A stretch of 47,724 nt of DNA from Myxococcaceae bacterium (GTDB taxonomy: Bacteria; Myxococcota; Myxococcia; Myxococcales; Myxococcaceae): the NCBI GenBank assembly GCA_020247085.1, contig JADCJJ010000415.1:1-47724 (forward strand), read 5' to 3'. The notes under the pieces were generated by a model. The model saw only the letters and a program-made list of their open reading frames with translations. It was not told the origin of the DNA and searched no databases. A program made the translations under genes and the position numbers. This document shows, piece after piece, positions 1-47,724 of the stretch (its first letter is position 1; each line of letters opens with the position of its first letter).

Positions 1-2
1 AC

Positions 3-1153
3 TCGGAGCTCGGCATCAACTTCCACGGCGGCGTGCCGCTGCCGTCGACCGAGGTGACGCCGATCTTCTTCGGCACCAAGTACTCCCGCCAGGGCCTGCC
101 GCCGAGCCTCAACCTCGCGAACCTCATCTCGCTCTCAGGCTTCCTGGGCGGCATCTCGAGCAGCGGCAACATCAACATCGCCGGCCTCAACATTCCGAAC
201 TTCGGCGTGGTCATCAACGCGCTGCAGACGTCGAGCGACGTGAACGTGCTGTCGACGCCGCACATTCTCACCACTGACAACGAAGAGGCCGAGATCACCG
301 TCGGGCAGAACGTGCCGTTCCAGTCGGGCTTCGCGGCGGGCGGGTTCGGGCTGGGCGGGCTGGGCGGCCTCGGCGGGCTCGCGGGGGGCCTCGGCGGCGC
401 CGCGGGCGGGCTGGGTGGCCTGGGCGGGCTCGGGGGCCTCGGGGCGCTGGGCGGGCTCGGCGGCGGGCTCCCGTTCGGGCAGATCCAGCGGCAGAACGTC
501 GACCTCAAGCTGTCGATCAAGCCGCAGATCAACGAGTCGGACTACGTGCGGCTCGTCATCAACGAGCAGATCGAAGAGATCGCCTCGAGCGACCCCATCC
601 TCGGGCCCACCACCTCGAAGCGCAGCGCGAAGACGACGGTGGTCGCGAAGGACCAGGAGACGGTCGTCATCGGCGGCATCATGCAGGACCGCCTGGTCGA
701 GTCGGTCTCGAAGACGCCGATCCTCGGAGACATTCCGCTCGTGGGGAACCTCTTCCGCCAGCAGACGCGGCGCAAGGTGAAGACCAACCTGCTGCTCTTC
801 CTGACGCCGTACATCATTCGCGACGCAGGCGACTTCCGGCGCATCTTCGAGCGCAAGCTCAAGGAGCGGCAGCAGTTCGTCGAGCAGTTCTACGGCGCCA
901 CCACGGCGTACGACGTGACCATCGACTTCAACCGCAAGCCGGGGCCGCTCGCGCGCATGACGCAGCTGCTCAACAAAGAGCTCAACCGCATCGAGAACGG
1001 CGGCCCAGGCAACCCCGGCGACCGCGTCATTCAGCCGCAGCAGCCGGCGCCCGCCCCCGCCCCGGCCCCAACCACGGCCCCCCAGGGCGCGCCCGTGCCG
1101 GTGCGGGAGCCGGGCCCCGAGACGCTGCGGGTCCAGCCGGAGCTCCAGGCCCC

Positions 1154-1157
<4 letters not shown>
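3..1157 (+). CDS. gspD: Type II secretion secretin GspD, C-terminal part
   Basis: The reading frame is open from the window edge, so the N0-N3 domains lie outside. What remains is the outer-membrane secretin core: the stretch around VGQNVPFQSGF, then IKPQINESDYVRLVINEQI, then the conserved ending ETVVIGGIMQDR and TPILGDIPLVGNLFR, which are hallmarks of the GspD/PulD secretin family. GspD forms the multimeric outer-membrane channel of the T2SS. Two oddities are visible. A 46-residue Gly/Leu-rich block (333-470) interrupts the secretin domain just after the VPF segment, where the gate region lies. The C-terminus ends in a Pro/Ala-rich tail (about 1030-1150). The stop overlaps the gspE start (ATGA), so the two are translationally coupled. 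A later in-frame GTG at 33 exists, but homology continues upstream of it. Confidence 0.95.
333..470 (+). repeat. Gly/Leu-rich low-complexity insert inside gspD
   Basis: Forty-six consecutive codons encode almost only Gly, Leu and Ala, in a GGL-type repeating rhythm with near-tandem 9-bp units of the ggcgggctg kind. The reading frame is kept and normal secretin sequence resumes at LPFGQIQRQNVDLKLSIKP. It is an internal coding repeat, not a separate gene. Confidence 0.85.
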
Positions 1158-2941
<1,784 letters not shown>

Positions 2942-2947
2942 GCCGCC

Positions 2948-4216
2948 ATGCCCGTGTTCGAGTACAGAGGCCTCTCGGCCGCCGGCAAGACGACGACCGG
3001 CCTCAAGGAGGCCGACTCGCCGAAGGCACTGCGCGCGGTGCTGCGCAAAGAGGGCATCTTCCTCACCGACGTGGTGGGCCAGGCCGACGCGAGCCTCAAG
3101 GGCGGCGCGAAGGGGAGCGCGAAGGCGGCGGCGACGCAGGCGCTCTCGACGGACATCAACCTGCGGCGGCTGGCGCGCGGGCGCGTCAACACCGACGACA
3201 TCGCCATCATGACGCGGCAGCTCGCCACCCTGCTCGGCGCCGGCGTCACCCTCGTCGAGGCGCTCTCGGCGATGGTCGACCAGGTCGAGAAGGAGCAGCT
3301 CAAGCGCATCTTGTCCGACGTGAAGCAGAAGGTGAACGAGGGCAACTCGCTCGCCGACGCGCTCAACGGCCACAACAAGGTGTTCGGCAACCTCTTCATC
3401 AACATGATCCGCGCGGGCGAGTCGTCGGGCGCGCTCGACTCGGTGCTGCTGCGGCTCGCCGAGTTCACCGAGGGCCAGGCCCGGCTGCGGCAGAAGATCG
3501 TCGGCACGATGATCTACCCGCTCATCATGATGGTGGTGGGCGGCGGCGTGCTGGTGATGCTGATGACGGTGGTGGTGCCGAAGGTGACGAAGATCTTCGA
3601 CGACATGAAGGTGACGCTGCCATGGACGACGCGGCTGCTCATCTGGTCGTCGAACTTCCTCCAGGACTACTGGTTCGTGCTGGTGCCCCTGTTCATCGCC
3701 TTCGCTATCGGCTTCTTCCAGTGGACGCGCAGCGAGCAGGGCAAGCCGGTGTGGGACCGGGTGGTGCTCAAGGTGCCAGTGTTCGGCCCGTTGGTGCGCA
3801 TGCTGTCGGTGGCGCGCTTCTCGCGCACGCTGGCGACGCTGCTGAAGTCGGGCGTGCCGCTGCTCACCGCGATGGAGATCGTCAAGAACGTCATCACCAA
3901 CACGGTGATGAGCGACGTCGTCGACAAGGCGCGCGACTCGATCCGCGAGGGCGAGAGCATCGCCAACCCGCTCAAGCGGTCGGGTGAATTCCCCCCGCTG
4001 GTGTACCACATGGTGTCGATCGGCGAGCGCTCGGGCCAGCTCGAGGACATGCTGCTGAATGTCGCCGACAGCTACGAGTCGCAGGTGAACGTGCGCATCG
4101 GGGCGCTCACCTCGCTGCTTGAGCCGCTGATGATCGTGAGCATGGGCGCCGTCATCGCCTTCGTCGCCTTCTCGATCCTCATGCCGATCCTGCAGATGAA
4201 TTCCATGGTGCGGTGA
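2948..4216 (+). CDS. gspF: Type II secretion inner-membrane platform protein GspF
   Basis: GspF is the polytopic inner-membrane platform that couples GspE to the pseudopilus. The 422-residue length is normal. It begins MPVFEYRGLSAAGK, the usual GspF opening, and has two T2SSF repeats (about 75-195 and 275-400). Each repeat has the LATLLxxGVxLxxAL type segment and a following GExSGxLxxxL segment. Membrane segments lie at about 175-200, 225-250 and 380-410. It sits between gspE and the pseudopilin genes. A small membrane-peptide gene follows 9 bp downstream. Confidence 0.96.
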   Translation: MPVFEYRGLSAAGKTTTGLKEADSPKALRAVLRKEGIFLTDVVGQADASLKGGAKGSAKAAATQALSTDINLRRLARGRVNTDDIAIMTRQLATLLGAGVTLVEALSAMVDQVEKEQLKRILSDVKQKVNEGNSLADALNGHNKVFGNLFINMIRAGESSGALDSVLLRLAEFTEGQARLRQKIVGTMIYPLIMMVVGGGVLVMLMTVVVPKVTKIFDDMKVTLPWTTRLLIWSSNFLQDYWFVLVPLFIAFAIGFFQWTRSEQGKPVWDRVVLKVPVFGPLVRMLSVARFSRTLATLLKSGVPLLTAMEIVKNVITNTVMSDVVDKARDSIREGESIANPLKRSGEFPPLVYHMVSIGERSGQLEDMLLNVADSYESQVNVRIGALTSLLEPLMIVSMGAVIAFVAFSILMPILQMNSMVR

Positions 4217-4225
4217 GGTGTTGAC

Positions 4226-4357
4226 ATGCTCGTGAAGACCGCCGTGCAGCCTGACGCTCGCACCGCCCCGGAGCGGTGGTTGTGGCGCATCGTCACCTTC
4301 GGGCTCGTCGCCCTTGCCGCCGGCCTGGTCGCCGTCGGCCTCACCCTCTACGTCTGA
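4226..4357 (+). CDS. 43-aa single-pass membrane peptide between gspF and gspG
   Basis: An ATG frame of 43 codons fills the gspF-gspG gap. A GAGGTG ribosome site lies about 6 bases before the ATG, overlapping the end of gspF. The peptide has a short polar N-terminus with basic and acidic residues (1-17). It then has one hydrophobic helix starting at WLWRIVTFGLVALAAG and running to the C-terminal LTLYV. The stop is followed after 11 bases by gspG, whose AAAGGAAG ribosome site overlaps this stop. I do not recognise a family. Position, ribosome site and membrane character support a real T2SS-linked micropeptide. A purely non-coding spacer is the alternative. Confidence 0.65.
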   Translation: MLVKTAVQPDARTAPERWLWRIVTFGLVALAAGLVAVGLTLYV

Positions 4358-4368
4358 AAGGAAGACCC

Positions 4369-4788
4369 ATGCTCCGAAAGGCCCTCACCCGTCGTCAGCG
4401 CCGCGCCCGCGGCATGACGCTCATCGAGATCATCGTCGTCATCACCATTCTGTCGCTGCTGATGGCCGCCGTCGGCGTCGCCGTCATCCCGCAGCTCGAG
4501 CAGGCGAAGGTCGACCGCGCCAAGATGGACATTCAGAACATCCAGAACGCGCTGAAGACGTACTACGCGAAGAAGGGCAACTACCCGGACACCGGCGTGG
4601 GCCTCAAGGCGCTGGTCGACGCGCAGATCCTCGAGCGCGAGCCGCTCGACCCGTGGGACACGCCCTACACGTACATGAAGCAGGGCTCGTCGCCCGTCAT
4701 CATCTCGTACGGGAAGGACAAGTCGCCAGGCGGCACCGAGACCGACGCCGACATCTCGTCGAAGGACCTCGGCGCGAAGCGGCAGTGA
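4369..4788 (+). CDS. gspG: Major pseudopilin GspG
   Basis: This is the main subunit of the T2SS pseudopilus. The start was placed at ATG 4369 because it has a good AAAGGAAG ribosome site and gives a 139-aa protein with the proper short leader. The leader MLRKALTRRQRRARG is cut before MTLIEIIVVITILSLLMAAV, with Gly at -1 and Glu at +5 as the prepilin peptidase and pilus assembly need. The body matches GspG: AKVDRAKMDIQNIQNALKTY, then GLKALV, then EREPLDPWDTPYTY and a C-terminal Asp-rich calcium-loop-like region. Longer upstream starts run through the preceding micropeptide in another frame and are not credible. Confidence 0.96.
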   Translation: MLRKALTRRQRRARGMTLIEIIVVITILSLLMAAVGVAVIPQLEQAKVDRAKMDIQNIQNALKTYYAKKGNYPDTGVGLKALVDAQILEREPLDPWDTPYTYMKQGSSPVIISYGKDKSPGGTETDADISSKDLGAKRQ

Positions 4789-4798
4789 CGAGCACACC

Positions 4799-4921
4799 AT
4801 GAGCCTCGACCCGAAGCAGCACGAGACGAACGACGGGCTCTCGCCGACGGCCATCGCCGTCGGGCTGGGCACCTCGGCGCTCGTGTGGCTGGTAGTCGAC
4901 GCGCTGCGGAGGCTCCTGTGA
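4799..4921 (+). CDS. 40-aa single-pass membrane peptide between gspG and gspH
   Basis: This 40-codon ATG frame begins 10 bases after the gspG stop. Its TGA overlaps the GTG start of gspH, the same joint style as the rest of the operon. The peptide has a polar 14-residue start (MSLDPKQHETNDGL), one hydrophobic segment (about 15-34, from SPTAIAVGLG to LVWLVV) and a basic tail DALRRLL, suggesting an N-out/C-in orientation. The ribosome site of gspH (GGAGG) lies inside it. The function is unknown and no family was recognised. Together with the 43-aa peptide upstream it gives two micropeptides flanking gspG. Confidence 0.6.
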   Translation: MSLDPKQHETNDGLSPTAIAVGLGTSALVWLVVDALRRLL

Positions 4922-5625
4922 GGGGCGCCGCGCGTGCCCGTCGGGGCATCACGCTCATCGAGCTCGTCGTGGCGCTGGGCATCGTGGTGGTGCTGTTCGC
5001 GGCCGTCGTCTACGGGCTGGGGGCGCTCACCGGCGCGAAGGCCAAGGAGGCGTCGGCCGAGCTCGCTGGCACCATTCGCGCGCTCTACGACACTGCCGCG
5101 CTGTCGGGGAAGACGTGCCGGCTCGTCTTCGACCTGCCGGCCAAGGGCGCCGAAGACGGCGTCGTGCGCTACCACGCCGAGTGCGCGAAGGGCTCCATCA
5201 CCGCCGCCGCCGACCGGGCCGACGAGCAGCGCGCCGCCGAGAAGCAGGCCCGTGAGCAGCAGCGCCGCGACGAGGCGAAGGACCGCTTCCGCTCGCTCTC
5301 CGGCGACGACTCGGGGCCGAACCTGCAGGAGCTGATGGCTCGCGAGAAGAACCGCGTGGAAGAGGCCGCGAAGTTCTCGAACTTCACCTCGGAAGACGTG
5401 CCCGAGCGCTCGCTGCCCGGTGGCGTCGAGGTCGAGGTGTGGACCGCGAAGCTCAAGGCGCCCACGAAGTCGGGCGTGGCCTACCTCTACTTCTTCCCCC
5501 AGGGGTTCACCGAGCGGGCGCAGATCTACGTGAAGCAGGGCAAGAGCACCTGGACGCTCGCCGTCTCGCCGCTCACCGGCAAAACGGTGATTCACGCCGA
5601 GGCCCTGGAGCTGCCCCGCTCATGA
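4918..5625 (+). CDS. gspH: Minor pseudopilin GspH
   Basis: GTG at 4918 was chosen because a GGAGG site lies 5 bases upstream and it overlaps the preceding stop. It gives a 235-aa protein with the leader MRGAARARRG cut before ITLIELVVALGIVVVLFAAV (Glu at +5). The position between gspG and gspI and the FDLPAKGAEDG type beta segments after the helix fit GspH, a tip subunit of the pseudopilus. It is longer than usual. An extra charged helical stretch (about 100-150, rich in Glu, Arg, Lys and Gln) lies inside the globular domain. The stop overlaps the gspI start. Confidence 0.85.
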   Translation: MRGAARARRGITLIELVVALGIVVVLFAAVVYGLGALTGAKAKEASAELAGTIRALYDTAALSGKTCRLVFDLPAKGAEDGVVRYHAECAKGSITAAADRADEQRAAEKQAREQQRRDEAKDRFRSLSGDDSGPNLQELMAREKNRVEEAAKFSNFTSEDVPERSLPGGVEVEVWTAKLKAPTKSGVAYLYFFPQGFTERAQIYVKQGKSTWTLAVSPLTGKTVIHAEALELPRS

Positions 5626-6533
5626 GCCGCCGCGCGTTCACCCTGCTCGAGACGGTGGTGGCGATGGCGATTCTGGCCGTCACGCTGATGGCCATTCTCG
5701 ACATCAACTCGACGGCCATCTCGGCGCACATCTTCGCGCGCAAGCTCACGGTGGCCACGCTGCTGGCCCGCTCGAAGATGACGGACATCGAGCAGAAGCT
5801 CTACGACGAGCCGCTCCCGGCGGATGACGACGAAGACGCTGGCGACTTCGGCCAGGAGGGCTGGCCCTCGTACAAGTGGCGCGCGAAGATCATCGCGCCG
5901 CGCACGAATGGGCTGACGCCCGAGCAGCTCTTCGGCGCGCTCTTCAACCTGCCGCTGGGCGGCGATGACTCGAAGGACGGCAAGGGCGGCCCGCTGGCGG
6001 CGCTGTTCGGCGGGGGCGGCGCTCCCGGAGGCCTTCCCGGTGGCGCCGGCGGCATGGGCGGCCTCATGGGCGCGCTCGGCGGGGCCAACCCACTCACCGC
6101 GCAGTTCCAGCAGATGGTCGACACGCTGCAGAAGTCGGTCCGCGAGGTGCACCTCACGGTCTCGTGGAAAGAGGGCAAGCTGACCGAGAGCTTCGACCTG
6201 GTGACGCACGTCGTGTCGATGGGGCCCGGCTCGGACCGCAACGGCGGGGCGGCGGCGGTGGCCGGGGCGCCGACGGGCGCGGCCGCCGACCAGTTCGTCG
6301 ACGCCACCACCGGGCAGCCGGTGCCCAACGCCCAGCCCGGCCCCAACGGGCAGATGGTGAACCCCGCCACCGGCCAGCCGGTGATGACGGCGGCGCAGTT
6401 CGCGCAGAGCCGGGGCGCCGCCGGCGGGCTCAACACCATCGGGGGCGGCGGGCTGCGGCCCTTCCTCCCCCCGGTGGGCAACATGGTCCCGCAGGGCGTC
6501 GGCAACGTCTTGCGCGGCGGGGGCTTCAAGTGA
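5622..6533 (+). CDS. gspI: Minor pseudopilin GspI, enlarged
   Basis: The start ATG overlaps the gspH stop and gives the short leader MSRRA followed by FTLLETVVAMAILAVTLMAI, the GspI-type pseudopilin helix with Glu at +5. GspI proteins are usually about 120-130 residues; this one is 303. The extra length is a Gly/Leu/Met/Pro-rich block (about 130-155, PLAALFGGGGAPGGLPGG and onward) and a C-terminal tail of about 90 residues. The tail contains two ATGQPV-like repeats and ends in a Gly-rich stretch. A normal GspI core is still seen (RSKMTDIEQKLYD, VHLTVSWKEG). GspI nucleates the pseudopilus tip with GspJ and GspK. Confidence 0.88.
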   Translation: MSRRAFTLLETVVAMAILAVTLMAILDINSTAISAHIFARKLTVATLLARSKMTDIEQKLYDEPLPADDDEDAGDFGQEGWPSYKWRAKIIAPRTNGLTPEQLFGALFNLPLGGDDSKDGKGGPLAALFGGGGAPGGLPGGAGGMGGLMGALGGANPLTAQFQQMVDTLQKSVREVHLTVSWKEGKLTESFDLVTHVVSMGPGSDRNGGAAAVAGAPTGAAADQFVDATTGQPVPNAQPGPNGQMVNPATGQPVMTAAQFAQSRGAAGGLNTIGGGGLRPFLPPVGNMVPQGVGNVLRGGGFK

Positions 6534-7204
6534 GCCGCGCGCGCCGGGGCTTCACGCTCATCGAGGTCATCACCGCCATCGGCATCACCGCCTTCATCGG
6601 CGTCGTCATCGGCGTGACGTTCTCGACCACCATCGTCAACAAGGACGTCATCGAGGGCCAGGCCGAGCGCTACCGCATGCTGCGCACGGCGATGAACCGC
6701 ATGACGCGCGAGATCGGCGCCGCCTACGTCAGCGACCGCTACGACTCCCGGCGCTACCGCGACGCCTTCGACCGGCCCACCAACTTCGTCGGCACCCGCG
6801 ACAAGCTGTTGTTCACCAGCCTCTCGCACCAGCGGCTGTACGCCGACGCCAAGGAGAGCGACCAGGCGGTCATCGAGTACCAGGTGAAGCGCTCTCCCGA
6901 CCCGAAGGCGAGAGACCGCGACGACCTGGTGCGCCGCGAGAAGGTCGTCCTCGAGGAGCGAATGGAGCGCGGCGGCACCGAGGACATCCTGTTCGAGGGG
7001 GTCAAGAAGCTCGAGTTCCAGTACTGGAACAGCGAGCGCAAGCAGTGGGAGGACGAGTGGGACACGCGGCGCTCCGAGCGCCGCACCATCCTCCCCACGC
7101 GCGTGAAGATCACCCTCATCGCGGTCGACGAGAACGGCAAGGACGTGAAGTACGTGTCGCAGGCCCGCGTCATACTCAACACCGAGTTCCCGAGGTTCCA
7201 GTGA
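6530..7204 (+). CDS. gspJ: Minor pseudopilin GspJ
   Basis: GTG 6530 overlaps the gspI stop. The short leader MSRARRG precedes FTLIEVITAIGITAFIGVVI (Glu at +5). The body has the GspJ-like pattern RYRMLRTAMNRMTREIGAAY after the helix and later DELxF-like beta segments (LEFQYWNSERKQWEDEWD). At 224 aa it has the usual GspJ size. It is part of the GspI-J-K tip complex and is followed by gspK with a stop/start overlap. Confidence 0.9.
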   Translation: MSRARRGFTLIEVITAIGITAFIGVVIGVTFSTTIVNKDVIEGQAERYRMLRTAMNRMTREIGAAYVSDRYDSRRYRDAFDRPTNFVGTRDKLLFTSLSHQRLYADAKESDQAVIEYQVKRSPDPKARDRDDLVRREKVVLEERMERGGTEDILFEGVKKLEFQYWNSERKQWEDEWDTRRSERRTILPTRVKITLIAVDENGKDVKYVSQARVILNTEFPRFQ

Positions 7205-8637
7205 GAGCGGGCCGCGCCCTTCGCCGCAAGGTGGTGCGCGCGGGCGCCGTCGCCGCGCCGAGGGCCCCGGCCCGGCGGAGGGGGGAGCGCGGCGTGGCGC
7301 TGCTGCTCGTGCTGGTGGGCATCGCCGTGCTGTCGCTGGTGGCGAACGAGGTGCGCTACAACTCGATGGTCGAGCTGCGGCTGGCGACGAACCAGCGCGA
7401 CGAGCTGCGCGCCCACTTCCTGGCGCGCTCGGGCGTCGCGCTGTCGCGGTTGATGCTGCGGTACCAGAAGCAGGTCGACATGCTCCCCATCCCCAACTTC
7501 GGGGCGATGCTGCAGCAGGCGCTCGGGAGCAACCCGGCGCTGGGCGGCCTCCTCGGGCTGACGGGCCAACAGCTGCCCGGCATGCCGCCTCCGGGAGTGC
7601 CCGGCGCGCCCGGCATGCCGCCGGGCATGCCCGGCATGAGCACCGCCAGCATTCAGCTGTGGCGCATGGCGAAGGTCGACTGCCACATGCTCGAGGGCCT
7701 CGTGCCGGCCGTCGACGCGAAGGGGGGCCTGGCCCCGCTCACGTCGGCGGCGAGCAAGAAGTTCTCGTTCGACGACGAGAACCCCGAGCTGGGCAAGGAG
7801 ATGCAGGCGAAGCAGTTCGGCTCGTTCACCGGCTGCTTCGACACCGTCATCTCCGACGAAGAGGAGCGCATCAACCTGAACAAGCTCGACGGCACGCAGC
7901 TCGTCGCCGTCGTCGTCGCCAACCAGCTCGTCACCACGCTCAACGACAAGCGCTACGAGTTCCTCTTCGAGAAGGAGGACGCCAACCGCCTGAAGGTGTC
8001 GGCGAATGACGTCATCGTCGGCATGAAGGACTGGATCGACGAGGACGAGTCGGGCTCGACGATCAACCTCACCGGCCAGGGCGACCCCTTCGTACGCGGC
8101 TTCTCTGACGAGAACGGCGGCTACGCGAACTACCCCGAGCGCTACCGGGCGAAGAACGCGCGCTTCGACAGCCTCGACGAGGTCTTCCTCGTGCACGGGG
8201 TGAACGACCGCTTCATGGCGGCCTTCAAGGACAAGTTCACCGTCTACCCAGACATGAACGCCCGGTTGAACATCAACACCGACGATCCGGTGATGCTCGA
8301 GATCGCCATTCGCTCGGTGGCCGATCCGCTCCGCCCCGACCCGCGCCTGGCCGACCCGGTCTTCATCGACACCGTCATCAAGCGCATCCGCGCGGCGCGG
8401 CTGTTCGCGATGTTCGGCATGAGCGTCACCGACTTCGTCAACATCGTGGCCTCGACGGGCATCGCGGTGAACTCGTCGATTCTCAACAACGTGCAGAACC
8501 AGCGCTTCGTCGGCGACAAGAGCAACACGTACCGCGTGGCGGTGACGGGCTCAGCGGGCGACGTCACCCGCACCATCACGGCGGTCATCCGCCTCGACGA
8601 CGGCCTCGGCCGGCTCGTCTACTGGAGAGAGGAGTAA
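7201..8637 (+). CDS. gspK: Minor pseudopilin GspK (tip subunit)
   Basis: GTG 7201 overlaps the gspJ stop and gives 478 aa. A long Arg-rich leader ends RRRGERG and is followed by VALLLVLVGIAVLSLVANEV. As in other GspK proteins, the usual Glu at +5 is missing. Next come FLARSGVALSRLM and the large alpha domain with NLNKLDGTQL and DWIDEDESGS, then a second region RLNINTDDPVML. An extra Pro/Gly/Met block (about 120-145) begins GQQLPGMPPPGVPGAPG. The TAA stop lies just after the GAGGAG ribosome site for gspL. Confidence 0.92.
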   Translation: MRAGRALRRKVVRAGAVAAPRAPARRRGERGVALLLVLVGIAVLSLVANEVRYNSMVELRLATNQRDELRAHFLARSGVALSRLMLRYQKQVDMLPIPNFGAMLQQALGSNPALGGLLGLTGQQLPGMPPPGVPGAPGMPPGMPGMSTASIQLWRMAKVDCHMLEGLVPAVDAKGGLAPLTSAASKKFSFDDENPELGKEMQAKQFGSFTGCFDTVISDEEERINLNKLDGTQLVAVVVANQLVTTLNDKRYEFLFEKEDANRLKVSANDVIVGMKDWIDEDESGSTINLTGQGDPFVRGFSDENGGYANYPERYRAKNARFDSLDEVFLVHGVNDRFMAAFKDKFTVYPDMNARLNINTDDPVMLEIAIRSVADPLRPDPRLADPVFIDTVIKRIRAARLFAMFGMSVTDFVNIVASTGIAVNSSILNNVQNQRFVGDKSNTYRVAVTGSAGDVTRTITAVIRLDDGLGRLVYWREE

Positions 8638-8640
8638 CCC

Positions 8641-10224
8641 ATGGCCCGTGTCCTCGGCCTCGACCTCGGGAGCCACGCGGTGAAGGCCGTGCTGCTCGAG
8701 ACGACCCTGCGCGGCTTTCAGGTGAAGTCGTACGCGACGGCGCCAGTCCCCGCCGAGGGCGAGAAGAAGGCCCGCCTCGAGGCGGCGCTGGCGCAGCTGT
8801 CGGCCCAGGGCCCCCTCACCGCCGACGCCGTCGTCGTCGCGGTGCCCGGCGTCTCCATGGCGACGCACTCGCTCGCCCTGCCCTTCTCCGAGCCGAAGAA
8901 GGTCGAGGCGGCGTTGGCCGGCGAGGTGGCCGACCAGCTGCCCTTCGAGCTCGACGAGGCCGTCTACGACTACCAGGCGACCGAGACGAAGCTGGGCGAG
9001 CTGAAGGGCGCGCAGGTGCTGGTGGGTGTGCTGAAGAAGCTCGAGCTGGCGGGGCTGCTCGAGCAGCTGCGCGCGGCGAAGCTCGAGCCGCGCGTGGTGA
9101 CGCACCCCGGCCTCGTCTACCAGGGCGTGCTCGCCGCCTTGCCCGCCTCCGAGGCCGACGAGGCGGTGGCCGTCGTCGACCTCGGCCACGAGCGGTGCTC
9201 CCTCGCCATCGGCAAGCCCGGGGGCACGGTGGACTTCGCGCGCACCTTCATCGGCGGGGGCCTCGCCCTGTCGAAGGCCCTGGCCACCGAGTTCCAGATT
9301 CCACTCGCCGAGGCGCAGTCGTGGAAAGAGGCGCACGGGGCCGTGGGCGCCGAGGTGGTGGGCCCCGACGCCGAGCGCGCCGCGGGCGCCTTCATGCGGG
9401 CGCTCCAGCCCGTCGTGCGGGAGCTGCGGGCGAGCCTCAAGTCGTACGCCGCGAAGATGCGCAGGCCGGTGACGCGGCTGCTCCTCTGCGGCGGCTCGGC
9501 GAAGCTGCTGGGCCTGCCCGGCCAGCTCGAGCGCGACCTCTCGCTCCCCGCCTCGCTCGTCACCCTGCCCCCGGACGCCCAGGGCGCGCTCGGCCTCTCG
9601 GCGGGCCCCGAGGCGGTGCAGGCCTGGGCGCTGGCGCTGCGCGGCCAGGCCACCGGCGCGAAGGCGCCCCGCTTCAACCTGCGCCGCGGCGAGTTCGCCT
9701 TCAAGAGTGACCTCGACTTCGCGCGGGACAAGGTGGGCCAGCTCGCGGCCTTCGCGGCGGTGCTCCTCGTGCTGCTCGTCGCCTCGGGCGTCGCCCGCAA
9801 CGCGGTGCTCGAGCGGCGCGAGAAGCAGATCGACCAGCTGCTGTGCGACACCACCACCCGCATCCTCGGGAAGTGCGAGCGGAACTACGACATCGCCATC
9901 AACCTGCTCGAGGGCAAGGAGAGCCCCGCCGCCGGCGTGCCGAAGCGGTCGGCGGTGACGCTGCTCGCCGAGGTGGCCCAGCGCATTCCACCCGACTCGC
10001 CGGTCGTCATCGACCGCGTCACCCTCGACCTCGACCGCATCGAGCTCGCCTGCAGCGCCCCCAGCGTGAAGCAGATGGAGGACATGATCACCGCCCTCAA
10101 GTCGTACAAGTGCTTCAAGGAGATCAGCGAGGGCAAGGTCGAGAAGACGAAGGACGGAGCGAAGGTGTCGTTCCGCCTGGACGTGAAGGTCGAGTGCCCC
10201 GCCGAGGGCGAGGGGCAGGGGTGA
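8641..10224 (+). CDS. gspL: Type II secretion inner-membrane protein GspL (PilM-like N-domain)
   Basis: This is a bitopic protein that links the ATPase to the periplasmic side. Residues 1 to about 340 form an actin-like fold closely resembling PilM, with the nucleotide-binding pattern LGLDLGSHAVKAVLLE at the start, VVDLGHERCSLAIG in the middle and LLLCGGSAKLLGLPG late. One membrane helix follows at about 364-384. The rest is a periplasmic PilN-like domain containing LAEVAQRIPPDSPVVIDRV. The position before gspM supports GspL. Its retained actin-like motifs make it look like a PilM-PilN fusion. Confidence 0.9.
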   Translation: MARVLGLDLGSHAVKAVLLETTLRGFQVKSYATAPVPAEGEKKARLEAALAQLSAQGPLTADAVVVAVPGVSMATHSLALPFSEPKKVEAALAGEVADQLPFELDEAVYDYQATETKLGELKGAQVLVGVLKKLELAGLLEQLRAAKLEPRVVTHPGLVYQGVLAALPASEADEAVAVVDLGHERCSLAIGKPGGTVDFARTFIGGGLALSKALATEFQIPLAEAQSWKEAHGAVGAEVVGPDAERAAGAFMRALQPVVRELRASLKSYAAKMRRPVTRLLLCGGSAKLLGLPGQLERDLSLPASLVTLPPDAQGALGLSAGPEAVQAWALALRGQATGAKAPRFNLRRGEFAFKSDLDFARDKVGQLAAFAAVLLVLLVASGVARNAVLERREKQIDQLLCDTTTRILGKCERNYDIAINLLEGKESPAAGVPKRSAVTLLAEVAQRIPPDSPVVIDRVTLDLDRIELACSAPSVKQMEDMITALKSYKCFKEISEGKVEKTKDGAKVSFRLDVKVECPAEGEGQG

Positions 10225-10230
10225 TTCGCC

Positions 10231-10779
10231 ATGGCTGACCTCTCGACCACGCTGCAGTCGTCGCTGGCCACCCTGTCATCGCGCGAGCGCCGCATGGTGA
10301 TGGCCGCCGGCGTCGCGGTGCTCGTCTTCGTCGTCTTCATGGTGACGTTCAGCTTCTCGAAGAAGGCGACGAAGATTCGCACCACCACTGAGACGAAGAT
10401 CGGCCAGCTCTCACGCGTGCAGGAGCTCGCGGCCAGCTACAACCAGTCCCGCGCCCAGCGAGACATGGCCGAGCGACAGCTCGCGGCCTCGAACGTGCGC
10501 CTGTCGTCGTTCCTCGAGGACATCGCCAAGCAGAAGGGCGTCGAGCTGCCGACCATCAACCCGAAGGCCGACGTGCCGCTCGAGGGCACGAAGATCGTCG
10601 AGAGCTCGGTCGAGGTGACGCTGACCGACGTGAAGCTGAACCGGCTGCTCGAGTTCCTGCAGGCCGTCGAGGGCGGGCCTGGCGTGGTGAAGGTGAAGTA
10701 CCTGCGGCTCGAGCCGCGTCCCTCGACCGAGTCCATCACCGCGTGGCTGCAGGTGGCCACCTACCACCTGAAGAACTGA
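10231..10779 (+). CDS. gspM: Type II secretion inner-membrane protein GspM
   Basis: This is a small bitopic partner of GspL. The 182 residues have a short cytoplasmic start (SSLATLSSRERRMVMAAG), one membrane helix (about 24-44), a coiled segment and a C-terminal ferredoxin-like domain ending in LRLEPRPSTESITAWLQVAT. The ERxR motif followed by the helix is typical of GspM. A GGGG-rich ribosome site lies in the gspL-gspM gap, and gspN starts 4 bases downstream. Confidence 0.9.
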   Translation: MADLSTTLQSSLATLSSRERRMVMAAGVAVLVFVVFMVTFSFSKKATKIRTTTETKIGQLSRVQELAASYNQSRAQRDMAERQLAASNVRLSSFLEDIAKQKGVELPTINPKADVPLEGTKIVESSVEVTLTDVKLNRLLEFLQAVEGGPGVVKVKYLRLEPRPSTESITAWLQVATYHLKN

Positions 10780-10783
10780 CGCC

Positions 10784-11710
10784 ATGGCCGCCTCGTCGAA
10801 GCTGAAGGTCGTTCGCAGGGTGTTCGCCTACGCGGGCTTCTTCGTCGTCGCTCTCGTGGCGGCGTTCTTCCTCACCTTCCCCTACGACGCGCTGAAGGCG
10901 CGCGTTCGCCTCGAGGCCGACCGGGCGGGCTTCTTCGCGCGCATCGCCTCGCTGGGGCCGGGGTTCTTCTCGGTGCGCGCGCGGGGGGTCGAGCTGAGCA
11001 AGAAGGCCGAGAGCGACCCGCCACCCGAGCCCCTCCAGTTCGACGCCATCTCGGTCGGGCCGACGCTGGTGCCCCCGGGCCTCGGCGTCACGGTGAAGGT
11101 CTTCGGTGGCACCATCGCGGTGCGCGCGTCGGGCCTGTCGACGATTCGGGTTCGCGTCGACGCCGAGGACCTCGACCTGTCGAAGTCGAACCTGAAGGGC
11201 TTCTCGGGCATCGACTTCGCGGGCACCGTCGAAGCGCACGTCGACCTGTCGCTCCCGCGCGTGGCGGTGGGGGCCGAGCCGGCGCAGCCCGACCTCGGCC
11301 AGGCCAGCGGCACCATCGCCCTCGAGGCGAAGCAGCTGGCCATCAACGGCGGCTCGCTGTCGATGGTGATTCCCCAGTTCGGCCCCGAGCCGACGCCGCT
11401 CGACCTGCCGAAGATCGTCTTCGGCGACGTGACGGGGAAGCTGAAGTTCGAGAAGGGCGCCGGCACCATCGAGAAGTTCGAGGCGAAGTCGCCGGACCTC
11501 GAGCTGCAGGCGACGGGGACGGTGAAGCTGGCGAAGCGGCTCGAGTACTCCGAGCCCGGCGTCGAGGTGCGCTTCAAGCCCGACCCCGAGTTCCAGAAGC
11601 GCCTGGGCCTCATCGGCAGCGCGCTGTCGATGGTGGGCCCCGACCCGAAGGACCCCGCCTGGCGTATGGGCCGGCTGACGGGCTACCTCGGGCGCCCGAA
11701 CTTCCGCTGA
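10784..11710 (+). CDS. gspN: Type II secretion protein GspN
   Basis: The 308 residues have an N-terminal membrane anchor (about 15-36, FAYAGFFVVALVAAFFLTF) followed by a beta-rich periplasmic domain. The anchor-proximal FPYDALKARVRLEADRAG, VRARGVELS and the later FGDVTGKLKFEKGAGTIEKF repeats fit the GspN family seen at the end of deltaproteobacterial T2SS operons, which is related to AsmA-like proteins. Its precise role is unclear. It is the last recognisable T2SS gene here. Confidence 0.85.
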   Translation: MAASSKLKVVRRVFAYAGFFVVALVAAFFLTFPYDALKARVRLEADRAGFFARIASLGPGFFSVRARGVELSKKAESDPPPEPLQFDAISVGPTLVPPGLGVTVKVFGGTIAVRASGLSTIRVRVDAEDLDLSKSNLKGFSGIDFAGTVEAHVDLSLPRVAVGAEPAQPDLGQASGTIALEAKQLAINGGSLSMVIPQFGPEPTPLDLPKIVFGDVTGKLKFEKGAGTIEKFEAKSPDLELQATGTVKLAKRLEYSEPGVEVRFKPDPEFQKRLGLIGSALSMVGPDPKDPAWRMGRLTGYLGRPNFR

Positions 11711-11717
11711 CGGCGCC

Positions 11718-12656
11718 GTGGCGAGCCGCCGGCGCGCGAAGGGGCCCCCGGCCTCGATGACCTCGGAGCGCGCGCGCTTCGGCTGGTGGCTGCGCCACGC
11801 CGAGGCGGGAGACGGCACGGCGATGCTCGAGGTGGCGACGCGCCTCGAGCGCGGGGCCGGCGCGCCGGCCGACGCCCGGGCCGCGCTCGGGTGGTACCGC
11901 CGCGCGGTGCACGCCGGCGTCGCCCTCGCGCCGGCCCTGGTGGGCGAGACGGTGTTCGAGGCCGACCCCATCGCCGGCATCACCTGGCTCATGCTGGGCT
12001 TCGAGCGCGCGCCCGACGGGGACGAGGCCAACGCCACCATCGCCACCAGCCTCTCGATGCACGAGCCGCGGCTGTCGGACGCGGCGGTGCAGGCGGCGCA
12101 GGTGTGGGCGGACGCCTGCCGGGAGCGCGCACAGTGGCCCGACGAGGTGCCCGCGCCCCACTACGTCACCGCGCCCTTCCGCCCGCGGCCGCCGCCACCG
12201 CCGCTGTCGGCGCGCACCCCGCGCCATTCGCCGCACCTCACCCGTCCCCTGGCGTTCGGGCCGTGGCGCATCGCCCTGCCGCCCGCCGCGGCCGTCGAGA
12301 CGCTCCGCGTCGGCCAGCACGTCAAGGCCTCGTGGGGAGGTGCCTTCGCGGTACACCTGGTGTGGACGACGCTGGCGCCGGGCCTCGACGTCGAGGGCTA
12401 CGTGCTGCGCAGCAACGCCTCGACGCAGCGGCTGTGGCGCCCCGAGGCCGCGCCCTCCCGCTTCCTGCTCTACGGCGTCGACACCACCTCGTGCGTCTTC
12501 ACGGGCCTCGGCCCGTCATCGGGCCAGCGGGCGCTCAAGCGCTTCGCGGCCCGCGAAGCGCACCTGGCCGTCGTCACCGCCGTCGCGCCGGACGCACTGT
12601 TCGAAGCGAAGCGCGAGCTGCTCGAGGCCCTCGTCGACAGCCTTCGCCCCGGCTGA
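11718..12656 (+). CDS. Protein of unknown function with Sel1/TPR-like N-terminus
   Basis: The 312 residues show at about 20-110 a helical repeat pattern like Sel1/TPR repeats (HAEAGDGTAMLEVATRLERG, ADARAALGWYRRAVHAG). A Pro-rich linker follows (about 155-170, FRPRPPPPPLS). The C-terminal domain (about 185-305) includes VDTTSCVFTGLGPSSGQRAL and has no family I recognise. No signal peptide is seen. GTG 11718 is 8 bases after gspN; ATG 11757 (MTSERARFGWW) is an equally possible start and would remove an Arg-rich leader. It lies in the T2SS transcription unit but need not be part of the machine. Confidence 0.7.
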   Translation: MASRRRAKGPPASMTSERARFGWWLRHAEAGDGTAMLEVATRLERGAGAPADARAALGWYRRAVHAGVALAPALVGETVFEADPIAGITWLMLGFERAPDGDEANATIATSLSMHEPRLSDAAVQAAQVWADACRERAQWPDEVPAPHYVTAPFRPRPPPPPLSARTPRHSPHLTRPLAFGPWRIALPPAAAVETLRVGQHVKASWGGAFAVHLVWTTLAPGLDVEGYVLRSNASTQRLWRPEAAPSRFLLYGVDTTSCVFTGLGPSSGQRALKRFAAREAHLAVVTAVAPDALFEAKRELLEALVDSLRPG

Positions 12657-12692
12657 GGCCCCCGGCTGCGGCCCGGCACGTGCGCGAGTGCG

Positions 12693-14339
12693 TCAGAAGG
12701 CGACGAAGAGGCCGGCGGACAGCGCCGCGAAGCCGTAGGGGCGCAGCGTCACCGTCGCCGCGGCGTCCTCCTGGAATGGCACCAGCAACACCGGGAACTC
12801 GCCCTCGGCGTGGAGCCACACCGGGCCGGCGAGGCGAAGGCGGAGCGAGAGGCGGGGGGCGGCGACGACGAGGCCGGTGGGCTGGAGCGCGCCGCTCGTC
12901 GGCTGCGCAGCGAGGAGCATGCCGCCGCCCAGCTCGAGGCCGAGGCCGAGGTGCAGGCGCCACCACTCGACGGCGACGCGGTACCCCACGCGCAGCTGCA
13001 GCCCGTACTCGTTCCGGCGCGTCGCCTCGGTCGTCGCCTCACCGACGCCCTGCAGCGTCAGCTCGCCGAGCACGCGGGCCCGACCCAGGCGGGGGCGCCC
13101 GAAGAGGTTGAAGCTGCCGAAGGACGACTGGAGAGGCTCCACGCCGACGCGCAGCTGGTACTTGAGGCCGCTCGTGTCGTTGGGTGCCCACTCGGTGACC
13201 CGGCCGGTCGCGCCGAAGGCCAGCGACAACCCGATGGGCGCGGTGTCTTCCTTCTCGTCCATCTGCTGCGACACCTCGACGGCGCCGCCCTTGGCCGCGA
13301 CGACCACCGCCGACGTGACGGGCGTCAGCTCGCCCCAGGCGACGGCGCGGCGCTGGCCCTCGGCGAGCTTGAGGCGCGCGGCGAAGCCCTGGCCGCCCTT
13401 GAAGAGCCGCAGCGAGTACTCGCCGGGCGCCACCGCGAACTCCCGGGCCGCGCCGGCCGGCGCCTCGACGACGACGTGGTCCCTCAGGACGTCGGTCACC
13501 AGCGCGCGGTCGGCGCCCTCGGGCAGCACCAGCACCGACGAGGGCTTGAGCAGCGAGGCCAGCACCAGCTCGCCCTGGCCCGACAGCTTGAAGTCGTACG
13601 AGGGGTGCTGGACGCCGACGGAGAGGGCCGCCGTGGCGCTGACGGTGCGATCGTACGCGTAGCGGTAGGCCTCGGCGAGCGTCACCAGCCGGTCGCCCGA
13701 GGTGTCGGCGGCGCCGCGCAGCCCCGAGATGAGGTTGTGCGTGAAATAGCTGCCCATCACCTCGTTCGACTCGAGCGCGGCCTCGTCGGCGGCGCTCGAG
13801 GTGATGAAGGCCTCGCCGGTCTGCTGGAGCGTGTCGGCCAGCTTGATGACGAAGGCCTCGGCCGGCCGGCCGCCCTTCTCGCGAATGCCCGCGCCCGACT
13901 TGCACGCGTCGACGATGGAGACGCGCACGTCGGCCCCCGCGCCCGAGAGCAGGGCCTTCAGGCGCGCGTACGGCAGCCGCTCGAGGCCGAGCTCCATCGC
14001 CTCACCGTCGGAGTGGCCCGAGAAGTAGAACACCAGCACGGTGCGCACGTCGGGAGAGCGCTTGAACATCGCGATGCGCTCCTTCGCGTCGGTGATGGCG
14101 CGCTCGACGTCGGCAGCCCGCCGCCCCTGAAGCAGCAGGATGTCGTCGGGCGCCACCTCGCCGAGCTCGACCAGCACGCGGGCCATCTTCCCCGCGTCGG
14201 ACTCGGCGAAGCGCAACGGCGGCATCGACGGCCCGCCGGCGTTGTTGCCGACGACGATGGCGACGCGCCGGGTCTCGGCGACGGAAATCGCCGGGCCGAG
14301 GCAGAGCCCCAGGACGAGGGCGAGGCGGCCGGCGCTCAC
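12693..14339 (-). CDS. Exported caspase-like (peptidase C14 family) protein
   Basis: The GTG start overlaps the stop of the anti-sigma gene and gives 548 aa. A clear signal peptide (RLALVLGLCLGPAISVA, cut near ETRR) is followed by a caspase fold at about 24-260. It begins RRVAIVVGNN and has the catalytic His109 in VLVFYFSGHSDGEA and Cys146 in VSIVDACKSGA, the p20-type dyad. A short beta domain follows (about 290-370). The C-terminal 150 residues are rich in alternating beta strands, like an outer-membrane or periplasmic beta sheet (GLQLRVGYRVAVEWWRLHLG). Such proteases are common in myxobacteria. Export and the sigma/anti-sigma operon are the notable parts. A longer open frame continues upstream but only as antisense of the sigma operon. 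Confidence 0.88.
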   Translation of the reverse strand: MSAGRLALVLGLCLGPAISVAETRRVAIVVGNNAGGPSMPPLRFAESDAGKMARVLVELGEVAPDDILLLQGRRAADVERAITDAKERIAMFKRSPDVRTVLVFYFSGHSDGEAMELGLERLPYARLKALLSGAGADVRVSIVDACKSGAGIREKGGRPAEAFVIKLADTLQQTGEAFITSSAADEAALESNEVMGSYFTHNLISGLRGAADTSGDRLVTLAEAYRYAYDRTVSATAALSVGVQHPSYDFKLSGQGELVLASLLKPSSVLVLPEGADRALVTDVLRDHVVVEAPAGAAREFAVAPGEYSLRLFKGGQGFAARLKLAEGQRRAVAWGELTPVTSAVVVAAKGGAVEVSQQMDEKEDTAPIGLSLAFGATGRVTEWAPNDTSGLKYQLRVGVEPLQSSFGSFNLFGRPRLGRARVLGELTLQGVGEATTEATRRNEYGLQLRVGYRVAVEWWRLHLGLGLELGGGMLLAAQPTSGALQPTGLVVAAPRLSLRLRLAGPVWLHAEGEFPVLLVPFQEDAAATVTLRPYGFAALSAGLFVAF

Positions 14340-15097
14340 GGCGCGCCCTTGACGAAGCGACGCGTCAACACCGTCGCCCCCTCGACCTTCGGCGCCTCGG
14401 GGTTGGCCCGCACCGCCGCCTCGAGGGCGGCCGCCGTCACCGGGGCATGCGACAGCACGACGAAGACCCGCTCGTCGCCCATCGTCTCGTCGAGCTCGAT
14501 GGTGCTGGCGAGCTCGACACGGCTGGCCGCGGGGGCGGCCTCGGACTGGGTGGCGCCGAAGGGGTGGAACACCGTGAAGCCCTGCGCCCCGTCGAGCGAG
14601 GCGACGAGCACGAACTTCGCGCTGGCGGGCTCGACGACGAAGCGCACCTTGTCCTTCGGGTGCAACGTCGCGCCGTCCTTCACCGGGAAGGGCGCCGCCC
14701 CCCCGCGCTGGGCGACGAGCTCGAACGCCGCCGCCCCCTTGATGCCGACATACTCGTCGTCTTCCGTCTGCGTCCCCGGGCCGGCGGCGAAGGTGAGCGC
14801 GAGCGCCGCGGCGGTGGCCAGCCCCAGGGCCGGGAGCACGAGCCGTAGCCGCAGCCGCTCCAGCACTCCACCCCTTGAGCCCTCGAGGCGGGCCTGCACC
14901 TTCGGGAGGGTGCGCGGGAAGACGTACTGCTTGAACTTCTGGCTGTCTTCGTTGAGCTCCGCCCAGCGCTGCTGGCACACGGCGCACGTCTCGAGGTGGC
15001 CTCGAGCGTCGCGCTCGTCCGTCGTCGAAAGCGCCGACAGGAGCAGCAGGTCGATGGCCTCGGCCGACAGGTGGCCGCGGGCGTTGGTGACGGTCAT
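14336..15097 (-). CDS. Zinc-finger membrane anti-sigma factor, candidate
   Basis: The 253 residues begin with a zinc-finger anti-sigma type segment, H34-x3-C38-x2-C41 (HLETCAVC), preceded by LSAEAIDLLLLSALS. A membrane helix lies at about 83-107. A periplasmic domain of about 145 residues follows, including DGATLHPKDKVRFVVEP and LDGAQGFTVFHPFG; it resembles the DUF4384-like sensory domains seen with caspases. The gene starts within the stop of the upstream sigma factor (ATGA) and its stop overlaps the caspase start. It is therefore likely the membrane-bound partner that holds the sigma factor inactive until a periplasmic signal. Confidence 0.8.
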   Translation of the reverse strand: MTVTNARGHLSAEAIDLLLLSALSTTDERDARGHLETCAVCQQRWAELNEDSQKFKQYVFPRTLPKVQARLEGSRGGVLERLRLRLVLPALGLATAAALALTFAAGPGTQTEDDEYVGIKGAAAFELVAQRGGAAPFPVKDGATLHPKDKVRFVVEPASAKFVLVASLDGAQGFTVFHPFGATQSEAAPAASRVELASTIELDETMGDERVFVVLSHAPVTAAALEAAVRANPEAPKVEGATVLTRRFVKGAP

Positions 15098-15609
15098 GGC
15101 GTACCCCCCTCGCGAGAGAGGAACTTGCGGCTGCGCTCCTGGAACTCCTGGAGCCGGTTGATGACGGTTCTGCGCGAGATGTCCAGCGCGCGCGCGACCT
15201 GATCCTGGTCGAGCCCGTCGACGTAGTAGAGGACCACCGTGTCGCGGAGCTTCTCGGGCGTGCGCGCGATGAGCTGCAGCGCCAGGGCGCGGTCGTGCAG
15301 CTTCGGCTCGAGCAGCTCACCCTCGCCTTCGGGGAGCGCCTCGGGTGCCGTGGGCTCGGCCTGGCGGCCGCGGTCGCGGAGCTGGTTGAGGCAGTAGTTG
15401 GTCGAGATGCGGTAGACCCACGCCAGGGCCGCCGCGTCGTCGGGAGCTGCCTCGATGTGACGCATGACGCGCACGAAGACCTCCTGCGTAGCGTCCTCTG
15501 CCAGCCCGTCGTCCCTCAACAGACGGCGGCACCGCGAGAAGATCGCCGGCCCGAACTTCCGGTACAGGTCATCGACCCGTCCGTATGAATCGACCCCGCG
15601 TGGCGACAC
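15094..15609 (-). CDS. ECF-type RNA polymerase sigma factor
   Basis: The protein is 171 aa with sigma region 2 (VDDLYRKFGPAIFSRCRRLL, EDATQEVFVRVMRHI, AWVYRISTNYCLNQLRDR) and region 4 (LRDTVVLYYVDGLDQDQVARAL, DISRRTVINRLQEF). I chose GTG 15609 because AGGAAGG lies 9 bases before it; a TTG at 15618 is too close to that site. The stop overlaps the anti-sigma start. It probably directs its own operon, including the caspase gene, although no matching -35/-10 could be confirmed upstream. Confidence 0.9.
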   Translation of the reverse strand: MSPRGVDSYGRVDDLYRKFGPAIFSRCRRLLRDDGLAEDATQEVFVRVMRHIEAAPDDAAALAWVYRISTNYCLNQLRDRGRQAEPTAPEALPEGEGELLEPKLHDRALALQLIARTPEKLRDTVVLYYVDGLDQDQVARALDISRRTVINRLQEFQERSRKFLSREGGTP

Positions 15610-15931
15610 CGTGTGCAACCTTCCTGAAAGAATCTTCTCCCGGTCGACCGCGCCGCCCGAACGACCCCCGCTTCACGCGCTGCGCGGCTGACCGCCAGGC
15701 GCCGTCCGCCCGAGTGCGCCCGGCCCGGCCAGGCACCGGAAACTACTCGATTTCCGCGCGCGCCTCACCTCGATTCCGCAGGCACCGGCAGCGTGGGGAG
15801 GGCCCCGGGCGCGTGCACGGCGGACCCTTCCCGCGGGGCGCGGGGCGGGTTGGTCAACTGGCACGGGAATGTGGGGCGGTGCGAAGGCGGTCGATTGAGC
15901 CCGCCGGGCAAACCTGCTCAAACGCCGGGCC
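15610..15931. other. Divergent intergenic region, ECF sigma / purF
   Basis: About 320 bases without a credible gene. It must hold promoters for both the sigma operon (leftward) and purF (rightward). A perfect 6-bp hairpin, CGGAAA at 15737-15742 with TTTCCG at 15751-15756, sits in its middle. The GGAAA half on either strand resembles an ECF -35 core, but no convincing -10 was found. No riboswitch fold was recognised. Confidence 0.4.
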
Positions 15932-17281
15932 ATGTGCGGCGTCTTCGGCATCTACGGGCATGAGGAAGCGGCGAACCTGACGTACCTGGGCCTTCACGCG
16001 CTCCAGCACCGGGGGCAGGAGTCGGGCGGCATCGTCACCAGCGACGGCCAGCGGCTGCGCAGCCACCGCAGCATGGGGCTGGTGGCCGACACGTTCACCC
16101 AGCCGGTGCTGGAACAGTTGCCGGGCACGCTGGCGATCGGCCACGTGCGGTACTCGACGGCCGGCGGGAGCCACCTGAAGAACGCCCAGCCGCTGCAGGT
16201 GTCGTTCGTCGGCGGCCAGCTCGCGGTGGCGCACAACGGCAACTTCGTCGACGCCGAGGCGACCCGCCGGGGGCTCGAGGCCGACGGCGCCATCTTTCAG
16301 TCCGACTCGGACACCGAGAACATCATTCACCACATCGCGCGCTCGAAGGCCCCGACGCTCGAGGCGAAGGTCATCGAGGCGCTGCGGCGGACGAGCGGCG
16401 CGTTCTCGGTGCTGTTCCTCTCGGACACGCAGCTGATCGGCGCGAGAGACCCCATCGGCTTCCGGCCACTGGTGCTCGGTCGCCTGAAGGAGGCCTACGT
16501 GCTGGCGAGCGAGACGCCGGCGCTCGACCTCATCGAGGCCGAGTTCATTCGCGAGATCGAGCCCGGCGAGCTGGTGGTCATCGACGCGAACGGGCTGCGC
16601 TCGTCGTTCCCGTTCGAGAAGGCGCCCCCGGGGCGCTGCGTGTTCGAGCTCGTCTACTTCGCGCGGCCGGACTCGCAGCTGTTCGGCACGTCAGTGTTCC
16701 AGGTGCGCAAGAAGCTGGGCGCCCAGCTGGCCTCGGAGCAGCCCGTCGAAGCCGACGTCGTCATCGCGGTGCCCGACTCGGGCGTGCCGGCGGCCATCGG
16801 GTACGCCGAGGCCGCGAAGCTCCCGTACGACGTGGGCCTCATTCGCAGCCACTACGTCGGGCGCACCTTCATCGAGCCGCAGCAGTCGATTCGGCACTTC
16901 GGCGTCAAGCTGAAGCTGGCGCCGGTGCGCTCGACGCTCGAGGGCAAGCGGGTGGTGGTGGTCGACGACTCCATCGTGCGCGGCACCACGTCGCGGAAGA
17001 TCGTCAAGATGCTGAAGGACGCGGGGGCCCGCGAGGTGCACCTGCGCATCTCGAGCCCCCCGACGTCGTGGCCCTGCTACTACGGCATCGACACGCCGAG
17101 CCGGAAGGAGCTCATCGCCGCCTCGCACACCGTCGACGAGATCGCCCGCTACGTGACGGCCGACTCGCTGGCCTACCTCAGCGTGCAAGGGCTGGTGACG
17201 GCTGCTGGTGACGCCTCGGGGCGCTCGTTCTGCGCCGCGTGCTTCACCGGCAAGTACCCGACGCCGCTCGTCACGGCCTGA
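15932..17281 (+). CDS. purF: Amidophosphoribosyltransferase (glutamine PRPP amidotransferase)
   Basis: It catalyses the first committed step of purine synthesis, PRPP plus glutamine to phosphoribosylamine. It opens [20 protein letters not shown], so Cys2 is the N-terminal nucleophile of the glutaminase domain after Met removal. HRGQESGG and NGNF follow. The PRPP loop is [14 protein letters not shown] (341-354). Cys236, Cys382, Cys434 and Cys437 (ending [12 protein letters not shown]) match the iron-sulfur ligands of the Bacillus-type enzyme. That type usually has a cleaved propeptide, which is absent here: the frame upstream reaches a TGA at 15896 with no start codon. The 449-residue length is normal for the type. 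Confidence 0.97.
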
Positions 17282-17340
17282 GCCGCCGTCCCCGCCCGGG
17301 CCTTCGACGCGCGAGCCCTCGAAGCTGCGACGGCTCAGGC
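17276..17340. terminator. Inverted repeat shared by two convergent gene ends
   Basis: GCCTGAGCCG (17276-17285) and CGGCTCAGGC (17331-17340) are perfect 10-bp inverted copies. Each contains the stop codon of one of the two converging genes, purF and the sensor kinase. An inner 6-bp pair, CTTCGA (17302-17307) and TCGAAG (17319-17324), can stack inside. There is no T-tract. It probably acts as a bidirectional terminator or RNA 3'-end stabiliser. Confidence 0.6.
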
Positions 17341-18609
17341 CTGGGCGCCGGAGGCCATCAGCGGCGCGCTGGGCCCGTCGAGGCGCGCCTCGGCGTCGCA
17401 GGGAATGCGGATGGTGAAGGTGGTGCCGGCGCCGATCGTCGAGGTGAGCTCGATGCGGCCGCCCATGCGCTCGACCACCATGGCGCACACCGACAGGCCG
17501 AGGCCGGTGCCGATGCCGACGGGCTTGGTGGTGAAGAAGGGCTCGAAGACGCGCGCGCGCACCTCTTCAGGAATGCCGCAGCCCGAGTCGGACACCTCGA
17601 GCACGGCGACGTCGCCCTCGGTGCGGGTGGCGATGCGAATGGTGTGGCGCGCGTCGTCGAGCGGCCGGGCCTCGACGGCCTGCATGGCGTTCACCAGCAG
17701 GTTGAGCACCACCTGGTGCAGCTTCTGGCGGGGCGCCGACTCGACCCGCGCCATCGCGAGGTCCTTCACCAGCGTCGCCTTCGAGGCGAGCTCGCGCTCG
17801 GTCAGCACCAGCGTGCTCCGGGCCACCTCGGCGAGGTCGACCGCCTCGAGCGTGTTCGGGTCCTGCCGGGCGAAGCTCTTGAGCTCCTGCACGATGGAGC
17901 GCACGCGGCTGCCGCCCTCGACCGTCTCGTCGAGCAGCGGCTTCACGTCGGCCATGAGCCCGTCGATGCCGAGCGACCGGTCGAGCGCCGCGCCCTCCGC
18001 GGGGTTGCTCCGGTAGGCGAGGATGACGCGCGTCAGGTCGCTCACGTAGCCGCGCAGGCTCTCGAGGTTCGAGAGGATGAACGAGAGCGGGTTGTTCACC
18101 TCGTGGGCGACGCCGGCGGCCACCTGCCCGAGCGCGGCGAGCTTCTCGGCCTGCGCCACCTGCGTGAGCAGCTTGCGCTCGCGCTCGGCGTTCGCCAGCC
18201 GCAGCAGGTTCCGCACCCGCGCCGACAGCATGCGCCGCGAGATGGGCTTGTGCAGGTACTCGTCTCCGCCCGCGTCGAGCCCCAGCAGCGTGCGCTCGGC
18301 GTCCTCCTGGTCGGCGGTGAGGAAGATGATGGGCATGCGCGAGAGCCGGGGCTGCTCGCGCACCCGCCGGCACACCTCGATGCCGTCGAGCCCCGGCATG
18401 CGGACGTCGAGCAGCATCAGGTCGACCTGGCGCGCGGCGACCAGCTCGAGACTTTCCTCGCCGGTCGCGGCGGTGAGCACCTCGTAGCCCTCGAGCGTCA
18501 ACGACGCCGACACGAGCTTCAGGTTGTTCAGGTCGTCATCGACGACGAGCACCACCGGCCGTTGGTTCGCCTCGGCCTGCTCCTCAGGCGGATCGTAGCG
18601 GCCCTTCAT
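17335..18609 (-). CDS. Response regulator-histidine kinase hybrid (REC-HisKA-HATPase)
   Basis: This is a 424-aa soluble two-component protein. A receiver domain lies at about 18-135 with phospho-acceptor Asp68 (VDLMLLDVRMPGLDG) and the acidic pair VVDDD. A HisKA domain follows with His169 in ALGQVAAGVAHEVNNPL. The ATPase domain has NLLVNAMQAVEA (N-box), SDSGCGIPEE (G1) and GTGLGLSVCAMVVERMGG (G2). It lacks membrane helices, so its input is most likely phosphotransfer to the receiver. Its ATG overlaps the stop of the upstream kinase gene, suggesting the two act in one phosphorelay. Confidence 0.92.
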   Translation of the reverse strand: MKGRYDPPEEQAEANQRPVVLVVDDDLNNLKLVSASLTLEGYEVLTAATGEESLELVAARQVDLMLLDVRMPGLDGIEVCRRVREQPRLSRMPIIFLTADQEDAERTLLGLDAGGDEYLHKPISRRMLSARVRNLLRLANAERERKLLTQVAQAEKLAALGQVAAGVAHEVNNPLSFILSNLESLRGYVSDLTRVILAYRSNPAEGAALDRSLGIDGLMADVKPLLDETVEGGSRVRSIVQELKSFARQDPNTLEAVDLAEVARSTLVLTERELASKATLVKDLAMARVESAPRQKLHQVVLNLLVNAMQAVEARPLDDARHTIRIATRTEGDVAVLEVSDSGCGIPEEVRARVFEPFFTTKPVGIGTGLGLSVCAMVVERMGGRIELTSTIGAGTTFTIRIPCDAEARLDGPSAPLMASGAQA

Positions 18610-20045
18610 GCGGCGCTCCGCAGCGGCTCGGCGCTCTTCCCGGCGGCCTCGACGGCCCGCCGGACCCGCGCCGCGATCTCGGTTGGGCTGAGTGTTCCCT
18701 TCACGAAGATCTGCGCCTTCGCCTCGCGCAGGCGGACGAGGTCAGCCCCCTCGGGGCTGGTGGCGGAGAAGACCAGGACGGGCATGTGGGCTCCCGCTGC
18801 GAGACTGCGTAGCTTGTCGAGCACTTCGAAGCCGTCGAGCTCGGGCATCAAGAGGTCGAGCAGCAGCACCTGCGGGGCCTGCGCCATGATGGCCTCGAGC
18901 GCGCGCTGGCCGTTGGCGGCCTGCCTGACGACCATGCCGTGGGCCTCGAGCACCCGGGCCAGCATGAGGCGCGTGGCGTCGTCGTCCTCGGCCACCACCA
19001 CGTCGATGCGGGGCGCGCTCGCCCCGAGCGGCGTCACCGCGCCCGAGGCGGGCGCCAGGGGCATGCGCACGACGAAGCAGCTCCCGGCCTCGACCGATGG
19101 GTCGAGCTCGACCGAGCCGCCCATCGAGGCGCTCCAGCGCTTCACCAGCGCCAGGCCGAGCCCCGTGCCGCCGTGGTAGCGGGCGGTCGACGAGTCGGCC
19201 TGCCGGAACGGCTCGAAGACGGCCTCGCGCTGCGCCGGGGGAATGCCGGCGCCGGTGTCTCGCACCTCGAGGCGGCACCACTCGCCGTCCCGCTTCGCCA
19301 CCACCTCGACGCGCCCGCGGCGAGGGGTGAACTTGACGGCGTTGCCGACGAGGTTGACGAGCACCTGCTTCACCCGGAGCGCGTCGCCGAGCAGCGCCAG
19401 GCCCGCCTCGCAGTCCACGCGCAGCTCGAGGTCTTTCCGGTGGGCGAGTCCGCCGAGCAGCGCCGTGACCTCGCTCACCAGCAGCCCCACCTGAACGCGC
19501 TCGCGGTCGAACGACAGCTGACCGGCGTCAGCCTTCGAGAAGTCGAGCACGTCAGAGACGAGCGACATCAGGTGGTGGGCGGCCGCACGGGCGTCGGCGA
19601 GGTACTCGGCCTGCGTCGGGTTGACCGGGCCTGCCGAGCCGTCGCTGACGAGCTCGGTAAAGCCGATGACGGCGTGCAGCGGCGTGCGCAGCTCGTGCGA
19701 GACGGTCGCGAGGAAGGTCGAGCGGCTCTCTCGCGCGTCCTCCAGCGCCTGCTCGAGCCCCGCGGCGCTGGACTTCCACACCTCGACGCGCCCCCGCTCC
19801 GCCGCCAGCTCGGTCTCGAGGCCGCGCAGCCGCTCGGTCAGCGCCGCGCGCTCCGCCTCGAGGCTCGCCGTCACCCGGGCCCGCTCGTCGGCCTGCCGGC
19901 CCCGGCGCCGCTCGGCGCGCACGAGGCTGGTGGCCACCGCGCCCACGACGATGAGGGCCGCCCCCAACGAGGCGCCGGAGCCGAGGTGCGAGGCGGCCCA
20001 GATGAGGAGGGCCCCGCCGACCGCGCTGATCCAGACCCCACGCAT
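18606..20045 (-). CDS. Membrane hybrid histidine kinase with C-terminal receiver
   Basis: The 479 residues start with two short membrane helices (about 5-20 and 26-43) and almost no periplasmic loop. A coiled coil follows (about 48-110), then HisKA with His117 in FLATVSHELRTPLHAVIGF. The ATPase domain includes VLVNLVGNAVKFTPRRG, DTGAGIPPAQREAVFEPF and GGTGLGLALVKRWSASMGG. A C-terminal receiver has its Asp in VLLLDLLMPELDGFEVLD (near residue 395). With no external sensor domain the signal is probably intramembrane or cytoplasmic. The stop overlaps the start of the second kinase. Confidence 0.92.
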   Translation of the reverse strand: MRGVWISAVGGALLIWAASHLGSGASLGAALIVVGAVATSLVRAERRRGRQADERARVTASLEAERAALTERLRGLETELAAERGRVEVWKSSAAGLEQALEDARESRSTFLATVSHELRTPLHAVIGFTELVSDGSAGPVNPTQAEYLADARAAAHHLMSLVSDVLDFSKADAGQLSFDRERVQVGLLVSEVTALLGGLAHRKDLELRVDCEAGLALLGDALRVKQVLVNLVGNAVKFTPRRGRVEVVAKRDGEWCRLEVRDTGAGIPPAQREAVFEPFRQADSSTARYHGGTGLGLALVKRWSASMGGSVELDPSVEAGSCFVVRMPLAPASGAVTPLGASAPRIDVVVAEDDDATRLMLARVLEAHGMVVRQAANGQRALEAIMAQAPQVLLLDLLMPELDGFEVLDKLRSLAAGAHMPVLVFSATSPEGADLVRLREAKAQIFVKGTLSPTEIAARVRRAVEAAGKSAEPLRSAA

Positions 20046-20154
20046 TCGCTGCCTGAGACAGCATGTCCGGTGCCAGCCGGGAAGACGCGGAAGCCTTCGA
20101 CCCGGCCCGGGTCGCCGGTGACGGCCGGGTCGAGCCAGACCCCAGCCTGAATGA

Positions 20155-20227
20155 CCTTGGGGGTCGCGGTGACCTGCCCCCTGGCGTCAGCCTCAGGCCT
20201 GCGCCGGCCTCCCAGGGGGCCCCAAGG
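20155..20227 (-). terminator. Nested inverted repeats downstream of gyrA
   Basis: Three palindromic pairs nest within 73 bases. The outer is CCTTGGGG (20155-20162) with CCCCAAGG (20220-20227). The middle is GCCCCCTGG (20176-20184) with CCAGGGGGC (20212-20220). The inner is AGGCC (20195-20199) with GGCCT (20206-20210). The outer and middle stems share one base. The element begins 16 bases past the gyrA stop, so it is most likely the gyrA transcription end. No T-run follows it. Confidence 0.5.
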
Positions 20228-20242
20228 GCTCCCCGGCCAGGC

Positions 20243-23044
20243 TCAGGGCGACGGCTCGCCGTCGCCGCCCCCGGCGCCATCAAGCCCGCTGGTCGCCGGC
20301 ACCGTCACGCCCGTGGCGCCGTCGGCCCCGGGCGCCTGCCCGTTCACCGCCGGCGGCGCGGCCTCGCCCGGCTCGCCGTCGACCGGCGCCTCGCCGAGCT
20401 CGTCGTCCTTCACCTCGGGCACGTGGCTCAGGCCGGCGACCTTCTCGTCGGCCCCGTCGAGGGTGATGAGGCGCACGCCCTGGGTGTTCCGGCCGATGAC
20501 CGAGATGTCCTTCACCTTCATGCGAATGAGCACCCCCGAGGTGGTGACGATCATCACCTCGTCGGTGTCGCGCACCTGCACCGCGCCGACGACGCGCCCG
20601 TTCCGCTCGGTCGTCTTGATGTCGATGATGCCCTTCCCGCCGCGCCCCTGCGTGCGGTACTCGTCCTCGAGCGTGCGCTTGCCGTAGCCGTTCTCGGTGA
20701 CGGTGAGCAGCGTGGTGCCTTTCTCGACGACCTCGGCGCTCACCACCTCGTCGCCAGCCTCGAGGGTGATGCCCTTGACGCCGACGGCGCCGCGGCCCAT
20801 CGAGCGCACCTCCTCCTCGGCGAAGCGAATCGACATGCCCTGGGCCGTCGAGAGCAGCACGTCCTTCGTGCCGTCGGTGATCTTCACCGCCACCAGCGCG
20901 TCGCCGTCTTCGATGGTGATGGCGGCGATGCCCGACGAGCGCACGTTCGAGAAGGCGGTGAGGTCGGTGCGCTTGACGGTGCCGTTGCGGGTGACGAAGA
21001 GCACGAAGCGGCTCTCGGTGAACTCCTTCGTCACCAGCATCTGCGCGAGCGTCTCGCCCTCGGTGAACTGCACCAGGTTGACGATGGGCTTGCCCTTCGA
21101 GGTGCGGCTCCCCTCGGGGATCTCGTGCACCTTGAGCCAGTAGAGCCGGCCGCGGGTGGTGAGCGGCAACACGTAGGCGTGGGTCGAGGCGACGAAGATG
21201 TCGGTGACGAAGTCGTCTTCCTTCGTGGTGGCGCCGGTCTTGCCCCTGCCGCCGCGCTTCTGCGCGCGGTACTCGGTGAGGCGGGTGCGCTTGATGTAGC
21301 CAGCGTGCGACAGCGTGACGACCATGTCCTCTTCGGCGATGAGGTCTTCGACGCGCATCTCGGTGAGCTCACCGGTGATCTCGGTGCGGCGCTCGTCGGC
21401 GTACTTCTGGCGCACCTCCTTGAGCTCGGCCTTGATGACCGAGAGCAGCGAGGCCTCGTTCTGCAAGATGTCCTCGAGCCGTGCGCTGGTGCGCACCAGG
21501 TCGATGAGCTCGGTGAAGAGCTCCTCGAGCTGCAGGCCGGTGAGGCGCTGCAGGCGCATGTCGAGAATGCTCTGGGCCTGGGCCTCGCTGAAGCCCGGCT
21601 CGTAGGCGCGGGTGAGGCCGGCGTACGAGGGCTCGGCGTTGCGGGCGCGGGCCGCGAGCAGCTCCATCGACTGCTTGAGCGCGCCCACGTCGACCTTCGG
21701 CAGCTTCACGTAGCTGGGGTGCTCGTACAGCGCCGGCGAGGCGATGTTCATCAGGCCCCAGCGGGCCTCGTCGGGGTCCTTAGAGGCGCGGATGACGGCG
21801 ATGAGGTGGTCGAGGAAGTCGCGGGTGATGGTGGCGACGAGCAGGCCCTCGACGATGTGCAGGCGCTCCTTCGCCTTCTTCAGCTCGAACCGGCTCCGGC
21901 GCGTGACGACCTCGCGGCGGTGCGCGATGAACCGCTCGAGGATGTCGCGCAGCGACAGCACCTTCGGCTGCCCCTGGTCGATGGCGAGCAGCACGATGCC
22001 GTACGTCGTCTGCATCGCCGTCTGCATGAAGAGGTTGTTGAGCACCACCTCGGCTTGGGCGTCACGCTTGACGTCGATGACGATGCGCGTGGCCCACTTT
22101 TCGCCCCGGCTGTCGGTGTGGTCCTCGATGCTCGAGATGCCCTCGAGCTTCTTGTCGCGCACCAGCGCCGCGACGTCTTCGATGAGCTTCTCCTTGCGCA
22201 GCTGGAAGGGGATCTCGGTGACGATGATCTGCTGGCGCTCGTTCTTGTCGGTGACGATCTCGGCGCGGGCCTTGAGGGTGATCTTCCCCGTGCCGGTGGC
22301 GTAGGCCTCGGCGATGCCGTCGCGCCCGGCGATGAGCCCCCCGGTGGGGAAGTCGGGGCCCTTGATGAGCTGCATCAACTCGGCGAGCACGGCCTTGGGG
22401 TGATCGATGAGGTGAATGACGCCGTCGATGACCTCGCCCAGGTTGTGCGGCGGAATCTTCGTCGCCATGCCGACGGCGATGCCATCGCTGCCGTTGACCA
22501 ACAGGTTCGGGAAGCGCGCCGGCATCACCAGCGGCTCCGCGATGGTGTTGTCGTAGTTGGGGCCGAAGTCGACCGTGTCCTTGTCGAGGTCGGCGAGCAT
22601 CTCGTCGGTGAGACGCTCCATGCGCACTTCGGTGTACCGCATGGCGGCGGGTGAATCGCCGTCCATCGAGCCGAAGTTGCCCTGGCCGTCGACGAGCGGG
22701 TAGCGCATCGACCACGGCTGCGCGAGGCGCACGATGGTGTCGTAGACCGACTGGTCGCCGTGCGGGTGGTACTTGCCGATGACGTCGCCGACGACGCGCG
22801 CCGACTTCTTGTACGGCCGCGTGTACGTGTTCGACAGCTCGTGCATCGCGTACAGCACGCGGCGGTGCACCGGCTTGAGCCCGTCGCGCACGTCTGGCAA
22901 CGCGCGCCCGACGATGACGCTCATCGAGTAGGCCAGGTAGCTGTCCTCCATCTCTGACTCGATGGAGATGGGCAGCACGTTTCCGATGGAGCCAGGCGGG
23001 GGCGCCGGCGGCGGGGCTTCGGGCGTCTTGACGTCGTCGGACAT
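20243..23044 (-). CDS. gyrA: DNA gyrase subunit A
   Basis: This subunit breaks and rejoins DNA during negative supercoiling. The ATG at 23044 (MSDDVKTPEAPPP) gives 933 aa; an upstream in-frame start would add 21 unconserved residues. The catalytic Tyr137 lies in AAMRYTEVRM. The C-terminal domain has the GyrA-box QKRGGRG, which marks gyrase rather than topoisomerase IV, and beta-pinwheel repeats. The protein ends in a long acidic, Gly/Pro-rich tail of about 60 residues. In the quinolone-determining region it reads HPHGDQSVYD, so Gln98 occupies the position of E. coli Ser83, while Asp102 matches Asp87. Confidence 0.97.
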   Translation of the reverse strand: MSDDVKTPEAPPPAPPPGSIGNVLPISIESEMEDSYLAYSMSVIVGRALPDVRDGLKPVHRRVLYAMHELSNTYTRPYKKSARVVGDVIGKYHPHGDQSVYDTIVRLAQPWSMRYPLVDGQGNFGSMDGDSPAAMRYTEVRMERLTDEMLADLDKDTVDFGPNYDNTIAEPLVMPARFPNLLVNGSDGIAVGMATKIPPHNLGEVIDGVIHLIDHPKAVLAELMQLIKGPDFPTGGLIAGRDGIAEAYATGTGKITLKARAEIVTDKNERQQIIVTEIPFQLRKEKLIEDVAALVRDKKLEGISSIEDHTDSRGEKWATRIVIDVKRDAQAEVVLNNLFMQTAMQTTYGIVLLAIDQGQPKVLSLRDILERFIAHRREVVTRRSRFELKKAKERLHIVEGLLVATITRDFLDHLIAVIRASKDPDEARWGLMNIASPALYEHPSYVKLPKVDVGALKQSMELLAARARNAEPSYAGLTRAYEPGFSEAQAQSILDMRLQRLTGLQLEELFTELIDLVRTSARLEDILQNEASLLSVIKAELKEVRQKYADERRTEITGELTEMRVEDLIAEEDMVVTLSHAGYIKRTRLTEYRAQKRGGRGKTGATTKEDDFVTDIFVASTHAYVLPLTTRGRLYWLKVHEIPEGSRTSKGKPIVNLVQFTEGETLAQMLVTKEFTESRFVLFVTRNGTVKRTDLTAFSNVRSSGIAAITIEDGDALVAVKITDGTKDVLLSTAQGMSIRFAEEEVRSMGRGAVGVKGITLEAGDEVVSAEVVEKGTTLLTVTENGYGKRTLEDEYRTQGRGGKGIIDIKTTERNGRVVGAVQVRDTDEVMIVTTSGVLIRMKVKDISVIGRNTQGVRLITLDGADEKVAGLSHVPEVKDDELGEAPVDGEPGEAAPPAVNGQAPGADGATGVTVPATSGLDGAGGGDGEPSP

Positions 23045-23104
23045 GTCGGTTCGGGCTCGCGCTGAGGGAAGACCTGCGACAGGGCAGCACGGGCGAAGCG
23101 GTGA

Positions 23105-23133
23105 CACCTACCCCTGCGACGGGCCTGTTGCAA
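23105..23133 (-). promoter_or_regulatory. Possible gyrA promoter
   Basis: On the minus strand TTGCAA (23133-23128) and TAGGTG (23110-23105) are separated by 17 bases and lie about 60 bases before the gyrA ATG. The match to the housekeeping consensus is fair at -35 and weak at -10, so this is only a candidate. A CCCGGC/GCCGGG hairpin with a T-rich loop (23150-23171) lies just upstream and may end the preceding transcript. Confidence 0.25.
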
Positions 23134-23238
23134 CGAGTCTCGCGCGCCGCCCGGCCGCAAAAAACGCCGGGGATTCAAGACCTTGCAAGACACTCACCGC
23201 TCACCCGGCAGCCCCGCCGGGCGCCCGCGAACGCCGCG

Positions 23239-23667
23239 TCAGAAGCGACCCTGGAGCACGACGGCGCCGCTACCGGGCATCGCCGCTGGCAGCACCACCA
23301 CCGCCGGCCGCGTGACGCCCTCGACGACGAGCCACGCGACCGACCCAGCGAGCAACAGGCCGCCCAGCGCGAGCAGGCTCCCACCGAGCGCGGTGTCGAC
23401 GGCGCCCCTTTGGCGGGCCGCCTGCCCCTCTGCCAGCAGCTCGCGGCTCGACTGGGCGCGCTGTGCCGGGGTGAGGCGCTCGACGCGCACCCCGAGGGCG
23501 GTGAGATCGGCGTACGCGCTCTCGGCCACGAACAGCCGCCAGATGCCCACGCCGATGCCCGCGAGCCCGACGGCGCCGACGGCCAGCGGCTCGGCGTTCA
23601 GCGGCCGAGGCGCAGGCGCGACCGACACCGCCGTCGAGACCAGCGCGACCGCGAGGAGCACACCCAT
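23239..23667 (-). CDS. Small membrane protein of unknown function
   Basis: The ATG at 23667 gives 142 aa; a GTG ten codons earlier is possible. A hydrophobic or signal-like N-terminus (MGVLLAVALVSTAVSVA) is followed by a second hydrophobic segment (about 28-45). A polar helix rich in Arg, Gln and Glu lies at about 60-90, and a third membrane segment at about 95-115 (LGGSLLALGGLLLAGSVAWL). No family was recognised. It lies downstream of the TerB-like gene on the same strand and may share its transcript. Confidence 0.65.
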   Translation of the reverse strand: MGVLLAVALVSTAVSVAPAPRPLNAEPLAVGAVGLAGIGVGIWRLFVAESAYADLTALGVRVERLTPAQRAQSSRELLAEGQAARQRGAVDTALGGSLLALGGLLLAGSVAWLVVEGVTRPAVVVLPAAMPGSGAVVLQGRF

Positions 23668-23718
23668 GCGAGTCGCCGACCCTACCCCAGCGGACACGTC
23701 ACGGCATGGCGGTGCGCT

Positions 23719-24291
23719 TCAGCGGGGCGCGAAGGCCTGCTCCAGCCGCTCGAGCACCCGCCGCTCAGCGGCCGACACGGCGAAGCCCGCGCCGAGGAGC
23801 CCGCCCGACGCCTCGGCGACCAGCCGCGCCCGGCCGAGCACCTCGTTCTTCAACAGCTCGCGGTCCTCGGGCTTCATCTGCTGCACCAGCGCGCCCACGT
23901 AGTCGGCCCAGAGCTGGTGCCACGTCAGCTCCGGCTTCTCGTCGAGCCAGCGCGCCAGCAGCAGCGCGCCCTCGGAGCTGCTGCCGATGCCGACGTTCTC
24001 GGCCTGCTGCAGCACGACGCGGCGCTCCTTGTCGTCGACCTTCCCGTCGGCCCAGGCGACCTCGACGAGCGGGAACATCGACATCACCAGCACGGCGGCG
24101 CCGCCGAGGTTGAGGCTCGCCAGGGCGTCGAGCACCGCTGCGTTGGTGATGCCGGTGAGCCGGGTCAGCTCCTCTTTCGTCGCGGCGCGCACCTGCTGCT
24201 CCTTCAGCTTCTGCAGCGCGGCGTCGTTCTGCTGCTTGAAGAACTGATCCTCGAGGGCTTTGCGGCGATCGTCGAAGGCGTCGGAAGACAT
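23719..24291 (-). CDS. TerB-like domain protein
   Basis: The ATG at 24291 (MSSDAFDDRRKALEDQFF) is preceded by an AAGGTC ribosome site; a start 12 codons upstream would add unconserved residues. The 190-aa protein has an N-terminal charged helix. The segment FPLVEVAWADGKVDDKERRVVL is the typical TerB motif, with conserved acidic residues in an ADG turn. The rest is helical, with no signal peptide. Such domains occur in tellurite-resistance and stress proteins; the role here is unknown. The 42-bp gap to the upstream gene suggests an operon with the next two minus-strand genes. Confidence 0.75.
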   Translation of the reverse strand: MSSDAFDDRRKALEDQFFKQQNDAALQKLKEQQVRAATKEELTRLTGITNAAVLDALASLNLGGAAVLVMSMFPLVEVAWADGKVDDKERRVVLQQAENVGIGSSSEGALLLARWLDEKPELTWHQLWADYVGALVQQMKPEDRELLKNEVLGRARLVAEASGGLLGAGFAVSAAERRVLERLEQAFAPR

Positions 24292-24333
24292 GGCTGACCT
24301 TTTTTCAAACGCGGCGGGGCGATTCAAGGCTCG

Positions 24334-24723
24334 TCATCGGGCCTTCTTCTTCACGTCGACGACGGCGGCCCGCAGCCAGTAGCCCAGCCCGTCGAGGAGC
24401 CCGCCCTGCCCGACGGCGGCCTCGACGGAGGTCGGCACTCCGAGGGCGAAGCGCGGGCGCTCTTCCTGCTCCCGCAGCACCCGCACGAGCTCGCGCTGGA
24501 GCGCCTCGGGCAGCGCGGTGACGTCCGGGACGTAGACGGTGCCCCGGGTGGCCTTCAGCGCCCGGGCCACCTGCGCCGGGTCCTTGACCTCGACGAAGGG
24601 CTCCCCAGGGAGCGCCTCGGCAGCGGCGACGGCGAAGGCGCGCCGCTCTGCCTCACCGCCGCCGGTGAGGAGCATCGACGCCCGGTTCTTCTTGAGCTGC
24701 TCGGCGGAGTACGACGCGTGCAT
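24334..24723 (-). CDS. Stand-alone degenerate sigma-54-activator AAA+ fragment
   Basis: The 129 residues align by eye with the core of a sigma-54-dependent activator ATPase domain. SMLLTGGGEAERRAFAVAAAE sits where Walker A would be, but the GKT residues are lost. RGTVYVPDVTALPEALQREL (60-79) followed by VRVLREQEERP matches the GGTLFLDEI.ELPLxLQxKLLRVLQE pattern, but the Walker B acidic pair is replaced by PD. GAFTGA, the sensor regions and the DNA-binding domain are absent. It therefore cannot be an ordinary ATPase. It may be a regulatory partner that docks on a true activator, or a relic that is still translated. It sits directly upstream of the TerB-like gene. Confidence 0.6.
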   Translation of the reverse strand: MHASYSAEQLKKNRASMLLTGGGEAERRAFAVAAAEALPGEPFVEVKDPAQVARALKATRGTVYVPDVTALPEALQRELVRVLREQEERPRFALGVPTSVEAAVGQGGLLDGLGYWLRAAVVDVKKKAR

Positions 24724-24735
24724 GGGGCCTCCAGA

Positions 24736-26226
24736 TCAGAAGTGGCGGCGGGTCTCGAGCGCCTCGACGAGGGCCGGCGTCACCCGGAACAGCGACACCG
24801 GAGAGGCGCGCCCCTTCACCCGCGCCGGCGGCAGCGGCTCGAGCGCGCCGTAGCGGGCCAGCCCCTCGGCCGTGCCCGCCCCGACGAGGATCTCGTTGGG
24901 CGCGGCCAGCGAGCAGAGGTGCGAGGCGACGTTCACCGTGTCGCCGATGCACGTGTACTCGGTGCGACGGGCGCTCCCGATGCTGCCGGCGACGACCGGG
25001 CCGGTGTTGAGGCCGACGCCCAGGGCGAGGCGCTCCTCGGGCGCGTGGCGGGCGTTGCGCCGCTGCAGCTCGGCCATCATCTGGAGCGCCGCCGACACCG
25101 CCGCCTCGACGTCGTCGCCGTGGCGCACCGGCGCGCCCCACACGGCCATCAGGCCGTCGCCCAGGTACTTGTCCAGCGTGCCGCCCCACGACAGCACCAC
25201 GTCGGCGAGGCGCCCCAGCACCTCGTTGAGCCGCGCCATCACCTCTTCCGGCTGGAGGACCTCGGCGAAGGCAGTGAAGTTGCGGATGTCGGCGAACAGC
25301 ACCGTCACCACGCGGCGCTCGCCCGAGAGGGCCACGTCGCCCGAGCGCAGCACCTCGTCGACGACCGCGTCAGAGGTATAGCGGGCGAACAGCCGGCGCA
25401 TGCGCTCGGTCTCGGTGGTACGGCGAAGCACCGACTCGATGCGGGCGGCCACCTCGGCCATCGAAGCGCCCTTGTGCACGTAGTCGTCGGCGCCCGCCTT
25501 CAGCAGGCCCACCCGCTGGGCCTCGGCGTCGTTGGCGGTGAGTACCAGCACGGGCAGCTCGCGCCGCGGGCCCGACTTGATGCGCCGGCACAGCTCGGCG
25601 CCGTCGAGGCCCGGCATGTCGAGGTCGGTCAGCACCAGATCGGGCTTGACCACGTCGAGCTGCTCGAGCGCGAGGAAGGGGTCGGTGAAGACGGCCACCT
25701 CGTAGCCGTGCGTCACCAGCCCCTCTTCGATGACCGCGCAGGCGAGGTCGCTGTCGTCCACCACCATCACCCGCCGCCCGTTCATCACCGGCGCGCCCGG
25801 GGTGCCGCGGCCCCGGTCGAGCCCCTCGGGCGCGGCGCTCATTCGCTGCTGGAGCCCGATCGCCTCGTACACCTGCTGGTAGGTGCACGCGCCGGCCTCG
25901 ACCAGCAGCTCCCCCAGGCGCCGCCCTTCGCGCTGCTGCTGCGCCAGCGCCTGCTCCAGCGCACCCGGGTCGACGTAGCGCAGCCCGACGAGGACCTCAC
26001 CCAGCGGCGGCCGGTCGAGCGTCACGCCCTCTTCGCCCCGCGCCACGGCGACCGACAGCGCGCGCTGCAGCTGGGGGCGCGTGAGGTACCCGAGCGAGAG
26101 CAGGGCCTCTCCGACGCGCGAGCCGGTGAGCGGCTGCAGCGCCAACGCCTCTTGCACCTGGCCCTCGGTCACCAGGCCCAGCTCGATGAGGAGGTCGCCG
26201 AAGCGACGTGTGGAGTCGACGGTCAC
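24736..26226 (-). CDS. MshEN-MshEN-REC class III nucleotidyl cyclase
   Basis: The 496-aa protein has four 24-residue motifs of the MshEN type: 8-31 with 37-60, and 74-97 with 103-126. Each pair is separated by exactly 5 residues, giving two tandem candidate c-di-GMP-binding domains. A receiver follows (about 152-270, Asp201 in [13 protein letters not shown]). A class III adenylate/guanylate cyclase domain lies at about 300-480: metal Asp313 (LFADIRNF), Lys353 and Asp357 ([14 protein letters not shown]), and Asn432 in [11 protein letters not shown]. The transition-state Arg expected four residues after that Asn is His436. The start is GTG. It is a soluble protein that could connect c-di-GMP, phosphorelay and cAMP signalling. 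Confidence 0.88.
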
Positions 26227-26286
26227 CGCGAGCGCGATGCTAGCTCCCCGGCCCGGCGGCGAACACCGCCATCGACGGGCCCACGC

Positions 26287-27432
26287 TCAGTGCCCCCGCA
26301 CCTGGACGAGCGCCATGAGGATCTCGAGCAGAATGAGCACCACCACCATCAGCTCGAGAGTCAGCGAGCGGTCGTGGTCGACCTCACCCTTGAGCAGCTG
26401 GTACGTCTGCAGCAACAGCCGGTGCTTGCGCGAGACCTGCTCGGTCCACTGCTTGACGCGGAGCTGGCTGAGCGCGCTCTCGTAGACGCGCGCGAGGTAG
26501 ACGTCGCCGACGATCTTCAGGGCGTTCTCGACGCGCTCGATGAACTCCGACAGCTCGATGAGCGTCTGCATCAGCTCGCGCAGCACCCGCCGGTAGGGGC
26601 TGTAGAGGATCGACCCCTTGTTCAGGTCGATGCCGTCGTAGACGCGCGTCAGCTCGGCGTCGAGCACCGAGTCGTAGTAGCGCAGCTCGAGCAGCTGAGC
26701 GTTGGCGATCTCGAGCAGGTCGACGATGTCTTCGCTGCCCGACGGCTCGTAGAGGAAGGTCGCGTTCCACTCGCACAGGGCGAGATCCTCGGTGGTGTAG
26801 CTGTGGTGCGGCTCGAGCACCTCGCGAGACTCACGCGCCGACAGCGTGGCGCCGGCCGTCTCTCCGAGGATGAGCTTGGCGAGGGCCGGCTCGGCCAGCA
26901 CCTCGTCGGCGGTCGGGCGGCGGTCGAAGGCCTTGACGTACAGCACGGTGTACTCCTCGTGCTGGTCCCACAGGTGGGGCTTCTCGAAGGCCGGCTCGAG
27001 CTGGGTGCGCAGCCGGGCGATCTCGTCGCGAGCGAGCGCGTCGATGGCGCGGGAGTCGTAGAGCTCGTCGGCCAGCGGCGTCACCTCGGCGAGCGTCTGG
27101 CCCGGCTCGAGCGGCACCCGCAGGGCGATGGCGAGGCAGCCGTGGTCGAACAGGCGCAGGCCGAGCTGCACCTCGCGCCCCACCCCGAGCACCTCGAGCC
27201 GCCGCGTCCCCAGGTCGCCGGCGAGCGGGGCGTTCGACAGCTGCAGGTAGGCGCTGCCCGCGCGCGAGAAGCCGACGCGGCGCACGCCCGAGCCCGCCCG
27301 GGACAGCAGCTCGCGCGCCCGCTCGAGGTGAATCGAGTCAGCGACGTCGAAGAACCGGTAGCAGATGGCCCAGGCGTCGGTGAGGCGCAGCACGGGTGTG
27401 ACTGTAGCGGACCCGGGGCGCCCGTCAGCCAT
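26287..27432 (-). CDS. RMD1/DUF155-like membrane-anchored protein
   Basis: The 381-aa protein has an N-terminal domain (DAWAICYRFFDVADSIHLER), a charged middle with DVYLARVYESALSQLRVKQW, a long helical region and one C-terminal membrane helix. The helix region (LTLELMVVVLILLEILMAL) resembles the conserved tail of the DUF155/RMD1 family, known from yeast and organelle proteins and scattered bacteria. The function in bacteria is not known. ATG 27432 lies 4 bases after the upstream stop; a GTG 13 codons later (VLRLTDAW) is an alternative start. Confidence 0.65.
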   Translation of the reverse strand: MADGRPGSATVTPVLRLTDAWAICYRFFDVADSIHLERARELLSRAGSGVRRVGFSRAGSAYLQLSNAPLAGDLGTRRLEVLGVGREVQLGLRLFDHGCLAIALRVPLEPGQTLAEVTPLADELYDSRAIDALARDEIARLRTQLEPAFEKPHLWDQHEEYTVLYVKAFDRRPTADEVLAEPALAKLILGETAGATLSARESREVLEPHHSYTTEDLALCEWNATFLYEPSGSEDIVDLLEIANAQLLELRYYDSVLDAELTRVYDGIDLNKGSILYSPYRRVLRELMQTLIELSEFIERVENALKIVGDVYLARVYESALSQLRVKQWTEQVSRKHRLLLQTYQLLKGEVDHDRSLTLELMVVVLILLEILMALVQVRGH

Positions 27433-27436
27433 TCCG

Positions 27437-28060
27437 TCACTGGAGCGGGCGCCAGGCCTGGCGCTCGAAGGCCTCGCGCTTCTGCTCGTAGACGCCGCGG
27501 GCCTTGAGCACCCGCTCGACGTAGTCCGCGTGGAGCCGCAGCAGCGGCGCCGACACCGCCTCGCCCTCGAGCCGGCCCAGCGCCTCGGCGATGGCCTCGA
27601 GCGTCGAGCGGCCCTCTTCGAACGAGGTGTCGCGCAGCCGCATGACGCGGGCCGGCGGCGCAGAGAGTTCGAGCCGCGGCAGGCCCTGCAGGCGCGGCAG
27701 CTTCGTCACCATGCGCCGCGACTGCCGCCACGTGCCGTCGATGACGACGAGGGTCGGCAGCGCGGCCGGCCACGGCGCCGGCGCGTCAGACGGGAAGAGC
27801 AGCGCCGCCCCGTCGAGCGCCGGGAGCCGCTCGTTGACGCCCTGGGGGTCGTCGTCGAAGTCGGCGAACTGAAGGTTCGGCAGCGCCAGCCCGGCCACCC
27901 GCGCCGTGCCGGTGGACTTCCACGACTCGCGCTCGTGACGCACCACCAGCACCTTGGTGCGGGTGACGACCGTCGGCAGGGCCGGGCAGATGCAGAACGC
28001 GAGGCGGAGCCAGCAGCGCGGGCACCGGCCGGGCAGGTCGCTGGTGGTGCGGGAGCGCAT
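27437..28060 (-). CDS. DTW-domain tRNA-uridine aminocarboxypropyltransferase (TapT/YfiP family)
   Basis: The 207 residues open with a four-Cys cluster, C13-x2-C16-x6-C23-x-C25 (RCPRCWLRLAFCICP), and carry the family motif DxTW as VVIDGTWRQSRRM near residue 110. Members make acp3U in tRNA from S-adenosylmethionine. The middle segment LVVRHERESWKSTGTARVAG is also family-like. It diverges from lspA and is coupled to the DUF155-like gene, whose start lies 4 bases after its stop. Confidence 0.85.
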   Translation of the reverse strand: MRSRTTSDLPGRCPRCWLRLAFCICPALPTVVTRTKVLVVRHERESWKSTGTARVAGLALPNLQFADFDDDPQGVNERLPALDGAALLFPSDAPAPWPAALPTLVVIDGTWRQSRRMVTKLPRLQGLPRLELSAPPARVMRLRDTSFEEGRSTLEAIAEALGRLEGEAVSAPLLRLHADYVERVLKARGVYEQKREAFERQAWRPLQ

Positions 28061-28137
28061 CGCGGGCCAGCTCTTTCCTCCGTCGGGGCGGCCGGCGCAA
28101 CCGGGCCGTCACCGGGCGCCAAACCGGGGTCGAGCAG

Positions 28138-28731
28138 TTGCGCCCGAAGGGCACCGGTGGCAAGCGCCTGTCCGTGTCCTACGCCCGCCGCTTCGCCCTC
28201 TTCGGCCTCGTCACGCTGGTGTCGATCGCCCTCGACCAGTGGACGAAGGCCCTCGCGACCGAGGCCTTCAAGGGCAAGCCGACCCTCACCTACCTCGGCG
28301 ACGTCTTCCGCTTCCAGTTCGCCACCAACGAGGGCGCGTTTCTGTCGCTGGGCGGCAACCTGCCCGAGGCGGCGCGCTTCTGGCTGCTGACGGTGGGCGT
28401 CGGCGGGCTGCTGCTGGCCATCAGCGTGCACGCGCTGCGCAACCCCGTCGATGCGGCGCACCTCACCGGCTACGCGCTCATCGTCTCGGGCGGGGTGTCG
28501 AACTGGCTCGACCGGGCGCGGTTCGGCGGCGTGGTGGTCGACTTCATGAACCTGGGGCTGGGCTCGCTGCGCACCGGCGTGTTCAACGTCGCCGACCTGG
28601 CGATCCTCGGTGGCATCGGGGTGCTCCTGGTGGCCGGCTGGCGGCTCGACCGGCAGAAGGCGCGGGCGCCGCACCCACCAGTCGGGAGCGACCCGGCCCC
28701 CGCGCCGCAAACCCCCCGTCAAGACGGCTGA
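28138..28731 (+). CDS. lspA: Lipoprotein signal peptidase (signal peptidase II)
   Basis: This membrane aspartic protease cuts prolipoprotein leaders. Visible are four membrane helices, the first Asp-containing segment SIALDQWTKA, then FATNEGAFLSLGG. The catalytic region is GGVSNWLDRARFGGVVVDF and TGVFNVADLAI, each with one active-site Asp. A 30-residue hydrophilic, Pro-rich tail is added at the C-terminus. TTG 28138 was used as start; GTG 28174 (MSYARRFALFG) is as likely and would give 185 aa. A lipoprotein gene follows after about 60 bases. Confidence 0.93.
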   Translation: MRPKGTGGKRLSVSYARRFALFGLVTLVSIALDQWTKALATEAFKGKPTLTYLGDVFRFQFATNEGAFLSLGGNLPEAARFWLLTVGVGGLLLAISVHALRNPVDAAHLTGYALIVSGGVSNWLDRARFGGVVVDFMNLGLGSLRTGVFNVADLAILGGIGVLLVAGWRLDRQKARAPHPPVGSDPAPAPQTPRQDG

Positions 28732-28794
28732 GCCGACCGGCACATCGGTTGCTCGAGAAGAGGCCTCTCGTCCTCTCCTCCCTCGGGGCACCGC

Positions 28795-30429
28795 ATGAAG
28801 TCCACTTCCTTCCTGGCGGCCGCGCTCGCGGCCGTCGTCTCGTCAGCCTGTCTCACCCCGCCGGTGGCGAGGGCCACGCTCGAAGGGCTTCAGGTCGAGG
28901 CCCCCGGCGAGCGGTTCTCAGTGGGCAGCGCGGTCCAGCTCGAGGCCTTCGCGCTCTACTCGAGCGGCGAGCGGCGCCGGGTGACGCGTGACGTGGCGTG
29001 GAGAGCGGGCGACGAGGCGCAGGTGCTCGTCGGGGAGGCGGGGCTGGCCCGGCTGCTGAAGCCGGGGCGGGCGACGGTCACGGCCCGGCTCGACGGCGCC
29101 GAGGCCACCCGGGCGTTCGAGGTGAGCGCGGCCCGAGCGCGTGACCTCGAGCTGCTGCCTCGCGAGCTGTCCGACGCGCCGCGCGGCCTGACGCCGCAGC
29201 TGCGGCTGCTCGCCACCTTCACCGACGGGAGCCGCCGCGACGTCACCGCCGAGGCCGAGTGGAGCGCGTCGGGCCCGTCAGCGCAGCCCCTCCAGGAGGC
29301 CGGCCGCTTCCAGCTGAACGGCCAGGGGGTCGTCGAGCTCATCGCGGGCTTCGGCGGGCTCGAGGCGCGCAAGGCGGTGCGCGTGGGGCCGCCGCGGGCC
29401 ATCGCGCTGCACCTCGAGGCGCTCGAGCAGCCGCTGCGCCCCGGCGAGGTCGCCCCCTCGCGCACCGTGGCGACCTTCACCGACGGGGCGTCGCGCGACG
29501 TGACGACCGAGGCGACGCTGCGCTCGCTCGACCCGGACGTCGCCCAGGTGCAGGGCGCCAGCGTGCTCGCCGTCGCCCCCGGGCAGGCGCGCCTCGTCGT
29601 TGAGTACGGCGGGCAGCAGGCGACGCGCACTGCCACCGTCATCGCGCGGCAGCTCGTGTCGCTGGGCGGCAACCTGACCCGCCTCGACCTGCCCGGGGGG
29701 CGGGGCGCCGGGCTCCGCGTCATCGCCGACTTCGACGACGGCGCCGTCCTCGACGTCACCGAGGCGGCGGTGTGGCGCTCGTCCGAGCCGCTCGTGGCCG
29801 AGGTCGGAGATGACGGCCAGGTGTTCGCGCGCGCCCAGGGCTTCGCCGAGGTGACGGCGACGTTCGGCGCGCGCACCGTGACGTTCGAGGTGACGGCGCT
29901 GGCGCCCGTGCTCGAGGACGTGCGCCTGTCCCTCGGGAGCGCGCGCCTCGTCGTCGGCCAGCGCGCCACCTTCGCGCTGTACGGCCGCTTCAGCGACGGC
30001 GCCGAGGTGAACCTGAGCCAGCTCGCCACGCTGCGGAGCGCACCGCTCGTGGGCGTGACGCCGTCGGGCGACCTCCTCGAGCTCGAGGCGCTCGCCGACG
30101 GGCCGGCGAGCGTCGAGGTCGAGCTGGGGGGCTTCATTCGAACCCTGCCGGTCGAGGTCGTCACCGGCGGCGTGAGCGACCTCGTCCTCCAGTGGCGAGA
30201 CGCCGACGCCGGGAGCGCCTCGCGCGCCCTCCGCGCCTTCGCCCGCTACGACGACGGGTCGAGCGCCGACGTCACCGAGTTGTGCGACTGGCGGTCGAGC
30301 GACCCGGCGGCCCTCGGCGTCGGCACGGTGCCCGGGCAGCGCGGCACCCTGCTCGACGGCCTGGGCGGGCCAGCCGACGTCAGCGCCTCGATGGCAGGCC
30401 GCGCGGCCAGCGTCACGCTGACGCCCTGA
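28795..30429 (+). CDS. Lipoprotein with bacterial Ig-like repeats
   Basis: The 544 residues start with a lipoprotein signal, MKSTSFLAAALAAVVSSACL, with the lipobox Cys at 19. About six repeats of roughly 85 residues follow, each with a segment of the type ATFTDGSRRDVT..A.W, a BIG2-like pattern: ATFTDGSRRDVTAEAEW, ATFTDGASRDVTTEATL, ADFDDGAVLDVTEAAVW, GRFSDGAEVNLSQLATL and ARYDDGSSADVTELCDW. Such proteins usually sit on the outer membrane and bind or scaffold other surface components. The partner is unknown. A convergent PilZ gene ends 37 bp downstream. Confidence 0.85.
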   Translation: MKSTSFLAAALAAVVSSACLTPPVARATLEGLQVEAPGERFSVGSAVQLEAFALYSSGERRRVTRDVAWRAGDEAQVLVGEAGLARLLKPGRATVTARLDGAEATRAFEVSAARARDLELLPRELSDAPRGLTPQLRLLATFTDGSRRDVTAEAEWSASGPSAQPLQEAGRFQLNGQGVVELIAGFGGLEARKAVRVGPPRAIALHLEALEQPLRPGEVAPSRTVATFTDGASRDVTTEATLRSLDPDVAQVQGASVLAVAPGQARLVVEYGGQQATRTATVIARQLVSLGGNLTRLDLPGGRGAGLRVIADFDDGAVLDVTEAAVWRSSEPLVAEVGDDGQVFARAQGFAEVTATFGARTVTFEVTALAPVLEDVRLSLGSARLVVGQRATFALYGRFSDGAEVNLSQLATLRSAPLVGVTPSGDLLELEALADGPASVEVELGGFIRTLPVEVVTGGVSDLVLQWRDADAGSASRALRAFARYDDGSSADVTELCDWRSSDPAALGVGTVPGQRGTLLDGLGGPADVSASMAGRAASVTLTP

Positions 30430-30466
30430 AGGCACGCGCCGGCGTCACGGCCCCCTGCGCGCGCCG

Positions 30467-31081
30467 TCACGGGCCCGCGGTGGTGGCGAGGCGGTCGAGG
30501 GCCTCGAGCGCCTTCGCCGCGTCATCGAGCACGAGGATGACGTGGAAGCCCTGCTCGAGCGGACGGACGTGAACGGTGCGCCCGCTGACGGCCTGGTGCC
30601 GCCCGCACCAGCCCAGCACCACCAACACGTCGAGGGTGGCGTTGAGCGCCACCGCCGTCGACGCGTGGAACGAGAGCCCCCCGCGCGACAGCTCGCTCTC
30701 GCGTACCGTGACGAAGGCCTCGCGGGTCGCCAGCGTGAGGCGGTGCGCTGGCGCTCCCGGGGCGCGGCGCTCCTGGTCGAGCAGCGCCTTGAGCGGGGCT
30801 GCGTCGCCCAGCAGTCGCACCCCGAAGCCTGGGCGCTCCACCGCGCGCAACTCGAGCGGCACGTGCACCTGCCGGACCACCTCGCAGGCCACGACCGCCT
30901 CTTTCGTCTCGGACGTCTCGACCTTCACGGCCAGCCGGGTACCGAGGCGCGGGAGCTGCGCCGAGGTGATGAACATGCCCGTCTCGCTCAGGTTCTGCGT
31001 GAACCCGGGCTGCGAGGGAACGTCCGTTCCGTACAGCACCTTCAGGCGGCGCGGCTTTCGCGTCGCCACTCGTCGGTTCAT
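30467..31081 (-). CDS. PilZ-domain protein, apparently two PilZ-like halves
   Basis: ATG 31081 gives 204 aa; a TTG three codons earlier is less likely. The N-terminal half has the c-di-GMP-binding pair of motifs: R-x3-R in RKPRR near residue 8 and N-x-S-x2-G in NLSETGMFI. The C-terminal half repeats the fold in weaker form, with ELSRGGLSFH standing for the second motif and no clear RxxxR. It is probably a c-di-GMP receptor of the TIGR02266-like type common in myxobacteria. The transcript from the adjacent promoter would begin at or next to the ATG. Confidence 0.85.
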   Translation of the reverse strand: MNRRVATRKPRRLKVLYGTDVPSQPGFTQNLSETGMFITSAQLPRLGTRLAVKVETSETKEAVVACEVVRQVHVPLELRAVERPGFGVRLLGDAAPLKALLDQERRAPGAPAHRLTLATREAFVTVRESELSRGGLSFHASTAVALNATLDVLVVLGWCGRHQAVSGRTVHVRPLEQGFHVILVLDDAAKALEALDRLATTAGP

Positions 31082-31088
31082 GTAGGTC

Positions 31089-31118
31089 AAGATACGACCA
31101 TCACATCGCGCTCTTCAA
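31089..31118 (-). promoter_or_regulatory. Promoter of the PilZ gene
   Basis: On the minus strand TTGAAG (31118-31113) and TATCTT (31094-31089) are separated by 18 bases, each with four consensus matches. The expected transcription start is about 31082, next to the ATG at 31081, so the mRNA may be leaderless. The -35 lies inside a CTTC-AAAT-GAAG hairpin. Confidence 0.5.
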
Positions 31119-31394
31119 ATGAAGCCGCTCCGCCCCGTCACCGGCCGGTTCCACGAGGAGAACGGCCAGCCGCGGAGGCTCTCGCGCCACGATGGGCACG
31201 CCCCGGCGGCCGGCTCGCCTGGCCATCGACACGTCACCCCGGCCACGGCACGACGAGCCGCCTCGCCTCGGTCGCTTGGGCGTCGATGGCCCCTTCGCGC
31301 GAGTTGATCTCCTCTCCCCACACGGGCGCTGCCGGTCGAGCCTGCGCTCCAGAGGGGCGCACGCCGCGGCCCGCGCTATGACGCAGGGCCTCCG
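31119..31394. other. Intergenic region between PilZ and methyltransferase genes
   Basis: With the PilZ promoter, this is part of a 313-bp gap without a convincing gene on either strand; codon use in the short frames is unlike the neighbours. No repeat, RNA gene or clear promoter for the rightward methyltransferase gene was seen. Confidence 0.4.
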
Positions 31395-32066
31395 ATGAGC
31401 AGCCGAACCGTTCACTGCACCGATGGCGTGGCGTGGCTTCGGACACAGACCTTCGACGAGCGCCACGCGGTCATCACCTCGCTGCCCGACGTGTCGGAGG
31501 TGGCGCTGCCGTTCGACGCCTGGCGGCGGTGGTTCATCGACACCGCGCAGCTCGTCTGCGAGCGCCTCGCGCCATCGGCCGTCGCGGTGTTCTTCCAGAC
31601 GGACATCAAGCGCGAGGGCCGCTGGGTGGACAAGGCCTACCTGGTGCAGCGCGGGGCCGAAGCCGCCGGCAGCGCCCAGCTGTTCCACAAGGTCGTCTGC
31701 CGGGCTCCGGTGGGCATGACGACGTTCGGGCGCCCTGCCTGGGCGCACCTGTTGGCCTTTTCGAAGACGCGCACCGTCGCTCCCGGCGACTCGACCCCCG
31801 ACGTGCTGCCACGGCTGGGCGAGATGCCGTGGGCCCGCGCCATGGGCGTCGAGGCCTGCGAGGCTGCGGTGCGCTTCGTGAAGCTCCAGGCCAACGCGTC
31901 GGTCGTCATCGACCCGTTCTGCGGCCTGGGCACCGTGCTCGCCGTCGCCAACCGGCACGGCCTCGACGCCGTCGGGGTCGAGCTGTCACGCAAGCGCGCG
32001 GAGCGGGCGCGCGCGCTCGAGGTCAAGCCTCCGGGCTTCCGCCCGGCCCCGCCCGCCACGCCCTGA
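31395..32066 (+). CDS. Small SAM-dependent methyltransferase, DNA-methylase-like
   Basis: The 223 residues contain a SAM-binding motif late in the protein, VVIDPFCGLGTVLAVANRHG then DAVGVELSRKRAERAR. A candidate catalytic motif (ITSLPDVSEV, at the place of the xPPY/W loop) comes early. This permuted order is shared with beta-class DNA amino-methylases. The VHCTDGVAWL start fits such enzymes as well. No target-recognition domain is visible and no restriction partner is nearby. The substrate may be DNA or RNA; it is probably an orphan housekeeping or regulatory methylase. Confidence 0.7.
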   Translation: MSSRTVHCTDGVAWLRTQTFDERHAVITSLPDVSEVALPFDAWRRWFIDTAQLVCERLAPSAVAVFFQTDIKREGRWVDKAYLVQRGAEAAGSAQLFHKVVCRAPVGMTTFGRPAWAHLLAFSKTRTVAPGDSTPDVLPRLGEMPWARAMGVEACEAAVRFVKLQANASVVIDPFCGLGTVLAVANRHGLDAVGVELSRKRAERARALEVKPPGFRPAPPATP

Positions 32067-32097
32067 CCGGGCCCCGGCCGGCCCGGCGCCGCTTGAC

Positions 32098-32114
32098 GCT
32101 GAACGCCCGTTCCG
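32098..32114 (+). promoter_or_regulatory. Candidate LexA-type box overlapping the uvrA promoter
   Basis: GCTGAACGCCCGTTCCG matches, in all but two of 17 positions, the reverse complement of the Myxococcus xanthus LexA consensus as I recall it (CTRHAMRYBYGTTCAGS). It directly follows and overlaps a TTGACG -35-like hexamer (32093-32098), 48 bases before uvrA. A second inverted repeat, CGCCCGT (32104-32110) with ACGGGCG (32123-32129), overlaps it. Position in front of a classical SOS gene supports the call, but the consensus is from memory. Confidence 0.4.
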
Positions 32115-32161
32115 TCATTCACACGGGCGATTTCAGCGCCCCCCGAATAGGAACCTCGCCC

Positions 32162-35026
<2,865 letters not shown>

Positions 35027-35288
35027 GCGTGGGCACGCCGTCGAGGGGCGCGCCATCGACCGGGGCCCCCCGGCGCGCTCCCTCGAGCCCACGGACGATG
35101 CTCGGTGGCGCAGTCACGTGGCCCGCGGTGAGCGCCGGTGGCGCGTGCGCAACCCGCGCAGCACGGCGGTTGCGCCGTGTCCCGCCCGGCCTCGACCTCC
35201 GCGGGCGCGCTCCCGCTGACCGCGGGCCCGACGTGCGGGTGGCCGCGATGGTGGGCCGCCGCCGCGCGCTGGGCTACGAGGCCGCGCC

Positions 35289-36896
35289 ATGGCGAACGAG
35301 GCGAAGGCGGGCAAGCTGCCGCCGCAGATCCCCTTCATCATCGGCAACGAGGCGGCGGAGCGCTTCAGCTTCTACGGCATGCGCAACGTGCTCACGAACT
35401 TCCTCGTGGGCTACCTGCTCATTGACCTGGCCGAGCCCGAGCGGCAGGCCGCGGCGAAGGAGGTGTTCCACGTCTTCGTCATGGGCGTGTACTTCTTCCC
35501 GCTGCTGGGCGGCTGGCTGTCGGACCGCTTGCTCGGGAAGTACCGCACCATCTTGTACCTCTCGCTCGTCTACTGCGTGGGCCAGGCGCTGCTGGCGCTG
35601 TCGGTGGAGTCGAAGACGGGCTTCTTCGCGGGGCTCTTCCTCATCGCGCTCGGCTCGGGCGGCATCAAGCCGTGCGTCTCGGCCTTCGTGGGCGACCAGT
35701 TCGACCAGTCGAACAAGCACCTCGCCAAGCTCGTGTTCGACGCCTTCTATTGGATCATCAATTTCGGCTCGTTCTTCGCGTCCCTGCTCATCCCTCCGCT
35801 GCTCGCGAAGGAGCCGACCGTCATCACGCTGGGTGAGGCCACGCGCGTCACCCTCGACACGCCCCTGCCGCGCGCGGCCTTCGGGGTGCCCGCGGTGCTG
35901 ATGGTGGTGGCGACCGTCATTCTCTGGGCGGGGCGGCGGCGGTACGTCAACGTGCCGCCGACCGCTTCGGACCCGCATGCCTTCTCGAAGGTCTGCCTCA
36001 CCGCGCTGACCCGGCCGGGCGGGAGTGCCGGGCAGCCCGGCCTCGCGCTGGCCCGCTTGGGAGGCGTGGGCGCGCTGGCGGCGTTGGGGCTCTTCCCGTG
36101 GCTGGGGGCCGTGGCGGCCATCTGCCTGGCCCTCACCGTCTTCCTCGTCTTCGCGGGTGGCGGGGTGTGGCTGCAGCTCGACCGCGCGCGGGGGCACCAC
36201 CCCGACGAGGACGTCGACGGCGTGCGGGCGGTGCTGCGGGTGCTGGTCATCTTCGCGCTGGTCACGCCATTCTGGTCACTGTTCGACCAGAAGGCCTCGA
36301 CGTGGATCCTGCAGGGCAACGCGATGACGCTCCCGGGCTGGGGCTGGTTCAAGAGCGCGGCGCAGATGCAGGCGCTCAACCCGCTGCTGGTGATGCTCCT
36401 CATCCCCTTCAACAACGTGGCGCTGTACCCGGCGCTGAAGGCGCTGGGCGTCGAGGTGACGCCGCTGCGCCGCATGGGCATGGGCATCGCCTTCTCGGGG
36501 CTGGCGTGGGTGGCGGTGGCGGCGCTCCAGCTCGTGCTGGACGGCGGCGAGAAGCTGCCGGTGCTGTGGCAGGCGCTCCCGTACGCGCTGCTCACCTTCG
36601 GCGAGGTGCTCGTCTCGGCCACCGGGCTCGAGTTCGCCTACAGCCAGGCGCCAGCGAAGCTGAAGGGCGTGCTGATGAGCTTCTGGAGCCTCTCGGTGAC
36701 GGTGGGCAACCTGTGGGTGCTGCTCGTCAACGCGACGGTCAAGAGCGAAACGGTGAGCGCGGCCATCGGTCGCGCCGGCTTCGGGGTGATGGCCTTTCAG
36801 ATGTTCTTCTTCGCGGGCTTCGCCTTCGTCGCCGCCGCTGCGTTCGCGGTCTACGCGCGGCGGTACGTGGTGGCGGACTACTACCGGAAGGCATGA
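35289..36896 (+). CDS. POT/PTR-family proton-dependent peptide transporter
   Basis: The 535-residue multispan protein (about 12-14 helices) has the POT signature early, NEAAERFSFYGMRNVLTNF, containing the ExxERFxYY-type proton-coupling motif. It also has the second signature GSGGIKPCVSAFVGDQF, the helix-7 motif FWSLFDQKASTW and the helix-10 region EVLVSATGLEFAYSQAP. It imports di- and tripeptides with protons in the families known. Its upstream gap is 262 bp with no gene, and a 474-bp repeat-bearing gap follows. Confidence 0.92.
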   Translation: MANEAKAGKLPPQIPFIIGNEAAERFSFYGMRNVLTNFLVGYLLIDLAEPERQAAAKEVFHVFVMGVYFFPLLGGWLSDRLLGKYRTILYLSLVYCVGQALLALSVESKTGFFAGLFLIALGSGGIKPCVSAFVGDQFDQSNKHLAKLVFDAFYWIINFGSFFASLLIPPLLAKEPTVITLGEATRVTLDTPLPRAAFGVPAVLMVVATVILWAGRRRYVNVPPTASDPHAFSKVCLTALTRPGGSAGQPGLALARLGGVGALAALGLFPWLGAVAAICLALTVFLVFAGGGVWLQLDRARGHHPDEDVDGVRAVLRVLVIFALVTPFWSLFDQKASTWILQGNAMTLPGWGWFKSAAQMQALNPLLVMLLIPFNNVALYPALKALGVEVTPLRRMGMGIAFSGLAWVAVAALQLVLDGGEKLPVLWQALPYALLTFGEVLVSATGLEFAYSQAPAKLKGVLMSFWSLSVTVGNLWVLLVNATVKSETVSAAIGRAGFGVMAFQMFFFAGFAFVAAAAFAVYARRYVVADYYRKA

Positions 36897-37370
36897 CGCC
36901 GCGACGAAGCGGGGTCGGGGCTCGGGCGGCCGACCAGCGAGCGGCGCGTTGACGGCTGCTGCGGCGAAGCCCGGGTGACGTGGCGCACGACCGACGACCG
37001 CCACGTTCGGCAGGCTGGGCGGTTCGCGGAGGGGTGATGCGGTCTCCTGCGGAGGGACACGGCACATCCGGGTGACTTTGACCGCCGAACCGTGAGCGGA
37101 CCGCCGAGGTGATGCGGCCCAGACGGTGATGCGGTTTCCCGAGGAGGACACACGACGCAGCCAAGCGCTTCGGCCCGCCGAGCCGTGAGCGTTCGCTGCG
37201 CCGGTGGTTCGGTCCGAGCAGCGGCGAGCCGACCGGGGCCGCTTCGACGGTCGGCGGACGGCTCAGGAGCGCGCGGCACCTCGGCCTGCGTGACGCTGGG
37301 ACAGGAACCGTCGAGGGGCAGCGAAGGATGGCTACGTGGGGCCGACCGGCTGCGGCGGCGCTCGGGGCGG
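36897..37370. other. 474-bp gene-free region with degenerate repeats
   Basis: The region separates the POT gene from the end of the DUF4340 gene. Short frames here look like random high-GC sequence. It contains the 92-bp repeat described separately and a looser earlier copy (CCGGGTGAC at 36971-36979 and again at 37068-37076). It probably holds the 3' ends of both convergent transcripts; no clear terminator hairpin or RNA gene was recognised. Confidence 0.45.
37033..37191. repeat. Degenerate ~92-bp tandem repeat
   Basis: GGTGATGCGGTCTCC at 37033 recurs as GGTGATGCGGTTTCC at 37125, each followed by a purine-rich GGAG-GACAC stretch. CCGCCGAACCGTGAGCG at 37082 recurs as CCGCCGAGCCGTGAGCG at 37175. 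The offsets are 92 and 93 bases, so these are two diverged units. A shorter third copy of GGTGATGCGG lies at 37108. Confidence 0.6.
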
Positions 37371-38783
37371 TCAGTTGCGCTGCTGGCGCAGCTGTTCCAT
37401 CAGCTTCGCGCGCACCTCGGGCGGGAGCTGCTCGAGGCCGTTCATCTGGCCGAAGTCAGGCGGCGGGGGCGGCTTCTTGAAGAGCTCCGGCCCGCTCGAC
37501 CACTGCGTCTTCTCGAAGACGCCGGTGGTGTACGCGGCGTCGTCGATGGAGCCCCTGACGTAGACGCGGCTGTCGGCGCCCGTCTCGGCGCCGAACACCA
37601 CGCGCACGGGCTTGCCGTCGACGGTCACCTCGACGATGGCCGAGGGCGCGGCGAAGGCCGTCTTTGGCGCCTCGCCGACCCAGCTCAAGCCCCGCAGGCC
37701 CCGGAGGCGGCTGAGTACCGCCGGCACCTGGGCCGCGTCGAACTCGGGCGCGGCCTTCGGCTCGACGAGCTTCCACGTCTCACCCTCCTTCACCACCACC
37801 GTCTTCTTCGCGCCCGCCGTCAGCACCAGCTTCGTGGCTTTTGCCGGGTCGAAGTCGACGAGGGTGAGCTCGCGCAGGTCGTCGAGCGACTTGTCGAGCG
37901 CCTGGGCCTGGTAGCCGGGCAGCAGGTACACCTGGGCGTCGCCCTCGACCTGCGCCGCCACGGTGCCGTCGTCGCGCTTGGCTGCTGCGAGCTTCACCGT
38001 CACCGCCGCGCCGTCCTTCTTCGTAGCCGTGAAGGTGTGCGCCTGCGGCGCGTCGAAGGCGCCCTCGGCGAAGTCCTGCGCGGTGAGCGTCGCGAGCTGG
38101 TTCACCAGCGCCAGCGCCGCTGAGGGGCTGAAGCGGAAGCCCTTCGGGAGCTCGAGGTCCGGGGCCCACCCGCCGCCGTCGGCGGCCTTGAGCGTGAACG
38201 AGCTCCCGTCGGCGTGGCGCACCGTGAGCGACGCCAGGTCCGCGGCGCCCACCGTGACGACGCCCTTCTTGCGCCACGCCGTGAGGCCCTGCTTCACCTG
38301 GTACTGCAGGCCCGACTGCGTGACGAACACGGCCGGCGCCCCGGCCGTGCGCACGTAGGCGCCGCCGCTCTTCGACGCCTTGCCCAGCACCACCTCGAGC
38401 GCCTTGTTCGTCGCCCCAGCCTTGATGACGGTGCCCTTCGCCTCGTCCACCTCGAGCTCGGCATGCTTCTCGGGCTTCTCGGTGACGAAGTCGCTCGCCT
38501 TGAACTCGGCCAGGGCCTCGAGGAGCGCCTGCACCTGGCCATCGTCGGCGGCGTAGCTCGCGCCCGGCTTCTTCGAGTCGGCCACTGTCCAGCCGTTGGC
38601 CCCGCGCGTGAGCGTCACCGTGCCAGCGGCGCTCTTGAGCTCGACCGAGCCGACCTCGTCCTTCGTCAGCCGCGCCACCTCGAACTTCTGCACGCCGACC
38701 GAGACGGCCTTCTCGCGGGTGGCGAAGAAGGCGACGAGGAGCGCGGCGAAGACGGCCACCGCCACGAGGGTCTGCTTGTTCAT
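37371..38783 (-). CDS. DUF4340 membrane-anchored protein of the Gld-type ABC operon
   Basis: The 470-aa protein has one N-terminal membrane helix (TLVAVAVFAALLVAFFA) and a long extracytoplasmic region. It begins VGSVELKSAAGTVTLTRG and GANGWTVADSKKPG, the DUF4340 pattern, which recurs later (ELTLVDFDPAKATKLVLT, GETWKLVEPKAAPEFDA). A Lys/Pro-rich segment, SGPELFKKPPPPPDFG, lies near the C-terminus. DUF4340 genes normally follow GldG-type genes, as here. The function is unknown, probably the extracytoplasmic part of the ABC complex. Confidence 0.85.
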   Translation of the reverse strand: MNKQTLVAVAVFAALLVAFFATREKAVSVGVQKFEVARLTKDEVGSVELKSAAGTVTLTRGANGWTVADSKKPGASYAADDGQVQALLEALAEFKASDFVTEKPEKHAELEVDEAKGTVIKAGATNKALEVVLGKASKSGGAYVRTAGAPAVFVTQSGLQYQVKQGLTAWRKKGVVTVGAADLASLTVRHADGSSFTLKAADGGGWAPDLELPKGFRFSPSAALALVNQLATLTAQDFAEGAFDAPQAHTFTATKKDGAAVTVKLAAAKRDDGTVAAQVEGDAQVYLLPGYQAQALDKSLDDLRELTLVDFDPAKATKLVLTAGAKKTVVVKEGETWKLVEPKAAPEFDAAQVPAVLSRLRGLRGLSWVGEAPKTAFAAPSAIVEVTVDGKPVRVVFGAETGADSRVYVRGSIDDAAYTTGVFEKTQWSSGPELFKKPPPPPDFGQMNGLEQLPPEVRAKLMEQLRQQRN

Positions 38784-38805
38784 TTCGCGATTCCTCTCCA
38801 GCGGG

Positions 38806-40437
38806 TCAGACGGTGACGGTGGCCCGGCTCGCCTCGCGCATGCGCCAGCGCACCAGCCCGAAGGCGGCGAGCAGCAACGGCAGGCCGAAGGCGTTTCCGA
38901 ACTTCACCAGGTTGCGGGTGGAGTCGGGCAGCTCGGCCTGGAGCACGGGCAGCGCCAGGCCGCGGTTGCGCATGGCCAGCAGCGCCGGGTCGAGGAGCAG
39001 CCAGTCGGCGACGTTGAGCGCCAGCACCTGGTTGCCACGGTTCTGCATGAAGTCGTCCTGGAAGAGCGCCGAGGTGCCGACGACGACGACGCGGGCCTCC
39101 TTCTCGCTCTGGCCGATGAGCGGCGCAGCGCCCGACGCCGACTGGGTCGCCTCGGCGGCGTAGTGGCTCTTTAGCGTTCCCGCCACCTGGGCCATCAGCG
39201 GGTGCGGGCCCGTCGGCGTGATGGTCTCGGCGCGCCAGTCGCGCTGGGGGTTCAGGTTCGGCGGCGTGCCCTCGAGCCAGCTCTTGTTCGATGAGCGGGC
39301 CAGCACCGTCGCCGTGGTGCCCTCGACCTGCTTCACCTCGAGCGAGGTAGCGAAGGGGAAGAGCACGTCGGCCAGCCCGGCCGACACCACGCTGTCACCC
39401 TCGAGGCGCTGCGCCACCGGCAGGAACGGGTACGGCACCGGCTGGTTGATGACCATGAAGCCGCGGCGCTCGCTGATCGACACGTTGCCCGACTTCACGT
39501 CGGCGACGAGTCGGTTGCCGACGGTGACGCCGTAGCTCGCCAGCAGCTCGGTCATGCCGTGCGTGGCGTCGGTGGGCTGGAAGGTGCGCACGTCGACATG
39601 CACCTGGTCGAGGAAGAAGGCGACCGCTTTGCCCTTCATCAGGAACTGGTCGACGGCCTTGAGCTCGTTGGGCGGCAGCGCCGTCTTCGGGCCCATGACG
39701 TACAGGGCGTCGAGGGTGTCGTCGAAGCGCTCCTTCCCGGCGAGTTCGACGGGCCGCACCTCGTACATCTGCGACAGCATCGTCAGCAGGTAGCGGTACT
39801 TCTCGTCGAGCTTCGGCTCGCCGTGGCCCTGCAGCACGCCGATGACGGGCGTCTTCGTGCGCGTCAGCTTCCGCACCAGCGTCGTCAGGTCGTACTCGAG
39901 CGACGAGACGTTCTGCACCAGGGGGATGACCTCTTTCTTCTCCTGGTGCTTGATGACGATGGCCATGTACGCGCGCTTGGTCTGCTGCTGGTCCTCCTCG
40001 ATGACGCGGATCTCGACCGGCTGAATGCCCTGCCCCGACAGCTCCTTCTCGACCGACGTCTGGTCGCGGAAGCGGCGCCCGAAGATGTCCTGCTTGACCT
40101 CCTTCTTCGCCTCTTTGTCGGCGTCGGTCTCTTGCGACTGCGGGTCGACGAACTCGAAGGCGACCTTGCCCTTCGAGACGGCGCGGAACTCCTCGAGCAG
40201 GTCGCGCACGTAGCGGGCGTTGCTCGAGTACGGCGCCGGCAGCTGCTCGGTGAAGTAGGCGGTCACCACCACCGGCTCCTCGAGCGCGGTGAGCGTGTCG
40301 CGGGTCGCCTTCGACAGGGTGTAGGCCTTGTCGCGGGTAACGTCGACGCGGCCGAACAGCCGCAGCCCGAGCGCGTTCACCAGCACGAGGATGCCGAGGA
40401 CGGCGGCGATGAAGACGGTGGAGATGGTGCGGGTCAT
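38806..40437 (-). CDS. GldG-like ABC transporter auxiliary protein
   Basis: The 543-aa protein has a membrane helix at each end (about 6-27 and 510-530) and a large extracytoplasmic domain between. After the first helix comes DVTRDKAYTLSKATRDTLTALEEPV, the GldG/ABC_transp_aux opening, then VTAYFTEQLPAPYSS. GVLQGHGEPKLDEKYRYL and VMGPKTALPPNELKAVDQFL are the next conserved stretches. These proteins pair with GldF/GldA-type ABC parts in gliding and polymer-export operons. The downstream DUF4340 gene starts 22 bases after its stop. Confidence 0.87.
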   Translation of the reverse strand: MTRTISTVFIAAVLGILVLVNALGLRLFGRVDVTRDKAYTLSKATRDTLTALEEPVVVTAYFTEQLPAPYSSNARYVRDLLEEFRAVSKGKVAFEFVDPQSQETDADKEAKKEVKQDIFGRRFRDQTSVEKELSGQGIQPVEIRVIEEDQQQTKRAYMAIVIKHQEKKEVIPLVQNVSSLEYDLTTLVRKLTRTKTPVIGVLQGHGEPKLDEKYRYLLTMLSQMYEVRPVELAGKERFDDTLDALYVMGPKTALPPNELKAVDQFLMKGKAVAFFLDQVHVDVRTFQPTDATHGMTELLASYGVTVGNRLVADVKSGNVSISERRGFMVINQPVPYPFLPVAQRLEGDSVVSAGLADVLFPFATSLEVKQVEGTTATVLARSSNKSWLEGTPPNLNPQRDWRAETITPTGPHPLMAQVAGTLKSHYAAEATQSASGAAPLIGQSEKEARVVVVGTSALFQDDFMQNRGNQVLALNVADWLLLDPALLAMRNRGLALPVLQAELPDSTRNLVKFGNAFGLPLLLAAFGLVRWRMREASRATVTV

Positions 40438-40456
40438 GTCGGGGCTCCTCGAGGGC

Positions 40457-41176
40457 TCAGAGGCGCGTGGCCTGGATCTGCCGGGCGGTCAGCACCAGCC
40501 CGGCCGCGGTGAGCGACAGGTAGAAGACGAGGTCACGCGTGTCGAGCACGCCCCGGGCGATGTTCTCGAAGTGGTAGTCGACCGAGAGGAACTCGAAGAC
40601 GCCGGCGAGCGCGTCGGGTAGCAGCGGAGCGAACTTGTCGACGAAGTAGAAGGCGAAGCACAGCACGATGCCGACGATGAAGCCGACGATCTGGTTCTTC
40701 GACAGCGCCGAACCCCACAGCCCCAGGGCGATGAAGGCCGAGGCGAGCAGGAGCAGCCCGAAGTACCCGGCGAACACCGGGCCCCAGTCGAAGGCCGGGC
40801 CCGCGCCGGTGAGCGACGCCACCGTGAAGGCGTAGGGCAGCGTGCACGCCAACGCGACGGCCACCATGCCCAGCGCCGCGAGGAACTTGCCCAGGGTGAT
40901 CTGCCAGTCGTCCATGGGGAACGTCAGCAGCAGCTCGAGCGTGCCGCTCTTTCGCTCCTCGGCGACGGCCCGCATCGTGATGGCCGGCACCAGCACGACG
41001 AACAGCACCGGCGCCACGCCGAAGAACCCGCGCAGCGACGCCTGCCCCGCGAGGAACAGCGTCGAGAAGTACAGCCAGCCTGACAGCAGCAGGAAGCCGC
41101 CCAGCACGATGTAGGCGACGGGCGAGATGAAGAACGAGCGGAACTCCCGCTTCGCGATGGCCAGCGCGCCGTTCAT
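40457..41176 (-). CDS. ABC-2 type permease, GldF-like
   Basis: The 239-aa permease has six membrane helices and begins IAKREFRSFFISPVAYIVLG, the GldF/ABC-2 opening. The motif AEERKSGTLELLLTFPMDDW after helix 2 is characteristic of this subclass. The ATG overlaps the stop of the ATPase gene, so both subunits are made together. With the ATPase and GldG-like proteins it forms a transporter whose substrate is unknown. Confidence 0.88.
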   Translation of the reverse strand: MNGALAIAKREFRSFFISPVAYIVLGGFLLLSGWLYFSTLFLAGQASLRGFFGVAPVLFVVLVPAITMRAVAEERKSGTLELLLTFPMDDWQITLGKFLAALGMVAVALACTLPYAFTVASLTGAGPAFDWGPVFAGYFGLLLLASAFIALGLWGSALSKNQIVGFIVGIVLCFAFYFVDKFAPLLPDALAGVFEFLSVDYHFENIARGVLDTRDLVFYLSLTAAGLVLTARQIQATRL

Positions 41177-42147
41177 GCGGCCCTCCGGGTGTCGGTCAGC
41201 TTGCGGAACGTCTCCTCGAGGCTGACCTGCGTGCGCCGCAGCTCGAGCAGCACCAGGTCCTGCTTCACCACCGTGTCGAACAGCACGCGACGAACGTCGT
41301 CGGTGCCGTAGCGCAAGGTGAAGCCCAGCGTGCCCGTGCCCTCGTCACCGGCCACCTCGACCGCCGAGACGCCGGCCATCACCGACAGCGCGGTGCGAAT
41401 CGCCTGCGCGTCCATCGGCTGGCCAAGCCGGTGCCCGACCACCACGTGCAGCGTGTTGCCGCCCTCGTTCGCCGAGGTGGTGAGGCGCTCGGGCGTGTCG
41501 TCGGCGACCAGCCGGCCCTCGTTGATGATGAGCACCCGGGAGCAGGTCGACTGCACCTCGGACAGAATGTGCGTCGACAGGATGACCGTCTTCTCGCGAC
41601 CAAGCTCCTTGATGAGGTTGCGGATCTCGACGATCTGATTCGGGTCGAGGCCCGCCGTCGGCTCGTCGAGGATGAGCAGGTCTGGCTCGTGCAGAATCGC
41701 CGCCGCCAGGCCGACGCGCTGCCGGTAGCCGCGCGAGAGCTGGCTGATGTCCTTCGACACCACCTGCGTCAGCCCGCAGCGCTCGACCGCCGCCTTGATG
41801 CGCGCCGCCCGCAGCGCCTTCGGCACGTCGCGCACGTCGGCGACGAAGCGCAGGTACTCGACCACCATCATCTCGTCGTAGAGCGGGTTGTTCTCGGGCA
41901 GGTACCCGATGAGCTTTCGCGCCGCGACCGGGTCTTGCGTCACGTCGACGTCGCCGACGAACGCGCGCCCCGACGTCGGGTTGATGGACCCGGCGAGGAT
42001 GCGCATCGTCGTCGACTTGCCGGCGCCGTTCGGCCCCAGGAAGCCGACGACCTGCCCCTTCGGCACCTCGAACGAGACTCCTTTGACGGCCTGTGTCGGG
42101 CCGTAGCTCTTCGTGAGCGCTTCGATTCGGATCATCGATGAAGGCAT
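41173..42147 (-). CDS. ABC transporter ATPase, GldA-like
   Basis: The 324 residues contain Walker A GPNGAGKST (38-46), the Q-loop region LIGYLPENNPLYDEM and a signature LSRGYRQRVGLAAAILH (the LSxGYRQR variant typical of GldA/NatA-like ATPases). Walker B is LLILDEPTAGLDP and the H-loop is VILSTHILSEV. A C-terminal domain of about 90 residues follows. A clear promoter lies 31 bases upstream. It is the first gene of the four-gene operon. Confidence 0.93.
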   Translation of the reverse strand: MPSSMIRIEALTKSYGPTQAVKGVSFEVPKGQVVGFLGPNGAGKSTTMRILAGSINPTSGRAFVGDVDVTQDPVAARKLIGYLPENNPLYDEMMVVEYLRFVADVRDVPKALRAARIKAAVERCGLTQVVSKDISQLSRGYRQRVGLAAAILHEPDLLILDEPTAGLDPNQIVEIRNLIKELGREKTVILSTHILSEVQSTCSRVLIINEGRLVADDTPERLTTSANEGGNTLHVVVGHRLGQPMDAQAIRTALSVMAGVSAVEVAGDEGTGTLGFTLRYGTDDVRRVLFDTVVKQDLVLLELRRTQVSLEETFRKLTDTRRAA

Positions 42148-42177
42148 GCACGCCCCTTCGGAAATTGATCGGCCGCT

Positions 42178-42205
42178 TCACTAAAGCGCCCGCCAGAACT
42201 GTCAA
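42178..42205 (-). promoter_or_regulatory. Promoter of the GldA-FG-DUF4340 operon
   Basis: On the minus strand a perfect TTGACA (42205-42200) is followed after 16 bases by TAGTGA (42183-42178). A start near 42171 would give a short leader before the ATG at 42147. The -35 is strong and the -10 weak. Confidence 0.5.
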
Positions 42206-42226
42206 GGCCAACTGACTGTGAAAACC

Positions 42227-42255
42227 TTGCAGGGTCGTCGGCCCGGGGGTCTAGC
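42227..42255 (+). promoter_or_regulatory. Possible ribonuclease J promoter
   Basis: TTGCAG (42227-42232) and TCTAGC (42250-42255) are 17 bases apart. Transcription would start about 42262, two bases before the ATG, and no ribosome site is visible, so the mRNA may be leaderless. Matches are moderate only. Confidence 0.3.
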
Positions 42256-42263
42256 CTTGGCCG

Positions 42264-43907
42264 ATGCTGAAGGTGACGCCGCTGGGAGGCCTGGGGCAGG
42301 TGGGCCTGAACGCGATGGTGCTGGAGCACGGCGCCGAGCGGGTGCTCGTCGATTGCGGGGTGCTGTTCCCCCGGCCCGACCAGCTGGGCATCGACGTGGT
42401 GGTGCCCGACTTCACGGCGCTGCGCGACGAGCCAGAGCGGCTCAAGGCGGTGGTGCTGACGCACGCCCACGAAGACCACCTCGGCGCGCTCCCGGTGCTG
42501 CTGCGGGAGTTCCCGGTGCCGGTGTACGGCACGCCCTTCACGCTCGCGCTGGCGCGACACCGGCTCGAGGAGTCGGGCCTGTCGGGCGACCTGCGCGCGT
42601 TCGGGCCCGGCGAGGCCTTCAGGCTCTCCGAGGCCTTCACCGTCGAGCCGGTGCAGGTGACGCACTCGGTGCCCGACGCGGTGGGGCTCTGGGTGAAGAC
42701 GCCCTCGGCGACGGCCGTGCACTCGGGCGACTTCAAGCTCGACCTGTCACCCATCGACGGCCGCCTGACGGACCTCGCGCGCCTCGGGGTGCTGGGCGAG
42801 CAGGGCGTCGACCTGCTGCTGTCGGACTCGACGAACGCCGAGAACGACGGCTGGACGCCGAGCGAGGCGCTGGTGAGAGACACCTTCGAGCGCCTCTTTC
42901 GTCAGGCGACGGGGCGCATCGTGGTGGCGCAGTTCGGCTCGCACCTGCACCGCGTGCAGCACCTCCTGCGACTGGCCCGGGTGCTGGGCCGGCAGGTGGT
43001 GTTGTCGGGCCGCAGCCTGTCGCGCAACGCCGACCTGGCGCGGCAGGTGGGCCGGCTCGAGGTGCCCGAGGGCCTGCTCGTCTCGCTCGACGCCGCTGCG
43101 AAGCTGCCCCGGGAGCGGGTGCTCGTCATCTCGACGGGCGCGCAGGCCGAAGCGCGGTCGGGGCTGTCGTGGCTCGCCTCGGACGAGCCGGGCCCGCTGC
43201 GCCTCGAGCCAGGCGACCTGGTGGTGATCTCCGCGAGGGCCATTCCCGGCAACGAGCCCAACATCGCGCTGCTGGTGAACCAGCTCTACGCGAAGGGCGT
43301 GACGGTGGTGACGCCGACGACCGAGCCGGGGGTGCACGTCTCGGGGCACGCGGCCAGGGCCGAGCAGCGGCGCCTCGTCGAGACGGTGAGGCCGAAGAGC
43401 TTCGTGCCCGTTCACGGAGAGCTTCGGCACCTGCACCGGCACCGGCAGACGGCGGTCGAGGCCGGCGTCGACGAGGCGCGCGCGCGGGTGGCGACGAACG
43501 GCGACGTGCTGGGCATCGACGCGAGCGGCCTGCACCTGCTGGGCCGGGCGCCGGTGGGCCAGTGGCCGATGCGGCGCGAGGGGCTGGCCCCGGTCAGCGC
43601 GGCGTCGCTGGCGGAGCGGCGGCGCCTGGCCGAGGCCGGGCTCGTCATCGCGGTGGTGGTGATGCAGCAGGGCGGCGGCAAGGTGCTGCACGGGCCGGTG
43701 GTGAGCGGCCAGGGGCTCTCGGGCGAGGAGCAGGCGGCGCTGCCGCTGGCCGCCGAGGGCGCCGCGCTCGAGCTCAAGGAGCTGTCACACGGCGTCCGCG
43801 GCGACGACGAGCGGGTGCGCGAGGCGATGGCCCAGGGGGTGCGGCGGGTCTTCAAGCAGCTCTTCGGCAGCCGCCCGTTCCTGCACCCCGTCGTGGTGCG
43901 CGTGTAG
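42264..43907 (+). CDS. rnj: Ribonuclease J
   Basis: This is a metallo-beta-lactamase/beta-CASP ribonuclease that degrades and matures RNA. The 547 residues open MLKVTPLGGLGQVGLNAMVL. They carry the metal motif THAHEDHLGALPVLL (His67, His69, Asp71, His72), VTHSVPDAVG, HSGDFKLD and LLLSDSTNAENDGWTPSE. The beta-CASP motifs are STGAQAEARSGLSWLA, VHVSGHA and FVPVHGELRHLHRH. The C-terminal 100 residues form the usual RNase J tail domain. It diverges from the Gld-type operon. Confidence 0.94.
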   Translation: MLKVTPLGGLGQVGLNAMVLEHGAERVLVDCGVLFPRPDQLGIDVVVPDFTALRDEPERLKAVVLTHAHEDHLGALPVLLREFPVPVYGTPFTLALARHRLEESGLSGDLRAFGPGEAFRLSEAFTVEPVQVTHSVPDAVGLWVKTPSATAVHSGDFKLDLSPIDGRLTDLARLGVLGEQGVDLLLSDSTNAENDGWTPSEALVRDTFERLFRQATGRIVVAQFGSHLHRVQHLLRLARVLGRQVVLSGRSLSRNADLARQVGRLEVPEGLLVSLDAAAKLPRERVLVISTGAQAEARSGLSWLASDEPGPLRLEPGDLVVISARAIPGNEPNIALLVNQLYAKGVTVVTPTTEPGVHVSGHAARAEQRRLVETVRPKSFVPVHGELRHLHRHRQTAVEAGVDEARARVATNGDVLGIDASGLHLLGRAPVGQWPMRREGLAPVSAASLAERRRLAEAGLVIAVVVMQQGGGKVLHGPVVSGQGLSGEEQAALPLAAEGAALELKELSHGVRGDDERVREAMAQGVRRVFKQLFGSRPFLHPVVVRV

Positions 43908-43927
43908 CGGCGCCCCCCCCCGCGCCG
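43908..43927 (+). terminator. Hairpin after ribonuclease J gene
   Basis: CGGCGC (43908-43913), directly after the TAG stop, pairs with GCGCCG (43922-43927) around an eight-C loop, followed by GCTTTC. It lies between two convergent genes and could end both transcripts. Confidence 0.55.
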
Positions 43928-43934
43928 GCTTTCG

Positions 43935-44738
43935 TCACAGGCAGAGGCCCGGCAGGCCCGGCACCAGGGCGCTGCAGTTGCCCGAGGTGCAGTCCGCCGC
44001 CGAACTGCACGGGGCGCCGGTGCCCTTGCTCGAGCACACCCCGACGACGTCGTTGGCGGTGAACCGGAAGCACGCCCAGTTCGCCGGACAGTTCGCGACG
44101 GTCCTGCAGGCGTTCAGCAGGCAGATGTGGGCCTTGTTGGGCACGAGGCCGTCGTTGCAGACGGCGCCGCCCAACCCGACGGGACACGTCTTGTCGGCCG
44201 CGCACGCCGGGAAGGTGTAGCAGCGCGGCGTCTTGGCGGGCGAATCGTCCTCGATGCACAGCGAGTTCCGGTCGCAGCCGTCCATGCCCGAGCCGACGCC
44301 CTTCGGGTTGCACTGCATGGCCGTCTGCGGCGGCGGAGTACTGCAAAACCCGTTGAAGCAGCGCTGCGTCGAGCTGCAGGTGTTCGAGGTCGCGGTGCAC
44401 GTGGGCACCACCTTGTTGTGACAGAGGCGGTCGAACATGGTGTCGCAGTATTGGTCCGCGGCGCAGTTGGCGTTGCTCTGGCACCCGAGCGCGCACAGCC
44501 CGTTGAAGCAGAACTGCCCCGAGGGGCACGGCATCGCGGCGTTGCAGCCCAGCAAGAGGGTCGCGCCGCCCCCGCCCGTCGAGCCGCCGCCGCTCTGCGC
44601 ACCGCCCCCTGCCCCGGCGCCGGCCGCGCCGCCGCCCGAGCCAGAGGTCATCCCGCCGTCACCGACGTCCACCCGAACATCACAGGCGAGGAGGCCCGTC
44701 ACCAAACCCATCACCACCGCCCGAGTCATCGACCGCAT
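43935..44738 (-). CDS. Cys-rich lipoprotein
   Basis: The 267-aa protein has an AAGGAG ribosome site 6 bases before ATG 44738. It has a lipoprotein signal ending in VTGLLAC (Cys19), a Gly/Ser/Ala linker of about 45 residues, then a region with over 20 Cys in repeated patterns such as CPSGQFCFNGLCALGC, CSSTQRCFNGFC and CSSAADCTSGNCSALV. Such disulfide-knot modules are frequent in myxobacterial surface lipoproteins. No binding partner can be inferred. Confidence 0.85.
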   Translation of the reverse strand: MRSMTRAVVMGLVTGLLACDVRVDVGDGGMTSGSGGGAAGAGAGGGAQSGGGSTGGGGATLLLGCNAAMPCPSGQFCFNGLCALGCQSNANCAADQYCDTMFDRLCHNKVVPTCTATSNTCSSTQRCFNGFCSTPPPQTAMQCNPKGVGSGMDGCDRNSLCIEDDSPAKTPRCYTFPACAADKTCPVGLGGAVCNDGLVPNKAHICLLNACRTVANCPANWACFRFTANDVVGVCSSKGTGAPCSSAADCTSGNCSALVPGLPGLCL

Positions 44739-44839
44739 TCATGTCTCCTTCGAGTTCGTTCCGACGTTCGAGCGGTCTTGCGGTGGGCGCAGACCATTTT
44801 TGAAGAATTTTTCCTCGAGCACTCCGGTCGAGCAGGTGC

Positions 44840-45760
44840 ATGCCATTCGCGCCCCTCATCGCGGCGGTGTTGAGCGCCGGGCCTCCGGCGACGGCGCGGC
44901 TCTCGTACGAGGTGGCGCCGGGTCTGGCGGCGTGCCCCGATGAGCGGTGGCTGCGCGCGGCGGTGGCGGCACGGCTCGGGCGCGACCCCTTCACGCCAGC
45001 GGCGGGCACGCTGGTGCGGGCGCGCGTCGAGGCCCGCACGCCCCCGGCGCTCGAGGCGCAGGTCGAGGTCGCGCGCGCCGATGGCACCGTTGGCCGGCGC
45101 ACCCTCGAGTCACCCACCGGTGATTGCCTCGAGCTGGCGTCGGCCGTCGAGCTCGCCATCACCCTCGCGCTCGAGCCGCGTCGGTTCGCCCGGCCGCCCG
45201 CGAGCGCGCCGCCAGCGCCGACGACGTCACCCGCGCCCCCGGCGGCGCGCCCACCGAAGGCGACTCTCCCACCAGTCGAGCTGCTGGGCCGGGTGGGCCT
45301 GCTGGGGACGGCGGGGGGCGTACCGGGCTTCAGCGGGGGCCTGCTGCTGGGTGGCGGGGTCACGTGGCGACGGTTCTCGCTCTCGCTCGAGGGCCGCGCG
45401 CACCTGCCGAGCGGGGTCGACTACGGCAGCGGGCGAGTCTCGACGTTCTCGGCGCTGGCGTCGCTGGTCCCCTGCCTACGCGCCGGCGGCCTCTCGGGCT
45501 GCGCGGTCGTCTCGGTCGGCGCGCTGCAGGTCGAGCGGCCGGGCGGCGAGGTGTTCCGGACGACGACGGTGATGGCGCAAGCCGGAGCGCGGGTCTCGTA
45601 CACGTTCGACCTCGGGCGAGGGCTCAACCTGGGCCCGTGGCTCGAGGGGGCAGTGGTGCTGACGAGGACCTCCATCGTCACGGGCGCGTCGTCACTGTGG
45701 GTGACGTGGCCGGTGGCCCTGTCGGGTGGGGTGCTGCTCGAGCTGCAGGTTTCGTCATGA
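44840..45760 (+). CDS. Periplasmic/outer-membrane beta-rich protein of a sigma-factor module
   Basis: The 306-residue protein has a signal-like start (MPFAPLIAAVLSAGPPATA). An N-terminal domain follows with paired Cys (LAACPDERWLRAAVAARLG and ESPTGDCLELASAVELAITL), then a Pro/Ala-rich linker (about 120-140). The C-terminal domain is made of alternating strands (GGGVTWRRFSLSLEGRAHL, AGARVSYTFDLGRGLNLG), resembling a small beta barrel. This type of gene commonly precedes an ECF sigma gene in myxobacteria, as it does here. The function is unknown. Confidence 0.72.
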   Translation: MPFAPLIAAVLSAGPPATARLSYEVAPGLAACPDERWLRAAVAARLGRDPFTPAAGTLVRARVEARTPPALEAQVEVARADGTVGRRTLESPTGDCLELASAVELAITLALEPRRFARPPASAPPAPTTSPAPPAARPPKATLPPVELLGRVGLLGTAGGVPGFSGGLLLGGGVTWRRFSLSLEGRAHLPSGVDYGSGRVSTFSALASLVPCLRAGGLSGCAVVSVGALQVERPGGEVFRTTTVMAQAGARVSYTFDLGRGLNLGPWLEGAVVLTRTSIVTGASSLWVTWPVALSGGVLLELQVSS

Positions 45761-45797
45761 CAGCGGGGTGCCCGCGCCAAGACAGCCGGTGGCATAG

Positions 45798-46322
45798 ATG
45801 AGCGGCGAGCGCCCGGGCCTCGAGGCCCTCTACCGGTCGGAGCTGCGGTCAGTGTACGCCTTCCTGTGGCGCCTGGGCGCCCAGGAGAGCGAGATGGATG
45901 ACCTGGCGCACGACGTGTTCGTCACCGCGGCGCGGCGCCTGTCGTCTTTCGACCCGGCGCGGCCGGCGCGGCCGTGGCTGCTGGGCATCGCCTTCCGGGT
46001 GTTCTCCGACGCGCGCCGCAAGCGGCGCCCCACCGAGACGCCGTCGGAGGCGATGGAGGACCCGGTGCCGGGGCCCGAGGCGTCGGTCGAGCGGCGCCAG
46101 GCGCAGCAGGTGATTCGCCGGGCGCTCGCCACCCTGCCCGAGGAGCGGCGGGTCGCCTTCGTGCTCCACGAGCTCGAGGGGCTCACGCCGAGCGAGGTGT
46201 CGAACCTGATGCAGGCGCCGCTGATGACCACCTACTCACGCCTGAAGACGGCGCGCGACGAGGTCGCCTCTGCGGTGCGGCGCTTTCAGCTCATCGAGCA
46301 GAGCCGGAACGGTAGCCGATGA
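45798..46322 (+). CDS. ECF-type RNA polymerase sigma factor
   Basis: The 174 residues have region 2 (LYRSELRSVYAFLWRLGAQE, DDLAHDVFVTAARRLSSFDP, RPWLLGIAFRVFSDARRKRR) and region 4 (LATLPEERRVAFVLHELEGL, TPSEVSNLMQAPLMTTYSRL). The last 9 codons lie within a 71-bp tandem duplication. The stop overlaps an ATG (ATGA) that opens a 24-codon minigene rather than the partner gene itself. The partner is a candidate regulator of its activity. Confidence 0.9.
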   Translation: MSGERPGLEALYRSELRSVYAFLWRLGAQESEMDDLAHDVFVTAARRLSSFDPARPARPWLLGIAFRVFSDARRKRRPTETPSEAMEDPVPGPEASVERRQAQQVIRRALATLPEERRVAFVLHELEGLTPSEVSNLMQAPLMTTYSRLKTARDEVASAVRRFQLIEQSRNGSR

Positions 46323-46437
46323 GCGAGCGTCTTCCTCCGCTGCACGTGGCGCTGCGGGCGGTCTTCGAGCAGAGCCGGAACGGTGGCCGATGAGCGAGCG
46401 TCTTCCTCCGCTGCACGAGGCGCTGCGGGCGGTCTTC
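46296..46437 (+). repeat. 71-bp tandem duplication across the sigma/partner junction
   Basis: 46296-46366 and 46367-46437 are identical except at two sites (GGTAGCC/GGTGGCC and CACGTGG/CACGAGG). Each copy holds the end of the sigma gene, its ATGA overlap and the start of the partner gene. 71 is not a multiple of three, so the second copy shifts the frame. Confidence 0.95.
46319..46393 (+). CDS. 24-codon minigene created by the duplication
   Basis: From the first ATGA overlap the frame reads MSERLPPLHVALRAVF, then continues into the second copy of the sigma 3' end and stops: EQSRNGGR, TGA. It thus joins the N-terminus of the partner protein to the C-terminus of the sigma factor. Its stop again overlaps the real partner ATG at 46390, so coupled translation can pass through it. 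Whether the peptide is stable or used is unknown. Confidence 0.5.
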   Translation: MSERLPPLHVALRAVFEQSRNGGR

Positions 46438-47265
46438 GACACGGCGACGCCCCCGCAGCCGTCGGCCGAGTTCGAGGCGCGGGTGCTCGAGCGCGTCACC
46501 GCGACGCTGGCAGGGGTGGCGCTCCCTGAGGACACGTCGGGCTCGGGCGGCTTCTCGGGGCCGACCGGCGCGCCGACGCCCGACGGGGTCCCCGCCCCGG
46601 GGGTGGTGGTCGTCAAGAAGGGCGTGCTCGCGCTCGGAGCCGCGCTGCTCCTGGGGGGCGGCGGGCTCGGGGGGGTGCTGGTGGGGCGCGTCGTGCTCAC
46701 GCCACCGGCGGCTGAGGTGAAAGCGTCGCCCGGGGGCGCGCGCGCGAAGGGCTCCGACGAGGCGCTGGGGTCGGCACACGACCCAGCTGACGAGCGCCCC
46801 GCGGCGGGTGTTCAGCGCCCCTCGGGGGCCACCGCGTCGGTCGGCGGCGCGGGGTCGATGCCGGCGAAGGCCGCGGGAGCGCCCAACGAGGTGAGCGCGG
46901 CCCCCCCGGGCCCGAAGGCGCCCCAGCCTTCGGCGTCCGTGCAAGGCCTCGCCGACGCGGGCGGGGCGCCCGCCGGGCATGAAGACGCGTCGCGGGACAC
47001 GGCGCTGTCGGCCGAGCGGGCGCTGCTCGAGGTCGCGCGCACGGCCCTCGCGCGAGGCGACGTCGGGGCGACGCTGGCCGCCGTCGAGCGCCACGAGCGC
47101 GAGTTCCCCGGCGGGCGGCTCCTCGAGGAGCGCGAGGTGCTCTTCGTCCAGGCGCTCGCCCTCTCGGGGCGGCGGGGGGACGCGGCGGCGCGACAGGCCG
47201 CGTTCAAGACGCGCTTCCCGGACAGCCTCTCGCTCCCGGCGGTGGACGCCGCGCTCGCGCCGTGA
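46390..47265 (+). CDS. Membrane partner of the ECF sigma factor, TPR-like C-terminus
   Basis: The 291-aa protein starts at the second copy of the duplicated ATG (MSERLPPLHEALRAVFDTA). One membrane helix lies at about 78-100 (VLALGAALLLGGGGLGGVLV). A low-complexity Ala/Pro/Gly stretch follows, and then a C-terminal helical domain at about 205-285 (AERALLEVARTALARGDVGA, FPGGRLLEEREVLFVQAL, AFKTRFPDSL) like a TPR pair. There is no zinc finger. The topology and position fit an anti-sigma or co-regulator of a type seen in myxobacteria; this is inferred. Confidence 0.75.
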   Translation: MSERLPPLHEALRAVFDTATPPQPSAEFEARVLERVTATLAGVALPEDTSGSGGFSGPTGAPTPDGVPAPGVVVVKKGVLALGAALLLGGGGLGGVLVGRVVLTPPAAEVKASPGGARAKGSDEALGSAHDPADERPAAGVQRPSGATASVGGAGSMPAKAAGAPNEVSAAPPGPKAPQPSASVQGLADAGGAPAGHEDASRDTALSAERALLEVARTALARGDVGATLAAVERHEREFPGGRLLEEREVLFVQALALSGRRGDAAARQAAFKTRFPDSLSLPAVDAALAP

Positions 47266-47340
47266 GGGCGACGGCGTACGACTGGCTGTCGCGAGAGCGC
47301 TCCAGCTACAGTGCCAGGGGCCGGCGGCAGGTCGGGCTCG

Positions 47341-47724
47341 ATGCCCAGAAGACCCATTCACGAGGTGTCCATCCGGCGGGTGGCGGCGGTAGAGCGCCGG
47401 GCGACGCTCGGGCTGCTGCCGCCCGAGCTGCTGACATCGAGGGCGGTGCACTTCACCGAGCGCGCCTCGGACGTGCTGACGGCGAACGCCTACGAGCTGT
47501 CGACGGACGACGGCGCGGTGGCGATGGACGCGGTGAGCCGCCTCGGGGTGTTCCGGGGGTGGCGCTACGACTTCATGGTGGGCCAGGCGCTGCGCTTCTC
47601 GATTCGCCGGAGCAAGCGCCTGCTCCTGCTCGATGGGCTGCGCGTGGTCGACGCGAAGGGTGCGGTGCTGGGCGAGTTCCGGCAGCGGCCGACGGGCTTC
47701 TCGGTGCACTTCGACGTGCTCGAC
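47341..47724 (+). CDS. Partial protein, possible LURP-one/scramblase-like fold
   Basis: A frame from ATG 47341 is open to the window edge (128 codons). It begins MPRRPIHEVSIRRVAAVERR and includes FSIRRSKRLLLLDGLRVVDA and KGAVLGEFRQRPTGFSVHFD. The V.DxxGxxLGxxxxR rhythm resembles the tubby-like fold of phospholipid scramblase/LURP-one-related proteins. This is a weak resemblance by eye. No signal peptide is seen. The end of the gene is outside the window. Confidence 0.5.
   Translation, partial: MPRRPIHEVSIRRVAAVERRATLGLLPPELLTSRAVHFTERASDVLTANAYELSTDDGAVAMDAVSRLGVFRGWRYDFMVGQALRFSIRRSKRLLLLDGLRVVDAKGAVLGEFRQRPTGFSVHFDVLD

Follow-up and report, generated by a model that had tools for sequence, protein, structure and literature searches.

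The 47,724-nucleotide stretch of Myxococcaceae DNA analysed here (the window) carries a three-gene operon, entirely on the minus strand, which encodes an ECF sigma factor, a zinc-finger membrane anti-sigma factor and an exported caspase (Table 1). Both gene joints are 4-base overlaps, and the open reading frames and Pfam domains agree with the sequence-only reading that had described this arrangement. The start codon of the sigma gene is uncertain because the GTG and TTG candidates lie within a conserved upstream element or next to it.

Table 1. Features of the operon, in window coordinates.
Feature	Position	Strand	Basis or remark
ECF sigma factor (sigma2 + sigma4)	15094..15609	-	start uncertain: GTG 15609, TTG 15618 or a non-canonical codon further downstream
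Membrane anti-sigma factor, 253 aa	14336..15097	-	ATG start; ASD, TM helix, linker, Ig-like domain
Exported caspase, 548 aa	12693..14339	-	GTG start; signal peptide, C14 domain, beta-sandwich, linker, outer-membrane barrel
Promoter-like conserved element TTGCAC-N15-GGGGTC	15592..15618	-	lies before the sigma start or overlaps it
Zinc-binding (ZAS) motif H34-x3-C38-x2-C41 of the anti-sigma	14975..14998	-	His and Cys retained in 79-80% of 70 paralogues
K120-G121, predicted site-1 cleavage site of the anti-sigma	14735..14740	-	K 70/70, G 69/70 paralogues
Caspase signal peptide (residues 1-21, MSAGRLALVLGLCLGPAISVA/ET cut)	14277..14339	-	sequence; rule-based check of homologues
Caspase catalytic domain (residues 22-245)	13605..14276	-	H109, D144, C146, D48 invariant
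K155-G156, nine residues after Cys146, predicted p20/p10 self-processing site	13872..13877	-	KG 58/58; position in model
Beta-sandwich domain (residues 247-341)	13317..13601	-	structure model
K350-G351, predicted release site in the disordered linker that precedes the barrel	13287..13292	-	K 53, R 5, G 58 of 58
Predicted eight-strand outer-membrane beta-barrel (residues 370-547, C-terminal Phe)	12699..13232	-	structure model + Foldseek

The sigma protein contains sigma2 and sigma4 regions without sigma3, the composition of an ECF factor. Its Pfam matches to Sigma70_r2 (56.1 bits) and Sigma70_r4_2 (32.2 bits) both lie above cut-off, and it matches TIGR02937 at 67.2 bits against a cut-off of 42.9. 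The zf-HC2 match of the anti-sigma falls below the Pfam gathering cut-off (12.9 vs 22.2 bits), and an H-x3-C-x2-C motif of the ZAS type lies at residues 34-41, inside the N-terminal helical anti-sigma domain. Some anti-sigma paralogues do without this motif. The predicted architecture comprises the helical domain (12-75), a membrane helix (78-104), a disordered linker (106-115) and an Ig-like beta domain (121-253), which makes the protein a single-pass anti-sigma with a periplasmic domain, as in RIP-type ECF systems. It is the putative inhibitor of the sigma factor, with which it is co-inherited. A Foldseek search of the periplasmic domain against the PDB returned no match at E<=0.001 and the best VIA Z, 8.6, points to a generic Ig-like fold; no ligand can be inferred for a domain without a strong PDB relative.

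The catalytic domain of the third protein is that of a C14 peptidase (Peptidase_C14, residues 24-214, 44.7 bits, Pfam cut-off 21.4). Its fold matches AtMC4 with a VIA Z of 22.0 (rmsd 2.6, 208 aligned) and caspase-7 with a Z of 21.6 (rmsd 2.4, 199 aligned). The His109/Cys146 dyad, which had been called intact from the sequence, is invariant across 58 caspase paralogues, as are D144 and D48, and an inactive pseudo-caspase is thereby rejected. Metacaspases cut after Arg or Lys, a specificity conferred by two acidic residues, Asp95 and Asp211 in the S1 pocket of TbMCA2 (PMC4357240). In the alignment, D48 and D144 fall on the metacaspase positions equivalent to these residues, the TbMCA2 numbering being transferred by our own reading, and Lys/Arg specificity is predicted for the present enzyme.

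The caspase carries a signal peptide, as do 95 of 101 homologues by a crude rule, which upholds the earlier claim of export and disposes of a cytoplasmic location. The C-terminus, previously described as beta-rich, is indeed so and can now be resolved into a beta-sandwich, a linker modelled as disordered (pLDDT <50 at residues 344-365) and a barrel. In prediction the protein combines the marks of an outer-membrane barrel protein: signal peptide, eight strands and terminal Phe. Since its C-terminus is predicted to be such a barrel, the enzyme is predicted to be tethered in the outer membrane and to face the periplasm, rather than to be the free secreted protein first proposed. Three loci (L069, L075, L078) encode a hydrophobic helix in place of the barrel, and a Lys-Gly (KG) dipeptide still precedes the anchor.

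The triplet is conserved far beyond chance: the sigma and anti-sigma genes lie directly upstream of 83 of 101 caspase genes sampled across the order Myxococcales, and the notion of an unconserved triplet is rejected. A profile scan of genome contigs with a 15-row caspase alignment also located operon loci in Fibrobacteres, Chitinispirillia and Spirochaetes. Over the 83 triplets, caspase distances correlate with those of the anti-sigma (r=0.89) and of the sigma (r=0.94), and no permutation reached either value. The family is multi-copy in predatory soil bacteria, and a single genome may hold as many as about twelve parallel copies. Some caspases are orphans that lack sigma genes.

A KG dipeptide recurs at three places in the two envelope proteins. 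In the anti-sigma, K120-G121 lies just outside the membrane helix, at the edge of the disordered linker, and K120 is conserved in 70/70 paralogues versus 79-80% for the zinc ligands. Among 162 caspase-linked anti-sigmas, 155 have KG and 159 have [KR]G. In the caspase, the motif occupies the loop after Cys146 and the linker before the barrel, where position 350 is exclusively Lys or Arg while the surrounding columns vary among the 58 paralogues. Shuffled sequence windows, an alignment-free test, never come near the observed KG counts. An unrelated caspase (L127) likewise has KG after its Cys, and the loop site may therefore be generic in part.

The variants of these sites behave as would be expected of a cleavage site. 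All three switch from Lys to Arg in loci L071 and L183, and the anti-sigmas of L277, L269, L347 and L070 have Arg instead of Lys. Where no caspase accompanies the anti-sigma (L181/L344/L345 and L357/L358), KG is lost and the periplasmic domain retained, these losses stemming from two lineages only. Four anti-sigmas without an adjacent caspase keep KG (L167, L179, L182, L356), and in two of these cases an orphan caspase is present elsewhere in the genome. On the enzyme side, an orphan caspase without an anchor (L137) has lost the linker KG, and those of L077 and L080 have lost the anchor, the loop KG and their sigma partners. In a distant subfamily (L349, L354, L360, L362), A-T-C replaces D-A-C and the loop KG is absent; the anti-sigmas, where detected, retain KG.

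These patterns bear on what the motif is for. Every KG stands directly before a folded beta domain or a membrane anchor, so the dipeptides could be structural, capping the first strand of the next domain, with their shared identity a coincidence. We regard this as highly improbable: the five caspase-free homologues retain the domain without KG, KG precedes folds as unrelated as a barrel, a helix and an Ig-like domain, and the linker site interchanges Lys and Arg only. A docking or pseudosubstrate role, in which the anti-sigma would bind and restrain the caspase uncut, draws on the same recognition evidence and on the stoichiometric co-expression expected of overlapping genes. It is nevertheless very unlikely, given that a disordered linker edge beside the membrane, where K120 lies, is the usual place of site-1 cleavage, and that the caspase's own loop and linker carry this motif too, as is typical of substrates.

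The layout of signal peptide, cleavable linker and C-terminal barrel also recalls an autotransporter, in which the barrel would carry the caspase out to the cell surface, where it would cut itself free to act on prey or neighbours. The nearest Foldseek matches are, however, NspA, OmpA and PagL; autotransporter barrels score lower, and eight strands are predicted rather than the 12 of a classical translocator barrel. An even-stranded barrel keeps its N-terminal domain in the periplasm unless that domain is translocated, a helix-anchored version of the caspase exists, and a cleavage site common to the periplasm-facing anti-sigma favours the periplasm, all of which leaves surface release with scant probability.

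The caspase could instead be the output of the system, a sigma-controlled envelope effector in cell death, lysis, predation or debris removal, with a DegS-type HtrA or another protease cutting the anti-sigma. Its gene is the last in the operon and under common control, orphan caspases exist, and myxobacteria are predators with developmental lysis. A cell-death role was also proposed in the operon section of PMC3501461. This explanation is unlikely, if less so than the preceding ones, as it leaves unexplained why the most conserved anti-sigma residue belongs to a Lys-Gly outside the membrane identical to both caspase sites, and why Lys/Arg swaps and KG losses without an adjacent caspase occur.

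On the best reading, the caspase probably releases itself and acts as site-1 protease on the anti-sigma of its own operon, in a trans-envelope sigma switch. At the sequence level, this reading is based on the order of the genes, the export signal, the dyad, the predicted barrel, the three conserved K/R-G sites and co-inheritance; from these we infer the individual cleavages and the succession of events, as well as the trigger, the site-2 step and autoregulation. At rest, the anti-sigma would keep the sigma factor at the inner membrane, while the barrel would moor the caspase in the outer membrane with its catalytic domain in the periplasm. Upon an envelope signal, which may be damage to the outer membrane or a failure of barrel assembly, the caspase would cleave itself at two places, after K155 of the p20/p10 loop and after K350 of the linker, and thus be freed from the barrel. 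Its next cut would fall after K120 of the anti-sigma, immediately outside the inner-membrane helix. The earlier suggestion that the caspase cuts the anti-sigma is largely supported by comparative evidence at the level of sites, with K120-G121 as the predicted bond. An M50-family site-2 protease and cytosolic proteases would subsequently release the sigma factor, which would raise expression of its own operon. Such a feedback loop, also anticipated, is plausible, and the promoter-like element supports it: the TTGCAC-N15-GGGGTC-type sequence is conserved at the operon only, and none of the orphan caspases searched carried it.

A comparison with known systems shows which parts of this scheme have precedents. 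In E. coli sigmaE/RseA/DegS/RseP, outer-membrane protein assembly signals lead to periplasmic site-1 cleavage and then to a site-2 protease (PMC8103513). The present system shares the membrane anti-sigma and, by prediction, the periplasmic-side cut and the site-2 step. DegS is a serine protease of the HtrA type that sits in the inner membrane and has a PDZ sensor; the present operon, in contrast, itself encodes its candidate site-1 protease, a C14 caspase predicted to be tethered to the outer membrane. According to the passages of PMC8844934 and PMC5014341 that concern Bacillus RsiP/RsiV, site-1 proteases other than DegS exist there too, but a signal peptidase makes the cut. Cell-surface signalling (TonB-dependent transducer, FecR-type anti-sigma, ECF sigma) similarly relies, in its broad outline, on an outer-membrane barrel that signals across the periplasm to an anti-sigma; here the barrel is a small eight-strand one bearing a protease, without a TonB-dependent receptor. 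Metacaspases and orthocaspases (C14B) have the C14 fold, the His/Cys dyad and the predicted Lys/Arg specificity in common with the present caspase, which differs in being exported and in having a beta-sandwich, an outer-membrane barrel and the invariant Lys-Gly in loop and linker.

Two precedents qualify the earlier statement that no system of this form had been described, which otherwise stands. Asplund-Samuelsson et al. (2012, PMC3501461) reported sigma-70/metacaspase operons in Myxococcus, Anaeromyxobacter, Haliangium, Sorangium, Ralstonia and Fibrobacter. Those operons, including that of Myxococcus xanthus, pair a metacaspase gene with a sigma-70 gene and very probably belong to the same family. 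The operon section and Figure 5 legend of that report suggest cell death; an anti-sigma, export, a barrel, a shared cleavage motif and a mechanism are not mentioned there. New relative to these sections are the predicted barrel tether, the three-place Lys-Gly motif, the invariant acidic S1 residues and the cleavage-site-like variants. The second precedent, type III-E CRISPR CASP (Csx29/Csx30/CASP-sigma), is the sole case of a caspase as anti-sigma protease that the literature searches brought up: a caspase-like protease cuts the cytoplasmic inhibitor of an ECF-like sigma and relieves inhibition (PMC10028731). The likeness ends there, as that protease is an RNA-guided TPR-CHAT protein, Csx30 is not a comparable membrane anti-sigma, and the system has neither a barrel nor shared Lys-Gly sites. 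Pfam searches for Cas7-11 and TPR-CHAT Csx29 domains found none in the three operon proteins.

We lean, if only slightly, towards the broader proposal that these proteins form an undescribed class of site-1 protease, in which an outer-membrane-moored caspase cuts itself free, crosses the periplasm and cuts an anti-sigma in the inner membrane, with one Lys/Arg-Gly code for both steps, in parallel copies within one genome. Cell death is the default guess at what exported bacterial caspases do. A predicted single peptide bond in one named partner makes the function of this one directly testable. If the proposal is true, caspases, familiar from the death of animal cells, serve bacteria as envelope signal carriers, regulated anti-sigma proteolysis has a new route with the logic of a tethered messenger protease, and a family of parallel sigma switches has expanded in multicellular predators. 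As for M50 proteases, the operon's own genome has several matches, the best at 119.3 bits, and M50 proteins were found in all control genomes.

The three genes of the operon lie on the minus strand and overlap by 4 bases at each of their two joints, confirming the layout proposed by the sequence-only reading. Its catalytic dyad, His109/Cys146, is correct at both residues. Scores exceed the Pfam and NCBIfam cut-offs for the caspase, as Peptidase_C14, and for the ECF sigma factor; the anti-sigma zinc finger falls under the Pfam cut-off, yet its H34-x3-C38-x2-C41 motif is intact. The operon is isolated: the convergent gene on one side stops at 12656, and on the other side a divergent gene starts at 15932; the 449 aa product of the latter looks like an amidophosphoribosyltransferase. 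Genes at 8641-11710 on the plus strand resemble, by eye, GspL, GspM and GspN of the type II secretion system.

Coordinates of the operon and its conserved upstream element
Feature	Position	Strand	Basis or remark
Caspase gene	12693-14339	-	sequence
Anti-sigma gene	14336-15097	-	sequence
Sigma gene	15094-15609/15618 (two candidate starts)	-	sequence
TTGCAC-N15-GGGGTC element	15592-15618	-	conserved, upstream of sigma gene / overlapping its start

The AlphaFold2 model of the caspase (58-row alignment, mean pLDDT 87.6) presents a signal peptide, a caspase domain (22-245), a beta-sandwich (247-341), a disordered linker (344-365, pLDDT < 50) and eight long strands over 370-547 with a terminal Phe. 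What had been called a beta-rich C-terminus is in the model this sandwich followed by a predicted eight-strand barrel. The first part aligns in VIA-align with metacaspase 4 (Z 22.0, rmsd 2.6, 208 aligned) and caspase-7 (Z 21.6, rmsd 2.4, 199 aligned), and Foldseek also matches the model to the outer-membrane barrels NspA (TM 0.76 on target), OmpA, PagL and OmpX. In the anti-sigma model (pLDDT 89.4) a helical N-terminal domain is followed by a TM helix at 78-104 and then by a linker that is disordered over 106-115 (pLDDT < 50); from 121 on comes a compact beta domain whose structure matches are generic Ig-like only.

Both proteins carry Lys-Gly sites. The caspase loop K155-G156, nine residues past the catalytic Cys, is kept in 58 of 58 sequences of an alignment of divergent paralogues with identity down to 28%; the loop after the catalytic Cys is the usual place of caspase self-processing. 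The linker site K350-G351 is K in 53, R in 5 and G in all 58, within flanking columns that are variable or gapped. The anti-sigma retains K120 in 70/70 and G121 in 69/70, with lower conservation of the zinc ligands (79-80%). Lysine is scarce, at 2-3% of residues. Alignment-free scoring for [KR]G in windows at set distances from conserved anchors finds it in 58/58 loops, 58/58 linkers and 70/70 anti-sigmas, against shuffle maxima of 34, 32 and 42. Among 162 distinct caspase-adjacent anti-sigmas, 155 have KG and 159 [KR]G; of the three exceptions, two read K-S and K-A and the third is misaligned, with ARGS upstream.

The motif common to caspase and anti-sigma fits one protease that would act at three bonds. 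Metacaspases cleave after Arg/Lys, with Asp95 and Asp211 forming the S1 pocket of TbMCA2 (PMC4357240). In a profile alignment the invariant D48 and D144 of the family fall on the equivalent metacaspase positions, with the TbMCA2 numbering carried over by our own reading. A distant sigma/anti-sigma/caspase subfamily (L349, L354, L360, L362), in which A-T-C-H-S-G (or A-A-C) replaces D-A-C at the active site, does not fit this simple specificity rule. Its anti-sigma KG is retained wherever an anti-sigma was detected. The mechanism proposed here, in which the tethered caspase would free itself and then release sigma by cutting its own anti-sigma, is probable judging from these sequence patterns.

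A caspase-like protease that relieves a sigma inhibitor has a precedent in type III-E CRISPR, which follows the same principle (PMC10028731), and the canonical envelope route employs DegS and RseP (PMC8103513). The earlier statement that no described system of this exact form was known holds in part: a 2012 paper notes a sigma-70/metacaspase operon and suggests a role in cell death (PMC3501461), while no description of a caspase as an envelope site-1 protease was found in the open-access literature. The predicted barrel anchoring, the common Lys/Arg-Gly code and the way it varies between operons, and the bond-level prediction are new here.

The triplet recurs in other genomes, as the sequence-only reading had suggested checking. 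Of 60 relatives, 54 have matches to the caspase and 48 to the anti-sigma, mostly adjoining and in several copies per genome. Sigma and anti-sigma genes lie directly upstream of 83 of 101 caspase genes from about 100 fetched regions, a fair yet non-random sample because all regions but one, picked by anti-sigma match, were picked by caspase match. In a later set picked by anti-sigma match, most regions contain the caspase. Triplet-bearing genomes include Myxococcus, Pyxidicoccus, and Archangium and Polyangiaceae MAGs, with single loci in Fibrobacteres, Chitinispirillia and Spirochaetes MAGs. Across the 83 triplets, caspase distances correlate with those of anti-sigma (r = 0.887) and sigma (r = 0.937), with permutations <= 0.12; by this sequence measure the three genes are passed on as one unit. 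Myxobacteria-like triplet contigs also occur in MAGs named Bifidobacterium breve and Klebsiella pneumoniae (L268, L270) and under the name Comamonas sp. KCTC 72670 (L284), records that are probably misbinned, contaminated or mislabelled.

Natural variants follow the code in large part. Two divergent operons, L071 and L183, have Arg for Lys at all three sites (TERGG, AGRGD and TERGS in L071, from the source genome), and the anti-sigma site is Arg in L277, L269, L347 and L070. Where a hydrophobic helix replaces the barrel (L069, L075, L078), KG still directly precedes the anchor. The anchorless orphan L137, a caspase gene with no adjoining sigma or anti-sigma, lacks the linker KG and has the loop KG; orphans L077 and L080, with neither anchor nor sigma partners, lack the loop KG and keep His and Cys. 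Caspase-less anti-sigmas of one lineage (L181, L344, L345) and L357 and L358 have no KG and keep the beta domain. As counter-evidence, anti-sigmas L167, L179, L182 and L356 retain KG though no caspase adjoins; the L179 and L182 genomes have orphan caspases elsewhere (L114, L083).

Other loci vary in architecture. The barrel is replaced by TPR-like repeats in L091 and by repeats with a barrel-like end in L140. The exported homologues L077 and L080 have STH/SSH rather than SGH at the His and a different C-terminal domain. More divergent loci L361 and L359 have anti-sigma R-G, and the L361 caspase lies on the opposite strand. Six orphans (L067 at C432 of the source genome, L079, L230, L231, L233, L256), about 50-58% identical to the window caspase, carry both KG sites with no sigma or anti-sigma adjoining; they may be further targets of this switch or assist it.

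The TTGCAC-N15-GGGGTC element is conserved within the genus and partly outside it. In four genomes it matches at this operon once per genome, and its remaining matches are about as common as with a reversed control; at the orphan caspases, where it was also sought, it is absent. The pattern may reflect a promoter under autoregulation that serves a narrow regulon, but both candidate sigma start codons overlap the element, as does a possible ribosome-binding site. In L147, L153 and L154 the gene appears to begin at an ATG downstream of the element, so in this genus the annotated sigma start could be wrong or the true one non-canonical.
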